Below are positions 1 through 64,000 of a DNA stretch of 64,000 nt, one piece after another. The stretch covers positions 1-64,000 of the forward strand of contig JACRDI010000028.1 of assembly GCA_016218665.1 (NCBI GenBank), written 5' to 3'. Below the pieces are notes generated by a model that worked only from the letters and a program-made list of their open reading frames with translations, did not search any database and had not been told where the DNA came from. Every line of letters begins with the position of its first letter. Positions within the stretch are counted from its first letter, which is position 1. The translations under genes were made by a program, and so were the position numbers. Source of the DNA: Desulfovibrio sp. (GTDB taxonomy: Bacteria; Desulfobacterota; Desulfovibrionia; Desulfovibrionales; Desulfovibrionaceae).

Positions 1-17
1 ATGAAACTATATATTTG

Positions 18-132
18 TCTTGGCGGCCTTGGAGGCGGGGGTACACCCGATCCCATTCCGAACTCGGAAGTTAAGCCCGCCATCGCCGATGATACTGCGG
101 TTCAATCGTGGGAAAGTAGGTCGCTGCCAAGA
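18..132 (+). rRNA. rrf: 5S ribosomal RNA
   Basis: The stretch begins with TCTTGGCGGCC and ends with GGTCGCTGCCAAGA, which pair to form the terminal helix of 5S rRNA. In between it has the conserved loop segments CCGATCCCATTCCGAACTCG and GAAGTTAAGC. The length (about 115 bases) is normal. It is presumably the last gene of an rRNA operon whose 16S and 23S lie before the window. Edges may be off by a base or two. Confidence 0.95.
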
Positions 133-145
133 CTTAAATTTCAAG

Positions 146-174
146 AACGGCTCGGAGAAATCCGGGCCGTTTTT
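146..174 (+). terminator. rRNA operon terminator
   Basis: An 11-bp stem with a GAAA loop (arms 146-156 and 161-171, one GU pair) is followed directly by a T run at 170-174. It lies 14 bases after the 5S end, as expected for the intrinsic terminator of the rRNA operon. Confidence 0.8.
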
Positions 175-257
175 GCTTTGGAAAACATACGTGCCGGTAC
201 GTAGTTGCTCTTTGTTGACGCGGCCATTTCACCACGTTACCTCTATCGGGAGCCACT

Positions 258-1424
258 ATGCACCGAGAGGTAGACAGCATGCTTTCCGCCCAGAACACCG
301 CCTTCGCCAGCCCGGAACGCGTCGAGCAGGAGATCGTGCTCGCGCAGTATGAGACCTTCGTGGGCACCCACTGCCGGGCCTTTTTCGACACCCTGCCCAC
401 CATGATCATGGCGCTGAACTGCCACCGCCAGGTGGTGTTCGCCAACAAGGCCGCCGTGGACTTCCTGGGGCGCGAGGACGTGGAGCAGGTGCTGGGAAAG
501 CGCCCCGGCGAGGCCCTGGGCTGCGTCAATGCCTCCGTCGGGCCGGGCGGCTGCGGCACCTCCCGCCACTGCCGCAACTGCGGCGCGGTGCGGGCAATCC
601 TGGCCGCCGTGGACGGGGCCGTTTCCGACGGGCAGTGCAAGCTGCTGCGGCGCGAGCAAAGCTACCTGGAAGGCCTGGACCTGCACGTGAACGCCACCCC
701 GCTGGCGGTGGACGGCATGCAGTTCATCATCTTCGCCATCACCGACATTTCCCACGAGATGCGCCGCCGCAGCATGGAGCGCATCTTCTTCCACGACGTG
801 CTGAACCTGGCCGGCGGCATCAACGGCCTGGTGGAAGTGCTGCGCCATCAGGAAAACCTGGGCGACTCCCCGGAACTCTCGGTGCTGCACTCGGCCACGC
901 AGACCCTGGTGGACGAGATCATCGCCCAGCGGGAGTTGCTTGCTGCCGAATCCAACGAACTGCGCCCGGTGTACGCCCTCACGGGCACAAAGAGCCTTCT
1001 GGAACAGCTGCTGGCCCTGTACGGCACCTCTCCGGCGGCCCAGGGGCAGACCCTTGCCCTGCACGAGCCCTGCGCGGACTGCGTCATCGAGACCGACCCG
1101 CGCATCGTGCAGCGGGTGCTGGGCAACATGATCAAGAACGCGCTGGAGGCCGGGCACCCCGGCGACGACGTGCGCCTGGCCTGTGTGGACGAGGGCACGT
1201 GCGTGCGCTACGAGGTCCGCAACGCGGCCGTGATCCCGCAGGAAATCCAGGTGAACATCTTCCACCGCCGCTTCAGCACCAAGGGCGATTCGCGTGGTCT
1301 GGGCACCTACAGCATGCTCCTGCTCACGGAGCGCTACCTGTGCGGCGAGGTCGGCTTCAACTCCGCGGAAGGCCAGGGCACGACCTTTCATCTGCGGCTT
1401 CCCAAACGGCTCGAAACCGCGTAA
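258..1424 (+). CDS. PAS-domain sensor histidine kinase with four-cysteine motif
   Basis: The 388-residue protein is a soluble two-component sensor kinase with no membrane segment. A PAS domain spans roughly residues 35-165. The phospho-acceptor region is near H179 (IFFHDVLN). The ATPase domain follows with an N box near residue 290 (NMIKNALEAG) and a G box near 345 (SRGLGTYS). Inside the PAS domain is the pattern C89-x9-C99-x5-C105-x2-C108, which could bind a metal, an Fe-S cluster or sense redox state; this is inference. No response regulator is adjacent. The start at 258 has GGGAG five bases upstream; an ATG at 279 is the alternative. A small SLOG-like gene follows 41 bases downstream and is probably cotranscribed. 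Confidence 0.85.
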   Translation: MHREVDSMLSAQNTAFASPERVEQEIVLAQYETFVGTHCRAFFDTLPTMIMALNCHRQVVFANKAAVDFLGREDVEQVLGKRPGEALGCVNASVGPGGCGTSRHCRNCGAVRAILAAVDGAVSDGQCKLLRREQSYLEGLDLHVNATPLAVDGMQFIIFAITDISHEMRRRSMERIFFHDVLNLAGGINGLVEVLRHQENLGDSPELSVLHSATQTLVDEIIAQRELLAAESNELRPVYALTGTKSLLEQLLALYGTSPAAQGQTLALHEPCADCVIETDPRIVQRVLGNMIKNALEAGHPGDDVRLACVDEGTCVRYEVRNAAVIPQEIQVNIFHRRFSTKGDSRGLGTYSMLLLTERYLCGEVGFNSAEGQGTTFHLRLPKRLETA

Positions 1425-1465
1425 ATCCGATCTGCCCAATCCCACCTGCCAGCAGGAGAACGGCC

Positions 1466-2026
1466 ATGTCCCAAGCCACCCGCGCAACCTTGTTTTCCGG
1501 CGGCGCAGCCGGTTCCGAGTCGGCCTTCGGCGAGGCGGCAGAAGCCTGCGGCCTGGACGAGGTCACCTTCTGCTTTGACGGGCACGAGCCCGTGCGGCAG
1601 CGCGGCCTGCGCCTGCTCTCGGCCGACGACCTGGCCCTGCGCGACGTGAGCGTGCAGTACGTGACGCGGCTCATGGGCCGCAGCTACCCCAGCCACGCGG
1701 ACGAACCGAGCTTCAAGGCCCTGCTGCAGAGCATCTGCTGGCAGGTTCTCTCCGGGCAGGAGGTGTTCGTGGTGGGCGAGATATTGCCCGACCTCACCGT
1801 GCGCGGCGGCACGGGCTGGGGGGCGGAGTTCGCCAAACTGTGCGACAAGCCGCTGTTCGTCTTCGATCAGCAGCGCCTGGGCTGGTTCCGCTGGGAACCC
1901 GCCCGCTGGGAGCCCGTGCGCAATCCGGTGGTGAGCCGGCAGCGTTTCACGGGCACAGGCACGCGCAGCCTCACCCCGGTCGGGGCCCAGGCCATCGCCG
2001 ACCTCTTCGCCCGCAGCTTCCGCTAG
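1466..2026 (+). CDS. SLOG/Rossmann-like hypothetical protein
   Basis: This 186-residue protein has no family I can name with certainty. It has an early glycine-rich segment (FSGGAAGSESAF), a central EVFVVGEI strand, then VRGGTGWGAEFAK followed by KPLFVFDQ. A glycine-rich turn after a strand, followed by a short hydrophobic strand ending in Asp, is the pattern of SLOG/LOG-type Rossmann folds (DprA, lysine decarboxylase-like and molybdenum-carrier-like proteins), so it may bind a nucleotide. That assignment is inference. The start is ATG with AGGAG nine bases upstream. It follows the PAS kinase closely, so the two may form one transcription unit. No signal peptide or membrane segment is visible. 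Confidence 0.75.
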   Translation: MSQATRATLFSGGAAGSESAFGEAAEACGLDEVTFCFDGHEPVRQRGLRLLSADDLALRDVSVQYVTRLMGRSYPSHADEPSFKALLQSICWQVLSGQEVFVVGEILPDLTVRGGTGWGAEFAKLCDKPLFVFDQQRLGWFRWEPARWEPVRNPVVSRQRFTGTGTRSLTPVGAQAIADLFARSFR

Positions 2027-2137
2027 CCTTTTGCGCCGTGGCGGCGCAGCGAGCCCATGCCGGGCCCTTCGCCGGGAGATGTCCGTCGTCTCCCGCGGCC
2101 GGGCGGCATTCCCGCGTCCAGACGGCACGAGCGGGGC

Positions 2138-3241
2138 TTACAGCGGGCGCGGCAGGCGTCCTTGCAGGCGCAGGCCTTCCACAAGGCCGAAGCTGCCGGT
2201 GAGCATCATGTCCCCGCCGGGCGCGGGAAATTCCGCCCCGTAGCCCTCCAGCATGGCCCTGCGCGGGCCGATGACCAGGGTCTCGGCGAAGCCGGCGGCC
2301 TCGTGGGGCAGCTCCAGGCGCATGGCCCCGTGGCCGCGGTCGTCGAAGATCTCCTCGAAGCTCAGGATTCCCGCGCGGAAGCGGCCCAACTGGTCCCACA
2401 GGCGCGGGGCGTCCACCAGGCCGGTGTGGTGCTCGTACACGCCCCACACGCGCCCCTGAAAGAGCAGGAAGGCCACGGTGTGGCTGTTGCCGATGTTGAC
2501 CAGGGTCAGGCCCTTCTCGTGCATCCTGCGGCGTATGGAGGGCTCGAAGAGCCCGCCCAGCACGGCCGCCGCGCCCGTGTCGGCCACGGGGCCGCCGCCG
2601 ATGCAGCGCTTGAGGTCCGCCAGGCGGGTGAAGCAGGCGGGCACGTCGTGGTACAGCAGGCTCTCGGGCTTGCCGTCCGCCTCCAGCAGCAGCTTTTCCC
2701 ACAGCACAAAGCGCCCGCGCCGGTTGCTCCGGCCAGGGTGGAAGCCGTGGTCCTGGGCGCAGGCGGTCACCAGCGCGGGCCGGGGCAGGCCCAGGGTGTC
2801 CAGGGCGCGGCCCCAGAATTCCGGGTCATAGTCGGCCGCGAGAAGCGCCACCGCGCCCTCCGGGCAGTCCTCGCGGATGGCGACCCCGGTGGCCGCCAGG
2901 GCGTCCAGGTCGTCGGCCAAGGAAAAGGCCGCCGTGCGCGTGGTGGAGAAGGGCAGGCCCGCGGCCAGGTGGGCCTTCATGGCCGAGTGGAACCCGCCGC
3001 CCATGTTGTGCCCGTACAGATGCACGGCCTGGCCCTTGGCCGTGGCCTCGCGGATCTTGCCCGCCAGGACGCGCGCCGGGGCGGGCAGCACCAGCTTGGG
3101 GCAGTTCTCGATCTCGCGGTCCGGGAAGTAGAGCAGCACGTCCTGCGTGCCGGAACCGATGTCCAGGCAGAGGATGGGAGAGGGCGTGGCCACGGCCGGG
3201 GCCGTGGTTGGTGCCATGGTTGGGAGCATGTTCGGAAGCAT
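2138..3241 (-). CDS. DUF1786 family protein
   Basis: The 367-residue protein starts, after a short Ala/Pro-rich lead, with LCLDIGSGTQDVLLY, the phosphate-binding-like turn typical of DUF1786 proteins, which resemble actin/Hsp70-type (ASKHA) ATPases. Further glycine-rich turns (YGHNMGGGFHSAM, IGGGPVADTGAAAVLGGL) and LVNIGNSHTVAFLL fit the same fold. Members are found in anaerobes, sometimes near pyruvate formate-lyase activating genes, but the function is unknown. The start at 3241 is supported by GAGGA just upstream on the minus strand. It converges with the SLOG-like gene, leaving 111 bases between them. No partner gene is nearby. Confidence 0.8.
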   Translation of the reverse strand: MLPNMLPTMAPTTAPAVATPSPILCLDIGSGTQDVLLYFPDREIENCPKLVLPAPARVLAGKIREATAKGQAVHLYGHNMGGGFHSAMKAHLAAGLPFSTTRTAAFSLADDLDALAATGVAIREDCPEGAVALLAADYDPEFWGRALDTLGLPRPALVTACAQDHGFHPGRSNRRGRFVLWEKLLLEADGKPESLLYHDVPACFTRLADLKRCIGGGPVADTGAAAVLGGLFEPSIRRRMHEKGLTLVNIGNSHTVAFLLFQGRVWGVYEHHTGLVDAPRLWDQLGRFRAGILSFEEIFDDRGHGAMRLELPHEAAGFAETLVIGPRRAMLEGYGAEFPAPGGDMMLTGSFGLVEGLRLQGRLPRPL

Positions 3242-3308
3242 GGTTCCTCGCGGGGCTCGGAGCGGGTTGGTGGGTGTGGGCCAGTGGATGTGGGCCAGTG
3301 GGGGTGGA

Positions 3309-3662
3309 TCAGTGGACGCGGGAGCCGTCCGGTACGTAGGCGTCCGGGGCGAGCAGCGTGATGTGCCCGGCCTCGGTGGGGGCGCCCAGCACCAGCACCT
3401 CGGACGTGAACCCGGCGACCTTGCGCGGCGGAAAGTTCACCACGGCCACCACCTGCCGGCCCACGAGCTCCTCCGGCCGGTAGAGCGCGGTGATCTGCGC
3501 GCTGGACCGGCGCACGCCCAGCTCGCCGAAGTCGATCCAGAGCTTGTAGGCGGGCACGCGGGCCTTCTCGTTCACCTCCGCGCGCAGCACGGTGCCCACG
3601 CGCACGTCGATCTGGAAGAACTCGTCGATGCTGACGCTCTCCGCCGCCTGTGGCAGTTCCAT
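3309..3662 (-). CDS. csaA: CsaA-type tRNA-binding protein
   Basis: The 117-residue protein is a single EMAP/OB-fold tRNA-binding domain of the CsaA type: FQIDVRVGTVLRAEVNEKAR, YKLWIDFGELG, the SSAQIT segment and VVAVVNFPPRKVAGFTSEVL are all recognisable. CsaA is a small dimer with a chaperone-like role in protein export in Bacillus and structural likeness to the tRNA-binding part of MetRS. The chosen ATG at 3662 has GGAGG seven bases upstream; a longer upstream reading frame exists but would run into the neighbouring gene. It is divergent from the hydrolase at 3732. Confidence 0.9.
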   Translation of the reverse strand: MELPQAAESVSIDEFFQIDVRVGTVLRAEVNEKARVPAYKLWIDFGELGVRRSSAQITALYRPEELVGRQVVAVVNFPPRKVAGFTSEVLVLGAPTEAGHITLLAPDAYVPDGSRVH

Positions 3663-3731
3663 GGTTCCTCCGTGGCGATTGTGACCTGCCCGTGATGACA
3701 GGCGGAATTCGCCCATGCTACACAAGGGGCG

Positions 3732-4655
3732 GTGCGGCAGGCAAGGCCCGGCCGCCATTTCGCGCTTTGGCATGGAGGGCACCGCTTGGGCATTGCCGCG
3801 ATTCTCGCCGTCACCCTGGCCGCGATTTTTTTCGTCCCGGCCCTCGTCAGCACCCTAGCCTGGGTGGAGAACCACCGCAGCGGCCAGTGGAGGCGCCAGC
3901 GCGAGCTGCTGGGCGGACGGCTCCTGTCCGGCCTGTTGCGCTCCTTCGCCAACTCCGTGTGGACCCTCTGGGTGACGGTTGTGGCCCTGCCCCTGGGCGC
4001 GCTTGCGGGATACCGCCGCGAGGCCAGACCGGGAAGCCTCCCCCCGGTAATCCTGGTCCACGGCCTGTACCACAACCCCGCGGCCTGGTTCGTGCTGCGG
4101 CGCAGGCTTCGCCGCGCGGGCTATGCGGACGTGCGCTGCTACGGCTACGCCAGCTTCTTCCGCTTCTTCGAGGACATCGCCGGCGGCCTGGCGCGCATGG
4201 TGCTGGAGGCGGCGCGCAACGCTCCGGGCGGACGCGTGGCGCTGGTGGGCCACAGCCTGGGTGGGCTGGTGATCCGCGCGGCCTGCGCGGACGAACGCGT
4301 GCGCGCGCAGGTGCGCATCGCCGGGGTGGCCACCCTGGGCACCCCGCACCGGGGCAGCACCCTGGCGGGCATGCTCGGCATCGGCCGGTTGGCCAGGGGC
4401 CTCGCGCCCGGCGGAGAGGTCCTCCGGCTGGTGCGCGCGCTGCCCGTTGGAACGTATCCGGCCGTGAGCCTCTATACCCCCACCGACGGCATGGTGCTGC
4501 CCCTTTCCGGCGCGCTGCTGGAAGAGCGCGAGCTGGCGAACGGCTGGCGCGAGGAGACCCTGCCCGCCACGAGCCACGTGGGGCTGCTGTACAGCCGCGA
4601 GGCCGCGCGCCGGGTGCTGGCGTTTCTGGATGCCGTGCTGAAGGCGGAGGGCTAG
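3732..4655 (+). CDS. membrane-anchored alpha/beta hydrolase (lipase/PGAP1-like)
   Basis: This 307-residue protein has a hydrophobic N-terminal anchor (about residues 20-44) and a second hydrophobic stretch near 80-95, then an alpha/beta hydrolase domain beginning VILVHGLYHNPAAW. The nucleophile elbow GHSLGG puts Ser near residue 175; SLYTPTDGMV supplies a likely Asp near 253 and SHVGLL the His near 281. The pattern resembles lipases and GPI-inositol-deacylase-like esterases; the substrate is unknown. The start is a GTG with AAGGGG just before it, so the exact start is uncertain. Its stop codon overlaps the stop of the convergent gene by four bases (CTAG). Confidence 0.8.
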   Translation: MRQARPGRHFALWHGGHRLGIAAILAVTLAAIFFVPALVSTLAWVENHRSGQWRRQRELLGGRLLSGLLRSFANSVWTLWVTVVALPLGALAGYRREARPGSLPPVILVHGLYHNPAAWFVLRRRLRRAGYADVRCYGYASFFRFFEDIAGGLARMVLEAARNAPGGRVALVGHSLGGLVIRAACADERVRAQVRIAGVATLGTPHRGSTLAGMLGIGRLARGLAPGGEVLRLVRALPVGTYPAVSLYTPTDGMVLPLSGALLEERELANGWREETLPATSHVGLLYSREAARRVLAFLDAVLKAEG

Positions 4656-6238
4656 TCGCCCAGGAGCTGCCGCAGGGCCTCTTTCAGGGCCTCGGGCTTG
4701 AAGGGCTTGGTGACGAAGGCGTTGACGCCGGACTTTGCGGCCACCTCGCGCTGGGAGTTCTCGCTCTCGGTGGTGACCATGATGATGGGCGTCTCGTCGT
4801 AGCCGAGGGATCCGCGCAGCTTGCCCACCAGTTCCACGCCGTCCATCACCGGCATGTTCATGTCCGTGATGACCACGTCCGCGAACTCGCCGTTCTCCAC
4901 GTAGGCGTAGGCCTCCTGGCCGTTGGCGGCCAGAAGCGGCTCGAAGCCCATGTCCGTCAGGATGCGGCGGTAGAGGGCCAGCATGGACTTGGAGTCGTCG
5001 GCGGCGATGGCCTTGCGCGTGGCCACGCGGGCCTGGGGCAGGGTGGCGGCGTCCGAGCGGGAGCGGTCCGTGGCGATCTCGTTCAGCCGCTGGGCGAAGG
5101 CGTCGAGGATCTCCTGGTCCTGGGAGAGCTTGAGAGCGTCGATGAGGCGGTCGCCCACCAGCTCGTCCTTGTAGAGTTCCTGGAAGAGCCTGAGGGCGCG
5201 CGCGGCCACGATGGCCCGGCAGATGCGCGGGCTGTTCTCCGTGCCGGCGCTGATGCGCTCGGAAATGGTCTTGAGCACGCCGGGCGCGGCGTGGCGCTCC
5301 AGCCCGACCACCACGGCCATGAGGATGAGCTCGTCGCTCTCCTCCAAACCGTCCACTAGGCACACCAGCCCCTTCAGGGTGCCGATGCGGCCCAGGGCCT
5401 CGAAGGCGGCGTAGCGCACGTTGGGATCGGTGAAGCAGCCGGAGTCGAAGGCCTTGACCAGGGCGTCGGCCCCTTTGCGCGCGCCGATGAACCCGGCGAT
5501 GTTGCAGGCCAGGATGCGGTCGTCCGTGGCTCCGTTTGCGTACACGGGCTCCAGGAAGGGCAGGGTGGCCTCGCCCAGGCGCACCAGGGCGTCGGTGATG
5601 ATGCGCCGGGCCGTGGGGTTCTTGTGGTGGATGTTCTCCACCAGGAAGCCGATGCTGCCCGGAGTGGCGATGGCCGCCAGGGCGTCGATGGCCTTCCAGG
5701 TGGTCAGGTCGCACTGCTCGTAGCTGCCCTCGGCCCCGGCCTTGCGCACGGTTTCCATGAGGGCGGGCAGGGCGGAGGGGTCGGAGTAGACGCCGGCCAT
5801 CTCCATGGCCATGGCGGCCAGCATCTGGTCCGGGTGGGCAAGAAAGGTGCGGAACACGGCCGCGCCGCCCACGGGGCGGATCTTGGCCAGGGAGGCCAGG
5901 ATTTCGGCCAGGAGGTCGGGGTCGGTCTCCTTGGCGGCCATGGCGGTGAGGGGCTTGGCCGCGGAGGCGAAGGCGTACTCGCCCGCGGTGCGGATGCACA
6001 GGGTGCGGTAGGGCAGGCTTAAGCTCGAAAGCCCGTCCACCACGGCGGCCTCGCTGGTGCCCAGAATGGCGTTCAGCGCGCCCACCACCATGTAGTCCAC
6101 GCCGGTGTCGCCGGTGGGGTTCTCGAACAGGTCCATGAGCCCGGGCAGGCACTGTGCGTCCTTGCTCCCGGAAATCTCGTTCAGGATGGTTATCTGTTCA
6201 AGGAAGTCCTTGCCGCGGAACCCGTCCAACGTGGCCAT
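4652..6238 (-). CDS. HEAT-repeat protein fused to a CheY-like receiver
   Basis: The 528-residue protein has about 400 residues of alpha-helical HEAT-like repeats, seen as recurring blocks such as VRYAAFEALGRIGT and ARRIITDALVRLGEA, followed by a complete receiver domain at 409-528. The receiver has the acidic pair D414/D415, phospho-acceptor D459 in VVITDMNMPVMDG, Thr near 489 (IIMVTTE) and K511 (VTKPFKP), so it should be phosphorylated. HEAT arrays usually serve as protein-binding scaffolds. The start ATG has GAGGAG upstream. cheX lies 39 bases upstream on the same strand, and CheX is a CheY-phosphate phosphatase, so this receiver is its likely substrate; that pairing is inference from position. 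Confidence 0.85.
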   Translation of the reverse strand: MATLDGFRGKDFLEQITILNEISGSKDAQCLPGLMDLFENPTGDTGVDYMVVGALNAILGTSEAAVVDGLSSLSLPYRTLCIRTAGEYAFASAAKPLTAMAAKETDPDLLAEILASLAKIRPVGGAAVFRTFLAHPDQMLAAMAMEMAGVYSDPSALPALMETVRKAGAEGSYEQCDLTTWKAIDALAAIATPGSIGFLVENIHHKNPTARRIITDALVRLGEATLPFLEPVYANGATDDRILACNIAGFIGARKGADALVKAFDSGCFTDPNVRYAAFEALGRIGTLKGLVCLVDGLEESDELILMAVVVGLERHAAPGVLKTISERISAGTENSPRICRAIVAARALRLFQELYKDELVGDRLIDALKLSQDQEILDAFAQRLNEIATDRSRSDAATLPQARVATRKAIAADDSKSMLALYRRILTDMGFEPLLAANGQEAYAYVENGEFADVVITDMNMPVMDGVELVGKLRGSLGYDETPIIMVTTESENSQREVAAKSGVNAFVTKPFKPEALKEALRQLLGD

Positions 6239-6277
6239 GTGGTCTCCTCGTCTCCTCTCAAACCCTGGCGGTGCGTG

Positions 6278-6739
6278 CTACTCGAAGCAGAATTCGATGG
6301 TGAAGCTGCCCGCGTCGGTCTCAAAGGGGATGGCCATGATGGGCGACTTGGCGATGTGGGTGATGCTGTGGTTGTCGCCCATGATGACCGTGGGGGTGGA
6401 GCCCTGGAGCACCAGGCCCTTTTCCGCCAGGCCGGCGCGCGCCTGTCCGGAGATCATGTTGGTGATCTCGCCCACGGCGTCCTTCACGTCCTGGAGGATG
6501 TCCTGGATGTCGTCGCCCAGCATGTTCTTGACCATGGCAACGGCGCAGGCCTTCTGGAAGGAGATGGACACGCTGCCACGTTTGCCTTCCCCGGTGAGGC
6601 CGACCAGACCGGTCACATCGCCGGTGGCGATGGTGTTCTTCTTGACGAAGGGCTTCCCCGCGCGGGGGGTCATGAAGGCCATGGTGCCGATGACGTCCAT
6701 GGCCGCCTTCACGAAGGGCTTTGCCAGTTCCACATCCAT
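6278..6739 (-). CDS. cheX: CheX-type CheY-P phosphatase
   Basis: The 153-residue protein matches CheX from end to end, including the catalytic helix with the E-x2-N pattern in VGEITNMISGQA. CheX dimers dephosphorylate CheY-P and tune chemotaxis signalling. The start ATG has AAGGAG nine bases upstream. It is the first gene of a two-gene unit with the HEAT-receiver fusion. No flagellar or chemotaxis operon is beside it, though cheD and a chemoreceptor lie elsewhere in the window. Confidence 0.9.
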   Translation of the reverse strand: MDVELAKPFVKAAMDVIGTMAFMTPRAGKPFVKKNTIATGDVTGLVGLTGEGKRGSVSISFQKACAVAMVKNMLGDDIQDILQDVKDAVGEITNMISGQARAGLAEKGLVLQGSTPTVIMGDNHSITHIAKSPIMAIPFETDAGSFTIEFCFE

Positions 6740-6902
6740 GCGGGTCGTCTCCTTCCGTGTTCGCGCCCCGGATTCCTACTCGCCGGCTTCATGCCGCGGA
6801 TGCCCCGGAACGCGCGCAGCGCGGGAATTTGCCTGGGGGAAGCGCGCGGGCGTACAGCTGTATCCCTACGTTCCCTTGGGGGCCTTGGTCAAGTGCTTTG
6901 GG

Positions 6903-6928
6903 TTTTTCGCCGCATGCAGCGGAAAAAA
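6903..6928 (-). terminator. possible terminator after the DUF554 gene
   Basis: CGCC and GCGG arms flanked by T5 and A5 tracts surround an ATGCA loop. Read on the minus strand this is a hairpin directly after the DUF554 stop codon. The stem is short and slightly bulged, so the call is tentative. The remaining bases up to the cheX start at 6739 show no gene. Confidence 0.4.
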
Positions 6929-7615
6929 CTATGCGAAAGCCAGGGCCAGCGCCACGGCCAGCACCAGCGAGGGCAGCAGGTTGGAGAGGTTCACCCGCTT
7001 GATGTCCAGGAGCGTCAGGCCGATGCCCAGGATGAGCAGGCCGCCCGTGGCCGTAAGCTGGCTGATGACCACGGGCGAGAAGTACTGCTGGAACATGCCG
7101 GCGAAGATGGTGAGCCCGCCCTGGTACAGCAGCACCGGCACGAAGGAGAACAGCACGCCCGAGCCGAAGGTGGAGGCCAGGGCCACGGAGGCGAAGCCGT
7201 CCAGGATGCTTTTGGTGTAGAGCACGGTGGCGTCGCCGCGGATGCCCTCGTCGAAGCTGCCCACGATGGCCATGGCCCCGATGCAGAAGATGAGCGAGGC
7301 GGTGATGAGCCCCTCCGTGAACTGCGGGTTGCCGGAGCGCAGCAGGGTCTTGGCCCTCTCCCCCATGCGCTCGAAGGCCGCGTCCAGGCGCAGCAGCTCG
7401 CCGGCCAAGCCGCCCAGCAGAATGGAGAAGATGAGCAGGAGCGGGTTGGTGACGGTGAGGGCCATTTTGGCGCCGATGAGGAGCACGCACAGGCCGAGGC
7501 CCTGGAACACGATGGACCGGAAGCGCTCCGGGAAGCGGCCGTGCAGGGCCATGCCGGCCAGGCTGCCGATGATGATGGCTGCGGCGTTGACGAGGGAGCC
7601 GGTGGGCAGAACCAT
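6929..7615 (-). CDS. DUF554 family integral membrane protein
   Basis: The 228-residue protein is almost wholly hydrophobic, with about seven membrane segments. It opens with LPTGSLVNAAAIIIGSLAGM and contains SLIFCIGAMAIVGSFDEGI and the SILDGFASVALASTFGSGV block, which are hallmarks of DUF554 (YdfK-like) proteins. Their role is unknown; a transport function is usually presumed. The frame stays open upstream towards the tRNA, but the ATG at 7615 has AAGGA eight bases before it and gives the usual family length. Confidence 0.85.
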   Translation of the reverse strand: MVLPTGSLVNAAAIIIGSLAGMALHGRFPERFRSIVFQGLGLCVLLIGAKMALTVTNPLLLIFSILLGGLAGELLRLDAAFERMGERAKTLLRSGNPQFTEGLITASLIFCIGAMAIVGSFDEGIRGDATVLYTKSILDGFASVALASTFGSGVLFSFVPVLLYQGGLTIFAGMFQQYFSPVVISQLTATGGLLILGIGLTLLDIKRVNLSNLLPSLVLAVALALAFA

Positions 7616-7764
7616 GCGCAATCCTTCAATCTGTGCCCTGGTCCGGGGCGTTTGTCGGGACGCTTGGGCTAGCACGCCGGGGCCGGACTGGCAAGGGTTG
7701 CCCCCGTTGGCGCGCGCCCCGGCTTGACAGGCCCCTGGCCATCTCCTATGACTTCCACTCCCGT

Positions 7765-7851
7765 GCCGGGATGGCGGAATTGGTAGACGCAGCGGACTCA
7801 AAATCCGCCGGTCGCAAGGCCTTGGGGGTTCGATTCCCCCTCCCGGTACCA
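7765..7851 (+). tRNA. tRNA-Leu (anticodon CAA)
   Basis: The 87-base gene has an acceptor stem GCCGGGA/TCCCGGT, the D-arm motif AATTGGTAGACGC, an anticodon arm GCGGA-CTCAAAA-TCCGC with CAA in positions 34-36, a long variable arm (GGTCGCAAGGCC type) and the T-arm GGGGGTTCGATTCCCCC. The CCA is encoded. The class II variable arm and anticodon give leucine. An integrase start lies 170 bases downstream, so the tRNA was probably an integration site. Confidence 0.95.
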
Positions 7852-7906
7852 AGCACGAATTCGATACGGTCCAAGACTGTCCAGGAAGCCTAGAGCTTCA
7901 ACGGTA

Positions 7907-7938
7907 AACCCCGGATGTGATGTCCGGGGTTGTCTTTT
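7907..7938 (+). terminator. terminator after tRNA-Leu
   Basis: A perfect 9-bp stem AACCCCGGA/TCCGGGGTT with a short loop (arms 7907-7915 and 7923-7931) is followed by GTCTTTTG. It lies 55 bases after the tRNA, between the tRNA and the integrase remnant. Confidence 0.75.
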
Positions 7939-7955
7939 GTGGTCCGTTGACAGCT

Positions 7956-8068
7956 GGGGGTAGCTGTCGGGGTAACGAGGCAGGAGCACCCCAAAATGTC
8001 AGCAGGAGTTACCCCCAATGGCTGGGAAGCTTACGGACACAGCGATTCGCAATGCCAAGCCTTCCTGC
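7956..8068 (+). pseudogene. tyrosine integrase 5' remnant with upstream GGGGTA repeats
   Basis: The ATG at 8018 opens with MAGKLTDTAIRNAKP, which matches the N-terminal arm-binding domain of P4-type tyrosine integrases. After about 16 residues the similarity stops and the frame becomes Ser/Arg-rich noise ending near 8170. Just upstream are GGGGGTAG (7956), GGGGTAAC (7969) and, inverted, GTTACCCCC (8008), which look like integrase arm-binding sites. The position, right after the 3' end of a tRNA gene, is where such integrases sit. The catalytic domain is absent, so the gene is a deletion remnant. Confidence 0.55.
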
Positions 8069-8159
8069 CCTCCGCCTTCATCTAGCAGAGTCAGCGCAGC
8101 AGCAAGGATGTCGTCGCGAACCAACCCCTTTCCTTGGGCTGGACGTCCACGCGGTCGAG

Positions 8160-8696
8160 TCATGGCGTGAGGCGATAGGCAGATTGCACCAGCCCCGAAG
8201 GAAAACTGCGGCTGGATATCAGTGTCAGACCGATATCCTGCGGTAGTTCCCCGAACAGTGGTCTTCCAGATCCGATCAGAATAGGAATTGTTGTGATCAC
8301 CATGTCGTTGATTAGCCCATCGCGCAGAAATGACTGCACTAGCCGCCCACCATCGACATACACGCGACGTACATTCTCCCTTGCCAGTTCCTCCATCACG
8401 GACTTTGGTGAGTGGTTGGAGAACCGAACCTTGCCCTTCAGCGAGTCGGGCACGGGCGCATTACCCAGCTGTTTAGAAAGCACCAATACCGGTCGGTCAT
8501 AAGGCCATGGGCCGAGGGTCAAGACTTTTTCATAACTTCCTCGCCCCATGACGATCATGTCCTTGTCGGCGATGAAGGCTGCGTAGCCGTGATCCTCTGA
8601 CGGATCGTCGCGCTGCAATAGCCAATCGATGTCGCCGTCTTGACGGGCGATGAAGCCATCAAGGCTTATAGCGATGAAAACGTGTGCGGTGATCAT
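8160..8696 (-). CDS. RibD/dihydrofolate-reductase-like protein
   Basis: The 178-residue protein belongs to the RibD C-terminal/DHFR-like superfamily: HVFIAISLDGFIARQDGDID at the start, MGRGSYEKVL in the NADPH-binding region, VYVDGGRLVQSFLRDGLI and PILIGSGRPLFGEL near the end. These small proteins are probably NADPH-dependent reductases of unknown substrate; they are not standard DHFRs. The ATG at 8696 has AGGAG seven bases upstream. Base composition is clearly less GC-rich than its neighbours, and it lies beyond a tRNA and an integrase remnant, so it was probably acquired by transfer. Confidence 0.85.
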   Translation of the reverse strand: MITAHVFIAISLDGFIARQDGDIDWLLQRDDPSEDHGYAAFIADKDMIVMGRGSYEKVLTLGPWPYDRPVLVLSKQLGNAPVPDSLKGKVRFSNHSPKSVMEELARENVRRVYVDGGRLVQSFLRDGLINDMVITTIPILIGSGRPLFGELPQDIGLTLISSRSFPSGLVQSAYRLTP

Positions 8697-9050
8697 TGGG
8701 CATCTCCTATTTGTACAGTGTATGTTATTTCCAAACATCAAACAAACCCAAGATTCACCACCACCGACCACTTCCGACAAGTCCTCATCGTTTCGTCTCA
8801 ATGGCAGGCTGACGCTTTCCTGATCGAAGTCAGAGCATTTCGCGCTTGTAGGGCATTGGTGTAAATGGAACGAGTTGCCCGTTCGCCGTCAAGTAGAGTT
8901 TCCTCCGTACAGATGCGGTACCGGCAGACTCGTCAGCTCGTGTCCATGTACTTGTGATTAACCGACTTCGAATTGACGCTGCAGCCCGATCTCCCACGGC
9001 ACGCCACCACCGCGCATCGTCGCTGCAATCTGCAGCCCGACCCGTTGCTC
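8697..9050. other. non-coding stretch of the island remnant
   Basis: No convincing gene is visible. The composition is mixed and less GC-rich than the core. The frames here show no domain, and the stretch is best read as decayed DNA between the DHFR-like gene and the IS-like end. The promoter of the DHFR-like gene should lie in the first 60 bases but I cannot pick clear boxes. Confidence 0.4.
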
Positions 9051-9110
9051 TGACCTGCCCCCCATGAGTTGCACCACTCAATGTTAGTCTGGGATGCCCA
9101 TCGGAGTCCA
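9051..9110. mobile_element. possible IS3-family end remnant
   Basis: The sequence starting TGACCTGCCCCCCATGAGTT at 9051 and running on through GTGGTGCAACTC-like complement resembles the terminal repeat of IS3-family elements, which often begin TGA-ctgcccccca-agttg. No transposase is present and no second end was found, so only one end seems to remain. This rests on remembered similarity and is tentative. Confidence 0.3.
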
Positions 9111-9243
9111 GCGGAGGTCCCCAAGGGAGCACCCTGCCTCGAGGGGCAGGGTGGCGGCCGGCGCCGAGCAGCAGCCCGCAGGCGGACATGGCCGCGGCCT
9201 TGAGAGAATGTCTGCGATTGGAACCGTCGCTTCCGTCCGCCAT
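9111..9243 (-). pseudogene. 5' fragment of an exported-protein gene
   Basis: From an ATG at 9243, preceded by a GGGGGGG tract, the minus strand reads MADGSDGSNRRHSLKAAAMS and then CGLLLGA. A twin-arginine pair followed by a hydrophobic stretch looks like a Tat-type or ordinary signal peptide. The frame runs on but meaning ends where the IS-like sequence begins, so this looks like a gene cut by an insertion and later deletion. The product is unknown. Confidence 0.3.
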
Positions 9244-9562
9244 GATTGCCCCCCCGGTGTGCGTCTGTTGTTGCGGCCCCGGAGCCGGAGCCGCGCGCAC
9301 CATATTTGCAACAAACAAAATACGTCTAATTAAATGCACCTATTCATGTTTTGTCATTATTATTGAAATAGCAGAATAAAAAGTTGAGACGAGCGTTTTC
9401 TGCGTTTTTGTATGGCCTGTGTCTGGTGTGGGTGGGCCGCAGGAAAAGGGCGGGCGGAAGCGGCCCCGCAGGGGATTAGCCGTTGCGCGCCCCCCGGCCG
9501 CTGCGTTAGGAGGATTCCTGGCCCCCCTGAAGCCTGCAGCAGCCGGAGCGCCCCGCAACACC
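9244..9562. other. AT-rich intergenic stretch before the glycosyltransferase
   Basis: Positions 9300-9415 are strikingly AT-rich for this genome. TTGAGA (9384-9389) and TTGTAT (9408-9413) with an 18-base spacer could be a promoter for the following gene. An AGGAGG at about 9507 has no ATG at a good distance. I see no gene. Confidence 0.4.
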
Positions 9563-11203
9563 ATGGGAAAAGACGCCTACGCCCCCACTGACCGCTTCGA
9601 GGAACTGGATCTCGTCGACCTGGACGGGGCGTTCGGCATCCTGGATGCCCACTGCCGCAACCTCGTGCCCGACCTGGAGTCCTGCCTGGCCTTCCTGTCC
9701 AGAATCCTGCGCGACCCCGCCGCGGCGGAACATCCCGCCATGCGCGGCTGGGTGGTGCCGCTGGTGCGCAAGGCCCGCGCCCTGGGGCCCTTCCACCTGC
9801 AGTGCCTGGACATGGCCCACAGGCTCTTCGGCGACGCGGACGCGGGCAGGACCCTGGAACGCCTGCGGGCCTTCCCCCTGGACGCCAGCCTGTACGATTT
9901 CACCTCGGTCATGAACGACCCCGGCAAGATGGAACGCAAGCGCGCCAAAATCATGAACGTGCTGGCAAGGACGCCGGGCCACGTGCTGGCCGCCTCCCAA
10001 CTGCTGCAGCTGGACTACTACGAAGGCCGGGAGCGGGGGGGCTGGCGGGACGCGTTCGTGGTGCCGCCGTTCTTCCGGCGGGACTGGGAGCAGCGTCTGT
10101 TCCTGCACCACGCCGCCCTGGGCGATGCCGCCGCGGCCCTGGAACTGTTGCCCGCCGTGGAAGCCCTGCCGCCAAGCGAGCCCCTGCTGAACCTCATGGC
10201 CGAGCTGCACGCGCGGACCGGAGACACGGCCAAGGCCCTCTTGCGCTACGGCCAGTCCCTGGCCCTGGACCCCCGCCAGGCCCCGGTGCGCCACCGCATG
10301 GCCGAGCTGGCGCACCCCACCCGGCCGGACATGCGCCTGCCGGACCAGGCGGACGTGTGCATCTGCCTGTACTCCTGGAACAAGGCCGACGACCTGGAAA
10401 AGACCCTGGCCGGCCTGGCGCGCACGCAGATCGGCCGGGCCAGGATACGCATCCTGCTCAACGGCTGCACCGACCGCAGCGCCCAGGTGGTGGAGGCCGC
10501 GCGGGCGCTGTTCCCCAACAGCGACTACGGCGTGGTCTCCCTGCCGGTGAACGTGGGCGCGCCCGCCGCGCGCAACTGGCTGGGCTCACTGCCGGAGGTG
10601 CGCGCCAGCGAGTTCGTGGCCTACATCGATGACGACGTGGAGCTCCCGGCCGACTGGTTGGCGCATTTCCTCGGCGTCCTGCGCGCGCACACTGCAGCCA
10701 CCGTGGTGGGGGCCAAGGTGGTCTTCGGGACCGAGCCCAGGATGCTCCAGTACCTGTACCGCTCCTTTTCCCTGGCCTGCGACCGGGGAATCAAGCTCAC
10801 CGACCCCTGCCAGATCGCCCAGTTCGACACCGGACTGTACGACTTCGTCCGCCCGGCGGACACCGTCATGGGCTGCTGCCACCTGCTGCGCATGGCCCAC
10901 CTGCCCGGTGGCCCCCAGTTCGACCTGCGCTACTCGCCCTCCCAGGTGGACGACGTGGCCCACGACCTGGCCCTGCGCGTGCAGGGGCGCGAGGTGTACT
11001 ACTGCGGCCTGGTGCGCTGCATCCACCACCAGAACACGGGCGGCGGGTTCAAGCGCCGGCTCACCAGCGCGCAGAAGGGTCAGGTGCTGGGCAACGACAC
11101 AAAGTTTTTCTACTGCTTCCAGCCCCATATCGAGCGCATCCGCGAGATCGTGGCCGAGGCCGCCCGGCGCGACGCCGCCCCGGCTCCGCCCGCCGCCGGT
11201 TAG
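9563..11203 (+). CDS. TPR-like/GT2 family glycosyltransferase
   Basis: The 546-residue protein has an alpha-helical, TPR-like N-terminal part (about residues 1-255) and a GT-A glycosyltransferase family 2 domain from about 265: ICLYSWNKADDLEKTLAGLA, ILLNGCTDRS, the NVGAPAARNW segment and the metal-binding DDD in VAYIDDDVELP. It should transfer a sugar from a nucleotide donor in the cytoplasm to a protein or polysaccharide; the acceptor is unknown. It is a clear paralogue of the protein at 23836-25452, sharing motif order to the C-terminal CxHHQ block. ATG 9563 was chosen by comparison with that paralogue; its ribosome site is weak and the frame is open further upstream. Confidence 0.85.
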   Translation: MGKDAYAPTDRFEELDLVDLDGAFGILDAHCRNLVPDLESCLAFLSRILRDPAAAEHPAMRGWVVPLVRKARALGPFHLQCLDMAHRLFGDADAGRTLERLRAFPLDASLYDFTSVMNDPGKMERKRAKIMNVLARTPGHVLAASQLLQLDYYEGRERGGWRDAFVVPPFFRRDWEQRLFLHHAALGDAAAALELLPAVEALPPSEPLLNLMAELHARTGDTAKALLRYGQSLALDPRQAPVRHRMAELAHPTRPDMRLPDQADVCICLYSWNKADDLEKTLAGLARTQIGRARIRILLNGCTDRSAQVVEAARALFPNSDYGVVSLPVNVGAPAARNWLGSLPEVRASEFVAYIDDDVELPADWLAHFLGVLRAHTAATVVGAKVVFGTEPRMLQYLYRSFSLACDRGIKLTDPCQIAQFDTGLYDFVRPADTVMGCCHLLRMAHLPGGPQFDLRYSPSQVDDVAHDLALRVQGREVYYCGLVRCIHHQNTGGGFKRRLTSAQKGQVLGNDTKFFYCFQPHIERIREIVAEAARRDAAPAPPAAG

Positions 11204-11247
11204 CGCGGGTGCCCGCGTCTTCCCGCACGCGGGGGCGCGCATGATTT

Positions 11248-11272
11248 TCCATCGAGAAAAACGATGGCTTTG
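11248..11272 (+). terminator. probable terminator after the glycosyltransferase
   Basis: CCATCG and CGATGG arms around an AGAAAAA loop are followed by CTTTGTGTT. It is a modest hairpin 45 bases after the stop codon. The stretch just after it (TTGATATATACTGTTGACCTAT) is AT-rich and may hold the promoter of the next gene. Confidence 0.4.
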
Positions 11273-11379
11273 TGTTGATATATACTGTTGACCTATGCTG
11301 CGGCCGGGGATACAAGGCGAATTCCTCCCGGGGGATATGCGGATCGCGTCGGGAGGGTATCACCGGTGGGAGGCTGCGC

Positions 11380-11754
11380 GTGGGTGGCGAGTTCAGCATC
11401 GAGGTGGAGGACTGCGGCGGCTACTGCCGCATGACCATGCACGGCCCCTATCTGGTAGCGGGCGAAGGCGAGTACTCGCGCCTGGCCCAACTGGCGGAGG
11501 AGTCCGGCCATCTGCGCTTCCTCATGGACGTGCGCGGCGTGGCCCCCCGGGCCAGCATTCCGGAAGTCTTCGAGTACGTGGTGCGCCACTACCCGCCCCG
11601 GCCCGACAACAGCCGCACCGCCACCGTGGACCTGCCGGAGAACATGATCTCGGCGCGCTTCTTCGAGCACCTGATGCAGAACAAGGGCCGCACCTACCGC
11701 CTGTTCATGGACGAAGCCGAGGCCGTGGCCTGGCTCCTGTCCGACGAACCCTGA
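11380..11754 (+). CDS. STAS/SpoIIAA-like domain protein
   Basis: The 124-residue protein looks like one STAS/SpoIIAA-like domain: a beta-rich start (EFSIEVEDCGGYCRMTMHG), a central FLMDVRGVAP strand with Asp, and a helical end YRLFMDEAEAVAWLL. Proteins of this type bind partners or small hydrophobic ligands; there is no kinase or transporter alongside to name a partner. The GTG at 11380 has GGGAGG six bases upstream, which decides the start over longer open frame upstream. Confidence 0.65.
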   Translation: MGGEFSIEVEDCGGYCRMTMHGPYLVAGEGEYSRLAQLAEESGHLRFLMDVRGVAPRASIPEVFEYVVRHYPPRPDNSRTATVDLPENMISARFFEHLMQNKGRTYRLFMDEAEAVAWLLSDEP

Positions 11755-11776
11755 TCCTCCGCCCCGGCGCTCTCTT

Positions 11777-12727
11777 TCAGCAGGCGCAGCCCAGCCGGCC
11801 GAAGGGCCGGCCGAATTCCCGCAGGAAGGGCTCCGCGCGCAGGGTCCAGGCGGAGAGTTCCAGCTCGTCCCAGCCGTCTTCCGTCCGCGTTTTGATGCGC
11901 GCCAGCCCGCCCCCGAACTCCAGCCGCATGGGCACCGGCTCCCGCTCGCCATCGCCGCACAGGCTCTCGCGCTCCTGCGGGACGTATGTGCGCTCGTCCT
12001 CGTGCGGGCCGCTGGCCAGAATCCTGGTCAGCGTGGTGCTGACGCGCGAAACCGTGCCATCGGGCCCGAAGCCCAGGGAGTTCACGTCGCCGCAGATGCC
12101 CACGGCGTCCAGGTCGTAGGCCTGGACGATGCCGGCCGGTGTGGGCACGGCCTGGGGCCTGGCCGGCTCCAGGGAGCGCAGCCGCCCGCCGGGCCGGAAG
12201 CTGATCCCGATGCGCGCGGCGAGGAGCCCCGCCGGGGTGGGCACGTCGACCACCTCGCCCGGCCACAGGGTGAGGCTCAGCATGGCCCCGCCCGGCGCGA
12301 AGCACACGCCGATGAGGCGCGCGCGGATGGCGCCCACGGGCGTGGCCAGCTCCAGCGGCCGGGCCAGCCGGCCCTCGTCCTCCTGGGTCCAGTAGCCGGA
12401 GAGCTTGCCGTTCAAGGGAAAGGCCCGGCACAGCGAGCCGTCCGGGTGGAAGGTCGCCAGTTCCACGCTCATGGGGCCGGCCGGGGTCTCGATGCGCGTG
12501 GGCTTTTCCAGGGGCAGGGCGCGCAGGGCCCCGTTCTCATGGAAGGAGACCGCCTGCACCGTGCGCCGGCGCAGGTCGTCGGTGCTGTGCTGGGCCTCCA
12601 GCGCCCCGTAGGGCGTCTCGAAGATGGCCGCGCAGGCGGGCGTGCAGGATCTCACCGCGCCGCACCCGAAGCGTTCCACAACGCCGGTGACGGGGACGCG
12701 GCCGTAGGGCGTGCTGACGGTGTCCAT
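11777..12727 (-). CDS. hypothetical protein with TPxG/PDG repeat pattern
   Basis: The 316-residue protein is unknown to me. It contains a recurring unit in which a T-P-Y/A-G turn is followed about 15-25 residues later by F-x-P/D-G-x-L: STPYGRVP, ETPYGALE, ETPAGPM, FHPDGSLCRAFPLNG, TPVGAIRA, FAPGGAML, TPAGLLAA, FRPGGRLRSLEPARP, TPAGIVQA, FGPDGTVS. This suggests a beta-repeat fold like WG or MORN-type repeats. No signal peptide is seen. The ATG at 12727 has GGAGG seven bases upstream. It converges with the STAS-like gene. Confidence 0.7.
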   Translation of the reverse strand: MDTVSTPYGRVPVTGVVERFGCGAVRSCTPACAAIFETPYGALEAQHSTDDLRRRTVQAVSFHENGALRALPLEKPTRIETPAGPMSVELATFHPDGSLCRAFPLNGKLSGYWTQEDEGRLARPLELATPVGAIRARLIGVCFAPGGAMLSLTLWPGEVVDVPTPAGLLAARIGISFRPGGRLRSLEPARPQAVPTPAGIVQAYDLDAVGICGDVNSLGFGPDGTVSRVSTTLTRILASGPHEDERTYVPQERESLCGDGEREPVPMRLEFGGGLARIKTRTEDGWDELELSAWTLRAEPFLREFGRPFGRLGCAC

Positions 12728-12832
12728 GGGCACCTCCGGTTTGCGGAGGCGTAGCAAGATCAACGCCACCAGGCGCAGCCAACGATTCCGGCAGGTTGCC
12801 GCGATCCTTGCGCGGCCGCCTACGTTTTTGCG

Positions 12833-12880
12833 CGACAAAAACGAAGCGGGGACGACAGAACTGTCGCCCCCGCCGCTTGT
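12833..12880 (-). terminator. terminator after the acyltransferase gene
   Basis: A long inverted repeat centred on CGACAG-AA-CTGTCG, with GC-rich outer arms, lies just past the acyltransferase stop. On the minus strand it is followed by CGTTTTTGTCG, which makes a good intrinsic terminator. Confidence 0.7.
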
Positions 12881-12902
12881 CCTGCCGTGGCGTGGCCGCC
12901 CT

Positions 12903-14087
12903 TTACAGGGCCTTGCCCAGTATGGGCAGCCTGCGAAGCACGAAGTGTGCCAGGGGGAAGCTGATGCCGATGCCCAGGATCGAGATGACCACGAACAGCT
13001 GGAAGGGGCCCAGGCCGCTGTCGCTCAGCCAGTACTGCAGCAGCGTCACCACGGGCACGTGGAAGATGTAGACCGCGAACGAGCTGTCGGAGAGGATCTT
13101 GGCCAGGGGGCCCTGGCTGGGGAAGCGCTCGCGGGTCAGGGTCAGCAGGCCCGCTGCGAAGCCGATGCAGAGCAGGCTTTCCCAGGTGGCGCGCAAGAGG
13201 GCGAGGGGATCGGCCCCGCCGTTCCAGAAGGGGAAGTTGAAGCCCACGCCACGGGCGAAGCACAGGCCCACGCAGACCACGCCGATGCCGAGCCACACCC
13301 AGCCCACCTTGGCCGGGAAGCGCTCGAACCAGTTGCGGCGCGCGGCAATTATGCCCAGCACGAACATGGTCACGTACTGCGGCAGGTGCGCGAATTCGAT
13401 CTCCCAGAAGCCCAGCAGCACCTTCCAGTCGTCCACGCTTTTCCAGATGCGGATGAGGTAGGTGCTGACCGTGAGCCAGAGCACCAGCGTGATGAGGGCC
13501 CAGTGGGCCGTGGCCGGGGCGATGGGCTCCTGCGGCAGGGCCTTGGGCTTGCGGTCGCGGTCGCCGACGATGGCCCGGTACAGGGCGTACACGCCGCCGT
13601 AGATGAACAGGTTCTGGATGAACCACAGGTGGATGAGCTCCTGGTTCGGGCCCTTGGGGCCGGTCCAGCCTGCGGGCGGCGCGGTCAGGCCCAGGTAGGC
13701 GCCCAGGTAGTAGTCCAGGTAGGAGCTCATCTGCATGCTCTTCCAGATGATGTCGTGATAGTACATGAAGATGGGCGTGATGCCGAGGACCATGACCGCG
13801 ATGGGCACGCCGAAGCGCCACAGGCGGTCCAGCACGAACTTGAGGGGGCCCTTGCGGTCCACGCTGCCGGGTTGGAAGTACCCGGCAATGAGGAAGAAGA
13901 GGCCCATGAAGAAGGCCTCGTTGACGCTGAAGAACAGCCCGATCCACTGGCTTTTCAGCGGCGACTGGTACAGCCACCAGCCGTCGTGGCCGTAGGGCTG
14001 GCCGGCGTGGTGCGCCACCACCAGCATGGACAGGAAGATGCGCACGTTGTCGATGTACGCCAGACGGGGTTTCGCTGGGGCGCTCAC
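12903..14087 (-). CDS. acyltransferase 3 family membrane protein
   Basis: The 394-residue protein has ten or so membrane segments and the acyltransferase-3 signature: RLAYIDNVRIFLSMLVVAHH at the start with the catalytic-type His pair, and FFMGLFFLIAGYF. Such enzymes move acyl groups onto sugars, lipids or peptides at the inner membrane. It is the last gene of mprF-acvB-acyltransferase, 30 bases after acvB, so it may act on envelope lipid or glycan in the same response; that is inference. The start is GTG with GAGGAG upstream. Confidence 0.85.
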   Translation of the reverse strand: MSAPAKPRLAYIDNVRIFLSMLVVAHHAGQPYGHDGWWLYQSPLKSQWIGLFFSVNEAFFMGLFFLIAGYFQPGSVDRKGPLKFVLDRLWRFGVPIAVMVLGITPIFMYYHDIIWKSMQMSSYLDYYLGAYLGLTAPPAGWTGPKGPNQELIHLWFIQNLFIYGGVYALYRAIVGDRDRKPKALPQEPIAPATAHWALITLVLWLTVSTYLIRIWKSVDDWKVLLGFWEIEFAHLPQYVTMFVLGIIAARRNWFERFPAKVGWVWLGIGVVCVGLCFARGVGFNFPFWNGGADPLALLRATWESLLCIGFAAGLLTLTRERFPSQGPLAKILSDSSFAVYIFHVPVVTLLQYWLSDSGLGPFQLFVVISILGIGISFPLAHFVLRRLPILGKAL

Positions 14088-14117
14088 GTATTGCTCCTCG
14101 ATGGGCCGTACGCGCGG

Positions 14118-15572
14118 CTACTGCCGCGTGGGAATGCCGCCCTCGCGCAGGATGGCCAGGGCGATGTGGTCGTATTCCTTGTTGAAGTGATGCCCGCCGG
14201 GCACCACCATGCTCTTCACGTTGGGGGCCTGGTAGTTCTGGCAGAGGGTGCCTTCCTCCTCGTCGCCGCACACCAAAAGCACCGGGGTCTTGGAGAGCTT
14301 GGCCATCTCCGGGATCATGGGCACGCCCTCGGGCACGTTCTCGGTGGTCAGCCAGTTGGAGAGGTGGAACTCGAAGTCCGCGTGGGTGCCGGGGCCCAGC
14401 ATGGCGACCAGGGCCAGCTTGGCCTTGGTGGCCTCGCTCATGCGGCCGGTCATGAAGGGCAGCACGTCGGCCCCGATGGAGTAGCCCACCACGATGAAGC
14501 GCTCCGCGCCCCACTTGGCCGCGTAGTGCGTCAGGGTCAGCTCCAGGTCGTGGGCCATTTCCTCCGGCGTGCGGGCGTTCCAGAAATACTTGAGGGAGTT
14601 GAAGCCCACCACGGACACGCCGTGATCGGCCATGATGTCGCCGATCTTCTGGTCGATGCCGGCCCAGCCGCCGTCGCCGGTGACGATGACGGCCATGGTC
14701 TTGCCGGGGGTTTTGGAGGGCACCTCGATGAGCGGCAGGTCGTCCACGCTCTTGGCCAGCACCTTGGCGCCTCCCCCGGCACTCTTGGCAGCCGGGGCGA
14801 TCTGGTCCAGGGCCTCGCGGAAGGCCGCGCGCCACAGCTTGGGGTCGTTCAGGTCCTGGCCCGCGCCGTCGATGGGCGTGACGCGGGAGCCCGGCACTTG
14901 GCCGGCGAAGGCCTGGGCCTCGGCCAGGGGGTAGCGCTGGTCGTTCCTGCCCTGGATGATGACGAGCCTGCCCTGGGGCTTGGCCACCGGGCGCATGGAA
15001 ATGCCGCCGCCGTCGGGGCTGGTGGCGTTGTCGAACGTGTAGCCGTTGGCCGCGCAGAAGGGCTTGTTTATGGCCACACGGGGGGAAAAGCCCAGGGCGA
15101 TGGCCCCGGCGAAGATTTCCTTGGGGGCCTGGGCGAAGGTGGCGTAGGCCACGCCCGCGCCCTCGCCGAAGCCGGCCAGCACGGGCTGGTGGTAGCCCTT
15201 GTAGCCCAGCGTCTTCTGCACGATCTTGCTGAGGCCCTCGAACTCCCAGGCCTGGTAGAAGCAGCCCTCGGCCTTGGCGCGCAGGGGGGCCAGCAGGCGG
15301 CTGGTGTCGATGCCGACCACGGTGGCGTCCATGTCGGCTATGGTGCGCGCGGCCTTGTCCATGCGCGCGTCCCAGGCGCCCTCGGAGAGCAGCAGCACGG
15401 CTCGGCCGGGCTCGCCGCCGCTCTGGTCCATGTTGCGGTAGATGAGCACATCGCCGAACACGCCGAAATTGAGTTTTTCCGGGGCCTTTTCCGGCTTGGC
15501 GCAGGCCGGCGTGGCGATGAGGAGCAGGAAAAGGGCGCAGACCGCGAGAAGCGGCGAGGATAGACGGCTCAT
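14118..15572 (-). CDS. acvB: AcvB/VirJ-type exported lysyl-PG hydrolase
   Basis: The 484-residue protein has a signal peptide (LLAVCALFLLLIATPACA) and two alpha/beta hydrolase-like halves. The first has a decayed elbow AGFGEGAGVA; the second has VVGYSIGADVLPF with a good Ser nucleophile and ends with a VPGGHHF histidine. This two-part layout is that of Agrobacterium AcvB, of which VirJ is the C-terminal half; AcvB has been shown to hydrolyse lysyl-phosphatidylglycerol in the periplasm. The ATG overlaps the mprF stop (ATGA), as in the rhizobial lpiA-acvB operon. A Cys sits at the signal end (PACAK), so a lipoprotein is a weaker option. Confidence 0.85.
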   Translation of the reverse strand: MSRLSSPLLAVCALFLLLIATPACAKPEKAPEKLNFGVFGDVLIYRNMDQSGGEPGRAVLLLSEGAWDARMDKAARTIADMDATVVGIDTSRLLAPLRAKAEGCFYQAWEFEGLSKIVQKTLGYKGYHQPVLAGFGEGAGVAYATFAQAPKEIFAGAIALGFSPRVAINKPFCAANGYTFDNATSPDGGGISMRPVAKPQGRLVIIQGRNDQRYPLAEAQAFAGQVPGSRVTPIDGAGQDLNDPKLWRAAFREALDQIAPAAKSAGGGAKVLAKSVDDLPLIEVPSKTPGKTMAVIVTGDGGWAGIDQKIGDIMADHGVSVVGFNSLKYFWNARTPEEMAHDLELTLTHYAAKWGAERFIVVGYSIGADVLPFMTGRMSEATKAKLALVAMLGPGTHADFEFHLSNWLTTENVPEGVPMIPEMAKLSKTPVLLVCGDEEEGTLCQNYQAPNVKSMVVPGGHHFNKEYDHIALAILREGGIPTRQ

Positions 15573-18145
15573 TTGGCGATGACTCCACGCATGCCGCCCG
15601 AAACCAGGGTGGCGATGTTGGCCAGCACCCGCGGCGGAACGGTTCCGCCCGGACTGGCCAGGTATCTTGACTCCCACACGGGGTCGAACTTGTCCTTGAA
15701 GCGGCGCAAGCCCTGGAAATTGTACAGCTGGCCGCCGTGGGTGTAAAGCAGCGAGCCCAGGCGCGTCCAGGCCGGGGCCAGGGCGTGGCTCTCCAGGCCG
15801 GAGAAGGGCGCCATGCCCAGGTTGAACCACTGGTAGCCCTGCTCGCGCCCCCAGAGCATGAGCATGATGTACAGGTATTCCATGACGCTGGTGGGGGCCT
15901 CGGGCAGGTAGCGCATGAGGTCCACGGAGAGCTCCTGGCGCACCCCGCCAATGCTGCCGCCTTCCCAGACGTTGGCGAAGGCCACGATGCGGCCCTCCTT
16001 GCGCACGATGGCCTGGGGGCAGAGCAGCATGTACTCGTCGGAGAAATAGCCCAGGGAGAACTTCTTCTCTCTCGCGTGCTTGCTGGCCAGCCACGCGTCG
16101 GAGACGGCGCGCAGCTCGGCCAGGATGGCCGGCACGCCCTCGCGGGGCACTATCTCGAAGCTCGCGCCTTCCTTCTCCACCATGTTGCGCGTGTAGCGCA
16201 GGCCCTTGCGCGCCTGCCCGGCCAGGGAGAACTCCGGCAGGGGCACGCGCGCCTCCTCGCCGATCTTGATGAGCGAGAGCCCCAGGTCCAGGTACAGGGG
16301 CAGGTTCTGCTGGGTGGCCTGGTAGAACACCGTCCACCCGGCGTAGAGGTCCACCATCTCGCGGAAGCGCCAGGCCAGCTCGGCCCGGGCCGCGGGCGAT
16401 CCCACTGGGTCGCCCATGGAAACCCAGCTGCGGCCGCAGATTCCGTACATCAGAAAGCCGTCGCCCCTGGAGCTTATCAAAAAGTTCTTGTCGCCCAGCA
16501 GGGCGAGGTGGGCGGGGGTTTCCGGCGCATTGGCGACCAGGGTGCGCACGGCCTTCACGTCGGCCTCGCTCGGGGGGGCGTAGCGCGGCCGGGCGGAGCG
16601 CATGAGCCGCAACGCGGCGATGACCAGCACCACCACCAGCGCGCCCACGGTGGCGCGCATGAAGCGGCTGACTTCGTCCTCGAAGGTGAACACCCACCAC
16701 AGCTCGCGGTTCATGGCGTCGTCGCCGTAGGCCATGAAGCCCAGGGCCACGGTGCAGCCCAGCGCCACCAGGGTGGCCATGACCCAGCCCTTGGTGAAGC
16801 CCTCGGAGAGGAGCGAGGCCTTGCGGTAGAAGAACTTGTGGCAGGGGATGAGCGCCAGCAGCAGCACCGTGAGGATGAAGGCCTCCTCGTAGTCCAGCCC
16901 CTTCAGGAGACTGGCCATGATGCCCGCGAAGAGCGCGATGCAGGTGACGTAGTAGGCTGCGTCGAGCCTTTTCTGCAGCCCGCGCGCCAGGATGATGAGC
17001 CCCACGCCCGCAAGGCTGCCCACGAAGTGCGAGAACTCCAGCACGCCAAGGGGAAGGAAGTCTTCCAGCCAGTCCAGTCGGGAGGACACCGAGGGCGTTG
17101 CGCCGGAGAAGAGCAGCACCACGCCGGCCAGATAGGTCAATATGGCCAGCAGGCGCGGCATGACCACCGGGAACCACTGCATGAGGAAGGCGATGGCGTT
17201 GCGGAGGGGATCGCGGGCGGCCATGGCCTCGCGCGCGGCCAAAAGGGCCGAGGCGATGGCCAGGGGGATGAGGTAGTACACCACGCGGTAGGCCACCAGC
17301 GCGGCGAAGAGAGCCGGGGCGGGAATGCGCGGGGTGAGCAGGAACAGCAGGCAGGACTCGAACACGCCGAGGCCCCCCGGCACCTGGCTGATGAGCCCGG
17401 CGATCTGCCCCAGGAGGAACGCCCCCAGCACCAGGGGGAAGTTCACGTTGGCCCAGGGCGGCAAGAGCGCATAGAGCACGGCCGCGGCCAGGGCCCAGTC
17501 CAGGGAGGCCACGGTCACCTGCAGCAGCGCGCTGCGGAACTTCGGCAGGAGCAGCGTCAGCCGGCCGATCCGCCAGGGGGTTTCCTTGCGGGCGGCGGCG
17601 TACAGATAGAGCACCGGCGCGGCCAGCAGGATGAGCCCCAGGGGGCGCGTGGTGGAGAAGGGCAGGGTGACCCAGTTCGGCAGGGGCAGGGGCTTCACCG
17701 TGAAGATGATGCCGCCGATGGAGAAAAGCCCCAGCCACAGGGTGAGGGTGGTGAAGACCACGATCTTGGCGATTTCCCCAGGAGTGAGCCCCCAGGAGGA
17801 GTAGAGCCTGTAGCGCACGGAGCTGCCCGCCAGGGTGGAGAGCCCGATGGTGCTGCTGAAGGCGTTGCCCGCGAAGGAGGCCAGCACCGCGCGGTACGGG
17901 GCCAGGGGGTGGCCGATGTAGTTCAGCGCCAGGATGTCGTACCCGGCAAGCACCAGGAAGTTCACGGCCGTGAGGCCGAAGGCCAGCAGGATGTCCCGGT
18001 CCTTCTCCTTCAGGAGCATGTCCGTGATGTCCTTCAGGTCGTACTCCGCCAGCTGGGCCTGCAGCGCCCATACGGCGGCGGCCAGCAGGCCCAGGGCCAG
18101 GGCCGGGCCGAAAAAGGGCCTGAACCGCTGCATCAGGCCGGTCAT
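15569..18145 (-). CDS. mprF: MprF-type phosphatidylglycerol lysyltransferase/flippase
   Basis: The 858-residue protein has the full MprF layout: about 14 membrane segments in residues 1-500 (flippase and lower synthase part) and a C-terminal DUF2156/GNAT-like domain from about 530. Recognisable segments are SVRYRLYSSWGLTPGEIAK, SQVPGGLGVFES, MGDPVGSP and the final LRRFKDKFDPVWESRYLA. MprF moves lysine (or alanine) from aminoacyl-tRNA to phosphatidylglycerol and flips the product, lowering surface negative charge against cationic peptides. The ATG has GGGAGG just upstream. It heads a three-gene operon with acvB and an acyltransferase. Confidence 0.92.
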   Translation of the reverse strand: MTGLMQRFRPFFGPALALGLLAAAVWALQAQLAEYDLKDITDMLLKEKDRDILLAFGLTAVNFLVLAGYDILALNYIGHPLAPYRAVLASFAGNAFSSTIGLSTLAGSSVRYRLYSSWGLTPGEIAKIVVFTTLTLWLGLFSIGGIIFTVKPLPLPNWVTLPFSTTRPLGLILLAAPVLYLYAAARKETPWRIGRLTLLLPKFRSALLQVTVASLDWALAAAVLYALLPPWANVNFPLVLGAFLLGQIAGLISQVPGGLGVFESCLLFLLTPRIPAPALFAALVAYRVVYYLIPLAIASALLAAREAMAARDPLRNAIAFLMQWFPVVMPRLLAILTYLAGVVLLFSGATPSVSSRLDWLEDFLPLGVLEFSHFVGSLAGVGLIILARGLQKRLDAAYYVTCIALFAGIMASLLKGLDYEEAFILTVLLLALIPCHKFFYRKASLLSEGFTKGWVMATLVALGCTVALGFMAYGDDAMNRELWWVFTFEDEVSRFMRATVGALVVVLVIAALRLMRSARPRYAPPSEADVKAVRTLVANAPETPAHLALLGDKNFLISSRGDGFLMYGICGRSWVSMGDPVGSPAARAELAWRFREMVDLYAGWTVFYQATQQNLPLYLDLGLSLIKIGEEARVPLPEFSLAGQARKGLRYTRNMVEKEGASFEIVPREGVPAILAELRAVSDAWLASKHAREKKFSLGYFSDEYMLLCPQAIVRKEGRIVAFANVWEGGSIGGVRQELSVDLMRYLPEAPTSVMEYLYIMLMLWGREQGYQWFNLGMAPFSGLESHALAPAWTRLGSLLYTHGGQLYNFQGLRRFKDKFDPVWESRYLASPGGTVPPRVLANIATLVSGGMRGVIAK

Positions 18146-18331
18146 GCGGCCTCCCGGTCAAGGGGGCGAAGGGCGTTCGGGCGCAGGGCCTCAGGGCGCC
18201 CTGCGGGCACGGGGCCGGGCCGAAGGATCGACGAAGGACGCATCATCATGCGGTGCTGTTCCGTTTGGGTGCGGTGTCCCCGGCGAATCGCCGGGGCAAT
18301 CAGTTGAAATAGCATGCGGCGCTTTGGACCG

Positions 18332-19108
18332 TCAAATGCTCGCGGGCCTGGCCGCAGCGCCGGTCCCACCGGAAAACACCGCCTGCCACAGCCGCTCGAA
18401 GGCGTGGCCGGTGTTCTCCGCGTCATCCGGGTCGGCCAGCACCAGGTCCAGGGCCCGGCGGTAGAAGTCCAGGGGCCGGGCAAGGATGCGGTCCCTGCGC
18501 ACCAGCATGTTGCCCGTGGGCGCGCGGGCGATGAACTCCCTTGGCGCGCCCTGGCCGAAAAGCTTCTCGAACACGGCGGCCACGGGGATGTCCTTGCCCC
18601 AGCCCAGCCAGCGGCCCTCCTTGGCCGGGTCGGCCAGATCGTGGGGGCGGCCCAGGCCGTCGCAGCGCAGGCGGAACCAGGCCAGCCCGGCAAAGGGCCT
18701 GCCCGCGGCGATGAGCTGGAGCAGGCGCGCGCGCAGCGCCTCCGGCGTCACGGCGGGCTCCTCCGGCGGGGCGAGGTGGGCGAAGGGATTGCCCTGCAGG
18801 AAGGCCGTCCACTCCGGCAGGGCGTCATAGTGGCGGACGATGTGCGTCAGGTAGGTGTGGGCCTCGCGCCCGGTGTTGGGCAGGGCCTGGACCGCCACGC
18901 CCGGCGGCAGCGCCGCCGGGTCGAGCTCCGGGCCCTTGTTGTACACCTGGGCGGGCAGGCCCAGCTCCCGCAGCCAGGAGAGGTCCTCGCGGTAGCGGGC
19001 CACCACCAGCCGCAGGCCGGGCGTTTGCCCGCCGGATGCCGTGGCGTCCGCTCCGCCGGGGTGTTCCGCCGCAGCGGGCCTGGCGGGTTCCGCGGGTTCA
19101 GCGCACAT
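18332..19108 (-). CDS. DUF3431 family protein (glycosyltransferase-like)
   Basis: The 258-residue protein matches DUF3431: LVVARYREDLSWLRELGLPA, VYNKGPE, PNTGREAHTYLTHIVRHYD, FLQGNPFAH and a late ARPLDFYRRALDLV segment. Family members look like GT-A glycosyltransferases of unknown substrate. Its ATG lies inside the end of larC (overlap of 11 bases), so the two are translationally linked, but a role in cofactor synthesis is not implied. The first 30 residues are low-complexity. Confidence 0.8.
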   Translation of the reverse strand: MCAEPAEPARPAAAEHPGGADATASGGQTPGLRLVVARYREDLSWLRELGLPAQVYNKGPELDPAALPPGVAVQALPNTGREAHTYLTHIVRHYDALPEWTAFLQGNPFAHLAPPEEPAVTPEALRARLLQLIAAGRPFAGLAWFRLRCDGLGRPHDLADPAKEGRWLGWGKDIPVAAVFEKLFGQGAPREFIARAPTGNMLVRRDRILARPLDFYRRALDLVLADPDDAENTGHAFERLWQAVFSGGTGAAARPASI

Positions 19109-20081
19109 TGCCGTGCCGGCCCTGGTGCCGGTGCCCATGCTCCTGCTCCTCGGGATCCTTGGAGTGCACGTGCCGGCCCTGGCCCTGGTAGCCGCCCTCG
19201 TGCCCGTGGGGCCCGTAGAAGATGGTGCCGTAGTCGTCGTCCTCAAGGTGGTTGCCGTGGTCGTGGTCGTGGCCATGCCCGTGCCCATGCCCATGGGAGT
19301 GGTGCCCGTGCTCCTTGCCCGCGCGTCCGCCCTCCTCGGCATCCAGCAGGAAGGCCCGCAGGAAGGTGGGGTAGGCGCCCGTGGAATACGTGCCCGAGCC
19401 GTAGCCCAGGGCCTGGATGCTGCCCAGCGGCAGCGGGCCGTAGTCCGCGGCCAGGGTCTTCAACACCGCCAGGCCGGTGGGCGTGGCCAGCTCCATGCCG
19501 GAGTCCGTGGCGAAGGTGCGCATGCCGCGGGCCAGCTCCGCGCTAGCCGGGGCGGGCACCGGGAAGCGCCCGTGGGAAAAGGTGACGAAGCCCGAGCCAA
19601 GGTTCACGGGCGAGGAGACGATGCGCTCCGCGCCGCTGGCGTGGGCCAGGAGGATGGAGCCCAGGGCGTCCACCACGGTGTCCACCGCGCCCACCTCGTG
19701 GAAATGGATGTGCTCCAGGGGCTCGTCGTGCACGCGGGATTCGGCCTCGGCCAGGCGGGTGAGGGCGGCGAGGCCCAGCTCCTTCACCTTGGCGGGCCAG
19801 TGGGCCTCGGGCGCGGCATTCACGATGTCCGTCAGATCCTTCAGGTGGCGCAGGGGCTGGGGGGCCTCCTCCAGCACCTCCACCCGCCGGGTGCGGATGC
19901 CCTGGACCATCTGCCCGGACACGCGCACGGACACGCCCGGCAGCCCCAGGGCGGCCACGGCCCCGGCAAGGATCTCGGCGCCGTCCGGGAGCATGTCGCT
20001 CAGGGCGGCCAGCAGCATGTCGCCGGAGACGCCCAGCGAGCATTCAAGGTACAGGGTCTTCACGGTGTGCGCGTGTTTCAT
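19098..20081 (-). CDS. larC: LarC-type protein lacking the LarC2 domain
   Basis: The 327-residue protein is the LarC1 part of the nickel-insertion cyclometallase that finishes the nickel-pincer cofactor: LYLECSLGVSGDMLLAALSD at the start, HIHFHEVGAVDTVVDALGS, and SSPVNLGSGFV. It ends in a His-rich tail (SHGHGHGHGHDHDHGNH and further His/Gly) likely to hold nickel. Full LarC proteins go on for about 100 more residues (LarC2, with an ETN-DDM-type motif); here the stop follows the His tail. In Lactobacillus LarC2 is joined by a frameshift at a His-rich region, but I found no LarC2 coding in other frames before the next gene. A poor ribosome site precedes the ATG. Confidence 0.85.
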   Translation of the reverse strand: MKHAHTVKTLYLECSLGVSGDMLLAALSDMLPDGAEILAGAVAALGLPGVSVRVSGQMVQGIRTRRVEVLEEAPQPLRHLKDLTDIVNAAPEAHWPAKVKELGLAALTRLAEAESRVHDEPLEHIHFHEVGAVDTVVDALGSILLAHASGAERIVSSPVNLGSGFVTFSHGRFPVPAPASAELARGMRTFATDSGMELATPTGLAVLKTLAADYGPLPLGSIQALGYGSGTYSTGAYPTFLRAFLLDAEEGGRAGKEHGHHSHGHGHGHGHDHDHGNHLEDDDYGTIFYGPHGHEGGYQGQGRHVHSKDPEEQEHGHRHQGRHGNVR

Positions 20082-20088
20082 GGGGGGG

Positions 20089-20865
20089 CTATCCTTGTTG
20101 TGCGGCTTCGCCGTTGCCTTTGCGCGCGGCTTCGCACTGGGCGTTGATGACGTGGGCCATGTACCCGGCCCCGAAGCCGTTGTCGATGTTCACCACGCTG
20201 ACGCCTGAGGCGCAGGAGTTGAGCATGGTCAGAAGCGCGGCCAGGCCGCCGAAGCTGGCGCCGTAACCCACGCTGGTGGGCACCGCGATGACCGGCGCGG
20301 CCACCACGCCGCCCACCACCGAGGGCAGGGCCCCGTCCATGCCGGCCACGGCCACCACGGCGCGCGCGTCCAGAAAGTCGTCCAGAACCGAGAGGAAGCG
20401 GTGGATGCCCGCCACCCCGCAGTCGAAGCGGCGCAGCACGGTGCTGCCCAGGTACTCGGCCGTGCGCGCGGCCTCCTCGGCCACGGGGATGTCCGCCGTG
20501 CCCGCGCTGACCACCACGACCTTGCCCACGGGGATCACGGGCGCGGTCTCCACCGTCAGCACGCGGGAGAGCGGGTCGTACTGCGCGCCGTCCATGTCCC
20601 GCACGGCCTCGAAGTGCGCCGCGTCGGCCCTGGTGCCCAGCACCCGGCCCGTGCGCGCGGCCAGCTGGCGGAAGATGGCCGCGACGTGCTCCGGCGTCTT
20701 GCCCTGGCAGAACACCACCTCGGCCTGCCCCTTGCGCAGCAGGCGGTGGTGGTCCAGGCGGGCGAACCCGGCGTCGCCGATGCTGTTGCCGAGCAGCTGG
20801 CGCTTCAGTTCCTCCGCGCTCAGGCGGCCCTGGCGAAAATCCTCCAGCAGGCTGTCCACGTTCAC
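20089..20865 (-). CDS. larB: LarB, pyridinium-3,5-biscarboxylic acid mononucleotide synthase
   Basis: The 258-residue protein has the LarB layout: a helical N-terminal part (LLEDFRQGRLSAEELKRQLL) and a PurE/AIR-carboxylase-like domain (VVVVSAGTADIPVAEEAA, DCGVAGIHR, VAGMDGALPSVVGG, IAVPTSVGYGASFGGLAALL). A Cys in the LNSCASG segment corresponds to the active-site region. LarB carboxylates and hydrolyses nicotinic acid adenine dinucleotide, the first step to the nickel-pincer cofactor. The GTG start overlaps the larE stop, so the genes are coupled. Confidence 0.95.
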   Translation of the reverse strand: MNVDSLLEDFRQGRLSAEELKRQLLGNSIGDAGFARLDHHRLLRKGQAEVVFCQGKTPEHVAAIFRQLAARTGRVLGTRADAAHFEAVRDMDGAQYDPLSRVLTVETAPVIPVGKVVVVSAGTADIPVAEEAARTAEYLGSTVLRRFDCGVAGIHRFLSVLDDFLDARAVVAVAGMDGALPSVVGGVVAAPVIAVPTSVGYGASFGGLAALLTMLNSCASGVSVVNIDNGFGAGYMAHVINAQCEAARKGNGEAAQQG

Positions 20866-21656
20866 GTGCGTTCTCCCAGTTCAAAATGCGTGAAGCCGAT
20901 GAAATGCGCGCGCTCCTCAAGCTGGCGCGCCAGGCTCCGCGCCAGGAGCATCTGCGCCGGGCGCACCTGCAGGCGCACGGCGTCGCCGTTTTTCGCCGGA
21001 ACAAGCCGCGCCCGCAGGTCCTCCAGACCCTGGTCCCGCGCCGCGCGCTCCATGCCCTCGATGGCGGTCAGACGCGCGAAGGTCAGCTCGGCCCCGGTGG
21101 GCACGCGCGTGGCCAGGCAGGAGTTGGAGGGATCCTCGGCGTTGGGCAGACCGACGAGCCGCGCCAGTTCGCGCACGTCCCGCTTGGTCAGGCCGCAGGC
21201 GGCCAGGGGCGACACGGCCCCGGCCTCGGCCAGGGCGCGCAGGCCGGGCCTGGCGGGGTCGTCGTCGGCGTTGGTGCCGTCGGCCATGCGGGCGGCGGGT
21301 CCGAAGGCGGCGGTGGCCTCCGCCCGCACCTCGGCCAGCACCAGCTGCTTGCACAGGTAGCAGCGGTCCTCGGGGTTGTGGCGCAGGCGCTCGCAGGCCA
21401 GCACGCTGACGCTGCGCACGGCCACGCGGGCCCCGGCGCCGCGCCCCAGGAACGCGGCCATGCGCTCGGCGCGCTCGCGTTCCGCGCCGCAGATGAACTC
21501 CGAACGGATGCTGACGCCCAGGGCCTTGTCCCGCAGGGCCGTGGCCGCGGCCCACAGGGTCAGGGAGCTGTCCACCCCGCCGGAAAAGGCCACGGCCGTG
21601 GGGCCGAGGGCGCGGAAGAAGTCGAGAAGCCGTTCGAGGCGCGGGTCTGTGCTCAT
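20862..21656 (-). CDS. larE: LarE, ATP-dependent sacrificial sulfur transferase
   Basis: The 264-residue protein has the PP-loop AFSGGVDSSLTLWA near residue 22 and is a typical LarE. It adds sulfur to the biscarboxylated mononucleotide. Cysteines are found at RCYLCK and at SNSCLATR; three cysteines arranged like this occur in LarE forms thought to carry an Fe-S cluster, whereas single-Cys forms give up their own sulfur. Which type this is needs alignment. The ATG at 21656 starts the MSTDPRLERLL sequence; a longer upstream frame lacks similarity. It heads the larE-larB-larC run; larA (lactate racemase) is not in the window. Confidence 0.92.
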   Translation of the reverse strand: MSTDPRLERLLDFFRALGPTAVAFSGGVDSSLTLWAAATALRDKALGVSIRSEFICGAERERAERMAAFLGRGAGARVAVRSVSVLACERLRHNPEDRCYLCKQLVLAEVRAEATAAFGPAARMADGTNADDDPARPGLRALAEAGAVSPLAACGLTKRDVRELARLVGLPNAEDPSNSCLATRVPTGAELTFARLTAIEGMERAARDQGLEDLRARLVPAKNGDAVRLQVRPAQMLLARSLARQLEERAHFIGFTHFELGERT

Positions 21657-22048
21657 GGTGCTCGTGCGTGTTTGTGTGCGTACAGTAAGGGCGGCCGCCG
21701 GGCCCGCCGACATGGCCTGTAGCACGGAGGGGGGCGGCCTGTTAAGGGGTGGCCGGGACGCCCCCCGGCGGAGGGGGGCATGCCGGGTTTGAGCGGCGCG
21801 GTTCCCGCGGCCGGGTGCGCAGGGGCAGACCCAGGCGAAAGGGGCCAACGGGACGGGGGCAAAGGGTGCAGAACCAGGCGAGGGCCGCGCGCAACGCCTA
21901 TGCGCCCCTGCCTACGCGTCCCTGCCATATGCGCCCCTGCCAGATTGGCCCCCTGTCAGATGCGTCGCCTTGGAAGCCCCCGGCCAGGGCAGGGCGCCAG
22001 CCCGGGCCAAGGGCCCGCACCGTGGACAAGCCCCCGGAAACATGGTCT
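21657..22048. other. intergenic stretch between larE and a glycosyltransferase
   Basis: The divergent promoters of larE and the next gene must lie here. I see no tRNA or clear gene. Around 21900-21960 short imperfect repeats of TGCGCCCCTGCC occur. The reading frame of the following glycosyltransferase stays open back to about 21749, but that extension is low-complexity Ala/Arg/Pro and is not believed. Confidence 0.45.
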
Positions 22049-23761
22049 ATGTCCGGCATGAGAATCTGCGCATTGGCTCCGCAGCTGGCCTCCGCCCTGG
22101 CGGACATGGGGCACGAGGTGGCCGCGTTCTGGCCGTCGGAGCCCCTGTTCGACCTGCACGGGGCCCTGGCCGCGCGCGGCTTCGAGCCCGAACTCATCAT
22201 CCAGCAGGAGAGCCTGGGCCAGCGGGTGCTGCTCACCGGGATGGAGCGCTTCTCCTGCCCCAAGGTGTTCTGGTCCCTGGACACGCACCTGAATCTCTTC
22301 TGGCAGCGGCACTATTTCCGGCTGTTCGACGGCGTGCTCTCCCCGCACCTGAGCATCCTGGAGCGCGAGGGCCTGGCCGGGCGCCTGGCCGATAGCAAGG
22401 CCGGGCGCCTGGCCGATAGCAAGGCCGGGCACATGGCCGGGCGCATGGCCATGTTCGCGCCCGATCGCCCCTGGCGGCCCCATGCCGAGCGCCCGCGCGC
22501 GGTGGGCTTCGTGGGCCGGCTCACGGCCTTCCGCCCGGCGCGCCGCTGGCTCACGGACTTCCTGCGCGAACGCTACGGAACCGAGCCCGCCCAGGACCTC
22601 TCCTTCGAGGCCATGCTCGACCACTACCAGGACACCCGCCTGGCCCCCAACGAGTCGCTCCTGGGCGAGGTGAACTTCCGGCTCATGGAGGCCGCTGGCT
22701 GCGGCTGCCTGGTGCTGAACCAGGACGTGGGCCCGGACCAGGACGCGCTTTTGCGCCCCGGGGTGGAGATGGAGGTCTGCGCGCACGTGCTGGAGCTGCG
22801 CGAACTGCTGGACCACTACCTCTCCCGGCCGGAGGAGGCCGAGCGCATGGCCCGCGCCGCCTGGGAGCGCATCCAGGCGGAGCATCTGGCGCGCCACCGG
22901 GCGCAGGAGCTGCTGTCTTTCGTCTCCGGCCGGACTTTGCATGCGCAGAGGGGCGGCGGGGCCCAGACCGCCTTTTGGCTGGCCCTGGCGGGCCTTGCCC
23001 GCGCGGGGATGATCGCGGCGGAGGCCGAGGCCCTGGAACGCTCACTGGCGCGGCTTCAGCCCGGGGCGCAGGCGCTGGCCGCGCGGCTTACCCTGGCCTG
23101 CGAGCGGCGCGGCCGGGAGGCGGCCCTGGCCCTGGCCGCAACGGCCCTTGCGGACCCGGTGCTGGGCCCGGAGCCGGAGGTGGCCCTGGCGGGCTCGATG
23201 CTTGGGGTGTTGCTGGAGGACTGGACTGTGGCCAGGGGCTTCTGGCTCTTGCGGCAGCGCGCCGCCGGAAACGCGGGCGCGCCCCTGCCGGAGCACCCGG
23301 CCGCCCTCTGCGTGGCCTGGGCCGGAGAGCTTGCCCGGGCGGGCCGCGTGGGCTCCGGTGGCTTCCCCTACGACCCGGCGGAGCATGTTCCCGCCTGCGC
23401 GCTGGAATGCCTGTACCTGGCCGCGCGCCTGGCCCCGGAGGACCTGGACGTGACGCGGCGGCTGGCCGCCATGACCGGAGGCATGCGCGGGCACGACTAC
23501 ACCCGCATGGCGCATCTTTCCCACCTGGCCCTGCACAACCCGCGGGACTGGCGCACGGGCCTGCAGCTGGGCATGGCGGGGCTCAAGTCCTTCCGGCCGG
23601 AGGAAGGGCTGACGGAACTGCGCCACGCCCTGTCCAACGCCCGCGAGCAAGGCAAGGAGGCCTCCTTCCTGGGCGCGCTGGAGGCCTGCGACCCCCGCGG
23701 CTCTGCCCTGGCCGCGCTCCTGCGGCGTCCCCTTCGGGGCGTGTCCCCCTTCGGGGCCTGA
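22049..23761 (+). CDS. CgeB-like glycosyltransferase with C-terminal helical domain
   Basis: The 570-residue protein starts MRICALAPQLASALADMGHE and has FSCPKVFWSLDTHLNLF, AVGFVGRLTAFRPARRWL and LLGEVNFRLMEAAGCGCLVL-type segments of CgeB/spore-maturation-like family 1 glycosyltransferases (about residues 1-300). The remaining 270 residues are Ala/Leu-rich helices, perhaps TPR-like. A 24-base unit is repeated in tandem at about 22380-22427 (peptide GRLADSKA twice) inside the first domain. The stop codon falls in the 17-base repeats at 23729-23807. The ATG pair at 22049/22058 has no strong ribosome site, so the start is uncertain. Confidence 0.75.
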   Translation: MSGMRICALAPQLASALADMGHEVAAFWPSEPLFDLHGALAARGFEPELIIQQESLGQRVLLTGMERFSCPKVFWSLDTHLNLFWQRHYFRLFDGVLSPHLSILEREGLAGRLADSKAGRLADSKAGHMAGRMAMFAPDRPWRPHAERPRAVGFVGRLTAFRPARRWLTDFLRERYGTEPAQDLSFEAMLDHYQDTRLAPNESLLGEVNFRLMEAAGCGCLVLNQDVGPDQDALLRPGVEMEVCAHVLELRELLDHYLSRPEEAERMARAAWERIQAEHLARHRAQELLSFVSGRTLHAQRGGGAQTAFWLALAGLARAGMIAAEAEALERSLARLQPGAQALAARLTLACERRGREAALALAATALADPVLGPEPEVALAGSMLGVLLEDWTVARGFWLLRQRAAGNAGAPLPEHPAALCVAWAGELARAGRVGSGGFPYDPAEHVPACALECLYLAARLAPEDLDVTRRLAAMTGGMRGHDYTRMAHLSHLALHNPRDWRTGLQLGMAGLKSFRPEEGLTELRHALSNAREQGKEASFLGALEACDPRGSALAALLRRPLRGVSPFGA

Positions 23762-23807
23762 TCCCCTTCGGGGCCTGATCCCCTTCGGGGCCTGATCCCC
23801 TTCGGGG
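23729..23807. repeat. five 17-bp tandem repeats with UUCG hairpin
   Basis: CCCCTTCGGGG occurs five times with an exact 17-base spacing (starts 23729, 23746, 23763, 23780, 23797), joined mostly by CCTGAT. Each unit can fold as a small stem with a UUCG loop. The array covers the last codons and stop of the upstream glycosyltransferase and lies between two convergent genes. Confidence 0.95.
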
Positions 23808-23835
23808 CGTGTGCCGGAGGCCTTCTCCCCCGCTT

Positions 23836-25452
23836 TTACAGTTCCCGCAGGAGGCTCAGGTTGTCCAGGGCGTGCAGTTTCTCCATGTTCGGGAAGTGTT
23901 TGTAGAAGAATTTCAGGTCGTTGCCGATGGCGTTGCCCGCGCGGGCGATGTCCGACAGGGAGGTGCGCACGCCCCAGCCCGAGGACTGGTGGTGCACGCA
24001 GGTGACGAGCCCGCAGTACATGACCTTCCATCCGGCCAGGCACATGGCCAGGTCATGGTCGATGTCGTCCACCTGGGAGGGGGAGAAGCGGATGTCGAAG
24101 AAGGGCGCGTCCTTCAGGGCGCCGGTGCGGAAGAGGTGCAGGCAGCCCATGACCGAGCGCGTCTCGCGGATGAAGTCGTAGGCGCCGTTGTCGTACTGGT
24201 GGTCGGGCGAGTTGAGGCTCATCTTGAGCATGTCCTCGCGGGCCACGCTGACGTAGCGGTAGAGGTACTGGAGCATCTGCGGATCGCCGGGGAAGACCAC
24301 CTTGCAGCCCACCACGCCCACCTTGGGGTCGGCCTCGGCGAGGGTGAGGTACCATTCCAGCCAGTCCACGGGCACGTCCACGTCGTCGTCCAGAAAGGCC
24401 ACGTAGTCCGAGTCCCAGGTCTGCGGCAGGTTGATGAGCCAGTTGCGGGCCGCGGGCGCGCCGATGTTCACGTGCAGGGGGATGATGGTGTAGCGGTTGT
24501 TGGGGAAGAGCGCCCGCGCCTTTTCCGCCACCTCCTGGCTGTTGTCCGTGCAGCCGTTCAGCAAGAGCGTCACCGTGGCCTGGCCGATGTTCGAGGCGGC
24601 CAAGCTCTTGAGGGTGGAGTCCAGCAGCTCGGCCTTGTTCCAGGAATACAGGCAGATGGCCACGCGGCGCTGGTCCACCAGGGCGGAGTGCTTCACGCTG
24701 GGGGTCTTCAGCTCGCGCAGGCGGAAGCGGATGGAGGTCTGGCTCGGATCAAGGGCCAGGGAGCGCTCGTAGCGGACGATGGCCTCGGGCACGTCGCCGC
24801 GCATGCGGGCCACCTCGGCGGCGAAGTTCAGCAGCACCTCGCGCTTCATGGCCTCGGGCAGGCCGGTCCACAGCGCTTCGGCTTCCTCGGCCGCGCCGAT
24901 GGAGGCATATTGCATGAAGACCATGGCGTTGAAGTCGTCCTGCAGGCGCCTGGGGCACTTGAAGCCGTCCAGCCAGTCCGGCCGGCGGCCCATGGTGCGC
25001 TCCACGCGCAGCAGCAGGCCCGCGGCCAGGGCGAAATTGGGGTACATGGCCAGCAGCTTGCGCAGAAAGGTCGAGGCGTCCTCGGCCTCGCGGCCGAGGT
25101 TCAGGCCCATGATCATCTTGAGGCCCTTGGGGTCGGCGTTGGTCTTGTCCAGAATCTCGATCTTGAGGCGGGTTTCCGGGTCGGCCATGGCCGCGGGGGT
25201 GCGGATGTGGGCGATGTCGAAGGGGGCGAGCTGCAGGCATTTGTCGATGAGGTATTGCAGGGCCGGCTGGGCCTTTTCCTCCCCCTTGCGCACAGAGGCC
25301 AGGAAGCGGTTCAGGTAGCAGACGGCCACCTCCCGATCCAACAGAAAATTGGCGCGATAGTTCTCGAAGTGGGGCAGCACCTCGTCCAGGGGCAGGTAGT
25401 CGAGTTCGCCGCTCAGGCCCTTGGCCATGATGCGGAAGTATTCGTCGTTCAT
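23836..25452 (-). CDS. TPR-like/GT2 family glycosyltransferase (paralogue)
   Basis: The 538-residue protein has a helical, TPR-like N-terminal part (about 1-260) and a GT2 domain from about 270: AICLYSWNKAELLDSTLKSL, LLLNGCTDNSQ, HVNIGAPAARNWL, AFLDDDVDVPVDW, and the C-terminal VDDIDHDLAM and CVHHQSSG blocks. It is a sister of the protein at 9563-11203 with the same order of motifs. The acceptor is not known; such two-domain enzymes are often linked to surface protein or polysaccharide glycosylation. The ATG at 25452 has AGGAG seven bases upstream and was preferred over an earlier in-frame start. Confidence 0.85.
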   Translation of the reverse strand: MNDEYFRIMAKGLSGELDYLPLDEVLPHFENYRANFLLDREVAVCYLNRFLASVRKGEEKAQPALQYLIDKCLQLAPFDIAHIRTPAAMADPETRLKIEILDKTNADPKGLKMIMGLNLGREAEDASTFLRKLLAMYPNFALAAGLLLRVERTMGRRPDWLDGFKCPRRLQDDFNAMVFMQYASIGAAEEAEALWTGLPEAMKREVLLNFAAEVARMRGDVPEAIVRYERSLALDPSQTSIRFRLRELKTPSVKHSALVDQRRVAICLYSWNKAELLDSTLKSLAASNIGQATVTLLLNGCTDNSQEVAEKARALFPNNRYTIIPLHVNIGAPAARNWLINLPQTWDSDYVAFLDDDVDVPVDWLEWYLTLAEADPKVGVVGCKVVFPGDPQMLQYLYRYVSVAREDMLKMSLNSPDHQYDNGAYDFIRETRSVMGCLHLFRTGALKDAPFFDIRFSPSQVDDIDHDLAMCLAGWKVMYCGLVTCVHHQSSGWGVRTSLSDIARAGNAIGNDLKFFYKHFPNMEKLHALDNLSLLREL

Positions 25453-25517
25453 GTGCGTCTCCTGTCTGGGCACCGCGTAGGGTCAAAGGTGTGTCGGGGG
25501 GCTGCCATCCCGCGCGA

Positions 25518-26963
25518 CTATTCACGATTCGTGCCAGACTGAGGCGGGCAGCTTGTGCCCGGCGCGGCTTCGATGAGCCGGCGCTTCTCCCACGCGCCCC
25601 GGTGGAAGCGTATGCTGAAACAGGTGGCCAGGAAGCACACATAGGCCGAAAGGCACAGCCAGGGCCCGTGGATGCCCGCCAGGCCGCGGTCCACCACCCA
25701 CCAGGCGGGCAGGATGAGCACGCCGATGCTGGCCGTCAGCATGACCAGCATGACGAAGCGCGTGTCGCCCGCGCCCTTGAGCGCGCCGAAGCAGACGACG
25801 GACACGGCGTCGGCCAGGCTGTAGAGCGCCACGTAGCGCAGCAGCACCACGCCCGTCTCGCGGATGGCGGCGAAGGAGGCCCCGGCCTCGCCTTCGGAGC
25901 GCGCGGCGGAGTGGAACAGGTCCAGCAGGGGGCCGGGGGCCAGCAGGAACACCAGCCCCACCCCGGCCATCCACGTGACGGCCAGGAACAGCGCGTTGCC
26001 CGCGGCCCGGCGGGCCAAATCCGGCCTGCCCTGGCCCTGGCTGCGGCCCACCAGGATGCTGACCGCGATGGACAGGCCGATGGCCGGCAGATACGTGAGG
26101 CCGTTGATGGAGAAGGCGATGTTGGTGGCCGAGAGCGCCACCAGCCCCATGCGCCCCACCAGCAGCGAAAAGCCGGTGATGGCCATGACGTCCAGGAAGA
26201 ACTGCACGCCTGCGGGCAGGCCGAAGCGCAGCAGGCGGGAAAGCATCTCCCCTTCCAGCCGCCAGGAGGAGCGCGTGCGGTGCCGCCTTTCCGCCTCGGG
26301 CGAGAGGAGCAGCAGGGCGAAGAGCAGGCAGCTGAACGCCGCGCCCAGCACCGTGGCCACGGCCGCGCCCTCGATGCCCATCTCCGGCGCGCCCAGCCGC
26401 CCGAAGATGAGGGCGTAGTCCAGGGGCACGTTGGCCAGCGCGCCGATGACGTTCACCACCATGACGTTCACCGTGCGCCCCAGGCCGGAGAAATAGCCCG
26501 AAAGCGCGGTGGAGAGCACCAGGAAGCCGCCGCCCAGGGTCAGGATGCGGAAGTAGGAGGCCTCCAGGCCGCGCACGGGCTCCGGGTGGCCGGCAAGCTC
26601 GAAGAGCGGCCCGCCGGCAAAGGCCAGGCCAGCAAGGATGAGGGCCGAGGCCAGGCTGAACCAGATGCCCGCCCACAGGGCCGGGCCCACGCGCTCCGGG
26701 CGGCAGGCCCCGTGGTACTGGGCCACCAGCACCCCCACGCAGGAGGCCACGCCCATGAACAGCGACACGAGCAGGAACGAGGCCAGCCCGCCGGGCACCG
26801 CGGCCGCCAGCTCGGACATGTCGTGGTGGCCCAGGAAGATGCGGTCGGTGAACTGCATGAGGGTGGCGCTGCCCATGCTGACCATGAGCGGCGCGCCCAC
26901 GGAGAGCACCTCGCGGCAGCCGCAGGGGCCGTCCCAGCGGGACTTGAAGTCCTGGGCCTTCAT
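25518..26963 (-). CDS. MATE family multidrug/sodium antiporter
   Basis: The 481-residue protein has twelve membrane segments and MATE family features: VLSVGAPLMVSMGSATLMQF, DRIFLGHHDMSELAA, LGRTVNVMVVNVIGALANVPLDY and GAGDTRFVML. MATE proteins export drugs or metabolites in exchange for Na+ or H+. The substrate cannot be told. Its ATG overlaps the stop of the BaiN-like gene (ATGA), so they are cotranslated. Confidence 0.9.
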   Translation of the reverse strand: MKAQDFKSRWDGPCGCREVLSVGAPLMVSMGSATLMQFTDRIFLGHHDMSELAAAVPGGLASFLLVSLFMGVASCVGVLVAQYHGACRPERVGPALWAGIWFSLASALILAGLAFAGGPLFELAGHPEPVRGLEASYFRILTLGGGFLVLSTALSGYFSGLGRTVNVMVVNVIGALANVPLDYALIFGRLGAPEMGIEGAAVATVLGAAFSCLLFALLLLSPEAERRHRTRSSWRLEGEMLSRLLRFGLPAGVQFFLDVMAITGFSLLVGRMGLVALSATNIAFSINGLTYLPAIGLSIAVSILVGRSQGQGRPDLARRAAGNALFLAVTWMAGVGLVFLLAPGPLLDLFHSAARSEGEAGASFAAIRETGVVLLRYVALYSLADAVSVVCFGALKGAGDTRFVMLVMLTASIGVLILPAWWVVDRGLAGIHGPWLCLSAYVCFLATCFSIRFHRGAWEKRRLIEAAPGTSCPPQSGTNRE

Positions 26964-28213
26964 ATGGCCTGCCCGGCGGCGAAACCCGAGGCCCAGGCCC
27001 AGTGCAGGTTGAAGCCGCCCAGGTCGCCGGCCACGTCCAGGGCCTCGCCCAGGGCGAAGAGGCCGGGGATGGCCTTGCACTGCATGGTCCTGGCGGAGAA
27101 GGCCGCCGTGTCCAGCCCGCCGCTGGCGGCCTCGGCCCGGGCCATGCCCGCCGTTGCTTTGGGCGTCACGCGCCAGTGGTTCAGGCAGCGGGCCAGGGCG
27201 TCCAGCTCCGCGCGGGAAAGTTCGGCCACGCGCCTGTCGGCGAGTCCCGGCGGCAGCCCGGCCAGCCGGGCCTCGGCCAGCCTGCGCGGCAAAAGGCCCG
27301 CCACGATGGTGCGCGCCAGGGCCTTGCCCTTGTCCGGCCGGCGCAGCAGGGCCGGCAGGTCCGTGCCGGGGGCCAGGTCGATGACGATCTCCTCCCCGCG
27401 CCGCCAGCGGGACGAAAGGCGCAGGGCCGCCGGGCCGGAGAGCCCCTGGTGCGTGAACAAAAGCGAGTCCGTGACGCTGGCGCTCCCGCACTCCGGGCCG
27501 CCGCCGGCGAGGGAAAGCCGCGCCTCCACGCTCAGGCCGGAGAGCTCGCGGCAGAGGTCGAGGTCCGGCCCGGAGAGCAGCAGGGGCGTGAGGGCCGGGC
27601 GCGCGGGAATGTGCGGCAGGCCGAGCATTCCCGCCAGCCGGGCGACGACGTCCGTGCCGCCCAGGGCGGGCCAGGCCGGGCTGCCCAGGGCCAGGGCCAC
27701 GCGCGGGGCGAAGAGCGCGCCGTGCTCCGTGTCCACGCGGAAGAGCCCGCCGGGCTCGGCCGGGGGCACCAGGCCCGTCACCGCGCGTCCGGGCAGGAAA
27801 CGGCAGCCCGCCTTGCGGCAGGCCTTTTCCAGCGCCTCGGCCAGGGCCTGCGCTCCCTGGTCGCAGAACATCTTGCCCTGGTCCTCCTCGTGGGCCGAGA
27901 GGCCGAGCTCCTTCAGCAGGGCCAGGAACTGCGCGGGCGGGAAGCGTTTGAGCGCCTGGGCCGTGAAGCGTGGGTCCTTGGAAAGATAGTTGCCCGGCGC
28001 GGCGTGCAGGTTGGTGCAGTTGCACCTCCCCCCGCCGGAGGCCCGGAGTTTGCGCGCCATGGTGCGGTCCTGGTCGACGAGGACGATGTCGCGCCGGATG
28101 CCTGCGGCCTTGGCCTTGCGCGCGGCCATGAGGGCGCAGAGCATGCCGGCTGGGCCCGCGCCCAGGACGAGGATGTCGGCGTCCGGCGGGGCGGTGGGGG
28201 AAAGTTCGGTCAT
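26960..28213 (-). CDS. BaiN/HI0933-type FAD-dependent oxidoreductase
   Basis: The 417-residue flavoprotein has the FAD-binding start DILVLGAGPAGMLCALMAAR, the family signature LRASGGGRCNCTN, and the final GLFALGEALDVAGDLGGFNL. Proteins of this group (HI0933/YhiN, BaiN) are putative NAD(P)H-dependent flavin oxidoreductases of unsettled function. The ATG at 28213 is set by the family N-terminus; the ribosome site is weak. It is upstream of and coupled to the MATE gene. Confidence 0.9.
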   Translation of the reverse strand: MTELSPTAPPDADILVLGAGPAGMLCALMAARKAKAAGIRRDIVLVDQDRTMARKLRASGGGRCNCTNLHAAPGNYLSKDPRFTAQALKRFPPAQFLALLKELGLSAHEEDQGKMFCDQGAQALAEALEKACRKAGCRFLPGRAVTGLVPPAEPGGLFRVDTEHGALFAPRVALALGSPAWPALGGTDVVARLAGMLGLPHIPARPALTPLLLSGPDLDLCRELSGLSVEARLSLAGGGPECGSASVTDSLLFTHQGLSGPAALRLSSRWRRGEEIVIDLAPGTDLPALLRRPDKGKALARTIVAGLLPRRLAEARLAGLPPGLADRRVAELSRAELDALARCLNHWRVTPKATAGMARAEAASGGLDTAAFSARTMQCKAIPGLFALGEALDVAGDLGGFNLHWAWASGFAAGQAI

Positions 28214-28372
28214 GCCGCTTTTGTAGGAGATGCCCGCAGGGAACACAAGGAGCGCAAGTACGGACTTTGCGTCGCGCCAGCCCCTTTGCATCCTTCGCAA
28301 TCTGTGCTAGGCCTCTTTGCGGAGCGCGGCTCCGAAAATCTTCGCGTCCCCAGGGCGCACAAGGGGTGGGTC

Positions 28373-28459
28373 ATGGATTTCTTTTTCTTCTTCGCCGGTT
28401 TGTTCAGCACCATCGCGGCCCTTGTGGTCATCAAGAAGACCAGCAAGAACGAGCACTAG
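28373..28459 (+). CDS. 28-residue single-pass membrane peptide
   Basis: ATG 28373 with AAGGGGTG upstream opens MDFFFFFAGLFSTIAALVVI and ends IKKTSKNEH. It is one hydrophobic helix followed by a positive tail, so it should sit in the inner membrane with its C-terminus inside. A terminator lies about 90 bases after it. I do not recognise it, and conservation would have to confirm it. Confidence 0.55.
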   Translation: MDFFFFFAGLFSTIAALVVIKKTSKNEH

Positions 28460-28551
28460 GCCTGGGCGCGTCCGCGCCTGAAGGCCGTGCCGGCTGATTG
28501 CGCCCGTCCCGCCGCCCTGTAGTGGCGCGGGGCCGGTGGTTTCGGCATTTC

Positions 28552-28583
28552 AGCCCGCTTCCGGACAGGGAGCGGGCTTTTTT
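28552..28583 (+). terminator. strong intrinsic terminator
   Basis: AGCCCGCT and AGCGGGCT form an 8-bp stem with a short loop, followed by six T. It lies downstream of the small membrane peptide and just before the stop of the opposing SGNH gene. Confidence 0.85.
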
Positions 28584-28591
28584 GCGGGCGG

Positions 28592-29722
28592 CTACAGCCA
28601 GCCCAGGCGGGCCAGCCTGTCGGCCACGGCCCCGGCGGCCACGGCGTGTCCGTAGGCGTTCCAGCAGGAGTCCGGGTGGAAGCCGAAGGGCTTGCCATGC
28701 TGGCGGAAGTCCTCGGCGAAGGCGTCCTGCAGGTCCAGGAAGGGAATGCCCAGCAGTTCGGCCTCGGCGGCGGCCATGCGGTTCAGCTCCAGGGCCTGGG
28801 CCAGCTCGGCCACGCCCGCCCGGGCCTCGATCTCCGCCCGGGCCCCGTCCATCACCACCAGCAGCCTGGCCCCGGCGGCCGCGGCCTGGGCCTGCAACTG
28901 GCCCAGGACATAGCGCACGGCGCGGCGGTCCAGGGCCTGTTGTTCTTCCGGGCCCATGGCCGGGGCCGTGGCGCTGGCCGCGGCCTCGTAGCGGCGGTCC
29001 GCCCTGGGCTTGCGCAGCAGGCGCTCCGCCAGGGCCGGGCGCAGGCCTTCGGGCCCGGTCAGGTAGCGCAGAAACGCGCTGCCCTGGCGGATGCGCTCGG
29101 CAAAGGCCGGGGCATAGGGCGTGGGCGGCAGCTCTTCCACCGTGTCCTCGGCGCCCAGGCGCAGCTTCAGGAAATGCGCGGACAGCGGCCCTGTGTTCGG
29201 CCGGTGGCTGGCGGGAATGTCCTCGGGCGAGAGGAGGGCGATGAGCAGCTGCGGGTGCGCGGCCAGGGCGGCCTTGCGCGCCATGAGCAGGTGCTGCGAC
29301 AGGGGCGCGCCGTCCAGTCCGTAGCGGAACACCTCGGCGCCGTCGGGCAGGGCGGCCAGCTCGCGCTCAAGGTCGCCGGCCAGGCTGGCCTGGGGCGGCA
29401 CTTCCAGGGCCTCCACCAGGCTGCCGCCCACCAGGGCGATGCGCAGGGCACTGCCGCGCCCGGTGGGGTAGTCCGGGTGGGCGGAGTTCCAGCCCTGGGC
29501 GTTTATGGAAAAGGGCGCGCTGGCGTCGCGGTCGCGGTACACGCCGGTCTGGCCGCTCTGCCGGCGCAGCACCCCGTCCACGAAGGCCAGGGCGGGCACG
29601 TCCGGCGCGGGCAGGACCACGCGGAAGAAGACCTCGGCCAGGGCCAGCAAAAGGGCCAGCACGGCGGGCGGCAGGGTGGCGGTGGCAAGGCGCTTTCCGG
29701 TCAGGGTCATGGGGGGGCTCAT
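28592..29722 (-). CDS. SGNH-hydrolase-like membrane protein
   Basis: The 376-residue protein has one N-terminal membrane segment (about 10-35) and then an SGNH-type fold facing the periplasm: IALVGGSLVEAL at the nucleophile position, SPEDIP in the middle and DSCWNAYGH near the end, which carries the Asp-His pair. SGNH proteins of this layout acetylate or deacetylate polysaccharides or cut esters. The usual GDS is GGS here but the Ser is kept. The start may be 29722 or the next Met at 29710; neither has a clear ribosome site. Confidence 0.7.
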   Translation of the reverse strand: MSPPMTLTGKRLATATLPPAVLALLLALAEVFFRVVLPAPDVPALAFVDGVLRRQSGQTGVYRDRDASAPFSINAQGWNSAHPDYPTGRGSALRIALVGGSLVEALEVPPQASLAGDLERELAALPDGAEVFRYGLDGAPLSQHLLMARKAALAAHPQLLIALLSPEDIPASHRPNTGPLSAHFLKLRLGAEDTVEELPPTPYAPAFAERIRQGSAFLRYLTGPEGLRPALAERLLRKPRADRRYEAAASATAPAMGPEEQQALDRRAVRYVLGQLQAQAAAAGARLLVVMDGARAEIEARAGVAELAQALELNRMAAAEAELLGIPFLDLQDAFAEDFRQHGKPFGFHPDSCWNAYGHAVAAGAVADRLARLGWL

Positions 29723-29830
29723 GGGGTCGGTTCCGGGTATTGCCGAGGGGGCCCGGCAGCCTGTACACAGGGTGCGTTCCGTCTACACCCCAACAGGCGG
29801 CGAGGCAAGGCTCGCGCCGGGAGGCTCTGA

Positions 29831-30592
29831 ATGCGCATAATTTCCTGGAACGTCAACGGGTTCCGCGCCGTTTTGGGCAAGGGCTTTCTGGAGTGGGTCG
29901 GCGGCTGCGGCGCGGATGTGGTGCTGCTGCAGGAGACCAAGGTGGAGCCGGAGCAGCTCTCCGAGGCCGAGCGCAACCCGGCGGGCTACACCGGGGTGTG
30001 GAACTGGTCCAAGGGCAAGAAGGGCTATTCCGGCACGGCCTGCCTCACCAAAACGCCGCCCCTGGCGCACTCCTTCGGCCTTGAGGACCCGCGCTACCGG
30101 GGCGAGGGCCGCGTGGTGCACCTGGAGTACCCGGACTTCCACCTCTTCAACATCTACTTCCCCAACGGGCAGAAGGACGACGAGCGCCTGGCCTACAAGC
30201 TGGGCTTCTACGACGCCTTCCTGGCCCAGGCGCAGGGCCTGCGCAAGACCAAGCCCATCGTGGTCGGCGGCGACTTCAACACCGCCCACACCGAGATCGA
30301 CCTGAAGAACGCCAAGGCCAACGAGAAGACCTCGGGCTTCCTGCCCATCGAGCGCGCCTGGATCGACACGTTCATCGCCCACGGCTACGTGGACACCTTC
30401 CGCCTGTTCGAGAAGGGCCCCGGGCACTACTCGTGGTGGAGCTTCCGCGCCAATGCCCGGGCCAAGAACGTGGGCTGGCGCATCGACTACTTCTTCGTGT
30501 CCGACGAGCTGAAGCACCGCGTGAAGGCCGCCTGGATCGAGCCGGAGGTAATGGGCAGCGACCACTGCCCCGTGGGCGTGGAGATCGTCTAG
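29831..30592 (+). CDS. xth: exodeoxyribonuclease III
   Basis: The 253-residue protein is a full-length ExoIII/AP endonuclease: MRIISWNVNGFRAV, VVLLQETKV with the metal-binding Glu, YFPNGQ, VGGDFNTAHTEID and the final GSDHCPVGVEI with the catalytic His. It nicks DNA at abasic sites in base-excision repair and trims 3' ends. GGGAGG lies seven bases upstream of the ATG. Confidence 0.96.
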   Translation: MRIISWNVNGFRAVLGKGFLEWVGGCGADVVLLQETKVEPEQLSEAERNPAGYTGVWNWSKGKKGYSGTACLTKTPPLAHSFGLEDPRYRGEGRVVHLEYPDFHLFNIYFPNGQKDDERLAYKLGFYDAFLAQAQGLRKTKPIVVGGDFNTAHTEIDLKNAKANEKTSGFLPIERAWIDTFIAHGYVDTFRLFEKGPGHYSWWSFRANARAKNVGWRIDYFFVSDELKHRVKAAWIEPEVMGSDHCPVGVEIV

Positions 30593-30677
30593 GTCTTCCG
30601 GGCGTTCCGGCGAGCGTCCCCCCGATCCCGGCTGACGAGCCCGTCTGGCCCGGGTCAGGCCCGCTGGGCCATGCCCT

Positions 30678-31451
30678 CTAGGCCATGAACGACCGGGCCA
30701 CCCGGAACACGTCCTCGTAGGAGAGCCCCGCGCGGACGGCCAGGCACATCTCCGTGGCCATGCGCATCTTGCGCCGCGCGGCGGAGAGAGCCTGGCCGCG
30801 CAGCCCGGACACATGGGCGGAGACGAAGGCCGCGTCAAAGCCGTCCGCCGCGAGGGAGAGGCCCTCGGCAAAGGGGCCGGGCTTCAGGTGCGGCACATAC
30901 TCGTGCAGCGCCTGCCGGCCGTTTCGGCGCGCGGCCAGGGCGTAGAAGAGCAGCTTCACCGCTAGGCGGTCGTCCTTCTGCTTGTGGTCCACGGCCAGCA
31001 GCACCGGCAGGTTGGCGTCCTTCTCGGCCAGGGTGGCCATGAGCCCGTGGGCCAGCTCGAAGGCGCGCTTCTCGCCGATGACGGAGCCGCCCATGCGACC
31101 GCACAGGCGGATGAAGGCCAGGCGCGGGTTTTCCGCCAGGGCGATGCTCGTGAGGGTCTGGCCCATCATCTCGAAGCGACGGCGGGCCTCGTCCAGCAGG
31201 GCCGAGGCCTTGGCCCTGGCCAGGGCGCGCAGCATGTCCGCGTCCAGGCCGGAGAGGGCGGAGTCGAGCAGGTGGCGGATGAAGCGCTCGCCGGTGTTCT
31301 CCAGCTCAGAGGCCAGCAGGGCGCGGTCGCGCTTGGCGTCCAGCAGCTTCTTGATGGACAGCCAGTACGCGGCCAGGGCCTCCATTGGCATGTCCACGAT
31401 GTCCAGCTCGTTCTGGGCCGGGGAGTCATCCTTCTGTGCGCGCAGGTCCAT
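30678..31451 (-). CDS. hypothetical helical protein
   Basis: I do not recognise this 257-residue protein. It appears mostly alpha-helical: MEALAAYWLSIKKLLDAKRD, LLDSALSGLDADMLRALARA and LLDEARRRFEMMGQTL are amphipathic, and the C-terminal part (YVPHLKPGPFAEGLSLAADG) is more globular. No signal peptide or membrane segment is seen. The ATG at 31451 has AAGGCG upstream; an earlier in-frame Met at about 31484 is possible. It lies divergent from lgt. Confidence 0.65.
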   Translation of the reverse strand: MDLRAQKDDSPAQNELDIVDMPMEALAAYWLSIKKLLDAKRDRALLASELENTGERFIRHLLDSALSGLDADMLRALARAKASALLDEARRRFEMMGQTLTSIALAENPRLAFIRLCGRMGGSVIGEKRAFELAHGLMATLAEKDANLPVLLAVDHKQKDDRLAVKLLFYALAARRNGRQALHEYVPHLKPGPFAEGLSLAADGFDAAFVSAHVSGLRGQALSAARRKMRMATEMCLAVRAGLSYEDVFRVARSFMA

Positions 31452-31644
31452 GGGCGTCGCCTTGCACTCCCGGACCGGCCGGGGCATTGGGGTTGACGCG
31501 GGCCGCAAAAAGGCCGAACTTCTGCCCGCGCCGGGCCGCCCGGCCCCCACGCGGGGGGCGTAAAAACGGCGGTCCGCTCGTCTTGTAGCGCACTTTCAAA
31601 CAGGAAACAAACGGGCCGCCCCCGGCCAAGCCCCAGGAGAGAGC

Positions 31645-32451
31645 ATGCTCACCTATCCCGCCTTCGACCCCGTGGCCTTGCAGATAGGCCCTGTGGCCGC
31701 CCGCTGGTACGGGCTCATGTACGCGGTGGGTTTCGCCACGGCCTGGTGGCTGGGCCGCCGCCGCGCCGCGCGGCCTGGTTCCGGCTGGACCGCCGCCCAG
31801 GTGGACGACCTCATCACCTGGCTGGTGGTGGGCGTGGTGCTGGGCGGCCGCATCGGCTACGTGGTCTTCTACGATCCCGCCTACTACCTGGCCAACCCGC
31901 TGGAGAGCTTCTCCATCTGGCGCGGGGGCATGAGCTTCCACGGCGGCGTGGCGGGCGTCATCCTGGTGTGCTGGCTGTACGGCAAAAGCATCGGCAAGGG
32001 GCTGCTGGAGGTGGGCGACCTCATCGCGCCGCTGGTGCCGCCGGGGCTCTTCGCCGGGCGTCTGGGCAACTTCATCAACGGCGAGCTCTGGGGCCGGGTG
32101 ACGGACGTGCCCTGGGCCATGGTCTTCCCCACGGGCGGGCCGCTGCCGCGCCATCCCTCGCAGCTGTACGAGGCCGCCCTGGAGGGCCTGCTGCTCTTCG
32201 CCGTGCTCTGGGTCTACTCCCTGAAGCCCCGGCCGCGCGGCGCGGTGGGCGGGCTGTTCCTGCTGGGCTACGGCCTGGCGCGCTTCTTCGTGGAGTTCTT
32301 CCGCCAGCCGGACGCCCAGCTGGGCTTCGTGCTGCTGGATTTCTTCAGCATGGGGCAGCTGTTGTGCCTGCCCATGATCCTGCTTGGCGCGTGGCTCATG
32401 CTGCGCCACCGCGGCGCGTCTACGGGACGGGCGGGGAAGGCGGCCGCCTGA
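31645..32451 (+). CDS. lgt: prolipoprotein diacylglyceryl transferase
   Basis: The 268-residue protein has seven membrane segments and the Lgt signature [18 protein letters not shown], along with [11 protein letters not shown] and the RHPSQLYEA box. Lgt transfers diacylglycerol from phosphatidylglycerol to the lipobox Cys of prolipoproteins in the inner membrane. AGGAGAG precedes the ATG. Its 3' end overlaps the convergent cyclotransferase gene by 32 bases. Confidence 0.96.
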
Positions 32452-33382
32452 GGAGCTCCGGCAGGCGCAGGGCGAAGATCTTGTCCCAGAGCTTGCCCGT
32501 GACGTAGAGCAGCCCCCGGCCGCCATCTCCAGCGCCGGCGCCATTGCCGCCATCGCCATTGCCGGCGGCGGGGTCGAAGGCGATGCCGTTGGCCGCCTCG
32601 GCCTGGCCGGCCAGCTCGCGGCGCAGGGGCGAGAGGTCGATCCACAGGACGACCTGTCCTGCTCCCTGGCCCACACCCTGGCCTGGGCCCGGCCGGATCA
32701 CCGCGATGCGGTCCTCTCCCCACACGTTGGCCAGAAGCCAGCCGTTGACCCATTCCAGCTCGTTCAGCCGCTCCACGGGCCGGCCGCCGTCGCGCACGGG
32801 GAGCGTGCGCCCGGTCTCGGCCAGGGTGCGCGCATCCAGGAAGCGCAGGGTGTCCGTGCCGTCGCTTAAGGCCAGCTCACGGCCGTTGAAGGCCAGGCCC
32901 CAGCCCTGGCCGCGCAGGGGCCGCCGCGAAAGGGGCCGCAGGGTCGCCGCGTCCCAGGTGAGGATGAGGCCTTCCTTCCAGGTGAGCTGCACCAGCCGCG
33001 CCCGCTTTGCGCCGTTTTCTCCCGGGGCCAGGGCCAGCCCCTCGCCGAAGAGCTGCGCCGGCAGGGCGCGCCGGGCCAGCACGCGGCCCGTGGAGGGCTC
33101 CACCCGGCGCAGGGAGGACTGCCCGTAGAGGCCGGTGCTCTCGAAGAACACACCCTCATGGAACACGAGCCCCTGGGTGAAGGCTTCCGGATCGTGCGGC
33201 AGGCGGAAAAGGACGAACGCCGCCTCGGTTGGGGCGGCCTGCTGCCCGGACTGGAGCGCCTGCTGTCCGGACTGTCCGGCCGCGAAGGCGGCGTGGCGGG
33301 CCCCGGCCAGGGCAGGCCCGGCCAGGGCGAGGTGGCACAGCATCAGCCCGGCCCAAAGGACCATGGCCGCCCGGAGCCTCAT
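32420..33382 (-). CDS. glutaminyl-peptide cyclotransferase (beta-propeller type)
   Basis: The 320-residue protein has a signal peptide (about residues 1-26) and the bacterial/plant glutamine cyclotransferase pattern: [59 protein letters not shown] and a NGIAFDP motif. It would form pyroglutamate at the N-terminus of exported proteins. A low-complexity [14 protein letters not shown] insert lies near 275-290. Its start overlaps the cheD stop (ATGA), making it the last gene of the prepilin-cheD cluster. Confidence 0.85.
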
Positions 33383-33975
33383 CCTTGCTTCTCCGGCGGC
33401 CTGTTCCGCTTCGCCTCGGCCTCGGCCTTGGCCTGCTGCTGGGCGGCCAGGTAGCGCAAGGCCAGCTCCGGCGTCAGGTAGCTCACCCAGACCTCGCCCG
33501 TGGAGGTGCAGAAGTAGAGCTTGCGCCCATGGGGGCCGAGGACGTCGCTGGCCGAGGGCGTGAGGCCGTGCTCGGCCAGGGCGGCCAGGGCGGCGTTGAC
33601 GTTCTTGCGGCCCACGTCGAGCATCTCGCGCAGACCGGGCTTGCAGGAGGCCTCCAGGGTGTTGGCCCCGCCGAAGATTTTGACCGTCAGCTCCCGCGGG
33701 GGCATGCCCGCCGCGGCGAAACGCTCCAGCATGGACTCCACGGCCAGGTCGGCAAAGGTGCAGGTGCGCGAGCGCTCGGCGTTGCGGCGCAGGCCCTTGT
33801 CCGGCAGCATGGCGTGGAACATGCCGCCCGCGCCGCGCCCCGGATGGTGGAAGGTGACGCTGACGCAGCTGCCGAGCACCGTGGTGAGCATCACCGGCTT
33901 GAGGGCGAAGGCGCAGTCGCCGATGCTGACGTGGCCCAGGGGCAGGCCGGACTGTTCGGGGTCGGGGCGGTGCAT
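33379..33975 (-). CDS. cheD: CheD, chemoreceptor glutamine deamidase
   Basis: The 198-residue protein matches CheD: TTVLGSCVSVTFHHPGRGAG with the catalytic Cys, GGMFHAMLP with the catalytic His, and VKIFGGANTLE. CheD deamidates Gln in chemoreceptors and, with CheC/CheX-type phosphatases, tunes adaptation. It follows the two small exported-protein genes by only three bases and overlaps the next gene, so it is part of the prepilin cluster. The C-terminal 25 residues are a charged, Lys/Glu/Ala-rich extension. Confidence 0.92.
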   Translation of the reverse strand: MHRPDPEQSGLPLGHVSIGDCAFALKPVMLTTVLGSCVSVTFHHPGRGAGGMFHAMLPDKGLRRNAERSRTCTFADLAVESMLERFAAAGMPPRELTVKIFGGANTLEASCKPGLREMLDVGRKNVNAALAALAEHGLTPSASDVLGPHGRKLYFCTSTGEVWVSYLTPELALRYLAAQQQAKAEAEAKRNRPPEKQG

Positions 33976-33978
33976 GGC

Positions 33979-34371
33979 TTATTTGTGGATGATGATGTCG
34001 CCGTAGATGGCCTTGGTGCTCTTGGGCCCGGGCGTCCGCGCGGGGGGCTGGCTCTTGGGGGGCTCGGGCTGCGGGGCGGCCCTGCGCGCGGCGGAGTCCT
34101 CCCCGGCGGCGCGGCCCTTGGCCACGATGTCCGCGGCCAGGGGGTCGGTGCGCACGGCCTTGAGCGTGGCGGCGGACACGTCGCCCTGGGCGTCGATGGC
34201 GTTCTTGATGCTGTCGAGGGGACTGCCGGTCGTGACGCCCTGGGACTGCTGCTCCGCCTGGGGCTTCAGCCTGGCCTGCTGCGTCGCGCCCTGCTGGGCC
34301 AGGCCCGCCGCCGGCGGGAGACCCGCCAGGACGCAGAGCGCCAGGATCGCCGGGAGATGTCTGCCGCGCAT
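33979..34371 (-). CDS. small exported protein with C-terminal KSTKAIYGDIIIHK
   Basis: The 130-residue protein has a signal peptide (LPAILALCVLAGLPPAAG), a Gln/Ala/Pro-rich body and the C-terminal end PGPKSTKAIYGDIIIHK. The same ending, with two changes, closes the next gene upstream, while the bodies differ. A conserved tail on a disordered exported protein suggests a sorting, docking or assembly signal; that is inference. GGAGAGG precedes the ATG. It sits between the prepilin genes and cheD. Confidence 0.75.
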   Translation of the reverse strand: MRGRHLPAILALCVLAGLPPAAGLAQQGATQQARLKPQAEQQSQGVTTGSPLDSIKNAIDAQGDVSAATLKAVRTDPLAADIVAKGRAAGEDSAARRAAPQPEPPKSQPPARTPGPKSTKAIYGDIIIHK

Positions 34372-34404
34372 GCGCCCTCTCCGTTGTGCCTCGTATGGCC
34401 CGTG

Positions 34405-34728
34405 CTACTTGTGGATGACGATGTCGCCGTACATGGCCTTGGTGCTCTTGGGGGTCTGCGTTCCCGTCTGGCCGCCGGGCTGGCCGCCGGGCTGGCCGCC
34501 GGAGACCACCCCCTGCGCGCCCGTCTTCAATACGCCGGACCGGGACAGCTGCTCCGTGGTGGGGCCGGGGAAGGGGACGGCGGGCCTGGGAGCCGCCGTG
34601 CGCTTGGGGCCGAAGGCCGGATCCTGGGGCTCGTTCGCCTCCTGCGGCTGGGCGGCTTCGGCCGCGTGCAGGGCGGCGGGCAGGGCCAGCAGCAGGGTCA
34701 GGACCAGTGCGGGAAGGGCGCGTCGCAT
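34405..34728 (-). CDS. small exported protein with C-terminal KSTKAMYGDIVIHK
   Basis: The 107-residue protein has a signal peptide (ALVLTLLLALPAALHAA), a Pro/Gln-rich middle with a GGQPGGQPGGQ repeat and the ending TPKSTKAMYGDIVIHK shared with the neighbour at 33979. It has no known domain. Its ribosome site (AGGAG) lies on the stop codon of the lectin-prepilin gene, so expression is coupled to it. Confidence 0.75.
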   Translation of the reverse strand: MRRALPALVLTLLLALPAALHAAEAAQPQEANEPQDPAFGPKRTAAPRPAVPFPGPTTEQLSRSGVLKTGAQGVVSGGQPGGQPGGQTGTQTPKSTKAMYGDIVIHK

Positions 34729-34738
34729 GGCGGGGCTC

Positions 34739-36808
34739 CTAGGGCTTGCCCGTGGCCAGGGCGGTGATGCCCGCCTGGGTCAGCAGCTGCTTGTACAGGT
34801 ACACCTCGTCGATGATGCCGTAGAACTCCGTGGAGCTTGCGCTGGCCGCGCCGAGGTAGAGGTTTGAGGCGGTGCTCTGCGCCGTTGCCGCCGCCACGCT
34901 GGCCTCCTTTGTGCCGTTGACATAGATGGCCAGGGGCGTGGAGGCGTTCTGCCATGTCACGGCGACATGGTACCAGGTGCCTGCCACGGGCCTGGTGGTG
35001 GAACTCACCTCCGTATAGCTGCTGGGGCCGGTGCCGGTGCGCAGGCGGAAGCGCAGGTAGCCGCTGGAGTCGATGTACAGGCCGTAGCATTCGCTAAAGC
35101 GGCTGGTCTCGCCCTTGTGCAGCAGCCACACGTTGGTCTGGCTGGCGGTCATCTTGAACCAGAGCGAAACCCCGCCCACGCTGGTGAGCTGCGTGCCGGA
35201 GGCGCTGGAGGCGTAGGCGTAGGTGCCGCCGTTGAAGTACAGCCCCGCGCCGTTGTTGTTCATCACGCCGGGCACCCACATGGCCGTGCCTATTATGATC
35301 CCGGTGATGCCGTTGCCGCTGGCGTCGGTGATGCCGGAGCCCACGTTGTCGTACATGGGCCAGTAGAGCGAGGCCCCGCTGGGGGCGGTGCCGTAGGTGG
35401 GCTGGGCCTTCTTGAAGGCGAGGTTGAAGTTGCCCACGAGGATGTTCTGGGTGTAGTCGCCCGTGGCCTCGGTCCAGCCGAAGAAGATCCTGTTCATCTT
35501 GGCGTGGTAGTCGGCGTTCAGGAACACCACCTGCTGCATGGTGGGCGGGTTGGTGGTGGCGTCGTAGTCCGTGGTCACGTCCTTGTAGGCGGCGGAGGGC
35601 GCGGCGCTGCTGACCCAGGTCTTGAGCACGTAGCAGTAGCTGTCCGTGGCGGAGGAGCTCTTGGTGGTGAGCCGCGTGAGCTCGTGCCGCACGTAGTACT
35701 TGGTGCCGCCCTGCAGCCAGGTGGCCGGGCTCTTGTAGTACAGGCCGAACTGCCCGCTGCCGGAGCCGTCGGGATCGTTGGAGGCCACGGGTTCCGTGAT
35801 GCCTCCGTTGCCCGCTCCGTGGCGGTTGTCGTCGTAGAGGGTGCTGGCGCTGCCCCAGAACACGTAGGCCATGTGGTCCGGATTCGAGCCCCCGGCCGTG
35901 GGGTCGCAGCGGGAGCCGGGGGAGGTGAGGGTGGAGCCGCACGAGTTGTAGTAGGTGTCGAATTCCACGCCGATCTTGGGCGGGCGTATGCCCAGCCCGG
36001 AGCTGCCCGGCCCGCCCCAGCCCATGAGCTCGCCCTGGGTGGTGGTGCCGCCCACGGCGTTGCGGGTGTTGGTCTCCGCGCTCATGACGCCGAAGACCAG
36101 TCCGTCGGCGATGGAGGACGAGTTCCAGACCACGTCGAAGTAGGCGTTGAAGCCGTTGGTCATGGTGCAGTTGCCGTTCAGGCAGCCGCTGGTGGCGTTG
36201 CCCCCGTACCAGATGGCCGCGGCCTCCTTGGTCTGGCTCAGGTTGCCGAAGCTGATGGTCTTGGTGGCCGGGTCCACGGTGATGGGCGTGGTGCCGCGCA
36301 GGTCCGAGGTGGTGAAGAAGTCGTCGGCGATGTTGGTGAAGTCGATGACGTCCGACATCTTGGGCAGGTTCACGCTGACCGCCTGGGCCGAGGTGGACGA
36401 GCCGAAGAAGTTGCCCAGGCCCGTGCAGCTTGTGCCGGTGCTGGTCACCGCGGCGGTCTTCGTGCCGGAGTTGTAGGCGATGCTCAAGGTGAAGCTCAGG
36501 CCCTTGCTGGCGTCCACGGTGTAGGCCCCGTGGTTGTTCATCTCGGTCACCAGGGCGGTGAGGGTGGCGCTGTCGTTGGTGGAGCGCAGCCGGGCCATGG
36601 CGTAGCGCACGCCGCTTTCGGCCATGTAGCGCGCCGCGGCGGAGCAGTTGGGCGAAAGCACGCCCCGGGTGACGGAGCCGAAGCGGCTGGCCCCGGCCAT
36701 GGCCAGCACGCCGAAGGCCACCAGGGCCAGCGCCAGGTACACCACGATGCCGCCCTGCTGGCTGCGGGCGGCTTGGCAGGCGCGGATGCTGGGCGCGGGC
36801 GTGGGCAT
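34739..36808 (-). CDS. PilX/MshQ-like prepilin-type protein with two lectin-like domains
   Basis: The 689-residue protein starts with a PilX/MshP-like segment (QQGGIVVYLALALVAFGVLA followed by a long helix ending SAAARYMAESGVRYAMARL). A legume-lectin-like domain follows at about 120-400 (NAYFDVVWNSSSIADGLVFG, IRPPKIGVEFDTYYN, DHMAYVFWG). A LamG/concanavalin-like domain is at about 500-680 (VSLWFKMTASQTNVWLLHKG, WYHVAVTWQN, IDEVYLYKQ). It should be mounted in or near a pilus or pseudopilus and bind glycans. This resembles MshQ-type proteins. AGGAG lies nine bases before the ATG. Cysteines are several and may form disulfides. Confidence 0.8.
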   Translation of the reverse strand: MPTPAPSIRACQAARSQQGGIVVYLALALVAFGVLAMAGASRFGSVTRGVLSPNCSAAARYMAESGVRYAMARLRSTNDSATLTALVTEMNNHGAYTVDASKGLSFTLSIAYNSGTKTAAVTSTGTSCTGLGNFFGSSTSAQAVSVNLPKMSDVIDFTNIADDFFTTSDLRGTTPITVDPATKTISFGNLSQTKEAAAIWYGGNATSGCLNGNCTMTNGFNAYFDVVWNSSSIADGLVFGVMSAETNTRNAVGGTTTQGELMGWGGPGSSGLGIRPPKIGVEFDTYYNSCGSTLTSPGSRCDPTAGGSNPDHMAYVFWGSASTLYDDNRHGAGNGGITEPVASNDPDGSGSGQFGLYYKSPATWLQGGTKYYVRHELTRLTTKSSSATDSYCYVLKTWVSSAAPSAAYKDVTTDYDATTNPPTMQQVVFLNADYHAKMNRIFFGWTEATGDYTQNILVGNFNLAFKKAQPTYGTAPSGASLYWPMYDNVGSGITDASGNGITGIIIGTAMWVPGVMNNNGAGLYFNGGTYAYASSASGTQLTSVGGVSLWFKMTASQTNVWLLHKGETSRFSECYGLYIDSSGYLRFRLRTGTGPSSYTEVSSTTRPVAGTWYHVAVTWQNASTPLAIYVNGTKEASVAAATAQSTASNLYLGAASASSTEFYGIIDEVYLYKQLLTQAGITALATGKP

Positions 36809-36819
36809 AGGGGGTGCTC

Positions 36820-37335
36820 CTAGCTGCTGGCTGGGGTGTTGATGGAGTTGCGCGGCTTGACCGTGATGGAGAAGGGCGTGGCCGTGCCGGTGAGGGTGAA
36901 GCTGACGGTGAACGTGATGTTGTACGTGCCGCTGGCCCCGCCGTAGCCCATGGTGCAGGCGTTCACGCCGTCCACCAGGGTCCGCGCCGTGCCGCCGCTG
37001 GCCGGGGTGATGGTGATGCGCTTGTTGGCGGAATCGTAGGCCAGGGTGCGCGTGCCCGAAAGGCTTGCCTGGCTGGTGGTGTACTGGATGTTCGTGGCGG
37101 TGACGAGCGGCGCGGTGTTGCTCGCGCCGGGGCCGCCGTTCACGTCGCGCAGTTCGAGGGAAATGCGCTCCAGGGCGATCTGCCCCTTCTGGGCGTTCTC
37201 TTCGGCTATCCTGGCCGTGAGGCTGCCGCTGGCCCCGGTGGAGATCATGATGCCCACGAACACGCCGATGATGCCCAGGATCACCGTCACGGCGATGAGT
37301 TCGAAGAGGGTGAAGCCAGCCTGTTGCCCGCGCAT
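36820..37335 (-). CDS. type IV-like prepilin (MshO/PulJ-like)
   Basis: The 171-residue protein has a class III signal and helix: MRGQQAGFTLFELIAVTVIL, with the cleavage Gly before FTLFE and Glu at +5. The rest is a beta-rich pilin head (TLAYDSANKRITITPASGGT). It is a minor pilin or pseudopilin. The next gene follows 11 bases later. It resembles MshO or PulJ by position and size, which is inference. Confidence 0.8.
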   Translation of the reverse strand: MRGQQAGFTLFELIAVTVILGIIGVFVGIMISTGASGSLTARIAEENAQKGQIALERISLELRDVNGGPGASNTAPLVTATNIQYTTSQASLSGTRTLAYDSANKRITITPASGGTARTLVDGVNACTMGYGGASGTYNITFTVSFTLTGTATPFSITVKPRNSINTPASS

Positions 37336-37345
37336 TCCGCAACCC

Positions 37346-37768
37346 CTAGAATTTCGACGTGGCGTCGCTTGAGCTGTTGCGGGCCTGGGTGAACACCGTG
37401 GTCAGGGTGGCGCCGCCCTCGTTCACGGTGACGACGAGCGCGTCCACGGAGTTGAAGCTGGCGTTGCGTGCGACGCTCAGGGTGGCGTTGGCGGGGTAGC
37501 GCGCGGCCACGGCGTCCAGCGCGCCGCTGGTGCTGTTGTTCACGCACTGGGTGTAATAGGCGGTGATGGCCTCCATGGTGGACTCGGCCCGGGCGGCGTC
37601 GCGCGCGGTGAGCAGCGGCGCGGCGCTCTTGGTCAGCTGGGTGCCCATGAGGCTTACCAGCAGCAGGCCCATGAAGGCCGTCACCACCACGATGACGATG
37701 ACCTCCACCAGGGTGAAGCCGCGGGAGTTCCCGCCGGCGGAGAAATTCACGCGCCTGTTAGGGAACAT
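37346..37768 (-). CDS. type IV-like prepilin (MshD/PulI-like)
   Basis: The 140-residue protein has a longer leader then SRGFTLVEVIVIVVVTAFMG, the prepilin peptidase site and N-terminal helix. The remainder (TARDAARAESTMEAITAYYT and a short beta-rich head) fits a small minor pilin. Its ATG overlaps the end of the upstream prepilin gene by 11 bases. No prepilin peptidase or assembly ATPase is in the window, so those must be elsewhere. Confidence 0.8.
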   Translation of the reverse strand: MFPNRRVNFSAGGNSRGFTLVEVIVIVVVTAFMGLLLVSLMGTQLTKSAAPLLTARDAARAESTMEAITAYYTQCVNNSTSGALDAVAARYPANATLSVARNASFNSVDALVVTVNEGGATLTTVFTQARNSSSDATSKF

Positions 37769-38246
37769 AGCCTGTCTCCGGTGTGACGCTCAAGGTCGCG
37801 TTCTGCCCGCCCGCCGAGAGGTTGACGGTGGCGCTGACGGTCAGCTTGGTGGCGGTGCCCGTGGCGTTGTCGTAGGTGTAGGGAATGCCGAAGGAGTCGA
37901 AGGCCAGGGCGAATGCGCCCAGGGCCATCTTCTTGCTCGAAAGGGAGACCTTCGCGGAGCTTTCCCCGGGCAGGGGCAGGGTGTTGCTGGCGTTGGCCGC
38001 GCTGTAGGCCCAGTAGTTGGCGCTGTCGCTCTGCAGCACAAGGTAGCTCGCGCCGCCGGTCTTCATGGCCATAAGCTGCAGATAGCGCAGCTGGGAGCGC
38101 AGCTCGCTGGCGCGGGCGGAGGCGTCCGCGCTCAGGCTGCCGCGGGTGGTGATGACGGCCATGAGGATGCCGAGGATGAGAAGGACGGTGATCACCTCGA
38201 TGAGGGTGAAGCCGCTCTGGCATGTCCCGCGCCGCGTGTTGTCCAT
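37758..38246 (-). CDS. type IV-like prepilin (GspH/MshC-like)
   Basis: The 162-residue protein has a prepilin start CQSGFTLIEVITVLLILGIL and the GspH/FimT/MshC-type layout, with ASELRSQLRYLQLMAMKTGG after the helix and a beta-rich head. GspH-like pilins sit at the tip complex of pseudopili and type IV pili. The ATG at 38246 has GGAGG seven bases upstream, which decides it over an earlier in-frame ATG at 38273. Confidence 0.82.
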   Translation of the reverse strand: MDNTRRGTCQSGFTLIEVITVLLILGILMAVITTRGSLSADASARASELRSQLRYLQLMAMKTGGASYLVLQSDSANYWAYSAANASNTLPLPGESSAKVSLSSKKMALGAFALAFDSFGIPYTYDNATGTATKLTVSATVNLSAGGQNATLSVTPETGYVP

Positions 38247-38327
38247 TGTGCGCCTCCGCGCGCGTGCATGCAATATCCGCTCCCCCCGCCCGGACGGCAG
38301 AAGCTGCCGCCCGGAGGGGGCGTTGCC

Positions 38328-38486
38328 CTAGGCCTTGCGGATCTCGACGTAGCCGGGGGTGATGGACCGGATGTGCTGCTCGCGTTTGAGCTCCACGTCA
38401 AGAAGCTTGGGCGAGGAGAACAGGACCTCCTCCTTCTTGCCGTTGATGAGCACCAGCTGGTAGGTTGGGGTGGATTTTTCGCTCAT
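38328..38486 (-). CDS. 52-residue hypothetical protein
   Basis: The small protein reads MSEKSTPTYQLVLINGKKEE followed by a charged segment with SPKLLDVELKREQHIRSI and ends VEIRKA. It has no signal peptide or membrane segment and looks like a small beta-rich domain. GGAG lies upstream of the ATG. It is the first gene before the prepilin cluster on the same strand; I do not recognise its family. Confidence 0.55.
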   Translation of the reverse strand: MSEKSTPTYQLVLINGKKEEVLFSSPKLLDVELKREQHIRSITPGYVEIRKA

Positions 38487-38826
38487 GATCGCTCCGTTCT
38501 TGCGCCGCGCGGGCGCGTTTTTGTGGATGAACCGGCCGGACTCGCGCCCGGTCCGCGGCATGCCGCGCCGATTGGGCCTGGCTGACTCGGCCTGGCTGAC
38601 TCGGCCTGGCAGACTCGGCCTGGCTGGGCCGGGCGGCAGGAGGAGTGCGCCGCCCTCTCGGGGCATGAAAACAACGTAGCCGTTACGGCCGCCCTTGGCA
38701 AGATGCCCCGCCGTGGGCCCGGCGTCGGCCGTGGCCGGATGCGCTGGCCGCGCGCGCTGATCGGGGGGCGCTGATTCGGGGGTGCTTGCCGGGTCGGTGC
38801 GGCTGCGATTTCTGTCGGGCGGGGCG
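38487..38826. other. gene-free stretch with 14-bp tandem repeats
   Basis: No convincing gene is seen. Three tandem copies of the 14-base unit GACTCGGCCTGGCT lie at 38584-38625 (the second ends in A), with a part copy before them. The promoter of the small gene at 38486 and the prepilin cluster is probably in this stretch. Confidence 0.6.
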
Positions 38827-39219
38827 CTACTTCTTGCCCCGGGCTGCGGCCGCCTTGGCGGCCCCGGCCGCGCCGGGCGAGTCGTCGTCCGGGCTCTGGA
38901 GGCGGTATTCCAGCAGGCGGACCACGCGGTACTCCTGCTCGCGCCGGATGACAATCCCCCTGGCGGCGATGTGCCTGCCTGCGTACGGGCTCAGGTCCAG
39001 CCCCTGCACCAGGATGTAGCCCTCGGCGTCCTTGATGAACACCTTGTCCAGGCCCACTGTGACGCGGCCGTTGATGTCCACGCTCTCGCCGGCGGGCTCC
39101 GGCTCGGCCTTGGCGGCGGCCTTGGCGGGCTTCGCGGCCTGGGCCGGGGAAACGGGCGCGGCCAAGGCCAGGGCGGCCAGCAGGCTGCATGCGGCGATGG
39201 CGCGGAGGCGGGGCTTCAT
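38827..39219 (-). CDS. exported hypothetical protein
   Basis: The 130-residue protein has a signal peptide (AIAACSLLAALALAAPVSPAQA), a Lys/Ala-rich linker and a compact beta-rich middle (SVDINGRVTVGLDKVFIKDA and GYILVQGLDLSPYAGRHI) that looks like a small OB-like fold. The end is Ala/Gly/Lys-rich. AAGGAG precedes the ATG. It is divergent from the lipoprotein gene at 39470. Function unknown. Confidence 0.7.
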   Translation of the reverse strand: MKPRLRAIAACSLLAALALAAPVSPAQAAKPAKAAAKAEPEPAGESVDINGRVTVGLDKVFIKDAEGYILVQGLDLSPYAGRHIAARGIVIRREQEYRVVRLLEYRLQSPDDDSPGAAGAAKAAAARGKK

Positions 39220-39469
39220 GGCGGGCTCCTTGGGGCCGGCGCGGGACAGGTCCGGACCGGGCTACAGCGGGCGGCGGGATGACGCGCGGCGGGGGGGCGC
39301 GCCCGCGCAGGTGCCCAGAGCCAAGCACAAATGCCGGTGAGAGTCTAGACTTTTTGCGGCCCCCGGGGCGAGGAGCCCCGCCCTTGCGCCTCCCCGTCTT
39401 TTGGCCTATCGTTAAAGTCTGCGCACGCATTCCGCGCTGCACGATCCGTTTTCCTGGAGGGACATTTCC

Positions 39470-40054
39470 ATGACCGTCATCCATACCGCACTGAAAAAAC
39501 TGTCCGTCCTGGGCCTGCTGGCCGGCCTGGCGCTCTTCGCCGGATGTTCGGCCAACACCGTGGTGCCGCTGCGCTACCAGCCTTCCGTCCAGCCGGGCGC
39601 GCCCACCTGCTCCCAGACCATCTCGCTCGTGCCCTTCGCCGACAAGCGCGCCGACACGATCACCATCGGCAGCCTGGGCGAAGGCAAGCGCTTCTACGCC
39701 GAGAACGACGTGGCCGAGTGGGTGAGCTGGGCCATGTTCGAGGAGCTGAAGGCCCGCGGCTGCGACGTGAAGTACCGCGAAAAGACCGACGCCGCCCCCC
39801 AGAAGGGCTACACCGTGTCCGGCTCCTTCGACACCGTCAGCGTGGACAGCGGGGCCACCCTCATGGCCAAGGCCAAGCTGCGCATCCGCGTGAAGGTGGA
39901 AAAGGACGGCCAGTTCGTCGTGGAGCAGATCTACACCGGAGAGCGCGAGAACCTGGGCCTGACCTACGTGGATGCGGCCCAGAAGGTGCTTTCCTCCACC
40001 CTGCAGTACCTGCTGCAGGACGCCGCCACCGATGTGGTGAAGGCGACCAAGTAG
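39470..40054 (+). CDS. YajG-like outer-membrane lipoprotein
   Basis: The 194-residue protein has a lipoprotein signal with the lipobox LALFAGC, so it should be processed by Lgt and Lsp. The body (ISLVPFADKRADTITIGSLG, VAEWVSWAMFEELKARGCDV, YTVSGSFDTVSVD) matches the YajG-like lipoprotein fold. Its role is unknown. CTGGAGGG lies upstream of the ATG. Confidence 0.8.
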   Translation: MTVIHTALKKLSVLGLLAGLALFAGCSANTVVPLRYQPSVQPGAPTCSQTISLVPFADKRADTITIGSLGEGKRFYAENDVAEWVSWAMFEELKARGCDVKYREKTDAAPQKGYTVSGSFDTVSVDSGATLMAKAKLRIRVKVEKDGQFVVEQIYTGERENLGLTYVDAAQKVLSSTLQYLLQDAATDVVKATK

Positions 40055-40061
40055 CCTCAGG

Positions 40062-43000
40062 GTGCGGAACCTGGGCGCAAATCCCCAATTGCGTCTGAGA
40101 GGGGCCGTCTGCGGCAGGGCAGTGACGTCCGCGCCGTGGGCGGCCCTGTCGCTTTTGCTCGCGCTGATCCTGGCCGGCGCCTGCTGGCCGGGCCGGGCCG
40201 AGGCGCAGGCCGAGACCCAGGAAGCCCCCCCCATCGTGGTGGCCTGCCCGGACGACGCCCCCCCCTACAGCTATCGCGACGCCGATGGCGAGCCCGCTGG
40301 AATCCTGCCCGAATACTGGCGGCTGCTGGCCCGGAGCAGCGGACGCCAGGTGGACTTGCGCCTGGCGCCCGGGGCGGAGGCCCTGCGCATGGTGGAGCTG
40401 GGCCAGGCCGACGCCCACGCCGGCACCCAACTGCCCGACGATCCCGGAAAACCCGGCGGCGAGCGTTTCGCCTGGTCGCGTCCCCTGCTCGACATGGGGG
40501 TGGGCATCTTTGCCACCTCGGAGCAGGCGGCCCTGGTGGACCAGAACGCCGGAGGCCGGCTGGAGTCGGCGCGGCTCACCGCGGGCCTGGTGGCCGGGGA
40601 TTCCGCAGGCACTTTTCTGGCCGCGGCCTTCCCGCACCTGCGGCAGCAGGAATACCCCAGCCTGGACGCCCTGGCGGCGGCCCTGGCCCTGGGGCAGGTG
40701 CGCGTGGCGGCCGGGCCGCTTCTGGCCCTGCGGCACAGGCTGCGGCAGCTGGGCCAGCCGGAGCGCTTCGTGCTGTTGCGGCGCTTTCCGGGCGCGGCGC
40801 TGCGCGCGGCCGTGCGCAAGGACGACCAGGCCCTGCTGGCTTTCCTGAACGTGGGCATAGAGGGACTGGACCAGACCCAGGTGCGCACCCTGGAACAGCG
40901 GCATTCCCTGGGCAGCTTCCTGATGCAGCCGTGGACCTGGGGCGCTGCCGCGGGGCTCGTCTTCCTCGCGGCAAGCGTGCTGGTGCTGCTGCGCGCGCGC
41001 CGGCTGCGCCGCGACGCGGAGGCCCGCGGCCGCGAGGCCGACCTGCTGCGCGAAAGCCTGCTGGCAGAGATGTCGCGCCATCGCCAGACACAGGACCTGC
41101 TGGCCCTGGCCATCGAGCAGTCGCCCGTGGGCATCATCATCGCCAACGAGGACCGCAGCAAGCCCCTGGTGTTCAACTCCGAGGCCCTGCGCATCCTGGG
41201 CCTGGAGAGCGTGCCCGCGGTGAAGGATTTTCTCAGGGGCATGCCCTGGCGCATGTATTCGGCCACCGGCCGCTACGTGCCCTTTGAGGAGCAGCCCCTG
41301 GTGGCGGCCGTGCGCCGGGGCGAGGTGACCTCCGGCGCGGAGTTCCGGCTGGTCTTTTCCGATGGGACCGAGCGCTGGGCCGTGGCCAACGCCGCCCCCG
41401 TGCGCGACGCCCAGGGCCGCGTGTGCGCGGGCATCGTCGTGTTCCAGGACACCACCCAGGTGCGCCAGGCCGAACGCGAGCTGGCCCGGTTCAAGTTCTT
41501 CATCGACGCCGGCGTGGAGGAAGTCTACCTGGTCCGGCCCGGCGGCACCGTGGCCTACGTCAACGAGGCCGTGGCGCGCAGCCTGGGCCACCCCCGGCAG
41601 GAGCTGCTGGAGACCCCCCTGAGCACCATCGACCCGGCCTTCACCCCGGAGGAGGTGTTCCGCCTGCACCAGAGGGTGCGCCAGAGCCCCCAGACCTTCG
41701 AGACCATGCAGTACTCCCGCGACGGCAAGCCCCTGCTCAAGGAGATCAACGCCTTCTACATGCGCTTCGGCGACGAGGAGTTCATCTGCGCCTTCGGCCG
41801 CGACATAACCGAGCGGCGCAGGCTGGAGCGCGAGCTGGAGCGCACCCGAGTGCTGTTCCGGGCCGCGCTGGAGCAGGCCCCCTGGGGCATCATCATCGGC
41901 GACGCCGCCACCGGGCGGGTGAGCATAGCCAACCCGGCGGCCGCCCAGATGCTCGGCGTGGAGCCCGGCGCGCTCATCGGCATGGAGGTCAACGGCCACC
42001 TGCCCATCTGGCGCTTCGAGGACGAGGCCGGGCAGATCGTGACCCCGGGCGAGACGCCCCTCTCCCGGGCGCTGACCACGGGCGAGGCCACCCGCGACCA
42101 GGAGGTGCGCTTCTTCATCTCCGACGGGCCGGAGCGCTGGATTCTGGCCAACGCCAGCCCCATCCGCGCGGCCGATGGCGGCAGCATGGCCGGCATCATG
42201 GTCATGGCCGACATCACCGCCAGGAAGCGCATGGAAAACCAGCTGGTCTTCAAGGCCCTGCACGACTCCCTCACCGGGCTGCCCAACCGCGCCCTCTGCC
42301 TGGAGCGCATCCAGCAGGCCCTGGAGCGCTCCCGCCGGGAGGGCCTGCCCTTTGCCGTGGCCTTCGCCGACCTGGACCGCTTCAAGATGCTGAACGACAG
42401 CCTGGGGCATTCCTTCGGCGACCAGGTGCTGGTGGAGGCCTCGCGCCGGCTGGCCCAGGCCCTGGAGGACAAGGGCAGCGTGTGCCGCTTCGGCGGCGAC
42501 GAGTTCGTGCTGCTGGTAGACCGCGCCCAGGACGAAAGCGAGGCCCAGGACCTGCTGCACGACGCCCTGGAGGCCCTGTGCCAGCCCATGAGCGTGGAAG
42601 GGCAGGAGGTGCGCCTGACCGCCAGCGTGGGCGTGGTGCTGGGCCCGCCCGACGACGACACGAACGCCGAGAACGTGCTGCAGAACGCGGACCTGGCCAT
42701 GCACCGCGCCAAGGACACCGGCCGCGACCGCATCCGCCTGTTCCACCCCGGCATGCTGCGCCGCGCCCAGGAGCTCATGTCGCTGGATGCGGACCTGCGC
42801 CGGGGGCTGGAGCGGGGCGAGTTCATCGTCTACTACCAGCCCATAATGAGCGCCGACGGCGGGCGCATGCTGGGCGTGGAGGCCCTGGCCCGCTGGCAGA
42901 GCCCCACCCGCGGCCTGGTGACGCCCCACGCCTTCATCGCCCACGCAGAGGACTCCGGGCTCATCGTGCCCCTGGGCGAGCAGGTGCTGCGCCTGGCCTG

Positions 43001-43562
43001 CCGGGAGATGACCGCCCTGCGCAAGCGCTACGCCGCGGCCCGGCGCCTGACGCTGGCGGTGAACCTCTCGGCCCGGCAGTTTGCCCAGCCGGACATAGTG
43101 AACACCGTGCGCCAGGTGCTGCGCGAAACCGGCCTGCCCCCCGCGCTTTTGAAGCTCGAACTCACGGAGTCCACCCTCATGGGCGACCCGGAGGGCGCGC
43201 TTTCGGCCATGCGCCGCCTGAAGGCCCTGGGCGTGTCCCTGGCCATCGACGATTTCGGCACGGGCTACTCCTCCCTGGCGTATCTGCAGCGCTTCCCCGT
43301 GGATCTGCTCAAGATCGACCGCTCCTTCGTGCGCGACCTGCCCCGCGAGGACGCGGACAGCCGGGCCCTGGTGGGGGCCATCGCCGCCCTGGCGGGCAGC
43401 CTGCGTCTGAGCATCGTGGCCGAGGGCGTGGAGACGCGCGAGCAGCTGGATCTGCTGGTGGGGCTGGGCTGCGAGGCCGTGCAGGGCTACTTCTTCCACC
43501 CCCCCCTGCCCGAGGCCGAGCTGGCCCGCCTGCTGGAAGCGGCGGAGGAGCGGGAGGACTAG
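40062..43562 (+). CDS. periplasmic-binding-domain PAS-GGDEF-EAL signalling protein
   Basis: The 1166-residue protein has a signal/anchor segment, a periplasmic amino-acid-binding-like domain at about 50-285 (IVVACPDDAPPYSYRDADGE, ILPEYWRLLARSSG), a membrane segment near 290-315 and three PAS domains. A GGDEF domain follows with FGGDEFVLL, then an EAL domain with GVEALARW, KLELTES, DDFGTGYSS and AEGVETREQL. Both catalytic motifs look intact, so it may make and break cyclic di-GMP. The ligand is unknown. The start is GTG 40062 or GTG 40122; it follows the lipoprotein gene by seven bases. Confidence 0.88.
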   Translation: MRNLGANPQLRLRGAVCGRAVTSAPWAALSLLLALILAGACWPGRAEAQAETQEAPPIVVACPDDAPPYSYRDADGEPAGILPEYWRLLARSSGRQVDLRLAPGAEALRMVELGQADAHAGTQLPDDPGKPGGERFAWSRPLLDMGVGIFATSEQAALVDQNAGGRLESARLTAGLVAGDSAGTFLAAAFPHLRQQEYPSLDALAAALALGQVRVAAGPLLALRHRLRQLGQPERFVLLRRFPGAALRAAVRKDDQALLAFLNVGIEGLDQTQVRTLEQRHSLGSFLMQPWTWGAAAGLVFLAASVLVLLRARRLRRDAEARGREADLLRESLLAEMSRHRQTQDLLALAIEQSPVGIIIANEDRSKPLVFNSEALRILGLESVPAVKDFLRGMPWRMYSATGRYVPFEEQPLVAAVRRGEVTSGAEFRLVFSDGTERWAVANAAPVRDAQGRVCAGIVVFQDTTQVRQAERELARFKFFIDAGVEEVYLVRPGGTVAYVNEAVARSLGHPRQELLETPLSTIDPAFTPEEVFRLHQRVRQSPQTFETMQYSRDGKPLLKEINAFYMRFGDEEFICAFGRDITERRRLERELERTRVLFRAALEQAPWGIIIGDAATGRVSIANPAAAQMLGVEPGALIGMEVNGHLPIWRFEDEAGQIVTPGETPLSRALTTGEATRDQEVRFFISDGPERWILANASPIRAADGGSMAGIMVMADITARKRMENQLVFKALHDSLTGLPNRALCLERIQQALERSRREGLPFAVAFADLDRFKMLNDSLGHSFGDQVLVEASRRLAQALEDKGSVCRFGGDEFVLLVDRAQDESEAQDLLHDALEALCQPMSVEGQEVRLTASVGVVLGPPDDDTNAENVLQNADLAMHRAKDTGRDRIRLFHPGMLRRAQELMSLDADLRRGLERGEFIVYYQPIMSADGGRMLGVEALARWQSPTRGLVTPHAFIAHAEDSGLIVPLGEQVLRLACREMTALRKRYAAARRLTLAVNLSARQFAQPDIVNTVRQVLRETGLPPALLKLELTESTLMGDPEGALSAMRRLKALGVSLAIDDFGTGYSSLAYLQRFPVDLLKIDRSFVRDLPREDADSRALVGAIAALAGSLRLSIVAEGVETREQLDLLVGLGCEAVQGYFFHPPLPEAELARLLEAAEERED

Positions 43563-43620
43563 CCCCGGCGGCCGGCCGCCGCCGGGCGGCCTCCACGCGC
43601 CTGCAGCAACGCTTGCAGCG

Positions 43621-43648
43621 GCGCATCGGCATCAGCGCATCGGCATCA
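43621..43648. repeat. 14-bp tandem repeat
   Basis: GCGCATCGGCATCA occurs twice in tandem (43621-43634 and 43635-43648). The stretch after it (43670-43735) has degenerate GAGTCAGTCCCGCC-like units. It lies between the cyclic di-GMP gene and the rsgA remnant. Confidence 0.8.
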
Positions 43649-43752
43649 GCGAGGCGGTCCCGCCGTGCCAGTCCCAACGAGTCAGTCCCGCCGAGTCAGC
43701 CCCGCCGAACCAGCCCTGATGAGCCAGCCCTGATGCATCGGCATGGAGGCCC

Positions 43753-43944
43753 GGCGCCCTGGAGCGCGGGGAACTCGCCGCTGCCCGCCACGCAAACTAC
43801 CTCAAGCTGCGCAGGGAGTCGGAGCACCACGGCCTTAGGCGCCTGGAGAAGCGGCGCAAGGACAAGGCCTTCGGCCGCATGGTGAGGGAGATCAAGAAGC
43901 ACCGGCGGGACGGGCTCCCCGGAGCCGCCCTCCGCGAGGAATGA
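43753..43944 (+). pseudogene. rsgA: 3' remnant of rsgA (ribosome GTPase)
   Basis: In one frame this reads ALERGELAAARHANYLKLRR, then ESEHHGLRRLEKRRKDKAF and GRMVREIKKHRR, ending at a TGA. That is the C-terminal tail typical of RsgA/YjeQ, where a helix with ARxxNYxKLxxE is followed by basic residues. The GTPase and zinc parts are absent upstream, where only repeats are found. So a deletion seems to have removed the front of the gene. The call is by remembered family pattern. Confidence 0.5.
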
Positions 43945-43978
43945 AAAAAGGCCCCCGGACCGTGGTCCGGGGGCCTCT
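43945..43978 (-). terminator. terminator after the lytic transglycosylase gene
   Basis: A perfect 13-bp stem AGGCCCCCGGACC/GGTCCGGGGGCCT with a two-base centre is bounded on the plus-strand left by a run of six A. On the minus strand it is therefore followed by T6, which terminates the gene at 43998. Confidence 0.9.
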
Positions 43979-43997
43979 GTCGTCGCTTGGCGCGCGC

Positions 43998-45746
43998 CTA
44001 CTGGGCGTAAACCTTCAGGCTCTCGCCCGCGCGCAGTTCCGTGCCCTTGATCTTGTTCCAGCCCTTGAGGGCCTCGGCGGTGACGCCGAACTTCTTGGAC
44101 AGGGAGTACACGGTGTCGCCCTGGCGCACGGTGTAGCGGGTCACCTGCTCGCGGGCCTTGGCGGCCTGCACGCGGGTCTTCTTGGTCGCCTGGTCAGAGG
44201 CGTCGGGGATGCTCAGCTTCATGCCGGGCCGGATGGCCTTGCTGTTGGGCAGGCCGTTGGCCTCCACCAGGGTCTTCACGCTCACCTTGTACTTCTTGCT
44301 GATGGACCAGGCCGTGTCGTTCTTGCCCACGGTGTAGTTGGAGCGGGAGTCGGCGATCTTGCGGGTCTTCTTCAGGCCTTCGGGCATGGCCTCGCCCACG
44401 CTGCTCTGGGGCACCATGATGCTGGTGCCGGGTTTCATGGCCTGGGCGGCCGGGCCGTTGACCTGGCTGATGACCTCCTGCGGCACGCGGTAGCGCTTGG
44501 CCAGGCTGCGCAGGGATTCGCCCTTCTGCATGTTGTGGGCGATGAAGCCCGCGTGGGGCAGGATGCTGGGATTCTGCAGATAGGCCAGCATGGGCTGGAT
44601 CTTGTCCTTGGGGATGCTGACGGCCACGTTGCGGTCCGGCGGGCTCACCTGGCGGCGGAACGCCGGGTTCAGGGCGTGGAACTCTTCCCAGTTCATGCCG
44701 CCGGCCTTGGCCAGGGCCAGCAGGTCGGTGCCGCCGGGAACCTGCACGGTCTCAAGCTTCGGCGCGGCGTCCCAGTTCACGGGCTCGAAGCCCAGCGCTT
44801 CCAGGTTCTGGAAGATCTTGGTGATGGCGATGAACTTGGGCACGTAGTGCTGGGTTTCGGTCTTGAGCCGCATGGTGCGGTTCAGGCGGTCGTTCTGGCT
44901 CACCAGATCCAGGAAGTCCTCGGCGTTGGTCATCTCCAGCGCGCGCGAGATCTTGCCCTCGCCCGCGTTGTAGGCGGCCAGGGCCAGGTACCAGTCGCCG
45001 AACATGTCGTTCAGGAAGGACAGGTACTTGGCCGCCGCCTCGGTGGAGAGCCGGGGGTCGCGGCGCTCGTCGATCCACCAGTCCACCGTGAGGCCGTACT
45101 TGCGGCCGGTGTAGGGCATGAACTGCCACATGCCGCCCGCGCCCGCCCAGGAATAGGCGTTGCAGTTGTAGCCGGACTCGGCGAAGGGCAGCATGGCCAG
45201 GTCCTGCGGCAGGCCGTTGCGCAGGAGACTCTCGCGCACGGCGGGCAGGTACGCCTCGGAACGCTTGAGCCAGCGGGCGAAGGTGTCGCGCGCGGGGCCG
45301 GTGTAGTAGGCGAAGTAGCGCTCAACCTCCTGGGAGTCGAAGAGGTCGAGGTCGAAGTCCAGGCCGGACTTCTGGCTCAGGATGCGGCGCTGGTCGTCGG
45401 TGAGCTGCGGAGTCTTCTGCGGCAGCGGGCCGGTGACTTCGGGCTCAAGCAGGGTGCCGGTCTGGCCGGGGGTCAGCGGCACGGCGGAAAGCTCGGGCTC
45501 CAGGTCCATGTCGTTGTCCAGCACCGGGGTGCGCGCGGGCGTGCCCGCCGGGCGGCTTTGGGCGGCCAGAAGGCCGGGCTGTGCGGGCTGGTACGAGCGG
45601 GAGGAGGAAGCCTGGCGCTGGGTTTCGGGGTTCTGGGCCTTGACAGGGCCTGCAGTGTCGATATTCATGGCCGAGCACGACCAGAGCGACGCGAGCAGGC
45701 AGAGGCCGCCCACTGTGGTCAGGGATAATCGTTTCAGATTGCTCAT
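43998..45746 (-). CDS. LysM lytic transglycosylase lipoprotein (MltD-like)
   Basis: The 582-residue protein has a lipoprotein signal ending LLASLWSCS, a family 1 SLT domain with the catalytic Glu in LPFAESGYNCNAYSWAGAGG and AYNAGEGKISRAL, and three C-terminal LysM repeats (HNMQKGESLRSLAKRYRV, YTVGKNDTAWSISKKYKV, YTVRQGDTVYSLSKKFGV). This is the layout of membrane-bound lytic transglycosylase D, which cuts peptidoglycan glycan strands to 1,6-anhydro ends. The start is ATG 45746 or a TTG just before it; GGAGG lies upstream. Confidence 0.92.
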   Translation of the reverse strand: MSNLKRLSLTTVGGLCLLASLWSCSAMNIDTAGPVKAQNPETQRQASSSRSYQPAQPGLLAAQSRPAGTPARTPVLDNDMDLEPELSAVPLTPGQTGTLLEPEVTGPLPQKTPQLTDDQRRILSQKSGLDFDLDLFDSQEVERYFAYYTGPARDTFARWLKRSEAYLPAVRESLLRNGLPQDLAMLPFAESGYNCNAYSWAGAGGMWQFMPYTGRKYGLTVDWWIDERRDPRLSTEAAAKYLSFLNDMFGDWYLALAAYNAGEGKISRALEMTNAEDFLDLVSQNDRLNRTMRLKTETQHYVPKFIAITKIFQNLEALGFEPVNWDAAPKLETVQVPGGTDLLALAKAGGMNWEEFHALNPAFRRQVSPPDRNVAVSIPKDKIQPMLAYLQNPSILPHAGFIAHNMQKGESLRSLAKRYRVPQEVISQVNGPAAQAMKPGTSIMVPQSSVGEAMPEGLKKTRKIADSRSNYTVGKNDTAWSISKKYKVSVKTLVEANGLPNSKAIRPGMKLSIPDASDQATKKTRVQAAKAREQVTRYTVRQGDTVYSLSKKFGVTAEALKGWNKIKGTELRAGESLKVYAQ

Positions 45747-45930
45747 CAATATTCGTTCCTCCGGTCGGCGGCGCGGGTGGAGAAATGCTCCTGGGACTTC
45801 AAGGGGCGCTTACAAAGCGCCAAGCCCCGTGCGCCGATAGTTGGATACGCAAAAAGACACCACACCCTACACCCGAACTTTTCGTCTGGCAAGTTTGTGT
45901 ACGTTGCCGGCTGAATCCTGGAGGAACACC

Positions 45931-47139
45931 ATGGCCGATTCCAAGAAACCCGCGCGCCCCAAGGGCCCCCGCTCCGGCGGCAAGGCCGGCTCCGGCTGGT
46001 CCACAAGCAAGCCCGGCGGCAAGTCAGCCGGCAAATCCGAGGGCAGATCCTCCGGCAAAACAGGCGCTAAGGGCGGCGGCAGCGGCGGCGGCGAAAAAAA
46101 AAGCGGCGGTTTCACCAAGTCCCCCCGCCGCGAGGGCGACCCCCGCGTGACCGGCGGCTACGGCAAGCCGCCCCGCAAGAAGCCCGCGCCTGAGAAAAAG
46201 GCCCCCCGCGAAACCTCCCGCGTGGATGATTTCGACTTCGACATGGACATGGACCTGGGCGACATGCCGCCCGCGGCCTTCCCCAAGCCCGCCCGGCCCG
46301 CCAAGAACATCGCCGCGCTGAACGAGCGCCCGGCCCGGCCCCAGCGCCCCCAGCGAGACGACCGCCCCGACCGCGCCCCGCGCGCCGAAGCCGCAGAACC
46401 CTCCGCCGAATCGGGGGACGGCAAGTCCGTCACCGCCGGGCGCAACCCCGTGCGCGAGCTGCTCGAATCCGCGCCCAAACGCATCGACGCCGTGTACGTG
46501 CGCAAGGGCCAGCGCGACGCCAAGGTGCAGGAGATCGTGGCCCTGGCCGACGAGAACCGCATCAAGGTGCAGTTCGTGGACGACATGTTCCTGCGCCGCC
46601 TGCACGCCGGCACCCACCAGGGCGTGGTGGCCGTCACCGCGGCCGTGGAATACGCCGACCTCGACACCCTCATCGCCTCCGTGGCCGGCGCGCCCCTGCC
46701 CGTCATCGTGGCGCTCGACCAGGTGCAGGATCCCGGCAACATGGGCGCCATCGCCCGCACCGCCTGGGCCCTCGGCGCCGCAGGGCTCATCGTGCCGCGC
46801 CACGGCGGAGCCTACATCGGCTCCGGGGCCATGCGCGCCAGCGCCGGCGCCCTGCACCACCTGCCCGTGGCCCGCGTGACCAACATGAGCCAGGCCCTGG
46901 ACGCCTGCGCCGAGGCCGGCCTGTCCATCCTCTGCGCCGACGCCGAAGGCGACAACCTCTACACCGCCAGCGTCCGCCTGCCCGCAGTCCTTGTGCTGGG
47001 CGGAGAGGAAAAGGGCGTGCGCCACGGCGTGGGCAAGCACTGCCAGCAGCGCCTCGCCATACCGTTGAAGCGCGGCTTCGACTCCCTGAACGTCGGCCAG
47101 GCCGCCGCCATCTGCCTGGCCCGGCTGGGACAGCTGTAG
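45931..47139 (+). CDS. SpoU/TrmH family RNA 2'-O-methyltransferase (RlmB-like)
   Basis: The 402-residue protein has about 170 residues of basic, Gly/Pro/Lys-rich disordered sequence and then a SpoU methyltransferase. The substrate-binding domain starts VTAGRNPVRELLESAPKRID; the SPOUT motifs are QVQDPGNMGAIARTAWALGA, VLGGEEKGV and IPLKRGFDSLNVGQAAAI. It resembles RlmB, which methylates G2251 of 23S rRNA, but the rRNA or tRNA target is not certain. GGAGGAACACC precedes the ATG. Motif 3 has Gly where Ser is common. Confidence 0.88.
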   Translation: MADSKKPARPKGPRSGGKAGSGWSTSKPGGKSAGKSEGRSSGKTGAKGGGSGGGEKKSGGFTKSPRREGDPRVTGGYGKPPRKKPAPEKKAPRETSRVDDFDFDMDMDLGDMPPAAFPKPARPAKNIAALNERPARPQRPQRDDRPDRAPRAEAAEPSAESGDGKSVTAGRNPVRELLESAPKRIDAVYVRKGQRDAKVQEIVALADENRIKVQFVDDMFLRRLHAGTHQGVVAVTAAVEYADLDTLIASVAGAPLPVIVALDQVQDPGNMGAIARTAWALGAAGLIVPRHGGAYIGSGAMRASAGALHHLPVARVTNMSQALDACAEAGLSILCADAEGDNLYTASVRLPAVLVLGGEEKGVRHGVGKHCQQRLAIPLKRGFDSLNVGQAAAICLARLGQL

Positions 47140-47149
47140 GAGAATGAAT

Positions 47150-47351
47150 CAAGGGGCTCCGCCCCTTGACCCCGCCAGGGGGTATGCACCCCCTGGACCC
47201 GCATGCCAAACGAAACGTCCCGGACGCGCAACGCGCGTCCGGGATGTTTCGTTTGGTGACGGGGCATAGGGGAGTGCCGCGACACCCCATGAAAAGTCTT
47301 TGGAAAGGGGGTCCGGGGGGAGAACCTTTCTTCAGAAAGGTTTCCCCCCGG
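47150..47351. repeat. composite dispersed repeat with three palindromes
   Basis: Three parts are seen. Positions 47150-47204 hold a 55-base block (CAAGGGGCTCCGCCCCTTG, then a GGGGG-TATGCA-CCCCC palindrome) that recurs at 54148-54203. Positions 47206-47256 are a near-perfect 24-bp inverted repeat around AAC. Positions 47313-47351 are an 18-bp inverted repeat around TC. It lies between two convergent genes and could end transcription both ways. Confidence 0.85.
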
Positions 47352-47384
47352 TTGTCTCTTCTCTTTGCCTTTTCCTTGTTGAAG

Positions 47385-48512
47385 CTACAGCGCGACGAGC
47401 TCGTACTTGCGGGTGCCCAGGCCCAGGGCTTCGGCGTAGTCCAGGCCGAAGGCGGGCGGCAGGTGCGGGCGCAGGGCGTGCAGCTTGTCGTCGCCGGCTT
47501 TCAGTCCCTTGGGCAGGTGGCTGGGCCACAGGGGTTCGGCCTTGTTGATGAGGTCGATGCTGGCCTGGTCGATGGCCACGGGGTCGAGCGAAGCCAGGAT
47601 GCCCACGTCCGGGCAGATGCAGGCGTCGGAGAAGCCCATGCAGTCGCAGTCCGGGGTGACGCAGGTGACGAAGTTGATGTGCAGGCAGGGCTTGGCGCGC
47701 GGCTGCAGGACGGCGGCGGCGTATTCCATCATGCGTTCGAGGAAGGCGGTCACGTCGGTCTGCCAGTTGATTTCCAGGCCGCCGTGCTTGCAGGCCAGGA
47801 AGCAGGCCCCGCAGCCGATGCAGCGGTTGTTGTCGAGCAGGATCTTCTTGCCCTTGGCCGCGGGCGATTCGGTGAGGGAGAGGGCCTTGGAGGCGCACAT
47901 GGCGATGCACGCGCCGCAGCCTGCGCACTTGTCCACGACCACAAGCGGGCCGGTGGTGACGTGCTGCTGCATTTTGCCCTGCTTGGAGGCGCTGCCCATG
48001 CCGATGTTCTTGAGCGCGCCGCCGAAACCCGCCAGTTCGTGGCCCTTGGCGTGGTTGATGGACACGAGCAGGTCGGCGCCCGCGATGTCCGCCGCAATGA
48101 AGGCCTTTTTGATGTGCTTGCCGCCCTTGACGCGCAGGGCCTCCTGGCTGGCCCCTTTGAGGCCGTCGGCGATGATGACCGGCGCGCCCAGGAGCAGGGG
48201 ATCGAAGCCGTGCTGGGCGGCCTGCATGGAGTGGGAGACGGCCTCGCCGCGCTGGCCCACGTAGAGGGTGCTGGCGTCGGTGAGGAAGGGCTTGGCCCCG
48301 GCCTTGAGCAGGAAGTCGATGATGGGCTTGATCATGAGCGGCTGCACGTGGCTGGTGACGCCGCGTTCGCCGAAGTGGAGCTTCACGGCGGTGAGCTCGC
48401 CGCCGTCCACGGCCTCGGCGAACCTGGTGCGGTCCAGCAGGCGGCGGATGCGCTCCTGGTAGGGGGCCTTGAGGCTGGCGCGCAGGTTCCAGAAGTACAC
48501 GGGACTGGTCAT
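47385..48512 (-). CDS. DUF362 family protein with two 4Fe-4S clusters
   Basis: The 375-residue protein has a DUF362 part (VKLHFGERGVTSHVQPLMIK, FLTDASTLYVGQR, LVSINHAKGHELAGFGGALK) and two ferredoxin motifs, CAGCGACIAMC and CIGCGACFLAC, each with a later Cys-Pro-like partner (the first is CASK). A further Cys-rich segment CVTPDCDCMGFSDACICPD is near the end. It is probably an iron-sulfur oxidoreductase of unknown reaction, common in anaerobes. GGAGG precedes the ATG, which overlaps the stop of the upstream secreted-protein gene. Confidence 0.88.
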   Translation of the reverse strand: MTSPVYFWNLRASLKAPYQERIRRLLDRTRFAEAVDGGELTAVKLHFGERGVTSHVQPLMIKPIIDFLLKAGAKPFLTDASTLYVGQRGEAVSHSMQAAQHGFDPLLLGAPVIIADGLKGASQEALRVKGGKHIKKAFIAADIAGADLLVSINHAKGHELAGFGGALKNIGMGSASKQGKMQQHVTTGPLVVVDKCAGCGACIAMCASKALSLTESPAAKGKKILLDNNRCIGCGACFLACKHGGLEINWQTDVTAFLERMMEYAAAVLQPRAKPCLHINFVTCVTPDCDCMGFSDACICPDVGILASLDPVAIDQASIDLINKAEPLWPSHLPKGLKAGDDKLHALRPHLPPAFGLDYAEALGLGTRKYELVAL

Positions 48513-48895
48513 GGACGGCCTCCTTGGGTCTTGGTGGCTTGGGGCTTGGTTGCGGGTTGGTCGCAGAAGGCTTCGGCTATCTCCTGGGGCGTGGCCGGGG
48601 CCTGGCCCGTGGCCGCGTCCTCGCAGCCGGTGGAGCAGACGAGTTCGGCCAGCGCGCGGGCGCTTTGGCTCATCTTGCCGCTGCGGACGGTGGCGCCCAG
48701 CACGTAGTCCCCCGCGGACTCCTCGCAGGCGGCGGCGCTGCCGGACTGCTGCCCCAGGTGGTGGCAGGCGCGGTACAGGCTCACCAGCCGCTGGCAGTCC
48801 GTCTGCTGGGACTGCGCGGGCTTGCCCGCCTGGGCGGGCGCGGCCAGCAGGGCGGCGGCAAAGGCGAAAACGGCGGTTGTCTTGGCGGTGCCCAT
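48509..48895 (-). CDS. exported Cys-rich hypothetical protein
   Basis: The 128-residue protein has a signal peptide (TTAVFAFAAALLAAPAQA) and a mature part with six cysteines (DCQRL, YRACHH, AACEES, LVCSTGCED, AFCDQ), which suggests disulfides. No known domain was recognised. It overlaps the DUF362 gene by four bases and so is cotranslated with it, though one is exported and the other is cytoplasmic. Confidence 0.7.
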   Translation of the reverse strand: MGTAKTTAVFAFAAALLAAPAQAGKPAQSQQTDCQRLVSLYRACHHLGQQSGSAAACEESAGDYVLGATVRSGKMSQSARALAELVCSTGCEDAATGQAPATPQEIAEAFCDQPATKPQATKTQGGRP

Positions 48896-49389
48896 GGGCG
48901 GCGCGTCCTCCGGGTATGGAGTTCCTGGTGCGTGATGGGGGGGACTCGCAGCAGATTGCCCAGGCTTGGGGTCTCATGCAAGGGGAATCTGATGGTTTCC
49001 GGGAAGTGCCTGGGCAGGGTCTTTACAACGGGTGGACAGTGCTTATCTTGAAAGTGAGGCCGCCCCGGAAGGCCCGACGGCGGGGCTCAGGCGAGAACGC
49101 CAACGGAGGGTCAAGTCGAATAGCTTCCGAAGAGTCTCCAACAGAATGGCGGATTGAGCCGCCCCTCGCCAAGAAAGAGCGCAGTGCGCCGCAAACGACC
49201 CCATAGGCCCGGTCACAAGGGATCCGGGGTCACCCCGAAGGAAAAGGGAACGCGGCGCACACCTTTGCGCAACGCCCGCCCCTCTCTTCCCATGCTCTCT
49301 CCACAGTCTTGCGATTCTGTCCTGAATTGTTGTTTTATTATGCTGTGCTGCGCTCAAGGCGGCCGGGATAAAATTTGTGGAAAACAGTC
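48896..49389. other. gene-free stretch before the Hsp20 genes
   Basis: About 490 bases with no convincing gene on either strand. Frames that stay open here have no ribosome site and no domain. Composition falls in GC towards 49320-49380. The promoter of the exported protein on the minus strand should be at its left edge. Confidence 0.5.
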
Positions 49390-49417
49390 TTGACTGCGCT
49401 TCCGGCATGCCTATTTT
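49390..49417 (+). promoter_or_regulatory. promoter of the hsp20 pair
   Basis: TTGACT (49390-49395) and TATTTT (49412-49417) are separated by 16 bases, about 30 bases upstream of the first Hsp20 ATG. The -35 is embedded in TCTTGACT, which also fits the heat-shock sigma factor -35 pattern; the -10 is a better match to sigma-70. Which factor acts is not settled. Confidence 0.55.
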
Positions 49418-49449
49418 TCGCTCACAACAACAGCGAAGGAGGTAGCCCC

Positions 49450-49863
49450 ATGGTGCTCGACTTCAACACCCTCTATACGTTCCCAGGCCGCTTCGAGCGG
49501 CTGTTCGAGGACTTCTTCAAGCCCCAGTTCGCCGAAGGGCGCAGGATGGCCTATCCCCCGCTGAACGTCAGCGAGGACGAGGTAGCCTATTACGTGCGCT
49601 CGGAACTGCCCGGCCTGCCCCTGGACGCCCTGGAACTGACCCTCACGGACAAGAGCCTGGTCATCAAGGGCGAACGCCCCACGGAGCAGGGCAAGTACTA
49701 CCGCCAGGAGCGCCCGGCCGGGTTCTTCCAGCGCGTGGTGGCGCTCAACGTGCCCGTGGACCGCGACGCGGTGAAGGCCAGCCTGGTGGACGGGGTGCTC
49801 ACCGTGACCCTGCCCAAGTGCGCGGAGTGCATTCCCCGCAAGATCAGCATCGACGTCGGCTAG
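49450..49863 (+). CDS. Hsp20 family small heat-shock protein
   Basis: The 137-residue protein is an alpha-crystallin-type chaperone: FERLFEDFF at the start, PPLNVSEDEVAYYVRSELPG, LTLTDKSLVIKGER, FFQRVVALNVPVDRDAVKAS and GVLTVTLPK. It holds unfolded proteins in the cytoplasm. AAGGAGG lies eight bases upstream of the ATG; an earlier in-frame ATG at 49375 is rejected because it is before the promoter. It is cotranscribed with the next Hsp20. Confidence 0.93.
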   Translation: MVLDFNTLYTFPGRFERLFEDFFKPQFAEGRRMAYPPLNVSEDEVAYYVRSELPGLPLDALELTLTDKSLVIKGERPTEQGKYYRQERPAGFFQRVVALNVPVDRDAVKASLVDGVLTVTLPKCAECIPRKISIDVG

Positions 49864-49892
49864 ACCGGAAGACGCAGCAAGGAGGGAACGCC

Positions 49893-50264
49893 ATGACTGA
49901 AGCAACAGAAATCAAGAACGAGGCCAAGCCCCTGCCCCGCGTGAGCCCGGCCACGGACATCCTGGAGCGCGAGGACGGGTTCTACGTGTACATGGACATC
50001 CCCGGCGTGCGCCGCGAGGATCTCAAGATCGACATCAACGAGAACGAACTGCTGGTGACGGGCCGCGCCAACCAGGGCGCCTCCGACAAGGAGACCTTCC
50101 TGGAGGTGCAGTTCGGCCCGGGCGAATACGTCCGCGCCGTGGCCCTGTCCGACCTGGTGGACCGCGAGGGCATCAAGGCCAACCTGAAGGACGGGGTGCT
50201 CATGATCCACCTGCCGAGGATGGAGAAGGCCGCCCCGCGCCGCATTCCCATCCAGACGGCCTAG
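49893..50264 (+). CDS. Hsp20 family small heat-shock protein
   Basis: The 123-residue protein is a second alpha-crystallin domain: SPATDILEREDGFYVYMDIP, LKIDINENELLVTGRA, FGPGEYVRAVALSDLVDREG and GVLMIHLPR. It has the usual length, with a short N-terminal arm. AAGGAGGG precedes the ATG. Paired Hsp20 genes often give mixed oligomers; here that is inference. It follows the first gene by 29 bases. Confidence 0.93.
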   Translation: MTEATEIKNEAKPLPRVSPATDILEREDGFYVYMDIPGVRREDLKIDINENELLVTGRANQGASDKETFLEVQFGPGEYVRAVALSDLVDREGIKANLKDGVLMIHLPRMEKAAPRRIPIQTA

Positions 50265-50360
50265 CCGGACAACAGGCCCCAAAAAACGGTTGGACGGCCG
50301 GGCCGCCGATTCCGGGCGGCGAGGCAGCGCGCCACGCGCGGCAAGCACATGAGAGCATAA

Positions 50361-50397
50361 GGCTCCCCAGGCCTCCACGCGGGCCGGGGAGCCTTTC
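50361..50397 (+). terminator. terminator of the hsp20 pair
   Basis: GGCTCCCC (50361-50368) and GGGGAGCC (50386-50393) form an 8-bp stem with an inner GGCC pairing, followed by TTTCGTTT. It lies 97 bases after the second hsp20 stop. Confidence 0.75.
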
Positions 50398-50407
50398 GTT
50401 TCCGGCC

Positions 50408-50647
50408 TCAGCCGCCGGGGCCGGGCATGCCGGCGCTCGCCGCGTCCCGCTCCGGCGCGCCCGGACTCGGCGCCGGGTAGGGCGCTGCGGCCTCCGCCGC
50501 CAGGAGCAGGGAGGCGGGCAGCGCCACCGCCGTCTCCCCCTGGCAGTCGTCCTGCGCCGCCGCCGAGACGCGGAATCCGCAGCGGCGCAGATCCTCGGCC
50601 GTCGGGAGCCGTCCCTCGGCATCTCTGAATAGAAACACGCACTGCAT
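50408..50647 (-). CDS. 79-residue hypothetical protein
   Basis: The small protein starts MQCVFLFRDAEGRLPTAEDL and continues RRCGFRVSAAAQDDCQ; the rest is Ala/Pro-rich. It is not recognised. AGGAGG lies eight bases before the ATG, which is the main support for the gene. No signal peptide is evident. Confidence 0.6.
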   Translation of the reverse strand: MQCVFLFRDAEGRLPTAEDLRRCGFRVSAAAQDDCQGETAVALPASLLLAAEAAAPYPAPSPGAPERDAASAGMPGPGG

Positions 50648-51007
50648 TGTCGCCCTCCTGAATTGCAATACGCAGCTGTGTCCCTGCTGCGCCAATAGTG
50701 TTTTGCATATCTATTCAACGCAGGGAGTGGTGTCCAGCGGAATTTCTGATTTTTGTTGTATAGGTTCGTCTATTTGCGTTTTAGAGGGGCAATTTCTACA
50801 TTAAAAAATTTTGCATGCATCAGGGTGAGCATCACAATTGCAGTCGGGCGCGCGCGCAACACAGAGAACACCCCCTTGCGGGCCATGGTGCAAGGCCTGC
50901 GGCGCGGGTGTGGACAACAGGCCCGCCTGGGCCTACACTGTGCGCACATCCGCCCAGCGAACGCCGGATGGCGGCCGCTTCCACGCATGCAGGAGGTTTT
51001 CGAGTCC
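50648..51007. other. intergenic stretch before the Sel1-repeat gene
   Basis: Positions 50690-50840 are AT-rich for this genome and probably hold the divergent promoters. The frame of the Sel1 gene is open back to 50753 but that part has no signal peptide or repeat and is not believed. No other gene is seen. Confidence 0.45.
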
Positions 51008-52192
51008 GTGACGCACCCGGCTTTTCCCCCGACCCTTCGAATCAAACACCTCGTCCGCGCCGGCCTGGTCGGCACGGGCCTGTGCGCCCTGCTGCTGGCC
51101 CCGCACGCGGCCAGCGCCAACAAGACATCCCCGGCCCAGCCCAGCGTGCTGGAGCCCGACTCCACGCCCACCTCGCCCAAGTACCGCGAGTTGTTGGCCA
51201 GGGCCCAGGCGGGCGATGTGCACGCCCAGAACGAGATCGCCATCATGCTGGCCACGGGCCAGGGCGTGCACAAGTCTCCGTCCGAGGCCGTGCGCTGGTG
51301 GACCCTCGCCGCGGACAAGGGCTCCTCCGACGCCCAGTTCAACCTCGGCCTGGCCTACGACCAGGGTCAGGGCGTGGCCCAGAACGCCACCCAGGCGGCG
51401 GTGCTGTACGAGAAAGCCGCCAGCCAGGGCAGCGTTGGGGCCATGTACAACCTGGCGGAGCTCGTCAGCAGCGGCAACGGCGTGCCCATGAACCTGGCCC
51501 AGGCCGCGCAGTACTACGAGGCCGCGGCCAACAAGGGCCACGTGAAGTCCATGTACAATCTGGCCCTGGCCTACTCGCGCGGGCAGGGCGTTGAACGCGA
51601 CGAGGTCAAGGCCGCCCACTGGATGCAGAAGGCCGCCGAGGCCGAGCTCCCGCGCGCCCAGTACCTGCTGGCGCAGATGTACGCCCAGGGCATCGGCGTG
51701 AAGAAGGATCCGGCCAAGGCCGCCCACTGGCTGGAGCGCGCCGCCACGGGCGGCCACGCCCGCGCCCAGTACTCCTATGCCCTGTACTGCCAGCAGGGCC
51801 AGGGCGTGTCCGCCGATACCGCCGCCGCCGTGCGCTGGTACCGCGAGGCCGCCAAGCGCAACCACACCGGCGCCATGTGCAACCTGGCGCTCCTGCTCAT
51901 CGAGGGCAAGGGCGTGGAGAAGAACACCGCCGAGGCCGAAAGCCTGCTCCTCCGCGCGGCGGAAATGGGCGACCCCAAGGCCATGTACAACCTGGGCCTG
52001 CTTTACCAGGAGGGCCAGGTGCTGCCGCGCAACGTCACCCAGGCCTACTACTGGCTTTCCCTGGCCGCCCGGCACGGCCTGGGCGAGGCCAGAAAGGCCC
52101 TGGAGGCGGCGTCCAAGGATCTTTCCCGCCCCGAGCGCGAGGGCCTGGACGCCAGGGTCGCCGTCTTCAAGCCCAAGGCCCCCGGCCGCTAG
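51008..52192 (+). CDS. exported Sel1-repeat protein
   Basis: The 394-residue protein has a signal peptide (LVRAGLVGTGLCALLLAPHA) and about eight Sel1-like repeats of 36 residues, for example NLGLAYDQGQGVAQNATQAA, NLALAYSRGQGVERDEVKAA and YLLAQMYAQGIGVKKDPAKA. Sel1 repeats form helical scaffolds for protein contacts, often in the envelope. The GTG at 51008 is preferred because AGGAGG lies upstream and the signal peptide begins there, though an ATG at 50987 is possible. Confidence 0.85.
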   Translation: MTHPAFPPTLRIKHLVRAGLVGTGLCALLLAPHAASANKTSPAQPSVLEPDSTPTSPKYRELLARAQAGDVHAQNEIAIMLATGQGVHKSPSEAVRWWTLAADKGSSDAQFNLGLAYDQGQGVAQNATQAAVLYEKAASQGSVGAMYNLAELVSSGNGVPMNLAQAAQYYEAAANKGHVKSMYNLALAYSRGQGVERDEVKAAHWMQKAAEAELPRAQYLLAQMYAQGIGVKKDPAKAAHWLERAATGGHARAQYSYALYCQQGQGVSADTAAAVRWYREAAKRNHTGAMCNLALLLIEGKGVEKNTAEAESLLLRAAEMGDPKAMYNLGLLYQEGQVLPRNVTQAYYWLSLAARHGLGEARKALEAASKDLSRPEREGLDARVAVFKPKAPGR

Positions 52193-52279
52193 CATCCCCT
52201 TTGCGGCGCGCCCTTGACGCGGGGGGACATCGGCAGCACATTAAAAGGTGCCGTCCCCCCGCGGCAGGAGGTGCCCGCC

Positions 52280-52816
52280 ATGCGCATCGAACAGATCATG
52301 CGGCACGACCCCACCAGGGTCGGCCCCCGCGAGCCGGTGTCCCGGCTCATCGAATGGTACGCCAACCCCGGCGGCCGCTCCCGCTACACCTATGTCGTCG
52401 ACGAGGGGGGCCATCTCCTCGGCGTGGTCACCATGATGGAGCTTCTGGCCCTGTTCATGGACCCGGACATGATCTGCGGCCACGAGCGCGGCGACATCAC
52501 CGAGGCCGAGGCCGTCAAGCGCATCAGCTGCGCCCTGGCGGAGAAGAAGGACACGCCGGTGGAGCGCATCATGCGCCGCGACCTGCCCACCATCGCCCCG
52601 GAGCGCTCCTTCCTGGACGCCCGCCTGCTGCTGCGCGAGCGCAAGACCACCGCGCTGCCCGTGGTGGACGCCAGCGGCGTGCTGGTGGGCGAGATCACCC
52701 GCCGGGTTCTCTTGAAGCTCCTGGACACCATGCTGCGCGACCCGGAGCTCTTCACCCTGCGCAAGGATTGCAAGCGCCTGTTCGAGAGCGCCGGAAGCGA
52801 GGTCTTTGTGGGCTAG
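52280..52816 (+). CDS. CBS-domain pair protein
   Basis: The 178-residue protein is two CBS repeats with little else: RIEQIMRHDPTRVGPREPVS to YVVDEGGHLLGVVTMMELL, and VERIMRRDLPTIAPERSFLD to LPVVDASGVLVGEITRRVLL. Such pairs bind adenine nucleotides and control a partner; none is adjacent. CAGGAGG precedes the ATG. Confidence 0.88.
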   Translation: MRIEQIMRHDPTRVGPREPVSRLIEWYANPGGRSRYTYVVDEGGHLLGVVTMMELLALFMDPDMICGHERGDITEAEAVKRISCALAEKKDTPVERIMRRDLPTIAPERSFLDARLLLRERKTTALPVVDASGVLVGEITRRVLLKLLDTMLRDPELFTLRKDCKRLFESAGSEVFVG

Positions 52817-52888
52817 CCGCCGGTGGGGAGGCGCGGATGCCGGGCCGGCCTGTGCGTCAGGCTGCCCGCCAAAGGTCAGGCCAGTACG

Positions 52889-54103
52889 TCAGGCCGAGAG
52901 CACGTCCAGGATCTCGATGCCCGCCGCCTGGCGCGCGGGGTAGGCCCCGGCCCCAAGCCCCAGCAGCACGGAGCCCACGAGGGTGCCCAGGCTGAACACG
53001 GGCTCGAACACGTAGGGGAAGCCCGCCAGGGCGCACACCAACTCCACCAGCGCGATGCTGGCCGCCACCCCGCAGGCCCCGCCCGTGCCGGCCATGATGC
53101 CGGCCTCCAGCAGGAATTGCCGCGTGATGTGGCCCCGGCTGCCGCCCACGGCCCGGCGGATGCCGATCTCCGTGCGCCTGGCCTGCACCATGAGCACCAT
53201 GATGGACAAGATGCCCATGGCCCCCACGGCGAAGGAGATGATCGAGGTGATGAGCCCCAGGGTCTGCACCAGATCAAGGGCTTCTTTCCGCAGTTGCATG
53301 GCGTCCGAGGGCGTCAGCAGGCTGAAGTCGTCCTTCTTGCCCTCCAGGTGGTGCCGCTCCCGCAGGATGGCCCCGGCCGCGGCCTTCACCTGGGCGATGT
53401 CCGAGCCCTCGGCCAGCTTGAGGTAGGCCCCGGTGATCCATGTCTGGTTGGCCGCCCGGCGCAGGAAGGTCGTCAGCGGCAGAAAGGTCTGCTCGTCCTG
53501 GTCCGTGCCGGTAAGGTCGCGGCCCTTGGCCTCCATGACGCCCACCACGCGGAAGCGCGCCCGGAACACCTGCACCTCCTGCCCCAGGGCCGCCTCCGGC
53601 GCGCCGAAGAGCCGCTCCGCGATCTTGCGGCCCAGAACCGCCACGCGCTCCATGTCCTCCACGTCCTGGTCCACCAGAAAGCGCCCGTATTCTGGCTGGA
53701 AGCTGCGTATGCCCGCATAGGACGGCCACGTGCCCACCATCTGCGTGGTCACCGTGGTTGCGCCCGAGCGGATGGGCATGGTGCCGGAAAAGAACGGGGC
53801 CATGCCCAGCACCCCCGGCACGCCGCCCTCCAGGGCCCGCGCGTCCTGCACCGTGAACGTGCGCTGGGAGCCCGGATTGCGCGCGCCGCCGTCGCGGGTG
53901 AAGCGCACCTGCCCGGCCAGCGCCGCGAAAAGTCCCGGCCCCAGCTTTTCGGCCTCGGCCTCGGCGTTCTTGTACATGGCCGCCGCCACGTGCTCCACCC
54001 CGTTGAAGGACAGCGCGCCCAGGAACACGCCGAGCATGGCCAGCACCGCGCGCAGCTTGTGGGCCGATAACGAGGCCAGGGCGATCTTGAGGTCGAGCAG
54101 CAT
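52889..54103 (-). CDS. MacB/FtsX-type ABC transporter permease
   Basis: The 404-residue protein has an N-terminal membrane segment (LKIALASLSAHKLRAVLAML), a large periplasmic MacB-PCD-like domain and three C-terminal segments with the FtsX pattern (SIISFAVGAMGILSIMVLMV, RRTEIGIRRAVGGSRGHITR, LEAGIMAGTGGACGVAASIA). It would be the membrane part of an export or lipoprotein-release transporter. No ATPase gene is beside it in the window, so the partner must be elsewhere. The ribosome site before the ATG is poor. Confidence 0.88.
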   Translation of the reverse strand: MLLDLKIALASLSAHKLRAVLAMLGVFLGALSFNGVEHVAAAMYKNAEAEAEKLGPGLFAALAGQVRFTRDGGARNPGSQRTFTVQDARALEGGVPGVLGMAPFFSGTMPIRSGATTVTTQMVGTWPSYAGIRSFQPEYGRFLVDQDVEDMERVAVLGRKIAERLFGAPEAALGQEVQVFRARFRVVGVMEAKGRDLTGTDQDEQTFLPLTTFLRRAANQTWITGAYLKLAEGSDIAQVKAAAGAILRERHHLEGKKDDFSLLTPSDAMQLRKEALDLVQTLGLITSIISFAVGAMGILSIMVLMVQARRTEIGIRRAVGGSRGHITRQFLLEAGIMAGTGGACGVAASIALVELVCALAGFPYVFEPVFSLGTLVGSVLLGLGAGAYPARQAAGIEILDVLSA

Positions 54104-54537
54104 GGGCCGGTTGTAGCGCGCGGCGCGGCGCCCGGCAAGGAGCGAGGCAAGGGGCTCCGCCCCTTGGACCCCGCCAGGGGGCATGCACCCCCTGGACCCG
54201 CATATGGGGTGGGCGGCGGCAAGGGCGCTGTGGCGCGGCAGTGCGGAACTCCCTCAATTTCCGTTTCTGCGTTGCGGCGCGGGCGCCGCAACGCAGAAAC
54301 GGGCAATTTTGAGGGAAGCGCCCGTCGGGGAAGGGGAGGACGGGGCAGACGGAACGGCCGCCAGGGGGCGCGCCGGGAGCCGCAGACGCGCAGGGGCAGC
54401 ATCTCCGTCCTTCAGCCCCTGCGCGAGGGTTTCCGTTCCGGCGGCCGAGTGCCGGGGCGGAAATCCTCGCCAAAGGAAGTCCGGAGGGTCGAAGACCCTC
54501 TGGCGGGGCCTGGGGCGGAGCCCCGGCTTGGGCTGTG
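54104..54537. repeat. REPIN-like unit: two inverted repeat blocks around a long palindrome
   Basis: The block at 54148-54203 is the second copy of the 55-base block at 47150-47204 (one extra base and one change). A 65-base palindrome occupies 54251-54315, with a perfect 19-bp core around GG. A diverged, inverted copy of the block (GGGGCGGAGCCCC, then GGGTC-GAA-GACCC) is at about 54480-54527. No gene is seen in the 434 bases. Confidence 0.75.
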
Positions 54538-56355
54538 CTACGACTGCCCTTCGCGCTTCAGGTCGGCCACCAGGGCGCGCAGGGTCTCGGCCTGTTCGGC
54601 CAGCTCGCGGATGGCCTCGGTGGTCTGCTGCATGCTTTGGGCGGTCTCTGCGGCGATGGTGTTGATCTGCTCCACGGACTGGTTGATCTCCTCGCTGGCG
54701 GCGCTCTGTTCCTCGGCCGCGGTGGCGATGCTCTGCACCTGCAGCGCGGTGGACTCGCTCATGCGCAGGATCTCGTCCAGGGAGGAGCCGGACTGGCGCA
54801 CCAGCTCGGTGGATTCGGCAATGGCGCGGGCGGCCTGCTCCATGCCGTCCACGTTCTGGCGGGAGACATCCTGCACGGCGCGCACGGTTTCGCCCACTTC
54901 CTTGGTGGCGTTCATGGTCTTTTCGGCCAGCTTGCGCACCTCGTCGGCCACCACGGCGAAGCCTCTGCCCGCGTCGCCCGCGCGGGCGGCCTCGATGGCG
55001 GCGTTGAGCGCCAGCAGGTTGGTCTGGTCGGCGATGTCGTTGATGACGTTCATGACCTGGCTGATGTCCTGGGCGCGGTGGCCCAGGGTGTCCATGTTGG
55101 ACTTGAGGTTGGTGGAGAGCTTCAGCAGGGCGTCCATGGCGGCCACGGACCGGGCGACCACGCTGTTGCCCTCGGTGGCGCGGGCGCGGGCGGTGTCGGC
55201 GCCCTCGGCGGCCTGGGTGGCGTTCTTGGCCACTTCGAGCACGGTGGCGTTCATTTCCTCCATGGCCGTGGCGGTCTCGGTGATGCGCTCGCGCTGCACG
55301 TCGGTGGCGCGACCGATGGTGTCGGCCTGGCCGGAGATCTGCTCCGAGGCGGAGGAGAGGCGCTCGACCACGGTCTCAAGCTTGCTGGCGGCGGCCAGCA
55401 GGCCCTCCTGCCGGGCGTGGATGGCCTGGGCCTTGGCCTCGTTGGCGAGCACGGTGGCTTCCTCGGCCGCGCGGGCCTTTTCCTCGGCCTCGCGGGTCTT
55501 GGCGGTGATGTCGGCCAGGTTCTGCTTCAGGGTGGCCACCATGGCGTTGAGCGAGGTTTCGAGCTTGGTCACCTCGTCCTTTCCGGTTGCGCGCAGGGTG
55601 ATGTCCAGGCGGCCGGCGGCCACGTCCTCCGCGGCCTTGGTGGCGGCCACCAGGGGCCGCACGATGCTGCGGAAGATGGCCAGGGAGAAAGGCAGCACGC
55701 CGACGACGAGCAGGGCCAGCACCACCCCGGTGATGAGCAGCACGGCGCGCTTGACCATGTCGGAGATGGCTTCGTTGATCTTGGCCTTTTCCTCGTCCAC
55801 GTTGTCGATGTAGATGCCGGTGCCGATCCAGTAGGGCGTGCCGGGAATCTGCTCGGAGTAGCTGAGCTTGGGCTGCAGGCCCTTGCCGGGCTTTTCGAAC
55901 ACGTACTCCACGAAGCCGCCGCCCTGGTTTGCGGCCTTGGCCAGTTCGGTCACGTAGGACACGCCGTTCTTGTCCTTGGCGCCGGACATGTCCTTGCCGG
56001 TGAGCTCCGGCTTGATGGGCACGGTGATGACCGTGGTGCCCTCGTAGATGAAGAAGTAGCCGGACTTGTCCTCCTCGTAGCGGATGGGCCCCACCAGCCG
56101 GCGCATGGTGTCGGTGGCGAAGCTCTTGTCCGGGGGCAGGTCCTTGATGACCTCGGCGATGCTGACGGCCAGGGAGTGCACCGAGAGCTTGAGCTTGTCC
56201 TTCTCGCCGGTGAGCATCACCTGCTGGGTCTGCCTGGCGGCGTAGTCGCGCACTTGGTTCATCTGCTGGGTGAAGGCCCCGCCCACGATGGCGGCGAAGA
56301 CCACGGCGATGGTGATGAGCAGGACGATGCGGGCGCGGATGGTGATGTTGCGCAT
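54538..56355 (-). CDS. methyl-accepting chemotaxis protein with Cache domain
   Basis: The 605-residue receptor has an N-terminal membrane segment (about 8-30), a single-Cache periplasmic domain ([32 protein letters not shown]), a second membrane segment near 200-225, a HAMP domain and a long signalling coil with the hairpin tip [20 protein letters not shown]. It senses a ligand, perhaps a small organic acid, and drives CheA. The tail ends GQS without the CheR/CheB-binding pentapeptide. ATG 56355 has GAGGAG upstream. Confidence 0.94.
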
Positions 56356-56512
56356 GGGCACTCCTCTGCTTGGGCAAGGGCTGGGCTGGCCTGCGCGGAG
56401 GGGGGTGCCGCGAAGACGGGCTGATTGGATACAAACGTACCAATGCTCGCGTTTTCACGCAAGCCTGCGCAGGATTTCTCGGCCCGTTGGCGGAAAAATA
56501 TTAGGTGGAAGG

Positions 56513-57739
56513 CTAGTCCTGGTAGTCGATGTCCGCGCAGAGGATGCAGGAGCGGTTGTCGCGGTCCTTGTAGGCGGCGGAGATGGTGATGCAGCGGTTG
56601 CCCGAGGCCAGCGATATGTACGGCTGGGTGGTGAACTTGGGCAGGCCGGCGCGCAGGGGCAGGTAGTATTCCTTCAGGGAGTGGTCCGCGCCCACGCGGG
56701 CGGGCTCGTAGATGAAGCGCTTGCGCTTGCGCAGCTTGGCCGGGTTGCACACCGTGCCCGAGAGCTGCACGCCCTTGGCGTTCAGCACGTAAAGGCACTC
56801 GATCTGGCCGTTCTCGTCGATGAACTCGGTGAGGGTCTGGTCCAGCCCGGTGGGGCCCTGGTGGGCCAGGCGCTCGCACATGCCGAGGACCAGGGCGTCG
56901 TGCCGGGCGTAGAGCGCCTTCTGCGCGGCGAAGCGCTCGGTGGCGTGGGTGCGGAACTTCTGCGCCAGGTACTCGATGCGCTCGGCGATGTTCTCCGCCG
57001 GGGGCATGTTCCTGGCCGGCCGGCCGAAGTAGTAGCCCTGGAACACGTCCACGCCGATCTCCAGCAGGCGCAGGATGTCCTCCTGGCGCTCCACGCCCTC
57101 GGCCAGGGCCAGGGAGCCCAGGCGCGAGGCCATCTGCACGAAGCTCTTGACCACCTCCAGCCGCGTCATGTGCCCGTCCACGCCGGAGACCAGCGAGCGG
57201 TCGAGCTTGAGCACGTCGGGCTTGAGCAGGGGAATGCGGTCCAGGTTGGAATGGCCCACGCCCACGTCGTCCAGGGCGATGAGGAAGCCGTTCTTGCGGT
57301 AGTTGCCCACGAAGTCGGCCAGGGCCCCGGTGTCGCGCGCGCGGGATTCCACGATCTCGATGAGCACGTTGTTGGGGCTGATGCCGTACTCCTTCACCTT
57401 GTGCAGCAGCAGGGTGGAGCGGGCCACGTCGGCGTCTATGGCGTGGCCGTCCACGTTGAGGGAGAGGATGAGATCCTTGTTCTTGGCGTGGATGGGGGCG
57501 AAGGCCTCCAGGGCCTTGCGCCGGCACAGCCGGTCCAGCTCCAGCAGGCAGCCGGCCTCGTGCGCCATGCGGAAAAGCTCCTGGGGGGGAATGTCCTCCC
57601 CCGGGGCGGTGCAGCGCGAGAGCGCCTCGACGCCGAGGAGCGCCTTGCGCTTGATGGAGACGAGGGAATGAAAGGCCGTGCCGATCCACTCGCGCTCGAT
57701 GATCTCCTGGATCGTGACGGCTTCCGCAGTGTTTTCCAT
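56513..57739 (-). CDS. EAL-domain cyclic di-GMP phosphodiesterase
   Basis: The 408-residue protein has an EAL domain at about 15-260: LLGVEALSRC, ILSLNVDGHAI, VLIEIVESRA, IALDDVGVGHSNLDR, DVLKLDRSLV, LALAEGVERQ and FQGYYFGRPA. The catalytic EAL Glu, Asn, Asp pair, Lys and final Glu seem present, though DDFGTG is DDVGVG. The C-terminal 140 residues (ECLYVLNAKGVQLSGTVCNP) look like a sensory PDC-like domain in the cytoplasm. The ATG at 57739 lacks a strong ribosome site. Confidence 0.88.
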   Translation of the reverse strand: MENTAEAVTIQEIIEREWIGTAFHSLVSIKRKALLGVEALSRCTAPGEDIPPQELFRMAHEAGCLLELDRLCRRKALEAFAPIHAKNKDLILSLNVDGHAIDADVARSTLLLHKVKEYGISPNNVLIEIVESRARDTGALADFVGNYRKNGFLIALDDVGVGHSNLDRIPLLKPDVLKLDRSLVSGVDGHMTRLEVVKSFVQMASRLGSLALAEGVERQEDILRLLEIGVDVFQGYYFGRPARNMPPAENIAERIEYLAQKFRTHATERFAAQKALYARHDALVLGMCERLAHQGPTGLDQTLTEFIDENGQIECLYVLNAKGVQLSGTVCNPAKLRKRKRFIYEPARVGADHSLKEYYLPLRAGLPKFTTQPYISLASGNRCITISAAYKDRDNRSCILCADIDYQD

Positions 57740-57916
57740 AGGCGTTCGGCCATGAAAGCAAGAGCCGGGCCACTTCTGTAGCCGCTCGGATTCATGCATG
57801 TTTTTTCGCCAGGGGAGGATATGTCGCCGCGAGCATGGACAAAATTGTGGAATGAGCGCCGATCCCTATACAGAAATGAATAAACCCTGCAAAATACCAA
57901 TACGTAGAAAAACCTG

Positions 57917-57945
57917 TTGACATGCCGTGCGCCTGCGGGTAGATG
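57917..57945 (+). promoter_or_regulatory. promoter of the aromatic operon
   Basis: TTGACA (57917-57922) and TAGATG (57940-57945) are separated by 17 bases, a good sigma-70 promoter. Transcription would start near 57952, only two bases before the leader-peptide ATG, so the leader would be almost leaderless unless another promoter exists upstream. Confidence 0.7.
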
Positions 57946-57953
57946 CTCACCTC

Positions 57954-58049
57954 ATGAACGCTTCTTCCGCCAACAATACCACCTTCTCCTTTAGCCAGTA
58001 CTGGTATTATTGGTTTAGCCGCGCCTGCGGCCTGGGAGAGGTGTGTTGA
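57954..58049 (+). CDS. aromatic amino acid leader peptide
   Basis: The 31-residue peptide reads MNASSANNTTFSFSQ, then the run Tyr16-Trp17-Tyr18-Tyr19-Trp20-Phe21, then SRACGLGEVC and a TGA at 58047. Six consecutive aromatic residues in a short ORF between a promoter and a terminator are typical of transcription attenuation. Shortage of charged Tyr-, Trp- or Phe-tRNA would stall the ribosome at 57999-58016. No Shine-Dalgarno is clear before the ATG, which fits a near-leaderless start. Confidence 0.85.
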   Translation: MNASSANNTTFSFSQYWYYWFSRACGLGEVC

Positions 58050-58123
58050 CGGAGACAGGACGTTAACCAAAAGCCTCTTCAGGAAGGGCCGCGGGCGAAA
58101 GCCGGCGGCCCTTCTTTAGTTTT
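58018..58123 (+). terminator. attenuator: antiterminator and terminator arms
   Basis: The terminator has arms 58083-58096 and 58101-58114 (13 of 14 pairs) with a GAAA loop, followed by TTTAGTTTT. The segment 58022-58033 can pair with 58086-58097 over 12 bases (two are G-U), which would take up the left arm of the terminator. Segment 58018-58031 can instead form a small CCGC/GCGG hairpin. The structure lies just behind the aromatic codons of the leader peptide. Confidence 0.85.
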
Positions 58124-58187
58124 CACCGCCGGGACCATCGCCAGACAGACCTTCGCAGGGGCTCAAACCAGACGAAAGGAGCAGGCC

Positions 58188-58991
58188 ATGCACATCGGGA
58201 AAGCTATCAGGCTGGAGCGCATCTTCAACCGCAACACCAAACGCACCATCATCGTGCCCATGGACCACGGCACCACGGTTGGTCCCATCGCCGGCATCGT
58301 GGACATGCGCGAGGCGGTCGGGGCCATCGTGGAAGGCGGGGCCAACGCCGTGCTCATGCACAAGGGCCTGGTCCGCTGCGGCCACCGCAGCCAGGGCAAG
58401 GACATCGGCCTCATCGTCCACCTCTCCGCCTCCACCACCCTTTCCCCCTTCCCCAACGCCAAGACCCTCGTGGGTACCGTCGAGGACGCCATCCGCCTCG
58501 GCGCGGACGCCGTGAGCGTGCACGTGAACCTGGGCGACGAGACCGAGGCCAAGATGCTGGCCGACTTCGGCGCCGTCACCTCCACCGCGCAGAGCTGGGG
58601 CATTCCCGTGCTGGCCATGGTGTACGCCCGCGGCCCCAAGGTCCGCAGCGAGTTCGACCCCGAGATAGTGGCCCACTGCGCCCGCGTGGGCGTGGAACTG
58701 GGGGCCGACGTGGTCAAGGTGCCCTACACCGGCGACGTGGACACCTTCGGCAAGGTGGTGGACGCCTGCTGCGTGCCCGTGGTCATCGCCGGCGGGCCCA
58801 AGCTCGACAGCACCAAGGCCTTCCTGCAGATGGTCCACGACTCCATCAGCGCGGGCGGCTCGGGCCTTTCCGTGGGCCGCAACGTGTTCCAGCACAAGAA
58901 CCCGGCCGTGCTCTGCCAGGCCCTGGCCAAGGTGGTGCACGAGGACGTGGACGTCTCCGACGCGCTGGCCATGCTGGAAGGCAAGGAATAG
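58188..58991 (+). CDS. ADH (DKFP-type) synthase, fructose-bisphosphate aldolase-like
   Basis: The 267-residue protein is a class I aldolase of the kind that starts the alternative shikimate route: [46 protein letters not shown] with the Schiff-base Lys, and [28 protein letters not shown]. It should make 2-amino-3,7-dideoxy-D-threo-hept-6-ulosonate from aspartate semialdehyde and a sugar precursor. GAAAGGAG precedes the ATG. Its place in front of DHQ synthase II supports the role. Confidence 0.9.
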
Positions 58992-59002
58992 GCACGCCGG
59001 CG

Positions 59003-60001
59003 ATGAAAACCATCATCTTCAAGGCCATTCCCTTCCAGAAGAAGCTGGTGACCCTGGCCCTGGAATCGGGCGTGGACGCCATTTTGACCGAAGAGGACAA
59101 GGCCGGGGCCGTGCGCGCCCTGGGCCGCGTCACCGTGCTGACGGAGAAAGACCTGCCCACCTTCGCGCTGAACAAGAAGGCCGACGAGGAAGCCGCCACC
59201 GAGGCCCTGGTCGCCGCGCAGAAAAACGGCGGCATGGTTTCCCTGGCCAAGGGCTGGGAGATCATCCCGGTGGAGAACATCCTGGCCCAGGCCACCGGCC
59301 TTGCGCTGGAGTGCGAGAGCCTTTCGCGCGCGGTGCTGGCAGCGGGCATCCTGGAGCGCGGGGCCGACGCCATCGTGGTCCTGCCCGAGGCCGCGGGCGA
59401 GCTCAAGGCCATCGTGGCCGAGCTCAAGCTTTCGCAAGGGACCATCGACCTGCAGCGCGCCGTGGTGACGGAAATCGTCCCGGCGGGCCTGGGGCACCGG
59501 GTCTGCGTGGACACCATCTCCATGCTTAGGCGCGGCCAGGGCATGCTGGTGGGCAATTCCAGCGCCTTCACCTTCCTGGTCCACGCGGAGACCGAGAGCA
59601 ATCCCTACGTGGCCGCGCGGCCCTTCCGGGTCAACGCGGGCGCGGTGCACGCCTACGCCGTGCTCCCCGGCGACAAGACCTGCTACCTGGAGGAGCTCTC
59701 CGCCGGGCGCGAGGTGCTCATCGTTGGGGCCGACGGCAAGACCAGCCTGACCACCGTGGGCCGGGTCAAGGTCGAGGTGCGGCCCATGCTCAAAATCACC
59801 GCCAAGGTTTCCGCGCCTGATGGATGCGAGGTCTCCGGCCAGGTGTTTTTGCAGAACGCGGAGACCATCCGCGTCACCGGCGTTGACGGCGCGCCTATCA
59901 GCGTGGTGAACCTGAAGCCCGGCGACGAGATTCTCTGCCGCACCGACGCCGCCGGCCGCCACTTCGGCATGCGCATCTGCGAAGACATCAAGGAGGGCTA
60001 G
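59003..60001 (+). CDS. 3-dehydroquinate synthase II
   Basis: The 332-residue protein is the archaeal-type DHQ synthase (AroB'), not the ordinary AroB. Family blocks are IIPVENILAQATGLALECES, VVTEIVPAGLGHRVCVDTIS, GMLVGNSSAFTFLVHAETES, PYVAARPFRVNAGAVHAYAV and GRVKVEVRPMLKITAKV. It deaminates and cyclises ADH to 3-dehydroquinate with NAD. It follows the aldolase by 11 bases and precedes pheA by one base. Confidence 0.92.
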   Translation: MKTIIFKAIPFQKKLVTLALESGVDAILTEEDKAGAVRALGRVTVLTEKDLPTFALNKKADEEAATEALVAAQKNGGMVSLAKGWEIIPVENILAQATGLALECESLSRAVLAAGILERGADAIVVLPEAAGELKAIVAELKLSQGTIDLQRAVVTEIVPAGLGHRVCVDTISMLRRGQGMLVGNSSAFTFLVHAETESNPYVAARPFRVNAGAVHAYAVLPGDKTCYLEELSAGREVLIVGADGKTSLTTVGRVKVEVRPMLKITAKVSAPDGCEVSGQVFLQNAETIRVTGVDGAPISVVNLKPGDEILCRTDAAGRHFGMRICEDIKEG

Positions 60002-60002
60002 G

Positions 60003-61112
60003 GTGAGCGAGAAGAAGACGCCAGACCTGGGCTCCCTGCGGGCGGAGATCGACCGCCTGGACGACGGCATCATGGACCTGCTGAACCGCCGCGCCATCAT
60101 CAGCATCGGCGTGGGCCGGGCCAAGAAGGACTCCCCGGACACGGTGTTCAAGCCCTTCCGCGAGAAGGAGATAATGGAGCGCCTGGCCAAGCAGAACCCC
60201 GGCCCCCTGCCGGACAGCCACCTGCACGCCATCTACCGGGAGATCATGTCCAGCTCCCGCCGTTTGCAGCGCCCGGAGAGGGTGGTCTACCTGGGGCCGG
60301 AGGGCACCTTCAGCTACTTCGCGGGGCTCGAATACATGGGCAGAAGCGCGGAGCTGACGCCCAAGGCCAACTTCGAGGAGATCTTCCGCGCCGTGGCTGA
60401 CGGCGAGGCCGAGCTGGGCGTCATCCCCCTGGAGAACTCGCTGCAGGGCACGGTGGGCCAGGTGGTGGACCTGTTCATGCTCTTTCCTGTGTACATCCAG
60501 TCGGAGCTCTTCTGCCGCATCACCCACTGCCTCATGGGCAAGGCCGAGAGCCTGGCCGAGGTGCAGGAGGTGCACTCCCACCCGCAGCCGCTGGATCAGT
60601 GCTCGGACTGGCTGAAGAACAACCTGCCCGGCCGCACCCTGGTGCCGGCCAGCAGCACCGCCGCGGCCGCGGAGATCGCCGCCGAGCGCGGGCCCTCGGT
60701 GGCCACCATCGGGCACATCAGCCTGGCCGAGCGCTACGGCCTGAACATCCTGGCCGCGCACATCGAGGACATGCCCGACAACTGGACGCGCTTTCTGGTC
60801 ATCGGGCCGCGCCCGGGCGAGGGCGGCAACCGCGACAAGACCTCGCTGCTGTTCACCGTGCCGGACAAGCCGGGCGCCCTGGCCGAGGTGCTGAACACCT
60901 TCGCCGGGCGGGCCATCAACATCACCAAGCTGGAAAGCCGCCCGCTGCGCGGCGAGAAGTGGAAGTACGTGTTCTTCACGGACCTGGAGTGCGACCTCTC
61001 GCGCATGGAGTACGACAGCTTCCTGGCCGATCTGCGGGAGCGCTGCCACACCCTGCGCATCCTGGGCTCCTACCCGTCCGGCCCGCACCTGGACGCCGGA
61101 GGCCGCCAGTGA
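60003..61112 (+). CDS. pheA: chorismate mutase/prephenate dehydratase
   Basis: The 369-residue protein has a chorismate mutase domain (LGSLRAEIDRLDDGIMDLLN) at about 5-90, a prephenate dehydratase domain (VVYLGPEGTFSYFAGLEYMG, GVIPLENSLQGTVGQVVDLF, PASSTAAAAEIAAERG) and a C-terminal ACT domain (SLLFTVPDKPGALAEVLNTF, ITKLESRPLRGEKWKY), which usually gives Phe feedback. It makes phenylpyruvate from chorismate. The start is GTG, right after the previous stop. Confidence 0.95.
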   Translation: MSEKKTPDLGSLRAEIDRLDDGIMDLLNRRAIISIGVGRAKKDSPDTVFKPFREKEIMERLAKQNPGPLPDSHLHAIYREIMSSSRRLQRPERVVYLGPEGTFSYFAGLEYMGRSAELTPKANFEEIFRAVADGEAELGVIPLENSLQGTVGQVVDLFMLFPVYIQSELFCRITHCLMGKAESLAEVQEVHSHPQPLDQCSDWLKNNLPGRTLVPASSTAAAAEIAAERGPSVATIGHISLAERYGLNILAAHIEDMPDNWTRFLVIGPRPGEGGNRDKTSLLFTVPDKPGALAEVLNTFAGRAINITKLESRPLRGEKWKYVFFTDLECDLSRMEYDSFLADLRERCHTLRILGSYPSGPHLDAGGRQ

Positions 61113-62446
61113 GCCAGACGCCTCTTCTTGTTGAGGCTCCCGCCTCCAAGTCCCTCTCGCACCGGGCGCTCATCTGCGCCGCGCTGGCAGGGGGGGGAAG
61201 CCGCCTCGCCGGCGTGCTGGAAAGCCAGGACACCGCCCGCACCATGGGCTGCCTCTCCGCCTGCGGGGCCTCCTTCAGCCGCGCGCACGAGGGCGAGTTC
61301 CTGGTGCGCGGCGTGGGCGGCAGCCTGGAGGGCGGCACGGCCCAGGCCCCGGCGGACCTGAACGTCGGGGAATCCGGCACCACCTGCCGCCTGCTGGCGG
61401 GCGTGGCCGCCGCCGGGCGCGGCTTTTTCCGCATCCACGGCGAGGGCCGCATGCACGACAGGCCCCTGGGCGAGCCCGCCCGCGCCCTGGCCCCCTTGGG
61501 CGTGCGCTACCATTTCGAGGAAAAGCCCGGCTACCCGCCGGTGGTCATCGAGACCTCCGGCCTGCCCGGCGGCGAGGTTGACGTGCGCCTGGAGGAGAGC
61601 AGCCAGTATCTCTCCGGCATCCTGCTGGCCGCGCCGCTGGCCAACGCGCCCATGACCATCGCCATCTCCGGCACCAAGGCCGTGTCCTGGCCGTATGTCT
61701 CCCTCACCCTGCAGGCCATGGCCGACTTCGGCGCGCCCGCCGTGGTGGAGGTGCTGAAGGACGGCGCGTTCGCCGCCGTGGACCACGCCTCGGTCACCCG
61801 CGCGGAGCCGGGCACGCTGCGCTTCCGCGTGCAGCCGGGCAAGTATTCGCCCCGCACCCTGCGGGTGGAGGGCGACTGGAGCAACGCCTCCTACTTCCTG
61901 GCCGCCGGGGCCGTGGGCAGGCGCCCGGTGCGCGTCACCGGCCTGCGGCGTGATTCCCTCCAGGGCGACCGCGCCATCCTGGACATCCTGGCCGCCATGG
62001 GCGCGCGCATGGAGTGGGACGCCGACGGCGTCACCGTGTCGCCCGCGCCCCTTTGCGGCGTGCACGTGGACATGGGCCCCTGCCCGGACCTGGTGCCCAC
62101 GGTGGCCGTGGCCGCCTGCTTCGCCACGGGCCCGACGACCATCACCAACGTCGCCCACCTGCGCATCAAGGAAAGCGACCGGCTGGAGGCCCTGGCCGTG
62201 GAGATAGCCAAGACCGGCTGCGGCACGGCCATGACCGATGACAGCCTGACCATCACGCCCGCGCCCCTGCAAAAGGGGCAGCGCGTGGCGTTCGCCACCC
62301 GTTCCGACCACAGATTGGTCATGGGCCCGGCGCTCTTCTCTCTGGCCGGGCTTGATGTCTCCTTCGACAAGCCGGACTGCGTGGCCAAGAGCTTCCCCGG
62401 CTTCTGGGGGGCCTTCGGCCCTGTCATTGGGGGGCAGCCCGAATGA
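61109..62446 (+). CDS. aroA: 3-phosphoshikimate 1-carboxyvinyltransferase (EPSP synthase)
   Basis: The 445-residue protein has the EPSP synthase motifs VEAPASKSLSHRALICAALA, LNVGESGTTCRLLAG, MHDRPLGEPARAL, EESSQYLSGILLAAP, NVAHLRIKESDRLEAL and SDHRLVMGPALFSLAG. It joins shikimate-3-phosphate and PEP. The GTG start overlaps the pheA stop by four bases, so translation is coupled. Confidence 0.96.
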   Translation: MSQTPLLVEAPASKSLSHRALICAALAGGGSRLAGVLESQDTARTMGCLSACGASFSRAHEGEFLVRGVGGSLEGGTAQAPADLNVGESGTTCRLLAGVAAAGRGFFRIHGEGRMHDRPLGEPARALAPLGVRYHFEEKPGYPPVVIETSGLPGGEVDVRLEESSQYLSGILLAAPLANAPMTIAISGTKAVSWPYVSLTLQAMADFGAPAVVEVLKDGAFAAVDHASVTRAEPGTLRFRVQPGKYSPRTLRVEGDWSNASYFLAAGAVGRRPVRVTGLRRDSLQGDRAILDILAAMGARMEWDADGVTVSPAPLCGVHVDMGPCPDLVPTVAVAACFATGPTTITNVAHLRIKESDRLEALAVEIAKTGCGTAMTDDSLTITPAPLQKGQRVAFATRSDHRLVMGPALFSLAGLDVSFDKPDCVAKSFPGFWGAFGPVIGGQPE

Positions 62447-63249
62447 CCATCGGCAACGGGACTGTCGGCAACGGCGCGAAAGCCCAGGCGGCGGACGTGC
62501 GCATCAAGACCATCGCCATCGTGGGCGCGCGCGGCCAGATGGGCGCGCTCTTCGCCCGCACCTTCCACAAGGCGGGCTACGCCGTGTCCACCCTGGACCG
62601 GCCGTACACCGGCGAGGCCATCCGCTCCGCCATTCCCGGGGCGGACATGGTGCTCATTTCCGTGCCCGTCACCGCCACCCGCCAGGTGGCCGACACCCTG
62701 GCCCCGCACATGAAGGCCGGGGCCATCCTGTGCGATGTCTGCTCCGTGAAGGTGAACCCGCTGGAGCAGATGCTGGCCGCCTATTCCGGGCCCGTCGTGG
62801 GCACGCACCCGCTGTTTGGCCCGGTGATTCCCGAGGGCTTCGAGCCCCGCGTGGCCGTCACCCCCGGGCGCGGCCAAGGGGCCCCGGAAGCCGTGGGCGA
62901 AGTCTTCGCCCGCGCGGGCTTCACGCCCTTCGCCAGCACGGCCGAGGAGCACGACCGGGCCATGGCCGTGGTGCAGGGCCTCAATTTCATCACCACCACG
63001 GCCTACCTGGCCGCCGCCAGGCAGACCCCAGGCATCGAGAAGTTCCGCGTGCCCTCCTTCGAGCGCAGGCTTGAGGCGGCGCGCAAGATGCTCACCCAGG
63101 ACCGCGAGCTCTTCCAGCTCATCAGCGAGGACAACCCCTTCCTGCAGGAGACCGTGCGGCAGTTCACGGCCTACCTCGACCTGGCCGCAGGGGGCGATCT
63201 GGACCTGCTCTCCGCCAGGGCATCCTGGTGGTGGCGCGACACGGCATAG
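62443..63249 (+). CDS. tyrA: prephenate dehydrogenase
   Basis: The 268-residue protein has a Rossmann start IAIVGARGQMGALFARTFHK, the VLISVPVTATRQVADTL segment and VVGTHPLFGPVIPEGFEPRV with the catalytic His. It turns prephenate to 4-hydroxyphenylpyruvate with NAD(P). The ATG overlaps the aroA stop (ATGA). The stop codon at 63247-63249 ends on the first base of the antiterminator arm before trpE. Confidence 0.93.
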   Translation: MTIGNGTVGNGAKAQAADVRIKTIAIVGARGQMGALFARTFHKAGYAVSTLDRPYTGEAIRSAIPGADMVLISVPVTATRQVADTLAPHMKAGAILCDVCSVKVNPLEQMLAAYSGPVVGTHPLFGPVIPEGFEPRVAVTPGRGQGAPEAVGEVFARAGFTPFASTAEEHDRAMAVVQGLNFITTTAYLAAARQTPGIEKFRVPSFERRLEAARKMLTQDRELFQLISEDNPFLQETVRQFTAYLDLAAGGDLDLLSARASWWWRDTA

Positions 63250-63330
63250 GGACGCGGCTTTCGCCTCAGGGCGGAAAGTGACGACGAAGTGTTGGCCGCG
63301 TCCCGGAACAGGGTCGCGGCCTTCTTTTTC
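63249..63330 (+). terminator. tyrA-trpE terminator with competing antiterminator
   Basis: The terminator has arms 63294-63304 (GGCCGCGTCCC) and 63311-63321 (GGGTCGCGGCC), then TTCTTTTT. The segment 63249-63259 (GGGACGCGGCT) can pair with all 11 bases of the left arm (one G-U), so it can prevent the terminator. A separate hairpin occupies 63258-63278. The first arm starts on the last base of the tyrA stop. Confidence 0.8.
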
Positions 63331-63347
63331 ATCTAAACGGAGGGGTT

Positions 63348-64000
63348 ATGGACATTCGCCTGAAGCATTACGGAAAATGGCTGCCCGCCGACGTGCAGAC
63401 GCCCATCAGCCTGTACCTGGGCCTGGTGGGCGACGCCCCCGGCATCCTCTTGGAAAGCGCCGAGGTGGACGGCCGCCTGGGCCGCTTCAGCCTCATCGCC
63501 TGGGATTTCCGTCTCGTGGCGGAGCCCGTGGACGGCAAGCTCAAGCTGGACATCCGCGACGAGCGCCTGGCCCCCCTGGCCGCCCTGGAAGGGCTGGACT
63601 ACATGGAAGGCGTGCGCAGGATGCTCAAGGGCATCGACATCGACCAGCCCGCGCTCAAGGAGCCCCTGCCCGCGCTGACCCGCGCGCTGCTCGGCTACCT
63701 GGGCTACAGCGTGGGCGGCATGCTGGAGCCCAAGCTCACCAAATGCATGCCCCCGGAAAAGGCCGAGGCCCGCCTTGTGCTGCCCGGCCAGCTGGTGCTG
63801 TACGACCACCTGCGCCACCGCTGCTGCTACCTCTCGCTGGACGAGCACGGCAGCGACGGCCGCGGCGGGCCGAAGCCGGCCAGGCTGGGCAGCGCGGGCG
63901 GCTTCGACCTGGACACCGAGGAGCCCTCGGCCACGCCCGGCCGCGAGGAGTACATGGAGCAGGTGCGGGAGGCCAAGCGCCTCATCACCGAGGGCGAGGG
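63348..64000 (+). CDS. trpE: anthranilate synthase component I (partial)
   Basis: The first 217 residues are in the window: MDIRLKHYGKWLPADVQTPI, then ISLYLGLVGDAPGILLESAE, LGRFSLIAWDFRLVA, ALLGYLGYSVGGMLEP and REEYMEQVREAKRLITEGE. This is the N-terminal domain and the start of the catalytic chorismate-binding part. LLESAE is the usual tryptophan-binding feedback box. ACGGAGGGG lies before the ATG. It is probably followed by trpG and other trp genes outside the window. Confidence 0.93.
   Translation, partial: MDIRLKHYGKWLPADVQTPISLYLGLVGDAPGILLESAEVDGRLGRFSLIAWDFRLVAEPVDGKLKLDIRDERLAPLAALEGLDYMEGVRRMLKGIDIDQPALKEPLPALTRALLGYLGYSVGGMLEPKLTKCMPPEKAEARLVLPGQLVLYDHLRHRCCYLSLDEHGSDGRGGPKPARLGSAGGFDLDTEEPSATPGREEYMEQVREAKRLITEGE

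Follow-up and report, generated by a model that had tools for sequence, protein, structure and literature searches.

A probable leader peptide attenuator with tyrosine, tryptophan, and phenylalanine codons ahead of the aromatic amino acid operon in Desulfovibrionales

Expression of the aromatic amino acid operon that begins in the window (the whole 64,000-nucleotide stretch of DNA analyzed, which belongs to contig C22 in a genome of 2.85 Mb and 45 contigs, 84% complete) is very probably set by a ribosome-mediated transcription attenuator sensing Phe, Tyr, and Trp together. Attenuation is clearly the best reading of the anatomy of the region, its covariation, and its gene-matched codons. The sequence contains leader codons that match the products of the operon, an intrinsic terminator before the first gene, and an antiterminator mutually exclusive with that terminator. 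The sequence and a comparison of loci show these parts and that they are conserved, that the antiterminator covaries, how the parts are spaced, and that codons and genes match.

As described in the initial annotation of positions 57917-58123, an ORF of 31 codons with six consecutive aromatic codons lies between a promoter and a terminator. The leader ORF (57954-58049, plus strand) encodes MNASSANNTTFSFSQYWYYWFSRACGLGEVC and ends with a stop codon at 58047-58049. The putative regulatory codons, Tyr-Trp-Tyr-Tyr-Trp-Phe (57999-58016, within QYWYYWF), are the only run of six aromatic codons in all six frames of the window, and no such run arose in 60 sequences simulated from the base-to-base frequencies of the window. 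The promoter (57917-57945, plus strand), recognized from the sequence and the alignment, consists of a -35 element TTGACA (57917-57922), a spacer of 17 bp, and a -10-like element TAGATG (57940-57945), with the leader ATG at 57954 following after 8 bp. No Shine-Dalgarno-like element was found before this ATG. A generic promoter and terminator scan of positions 57700-58300 scored neither element, which we attribute to the absence of the final T from the -10 element, the terminator mismatch, and the broken U-tract. Adjoining the operon promoter is a divergent gene on the minus strand (56513-57799), the best matches of which are EAL-type c-di-GMP phosphodiesterases.

The terminator is a hairpin with a GAAA loop (58083-58114, plus strand; arms 58083-58096 and 58101-58114). 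Sequence and folding agree with the 13 of 14 base pairs originally assigned to it, the sole mismatch in the stem being G58093·G58104. The hairpin alone is very stable (-30.9 kcal/mol) and is followed by an interrupted U-tract (58115-58123). The 5' segment of the antiterminator, region 2 (58022-58042), lies within the leader ORF and was delimited from the sequence, pairing counts, and RNAalifold; the 3' segment, region 3 (58073-58097), was delimited from pairing counts and overlaps the left arm of the terminator. Pairing of the 12-base segment 58022-58033 with positions 58086-58097, already proposed in the initial annotation, comprises 10 Watson-Crick and 2 G-U pairs (counted by hand on the sequence) and was equalled in none of 100 shuffles. 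Pairing of 58036-58042 with 58073-58079 lengthens the antiterminator. RNA folding, which had been put forward as a check, gave a z-score of -5.2 for the 172-nt leader RNA, and none of 200 shuffles was as good. The RNAalifold consensus of the 16 closest sequences additionally contains a local hairpin (58018-58031, plus strand; 58018-58022 with 58027-58031) that would mask the region 2 core and is a candidate protector of this segment. Few pairs of this hairpin vary in the consensus, and changes on both sides occur in only 4 of the 41 consensus pairs overall, which is too little variation to prove structure. Among the Rfam leader families, Trp_leader included, none matched at the gathering score in the window, where the only Rfam matches were to 5S rRNA and a tRNA; at a relaxed threshold, positions 57850-58200 gave only unrelated, weak, sub-threshold matches. 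A T-box riboswitch is a less favored reading, with no T-box model match in the window or in the relaxed search.

For the transcription start, the stalling, the switch, and the response to each amino acid, we infer the following scheme. RNA polymerase would begin at or a few bases from the leader ATG, giving a leaderless or near-leaderless transcript. When charged tRNA-Tyr, tRNA-Trp, or tRNA-Phe is scarce, the ribosome would stall in YWYYWF, leaving region 2 free to pair with region 3. With the terminator's left arm engaged in this pairing, transcription would proceed into aroA'. With all three charged tRNAs plentiful, the ribosome would reach the stop codon at 58047 and cover region 2, and the terminator at 58083-58114 would form.

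The operon behind the leader is composed of 12 genes, aroA' aroB' pheA aroA tyrA trpEGDCFBA (those inside the window on the plus strand), which on the basis of their spacing probably form one transcript. The initial annotation had counted six genes; trpE in fact runs past the window end and is followed by trpGDCFBA. It had correctly placed the alternative shikimate enzymes at the head of the operon, both of which score above the family cut-offs: aroA' (58188-58991), encoding 2-amino-3,7-dideoxy-D-threo-hept-6-ulosonate (ADH) synthase (TIGR01949, 394.5 bits, cut-off 299.45), and aroB' (59003-60001), encoding 3-dehydroquinate synthase II (NF002628, 528.3 bits, cut-off 508). These are followed by pheA (60003-61112; chorismate mutase/prephenate dehydratase; NF008865, 246.1 bits, cut-off 219), aroA (61112-62446; 3-phosphoshikimate 1-carboxyvinyltransferase; TIGR01356, 347.9 bits, cut-off 287.25), and tyrA (62443-63249; prephenate dehydrogenase family; best match NF008400 at 135.3 bits, below the cut-off of 273). 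The window stops inside trpE (63348-64000), which continues to contig position 64775, and the remaining trp genes extend in the order G, D, C, F, B, A up to contig position 69918. The names tyrA, trpE, trpC, and trpF, with scores below the NCBIfam equivalog cut-offs, are based on best family and operon order. The best matches of the window AroA' in named genomes are from Desulfovibrionaceae, several of them titled Humidesulfovibrio.

The relatives used for comparison were the best 80 named loci of a longer match list plus loci and stretches from other genomes of the order, part of the latter loci being a chosen subset of the matches listed. After removal of 10 duplicates there were 182 AroA' rows, of which 123 have DHQS or are cut off early, 51 are solo, and 8 are aroA'-pheA loci. 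Subtracting 3 second or repeated copies in tandem loci from the 123 gives 120 operon loci, the window's included. An aromatic leader and a terminator are present at 118 of these 120 loci; at the two without a leader, L077 and L043, the sequence ahead of the gene is just 116 and 206 bases long. Of the 118 operon leaders, 117 have a pairing between region 2 and the terminator left arm that no more than 5 of 100 dinucleotide shuffles equalled; at the single failure, L227, the script picked the wrong ORF. Leader codons and pairing arms, the conservation of which was to decide the reading in the initial annotation, are thus kept in relatives, in counts that are not independent because many loci are close kin. 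Six of the eight aroA'-pheA loci pass the pairing test, L071 fails it, and L064 has no leader and terminator. At two loci (L149 in G074 and L151 in G060), a tandem duplicate aroA' heads the operon behind one attenuator.

Because the closest sequences varied so little, pairs were counted across 143 diverse leaders out of 157, filtered for good pairing. The other 14 were left out because the pairing test failed, there was no recognizable terminator, or the left arm departed too far from the consensus, as was the case for the Trp-less leader L170. Across the 143 leaders 93% of cells pair, a value biased upward by the filtering and by the choice of the best-fitting partner segment. In 112 of the 143 leaders, column 8 of the left arm (G58093 in the window, with U58026 as its partner) is unpaired within the terminator. 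The same column pairs with region 2 in 142 of 143 (A-U 87, G-C 34, G-U 19, and U-A 2), the exception being one A·C. When region 2 was re-dealt among the loci, ignoring relatedness, the expected number of Watson-Crick pairs was 78.4 ± 4.9, compared with 123 observed, a value reached in none of 2000 shuffles; by this test column 8 covaries with region 2, covarying stems having been put forward as a check in the initial annotation. By parsimony on the AroA' tree (105 rows), one side of the column 8 pair changes 11 times and the other 9 times; a tree-based independence test of this pair, too weak with only 3 independent pairs on starred branches, was not significant. Counted from the initial base of the final aromatic codon, region 2 starts 9, 12, 15, or 18 nt downstream in 134 of the 143 leaders. 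Given the footprint of a ribosome, this spacing implies that region 2 would be free when the ribosome stalls in the codon run and covered once it has reached the stop codon.

The codons of the leader track the gene content. Where trpE is in cis, every one of the 72 leaders has codons for Trp, Tyr, and Phe: 25 from named loci (of 26, one of which lacks leader sequence) and all 47 from coded genomes. This supports the earlier suggestion that one leader may read all three amino acids. All three kinds of codon are also carried by 13 of 14 named loci on contigs too short to tell, the other being without sequence. When trpE is on a different contig or lies over 100 kb from the operon, 24 of 26 leaders have Trp codons and all 26 have Tyr and Phe codons; the two genomes of this group that have lost Trp codons are G072 and G118. 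In the four genomes without TrpE and TrpD (G044, G035, G086, and G101, each 99% complete), Trp codons are found in none of the four leaders and Tyr and Phe codons in all four, absence being defined as no match at E ≤ 1e-60 for TrpE and at E ≤ 1e-15 for TrpD. One weak TrpE match in G044 (30% identity, E = 2.6e-22) is taken to be another chorismate-using enzyme. These four genomes represent about three lineages on the AroA' tree, from which L161 was thinned as a near copy of L059, with one split falling on an unstarred branch. Two genomes with no TrpE or TrpD match, G019 and G041, have contigs that end inside the operon and yet keep Trp codons; with G057, in which the operon contig is short, they make up an ambiguous set with Trp codons in 3 of 3. 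G084 gave neither a TrpE nor an AroA' match. A TrpB-like protein, possibly serving indole salvage, is kept in G044, G035, and G101 despite the lack of a TrpE or TrpD match, and there is none in G086. Seven separate trpE genes away from the aro operon were inspected with a scan that required 4 aromatic residues in 7 and may miss Trp leaders. A WWW leader was found at three (L181, L183, and L187) and a weaker WW candidate at L184, while nothing was found at L182 and L185, and the only candidate at L186 was unrelated.

The genome of the window contains a second AroA' gene, which appears to be solo (L084; G000:C29:192064-192864, minus strand). Its leader, MNLCATQSTVFFFASVFFGFSRACGRGGVC, contains Phe as the only aromatic residue (FFF...FFGF) and is followed by a tail, region 3, and terminator that resemble those of the window. 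Searching this genome for the exact motif gave just two occurrences of the device, each ahead of an AroA' gene, and we regard the L084 device as a diverged Phe-codon copy of the window attenuator. A leader and terminator were called at 29 of the 51 solo loci, or 28 after dropping L017; the leader-like matches upstream of L017 and L019 were dismissed as chance. The pairing test was passed by 21 of the 28. The leaders that fail it (L044, L055, L133, L144, L202, L231, and L232) have the terminator, and 8-39 of 100 shuffles were as good. The 14-residue core of the 28 solo leaders contains Phe without Tyr in 9, more Phe than Tyr in 8, Tyr without Phe in 5, and more Tyr than Phe in 6. Trp is found in the core of none of the 28; a Trp codon is present outside the core in some, behind it in the tail in 5 and before it in 2 (longest reading). 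No leader and terminator were found at the other 22 solo copies; a Phe run is present at one of these, L051. The attenuator appears to be lost from solo isozymes L014-L018 and from L023, where the upstream sequence is partly masked. A tRNA-like sequence, read by eye, lies just upstream of solo aroA' at L015, L017, and L023. Several genomes have a third solo AroA' paralogue without a recognized aromatic leader (L116, L119, L122, L125, L128, and L131).

On the AroA' tree (143), which was built by a quick method and is unrooted, the solo label changes 7 times, and starred branches force at least 5 of these changes. In the window group, solo and operon copies are sister to each other, and a single group unites the Tyr-rich copies from Solidesulfovibrio and its kin. 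On balance we favor the view that the Desulfovibrionales have a family of interchangeable leaderless attenuator heads, with Tyr, Trp, and Phe codons for the operon and Phe or Tyr codons for the AroA' isozymes, re-tuned repeatedly and with Trp codons lost along with Trp synthesis. This view is weakened by the failure of the pairing test in 7 of the 28 isozyme leaders and by the tail Trp codon in 5.

The presence of a codon does not by itself imply a response: the aroF leader of Corynebacterium glutamicum, which has Phe-Tyr-Phe codons, is described as responding to Phe and not to Tyr (PMC11802643). In addition, a published model, as that source presents it, gives lower sensitivity when regulatory codons make up only part of the control region (PMC1183508). 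It is conceivable, if rather doubtful, that the window attenuator responds to just one or two amino acids, for example Trp or Phe, with the other aromatic codons as passengers. Against this stand the three kinds of codon in every trpE-in-cis leader, the disappearance of Trp codons from all four genomes without TrpE and TrpD, and isozyme leader cores that are mostly Phe or mostly Tyr.

The leader ATG had been noted in the initial annotation to lie about two bases from the predicted transcription start, and comparison supports such a near-zero 5' untranslated region. A TTGACA-like promoter was called in 115 of 157 leaders and in none of the other 42. The first in-frame ATG is 6-9 bp past the -10 element in 71 of the 115, which implies leaderless translation, and in the alignment of the 13 closest loci, the window included, this distance is 8 bp in each. 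The leader start is therefore probably leaderless, judging from these distances, and a precedent is given by Sinorhizobium meliloti rnTrpL, reported to begin with the trpL ATG (PMC7298713). That the attenuator is real and its leader has an ordinary 5' untranslated region is unlikely in view of the short, repeated spacing, but it would agree with the weak -10 match in the window and with the leaders of genus g2, taken to be Desulfovibrio in the strict sense, in which the ATG is mostly 18-31 bp past the -10 element, often with an AGGA- or GGAG-like element.

The S. meliloti rnTrpL RNA and its peptide (peTrpL) are also reported to act in trans (PMC7298713), and a functional aromatic-rich peptide or terminated leader RNA might act in trans here, with cis control secondary. 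Such a role is very unlikely: the peptide core varies between W-, Y-, and F-rich forms; the conserved tail is partly explained by RNA pairing, with a tail-codon base covarying with the terminator arm; and the motif occurs in the window's genome only ahead of its two AroA' genes. A constitutive partial terminator that senses nothing and merely lowers operon expression, a reading in line with the stability of the hairpin alone, is hardly credible given that complementarity to region 2 is maintained at the base left mismatched within the terminator, that the spacing from codons to region 2 is in phase, and that codon content tracks gene content.

A search of the open-licence literature on Desulfovibrio and Desulfovibrionales for attenuation, leader peptides, aromatic codons, and transcript starts found no such paper; an earlier mention is possible. 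RNA-seq of Desulfovibrio hydrothermalis is described as showing joint changes in the cluster from the aldolase gene DESAMv2_21548 through trpF (PMC4162548). For Desulfovibrio desulfuricans 27774, the Ddes_0334-0338 aromatic cluster is reported to be up with NO, and the aromatic genes to be nitrate-induced, which its authors call unexplained (PMC5701242). The attenuator is a potential explanation of cluster co-regulation in these RNA-seq studies, and its relief is a possible cause of the induction by NO and nitrate. Three features look new: a head for three amino acids in front of a whole-pathway operon, isozyme copies with re-tuned codons, and a start that is probably leaderless. If true, the arrangement would provide a natural series of re-tuned attenuators in which the same RNA switch carries codon heads predictable from the genes present. 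Such a series would open to study the integration of three signals, the codon-level evolution of isozyme control, and control by stalling on a leaderless transcript, and it predicts control of aromatic synthesis across an order of sulfate reducers.

The trp leader attenuators of the Escherichia coli trpL type (Rfam RF00513) follow the same logic as the window, with a leader ORF of regulatory codons and a competing antiterminator and terminator. The window differs in having Tyr, Trp, and Phe codons together, in standing before a 12-gene operon that starts at the first pathway step, in having the antiterminator core of region 2 inside the ORF, and in matching no leader family at the gathering score. 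The enterobacterial ilvGMEDA and thr leaders likewise have codons for several amino acids in one leader peptide; these are branched-chain amino acids and Thr/Ile rather than aromatic ones, and we know of no isozyme copies of these leaders with re-tuned codons. The nearest precedent is the aroR leader ahead of aroF in C. glutamicum, reportedly described by Neshat et al. in 2014. It is likewise an aromatic-codon attenuator ahead of a first-step aromatic enzyme; however, that enzyme is DAHP synthase rather than ADH synthase, no Trp codons are mentioned, and the organism belongs to another phylum. S. meliloti trpL shares with our proposal an attenuator transcript starting at the leader ATG, whereas its codons are described as Trp codons and its target as trpE(G) (PMC7298713). 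Finally, the E. coli first-step isozymes AroF, AroG, and AroH are reported to be separately controlled by different aromatic amino acids through feedback and the TyrR and TrpR repressors (PMC5343134), whereas here different leader codons would do so, a codon-based equivalent of the same isozyme logic.
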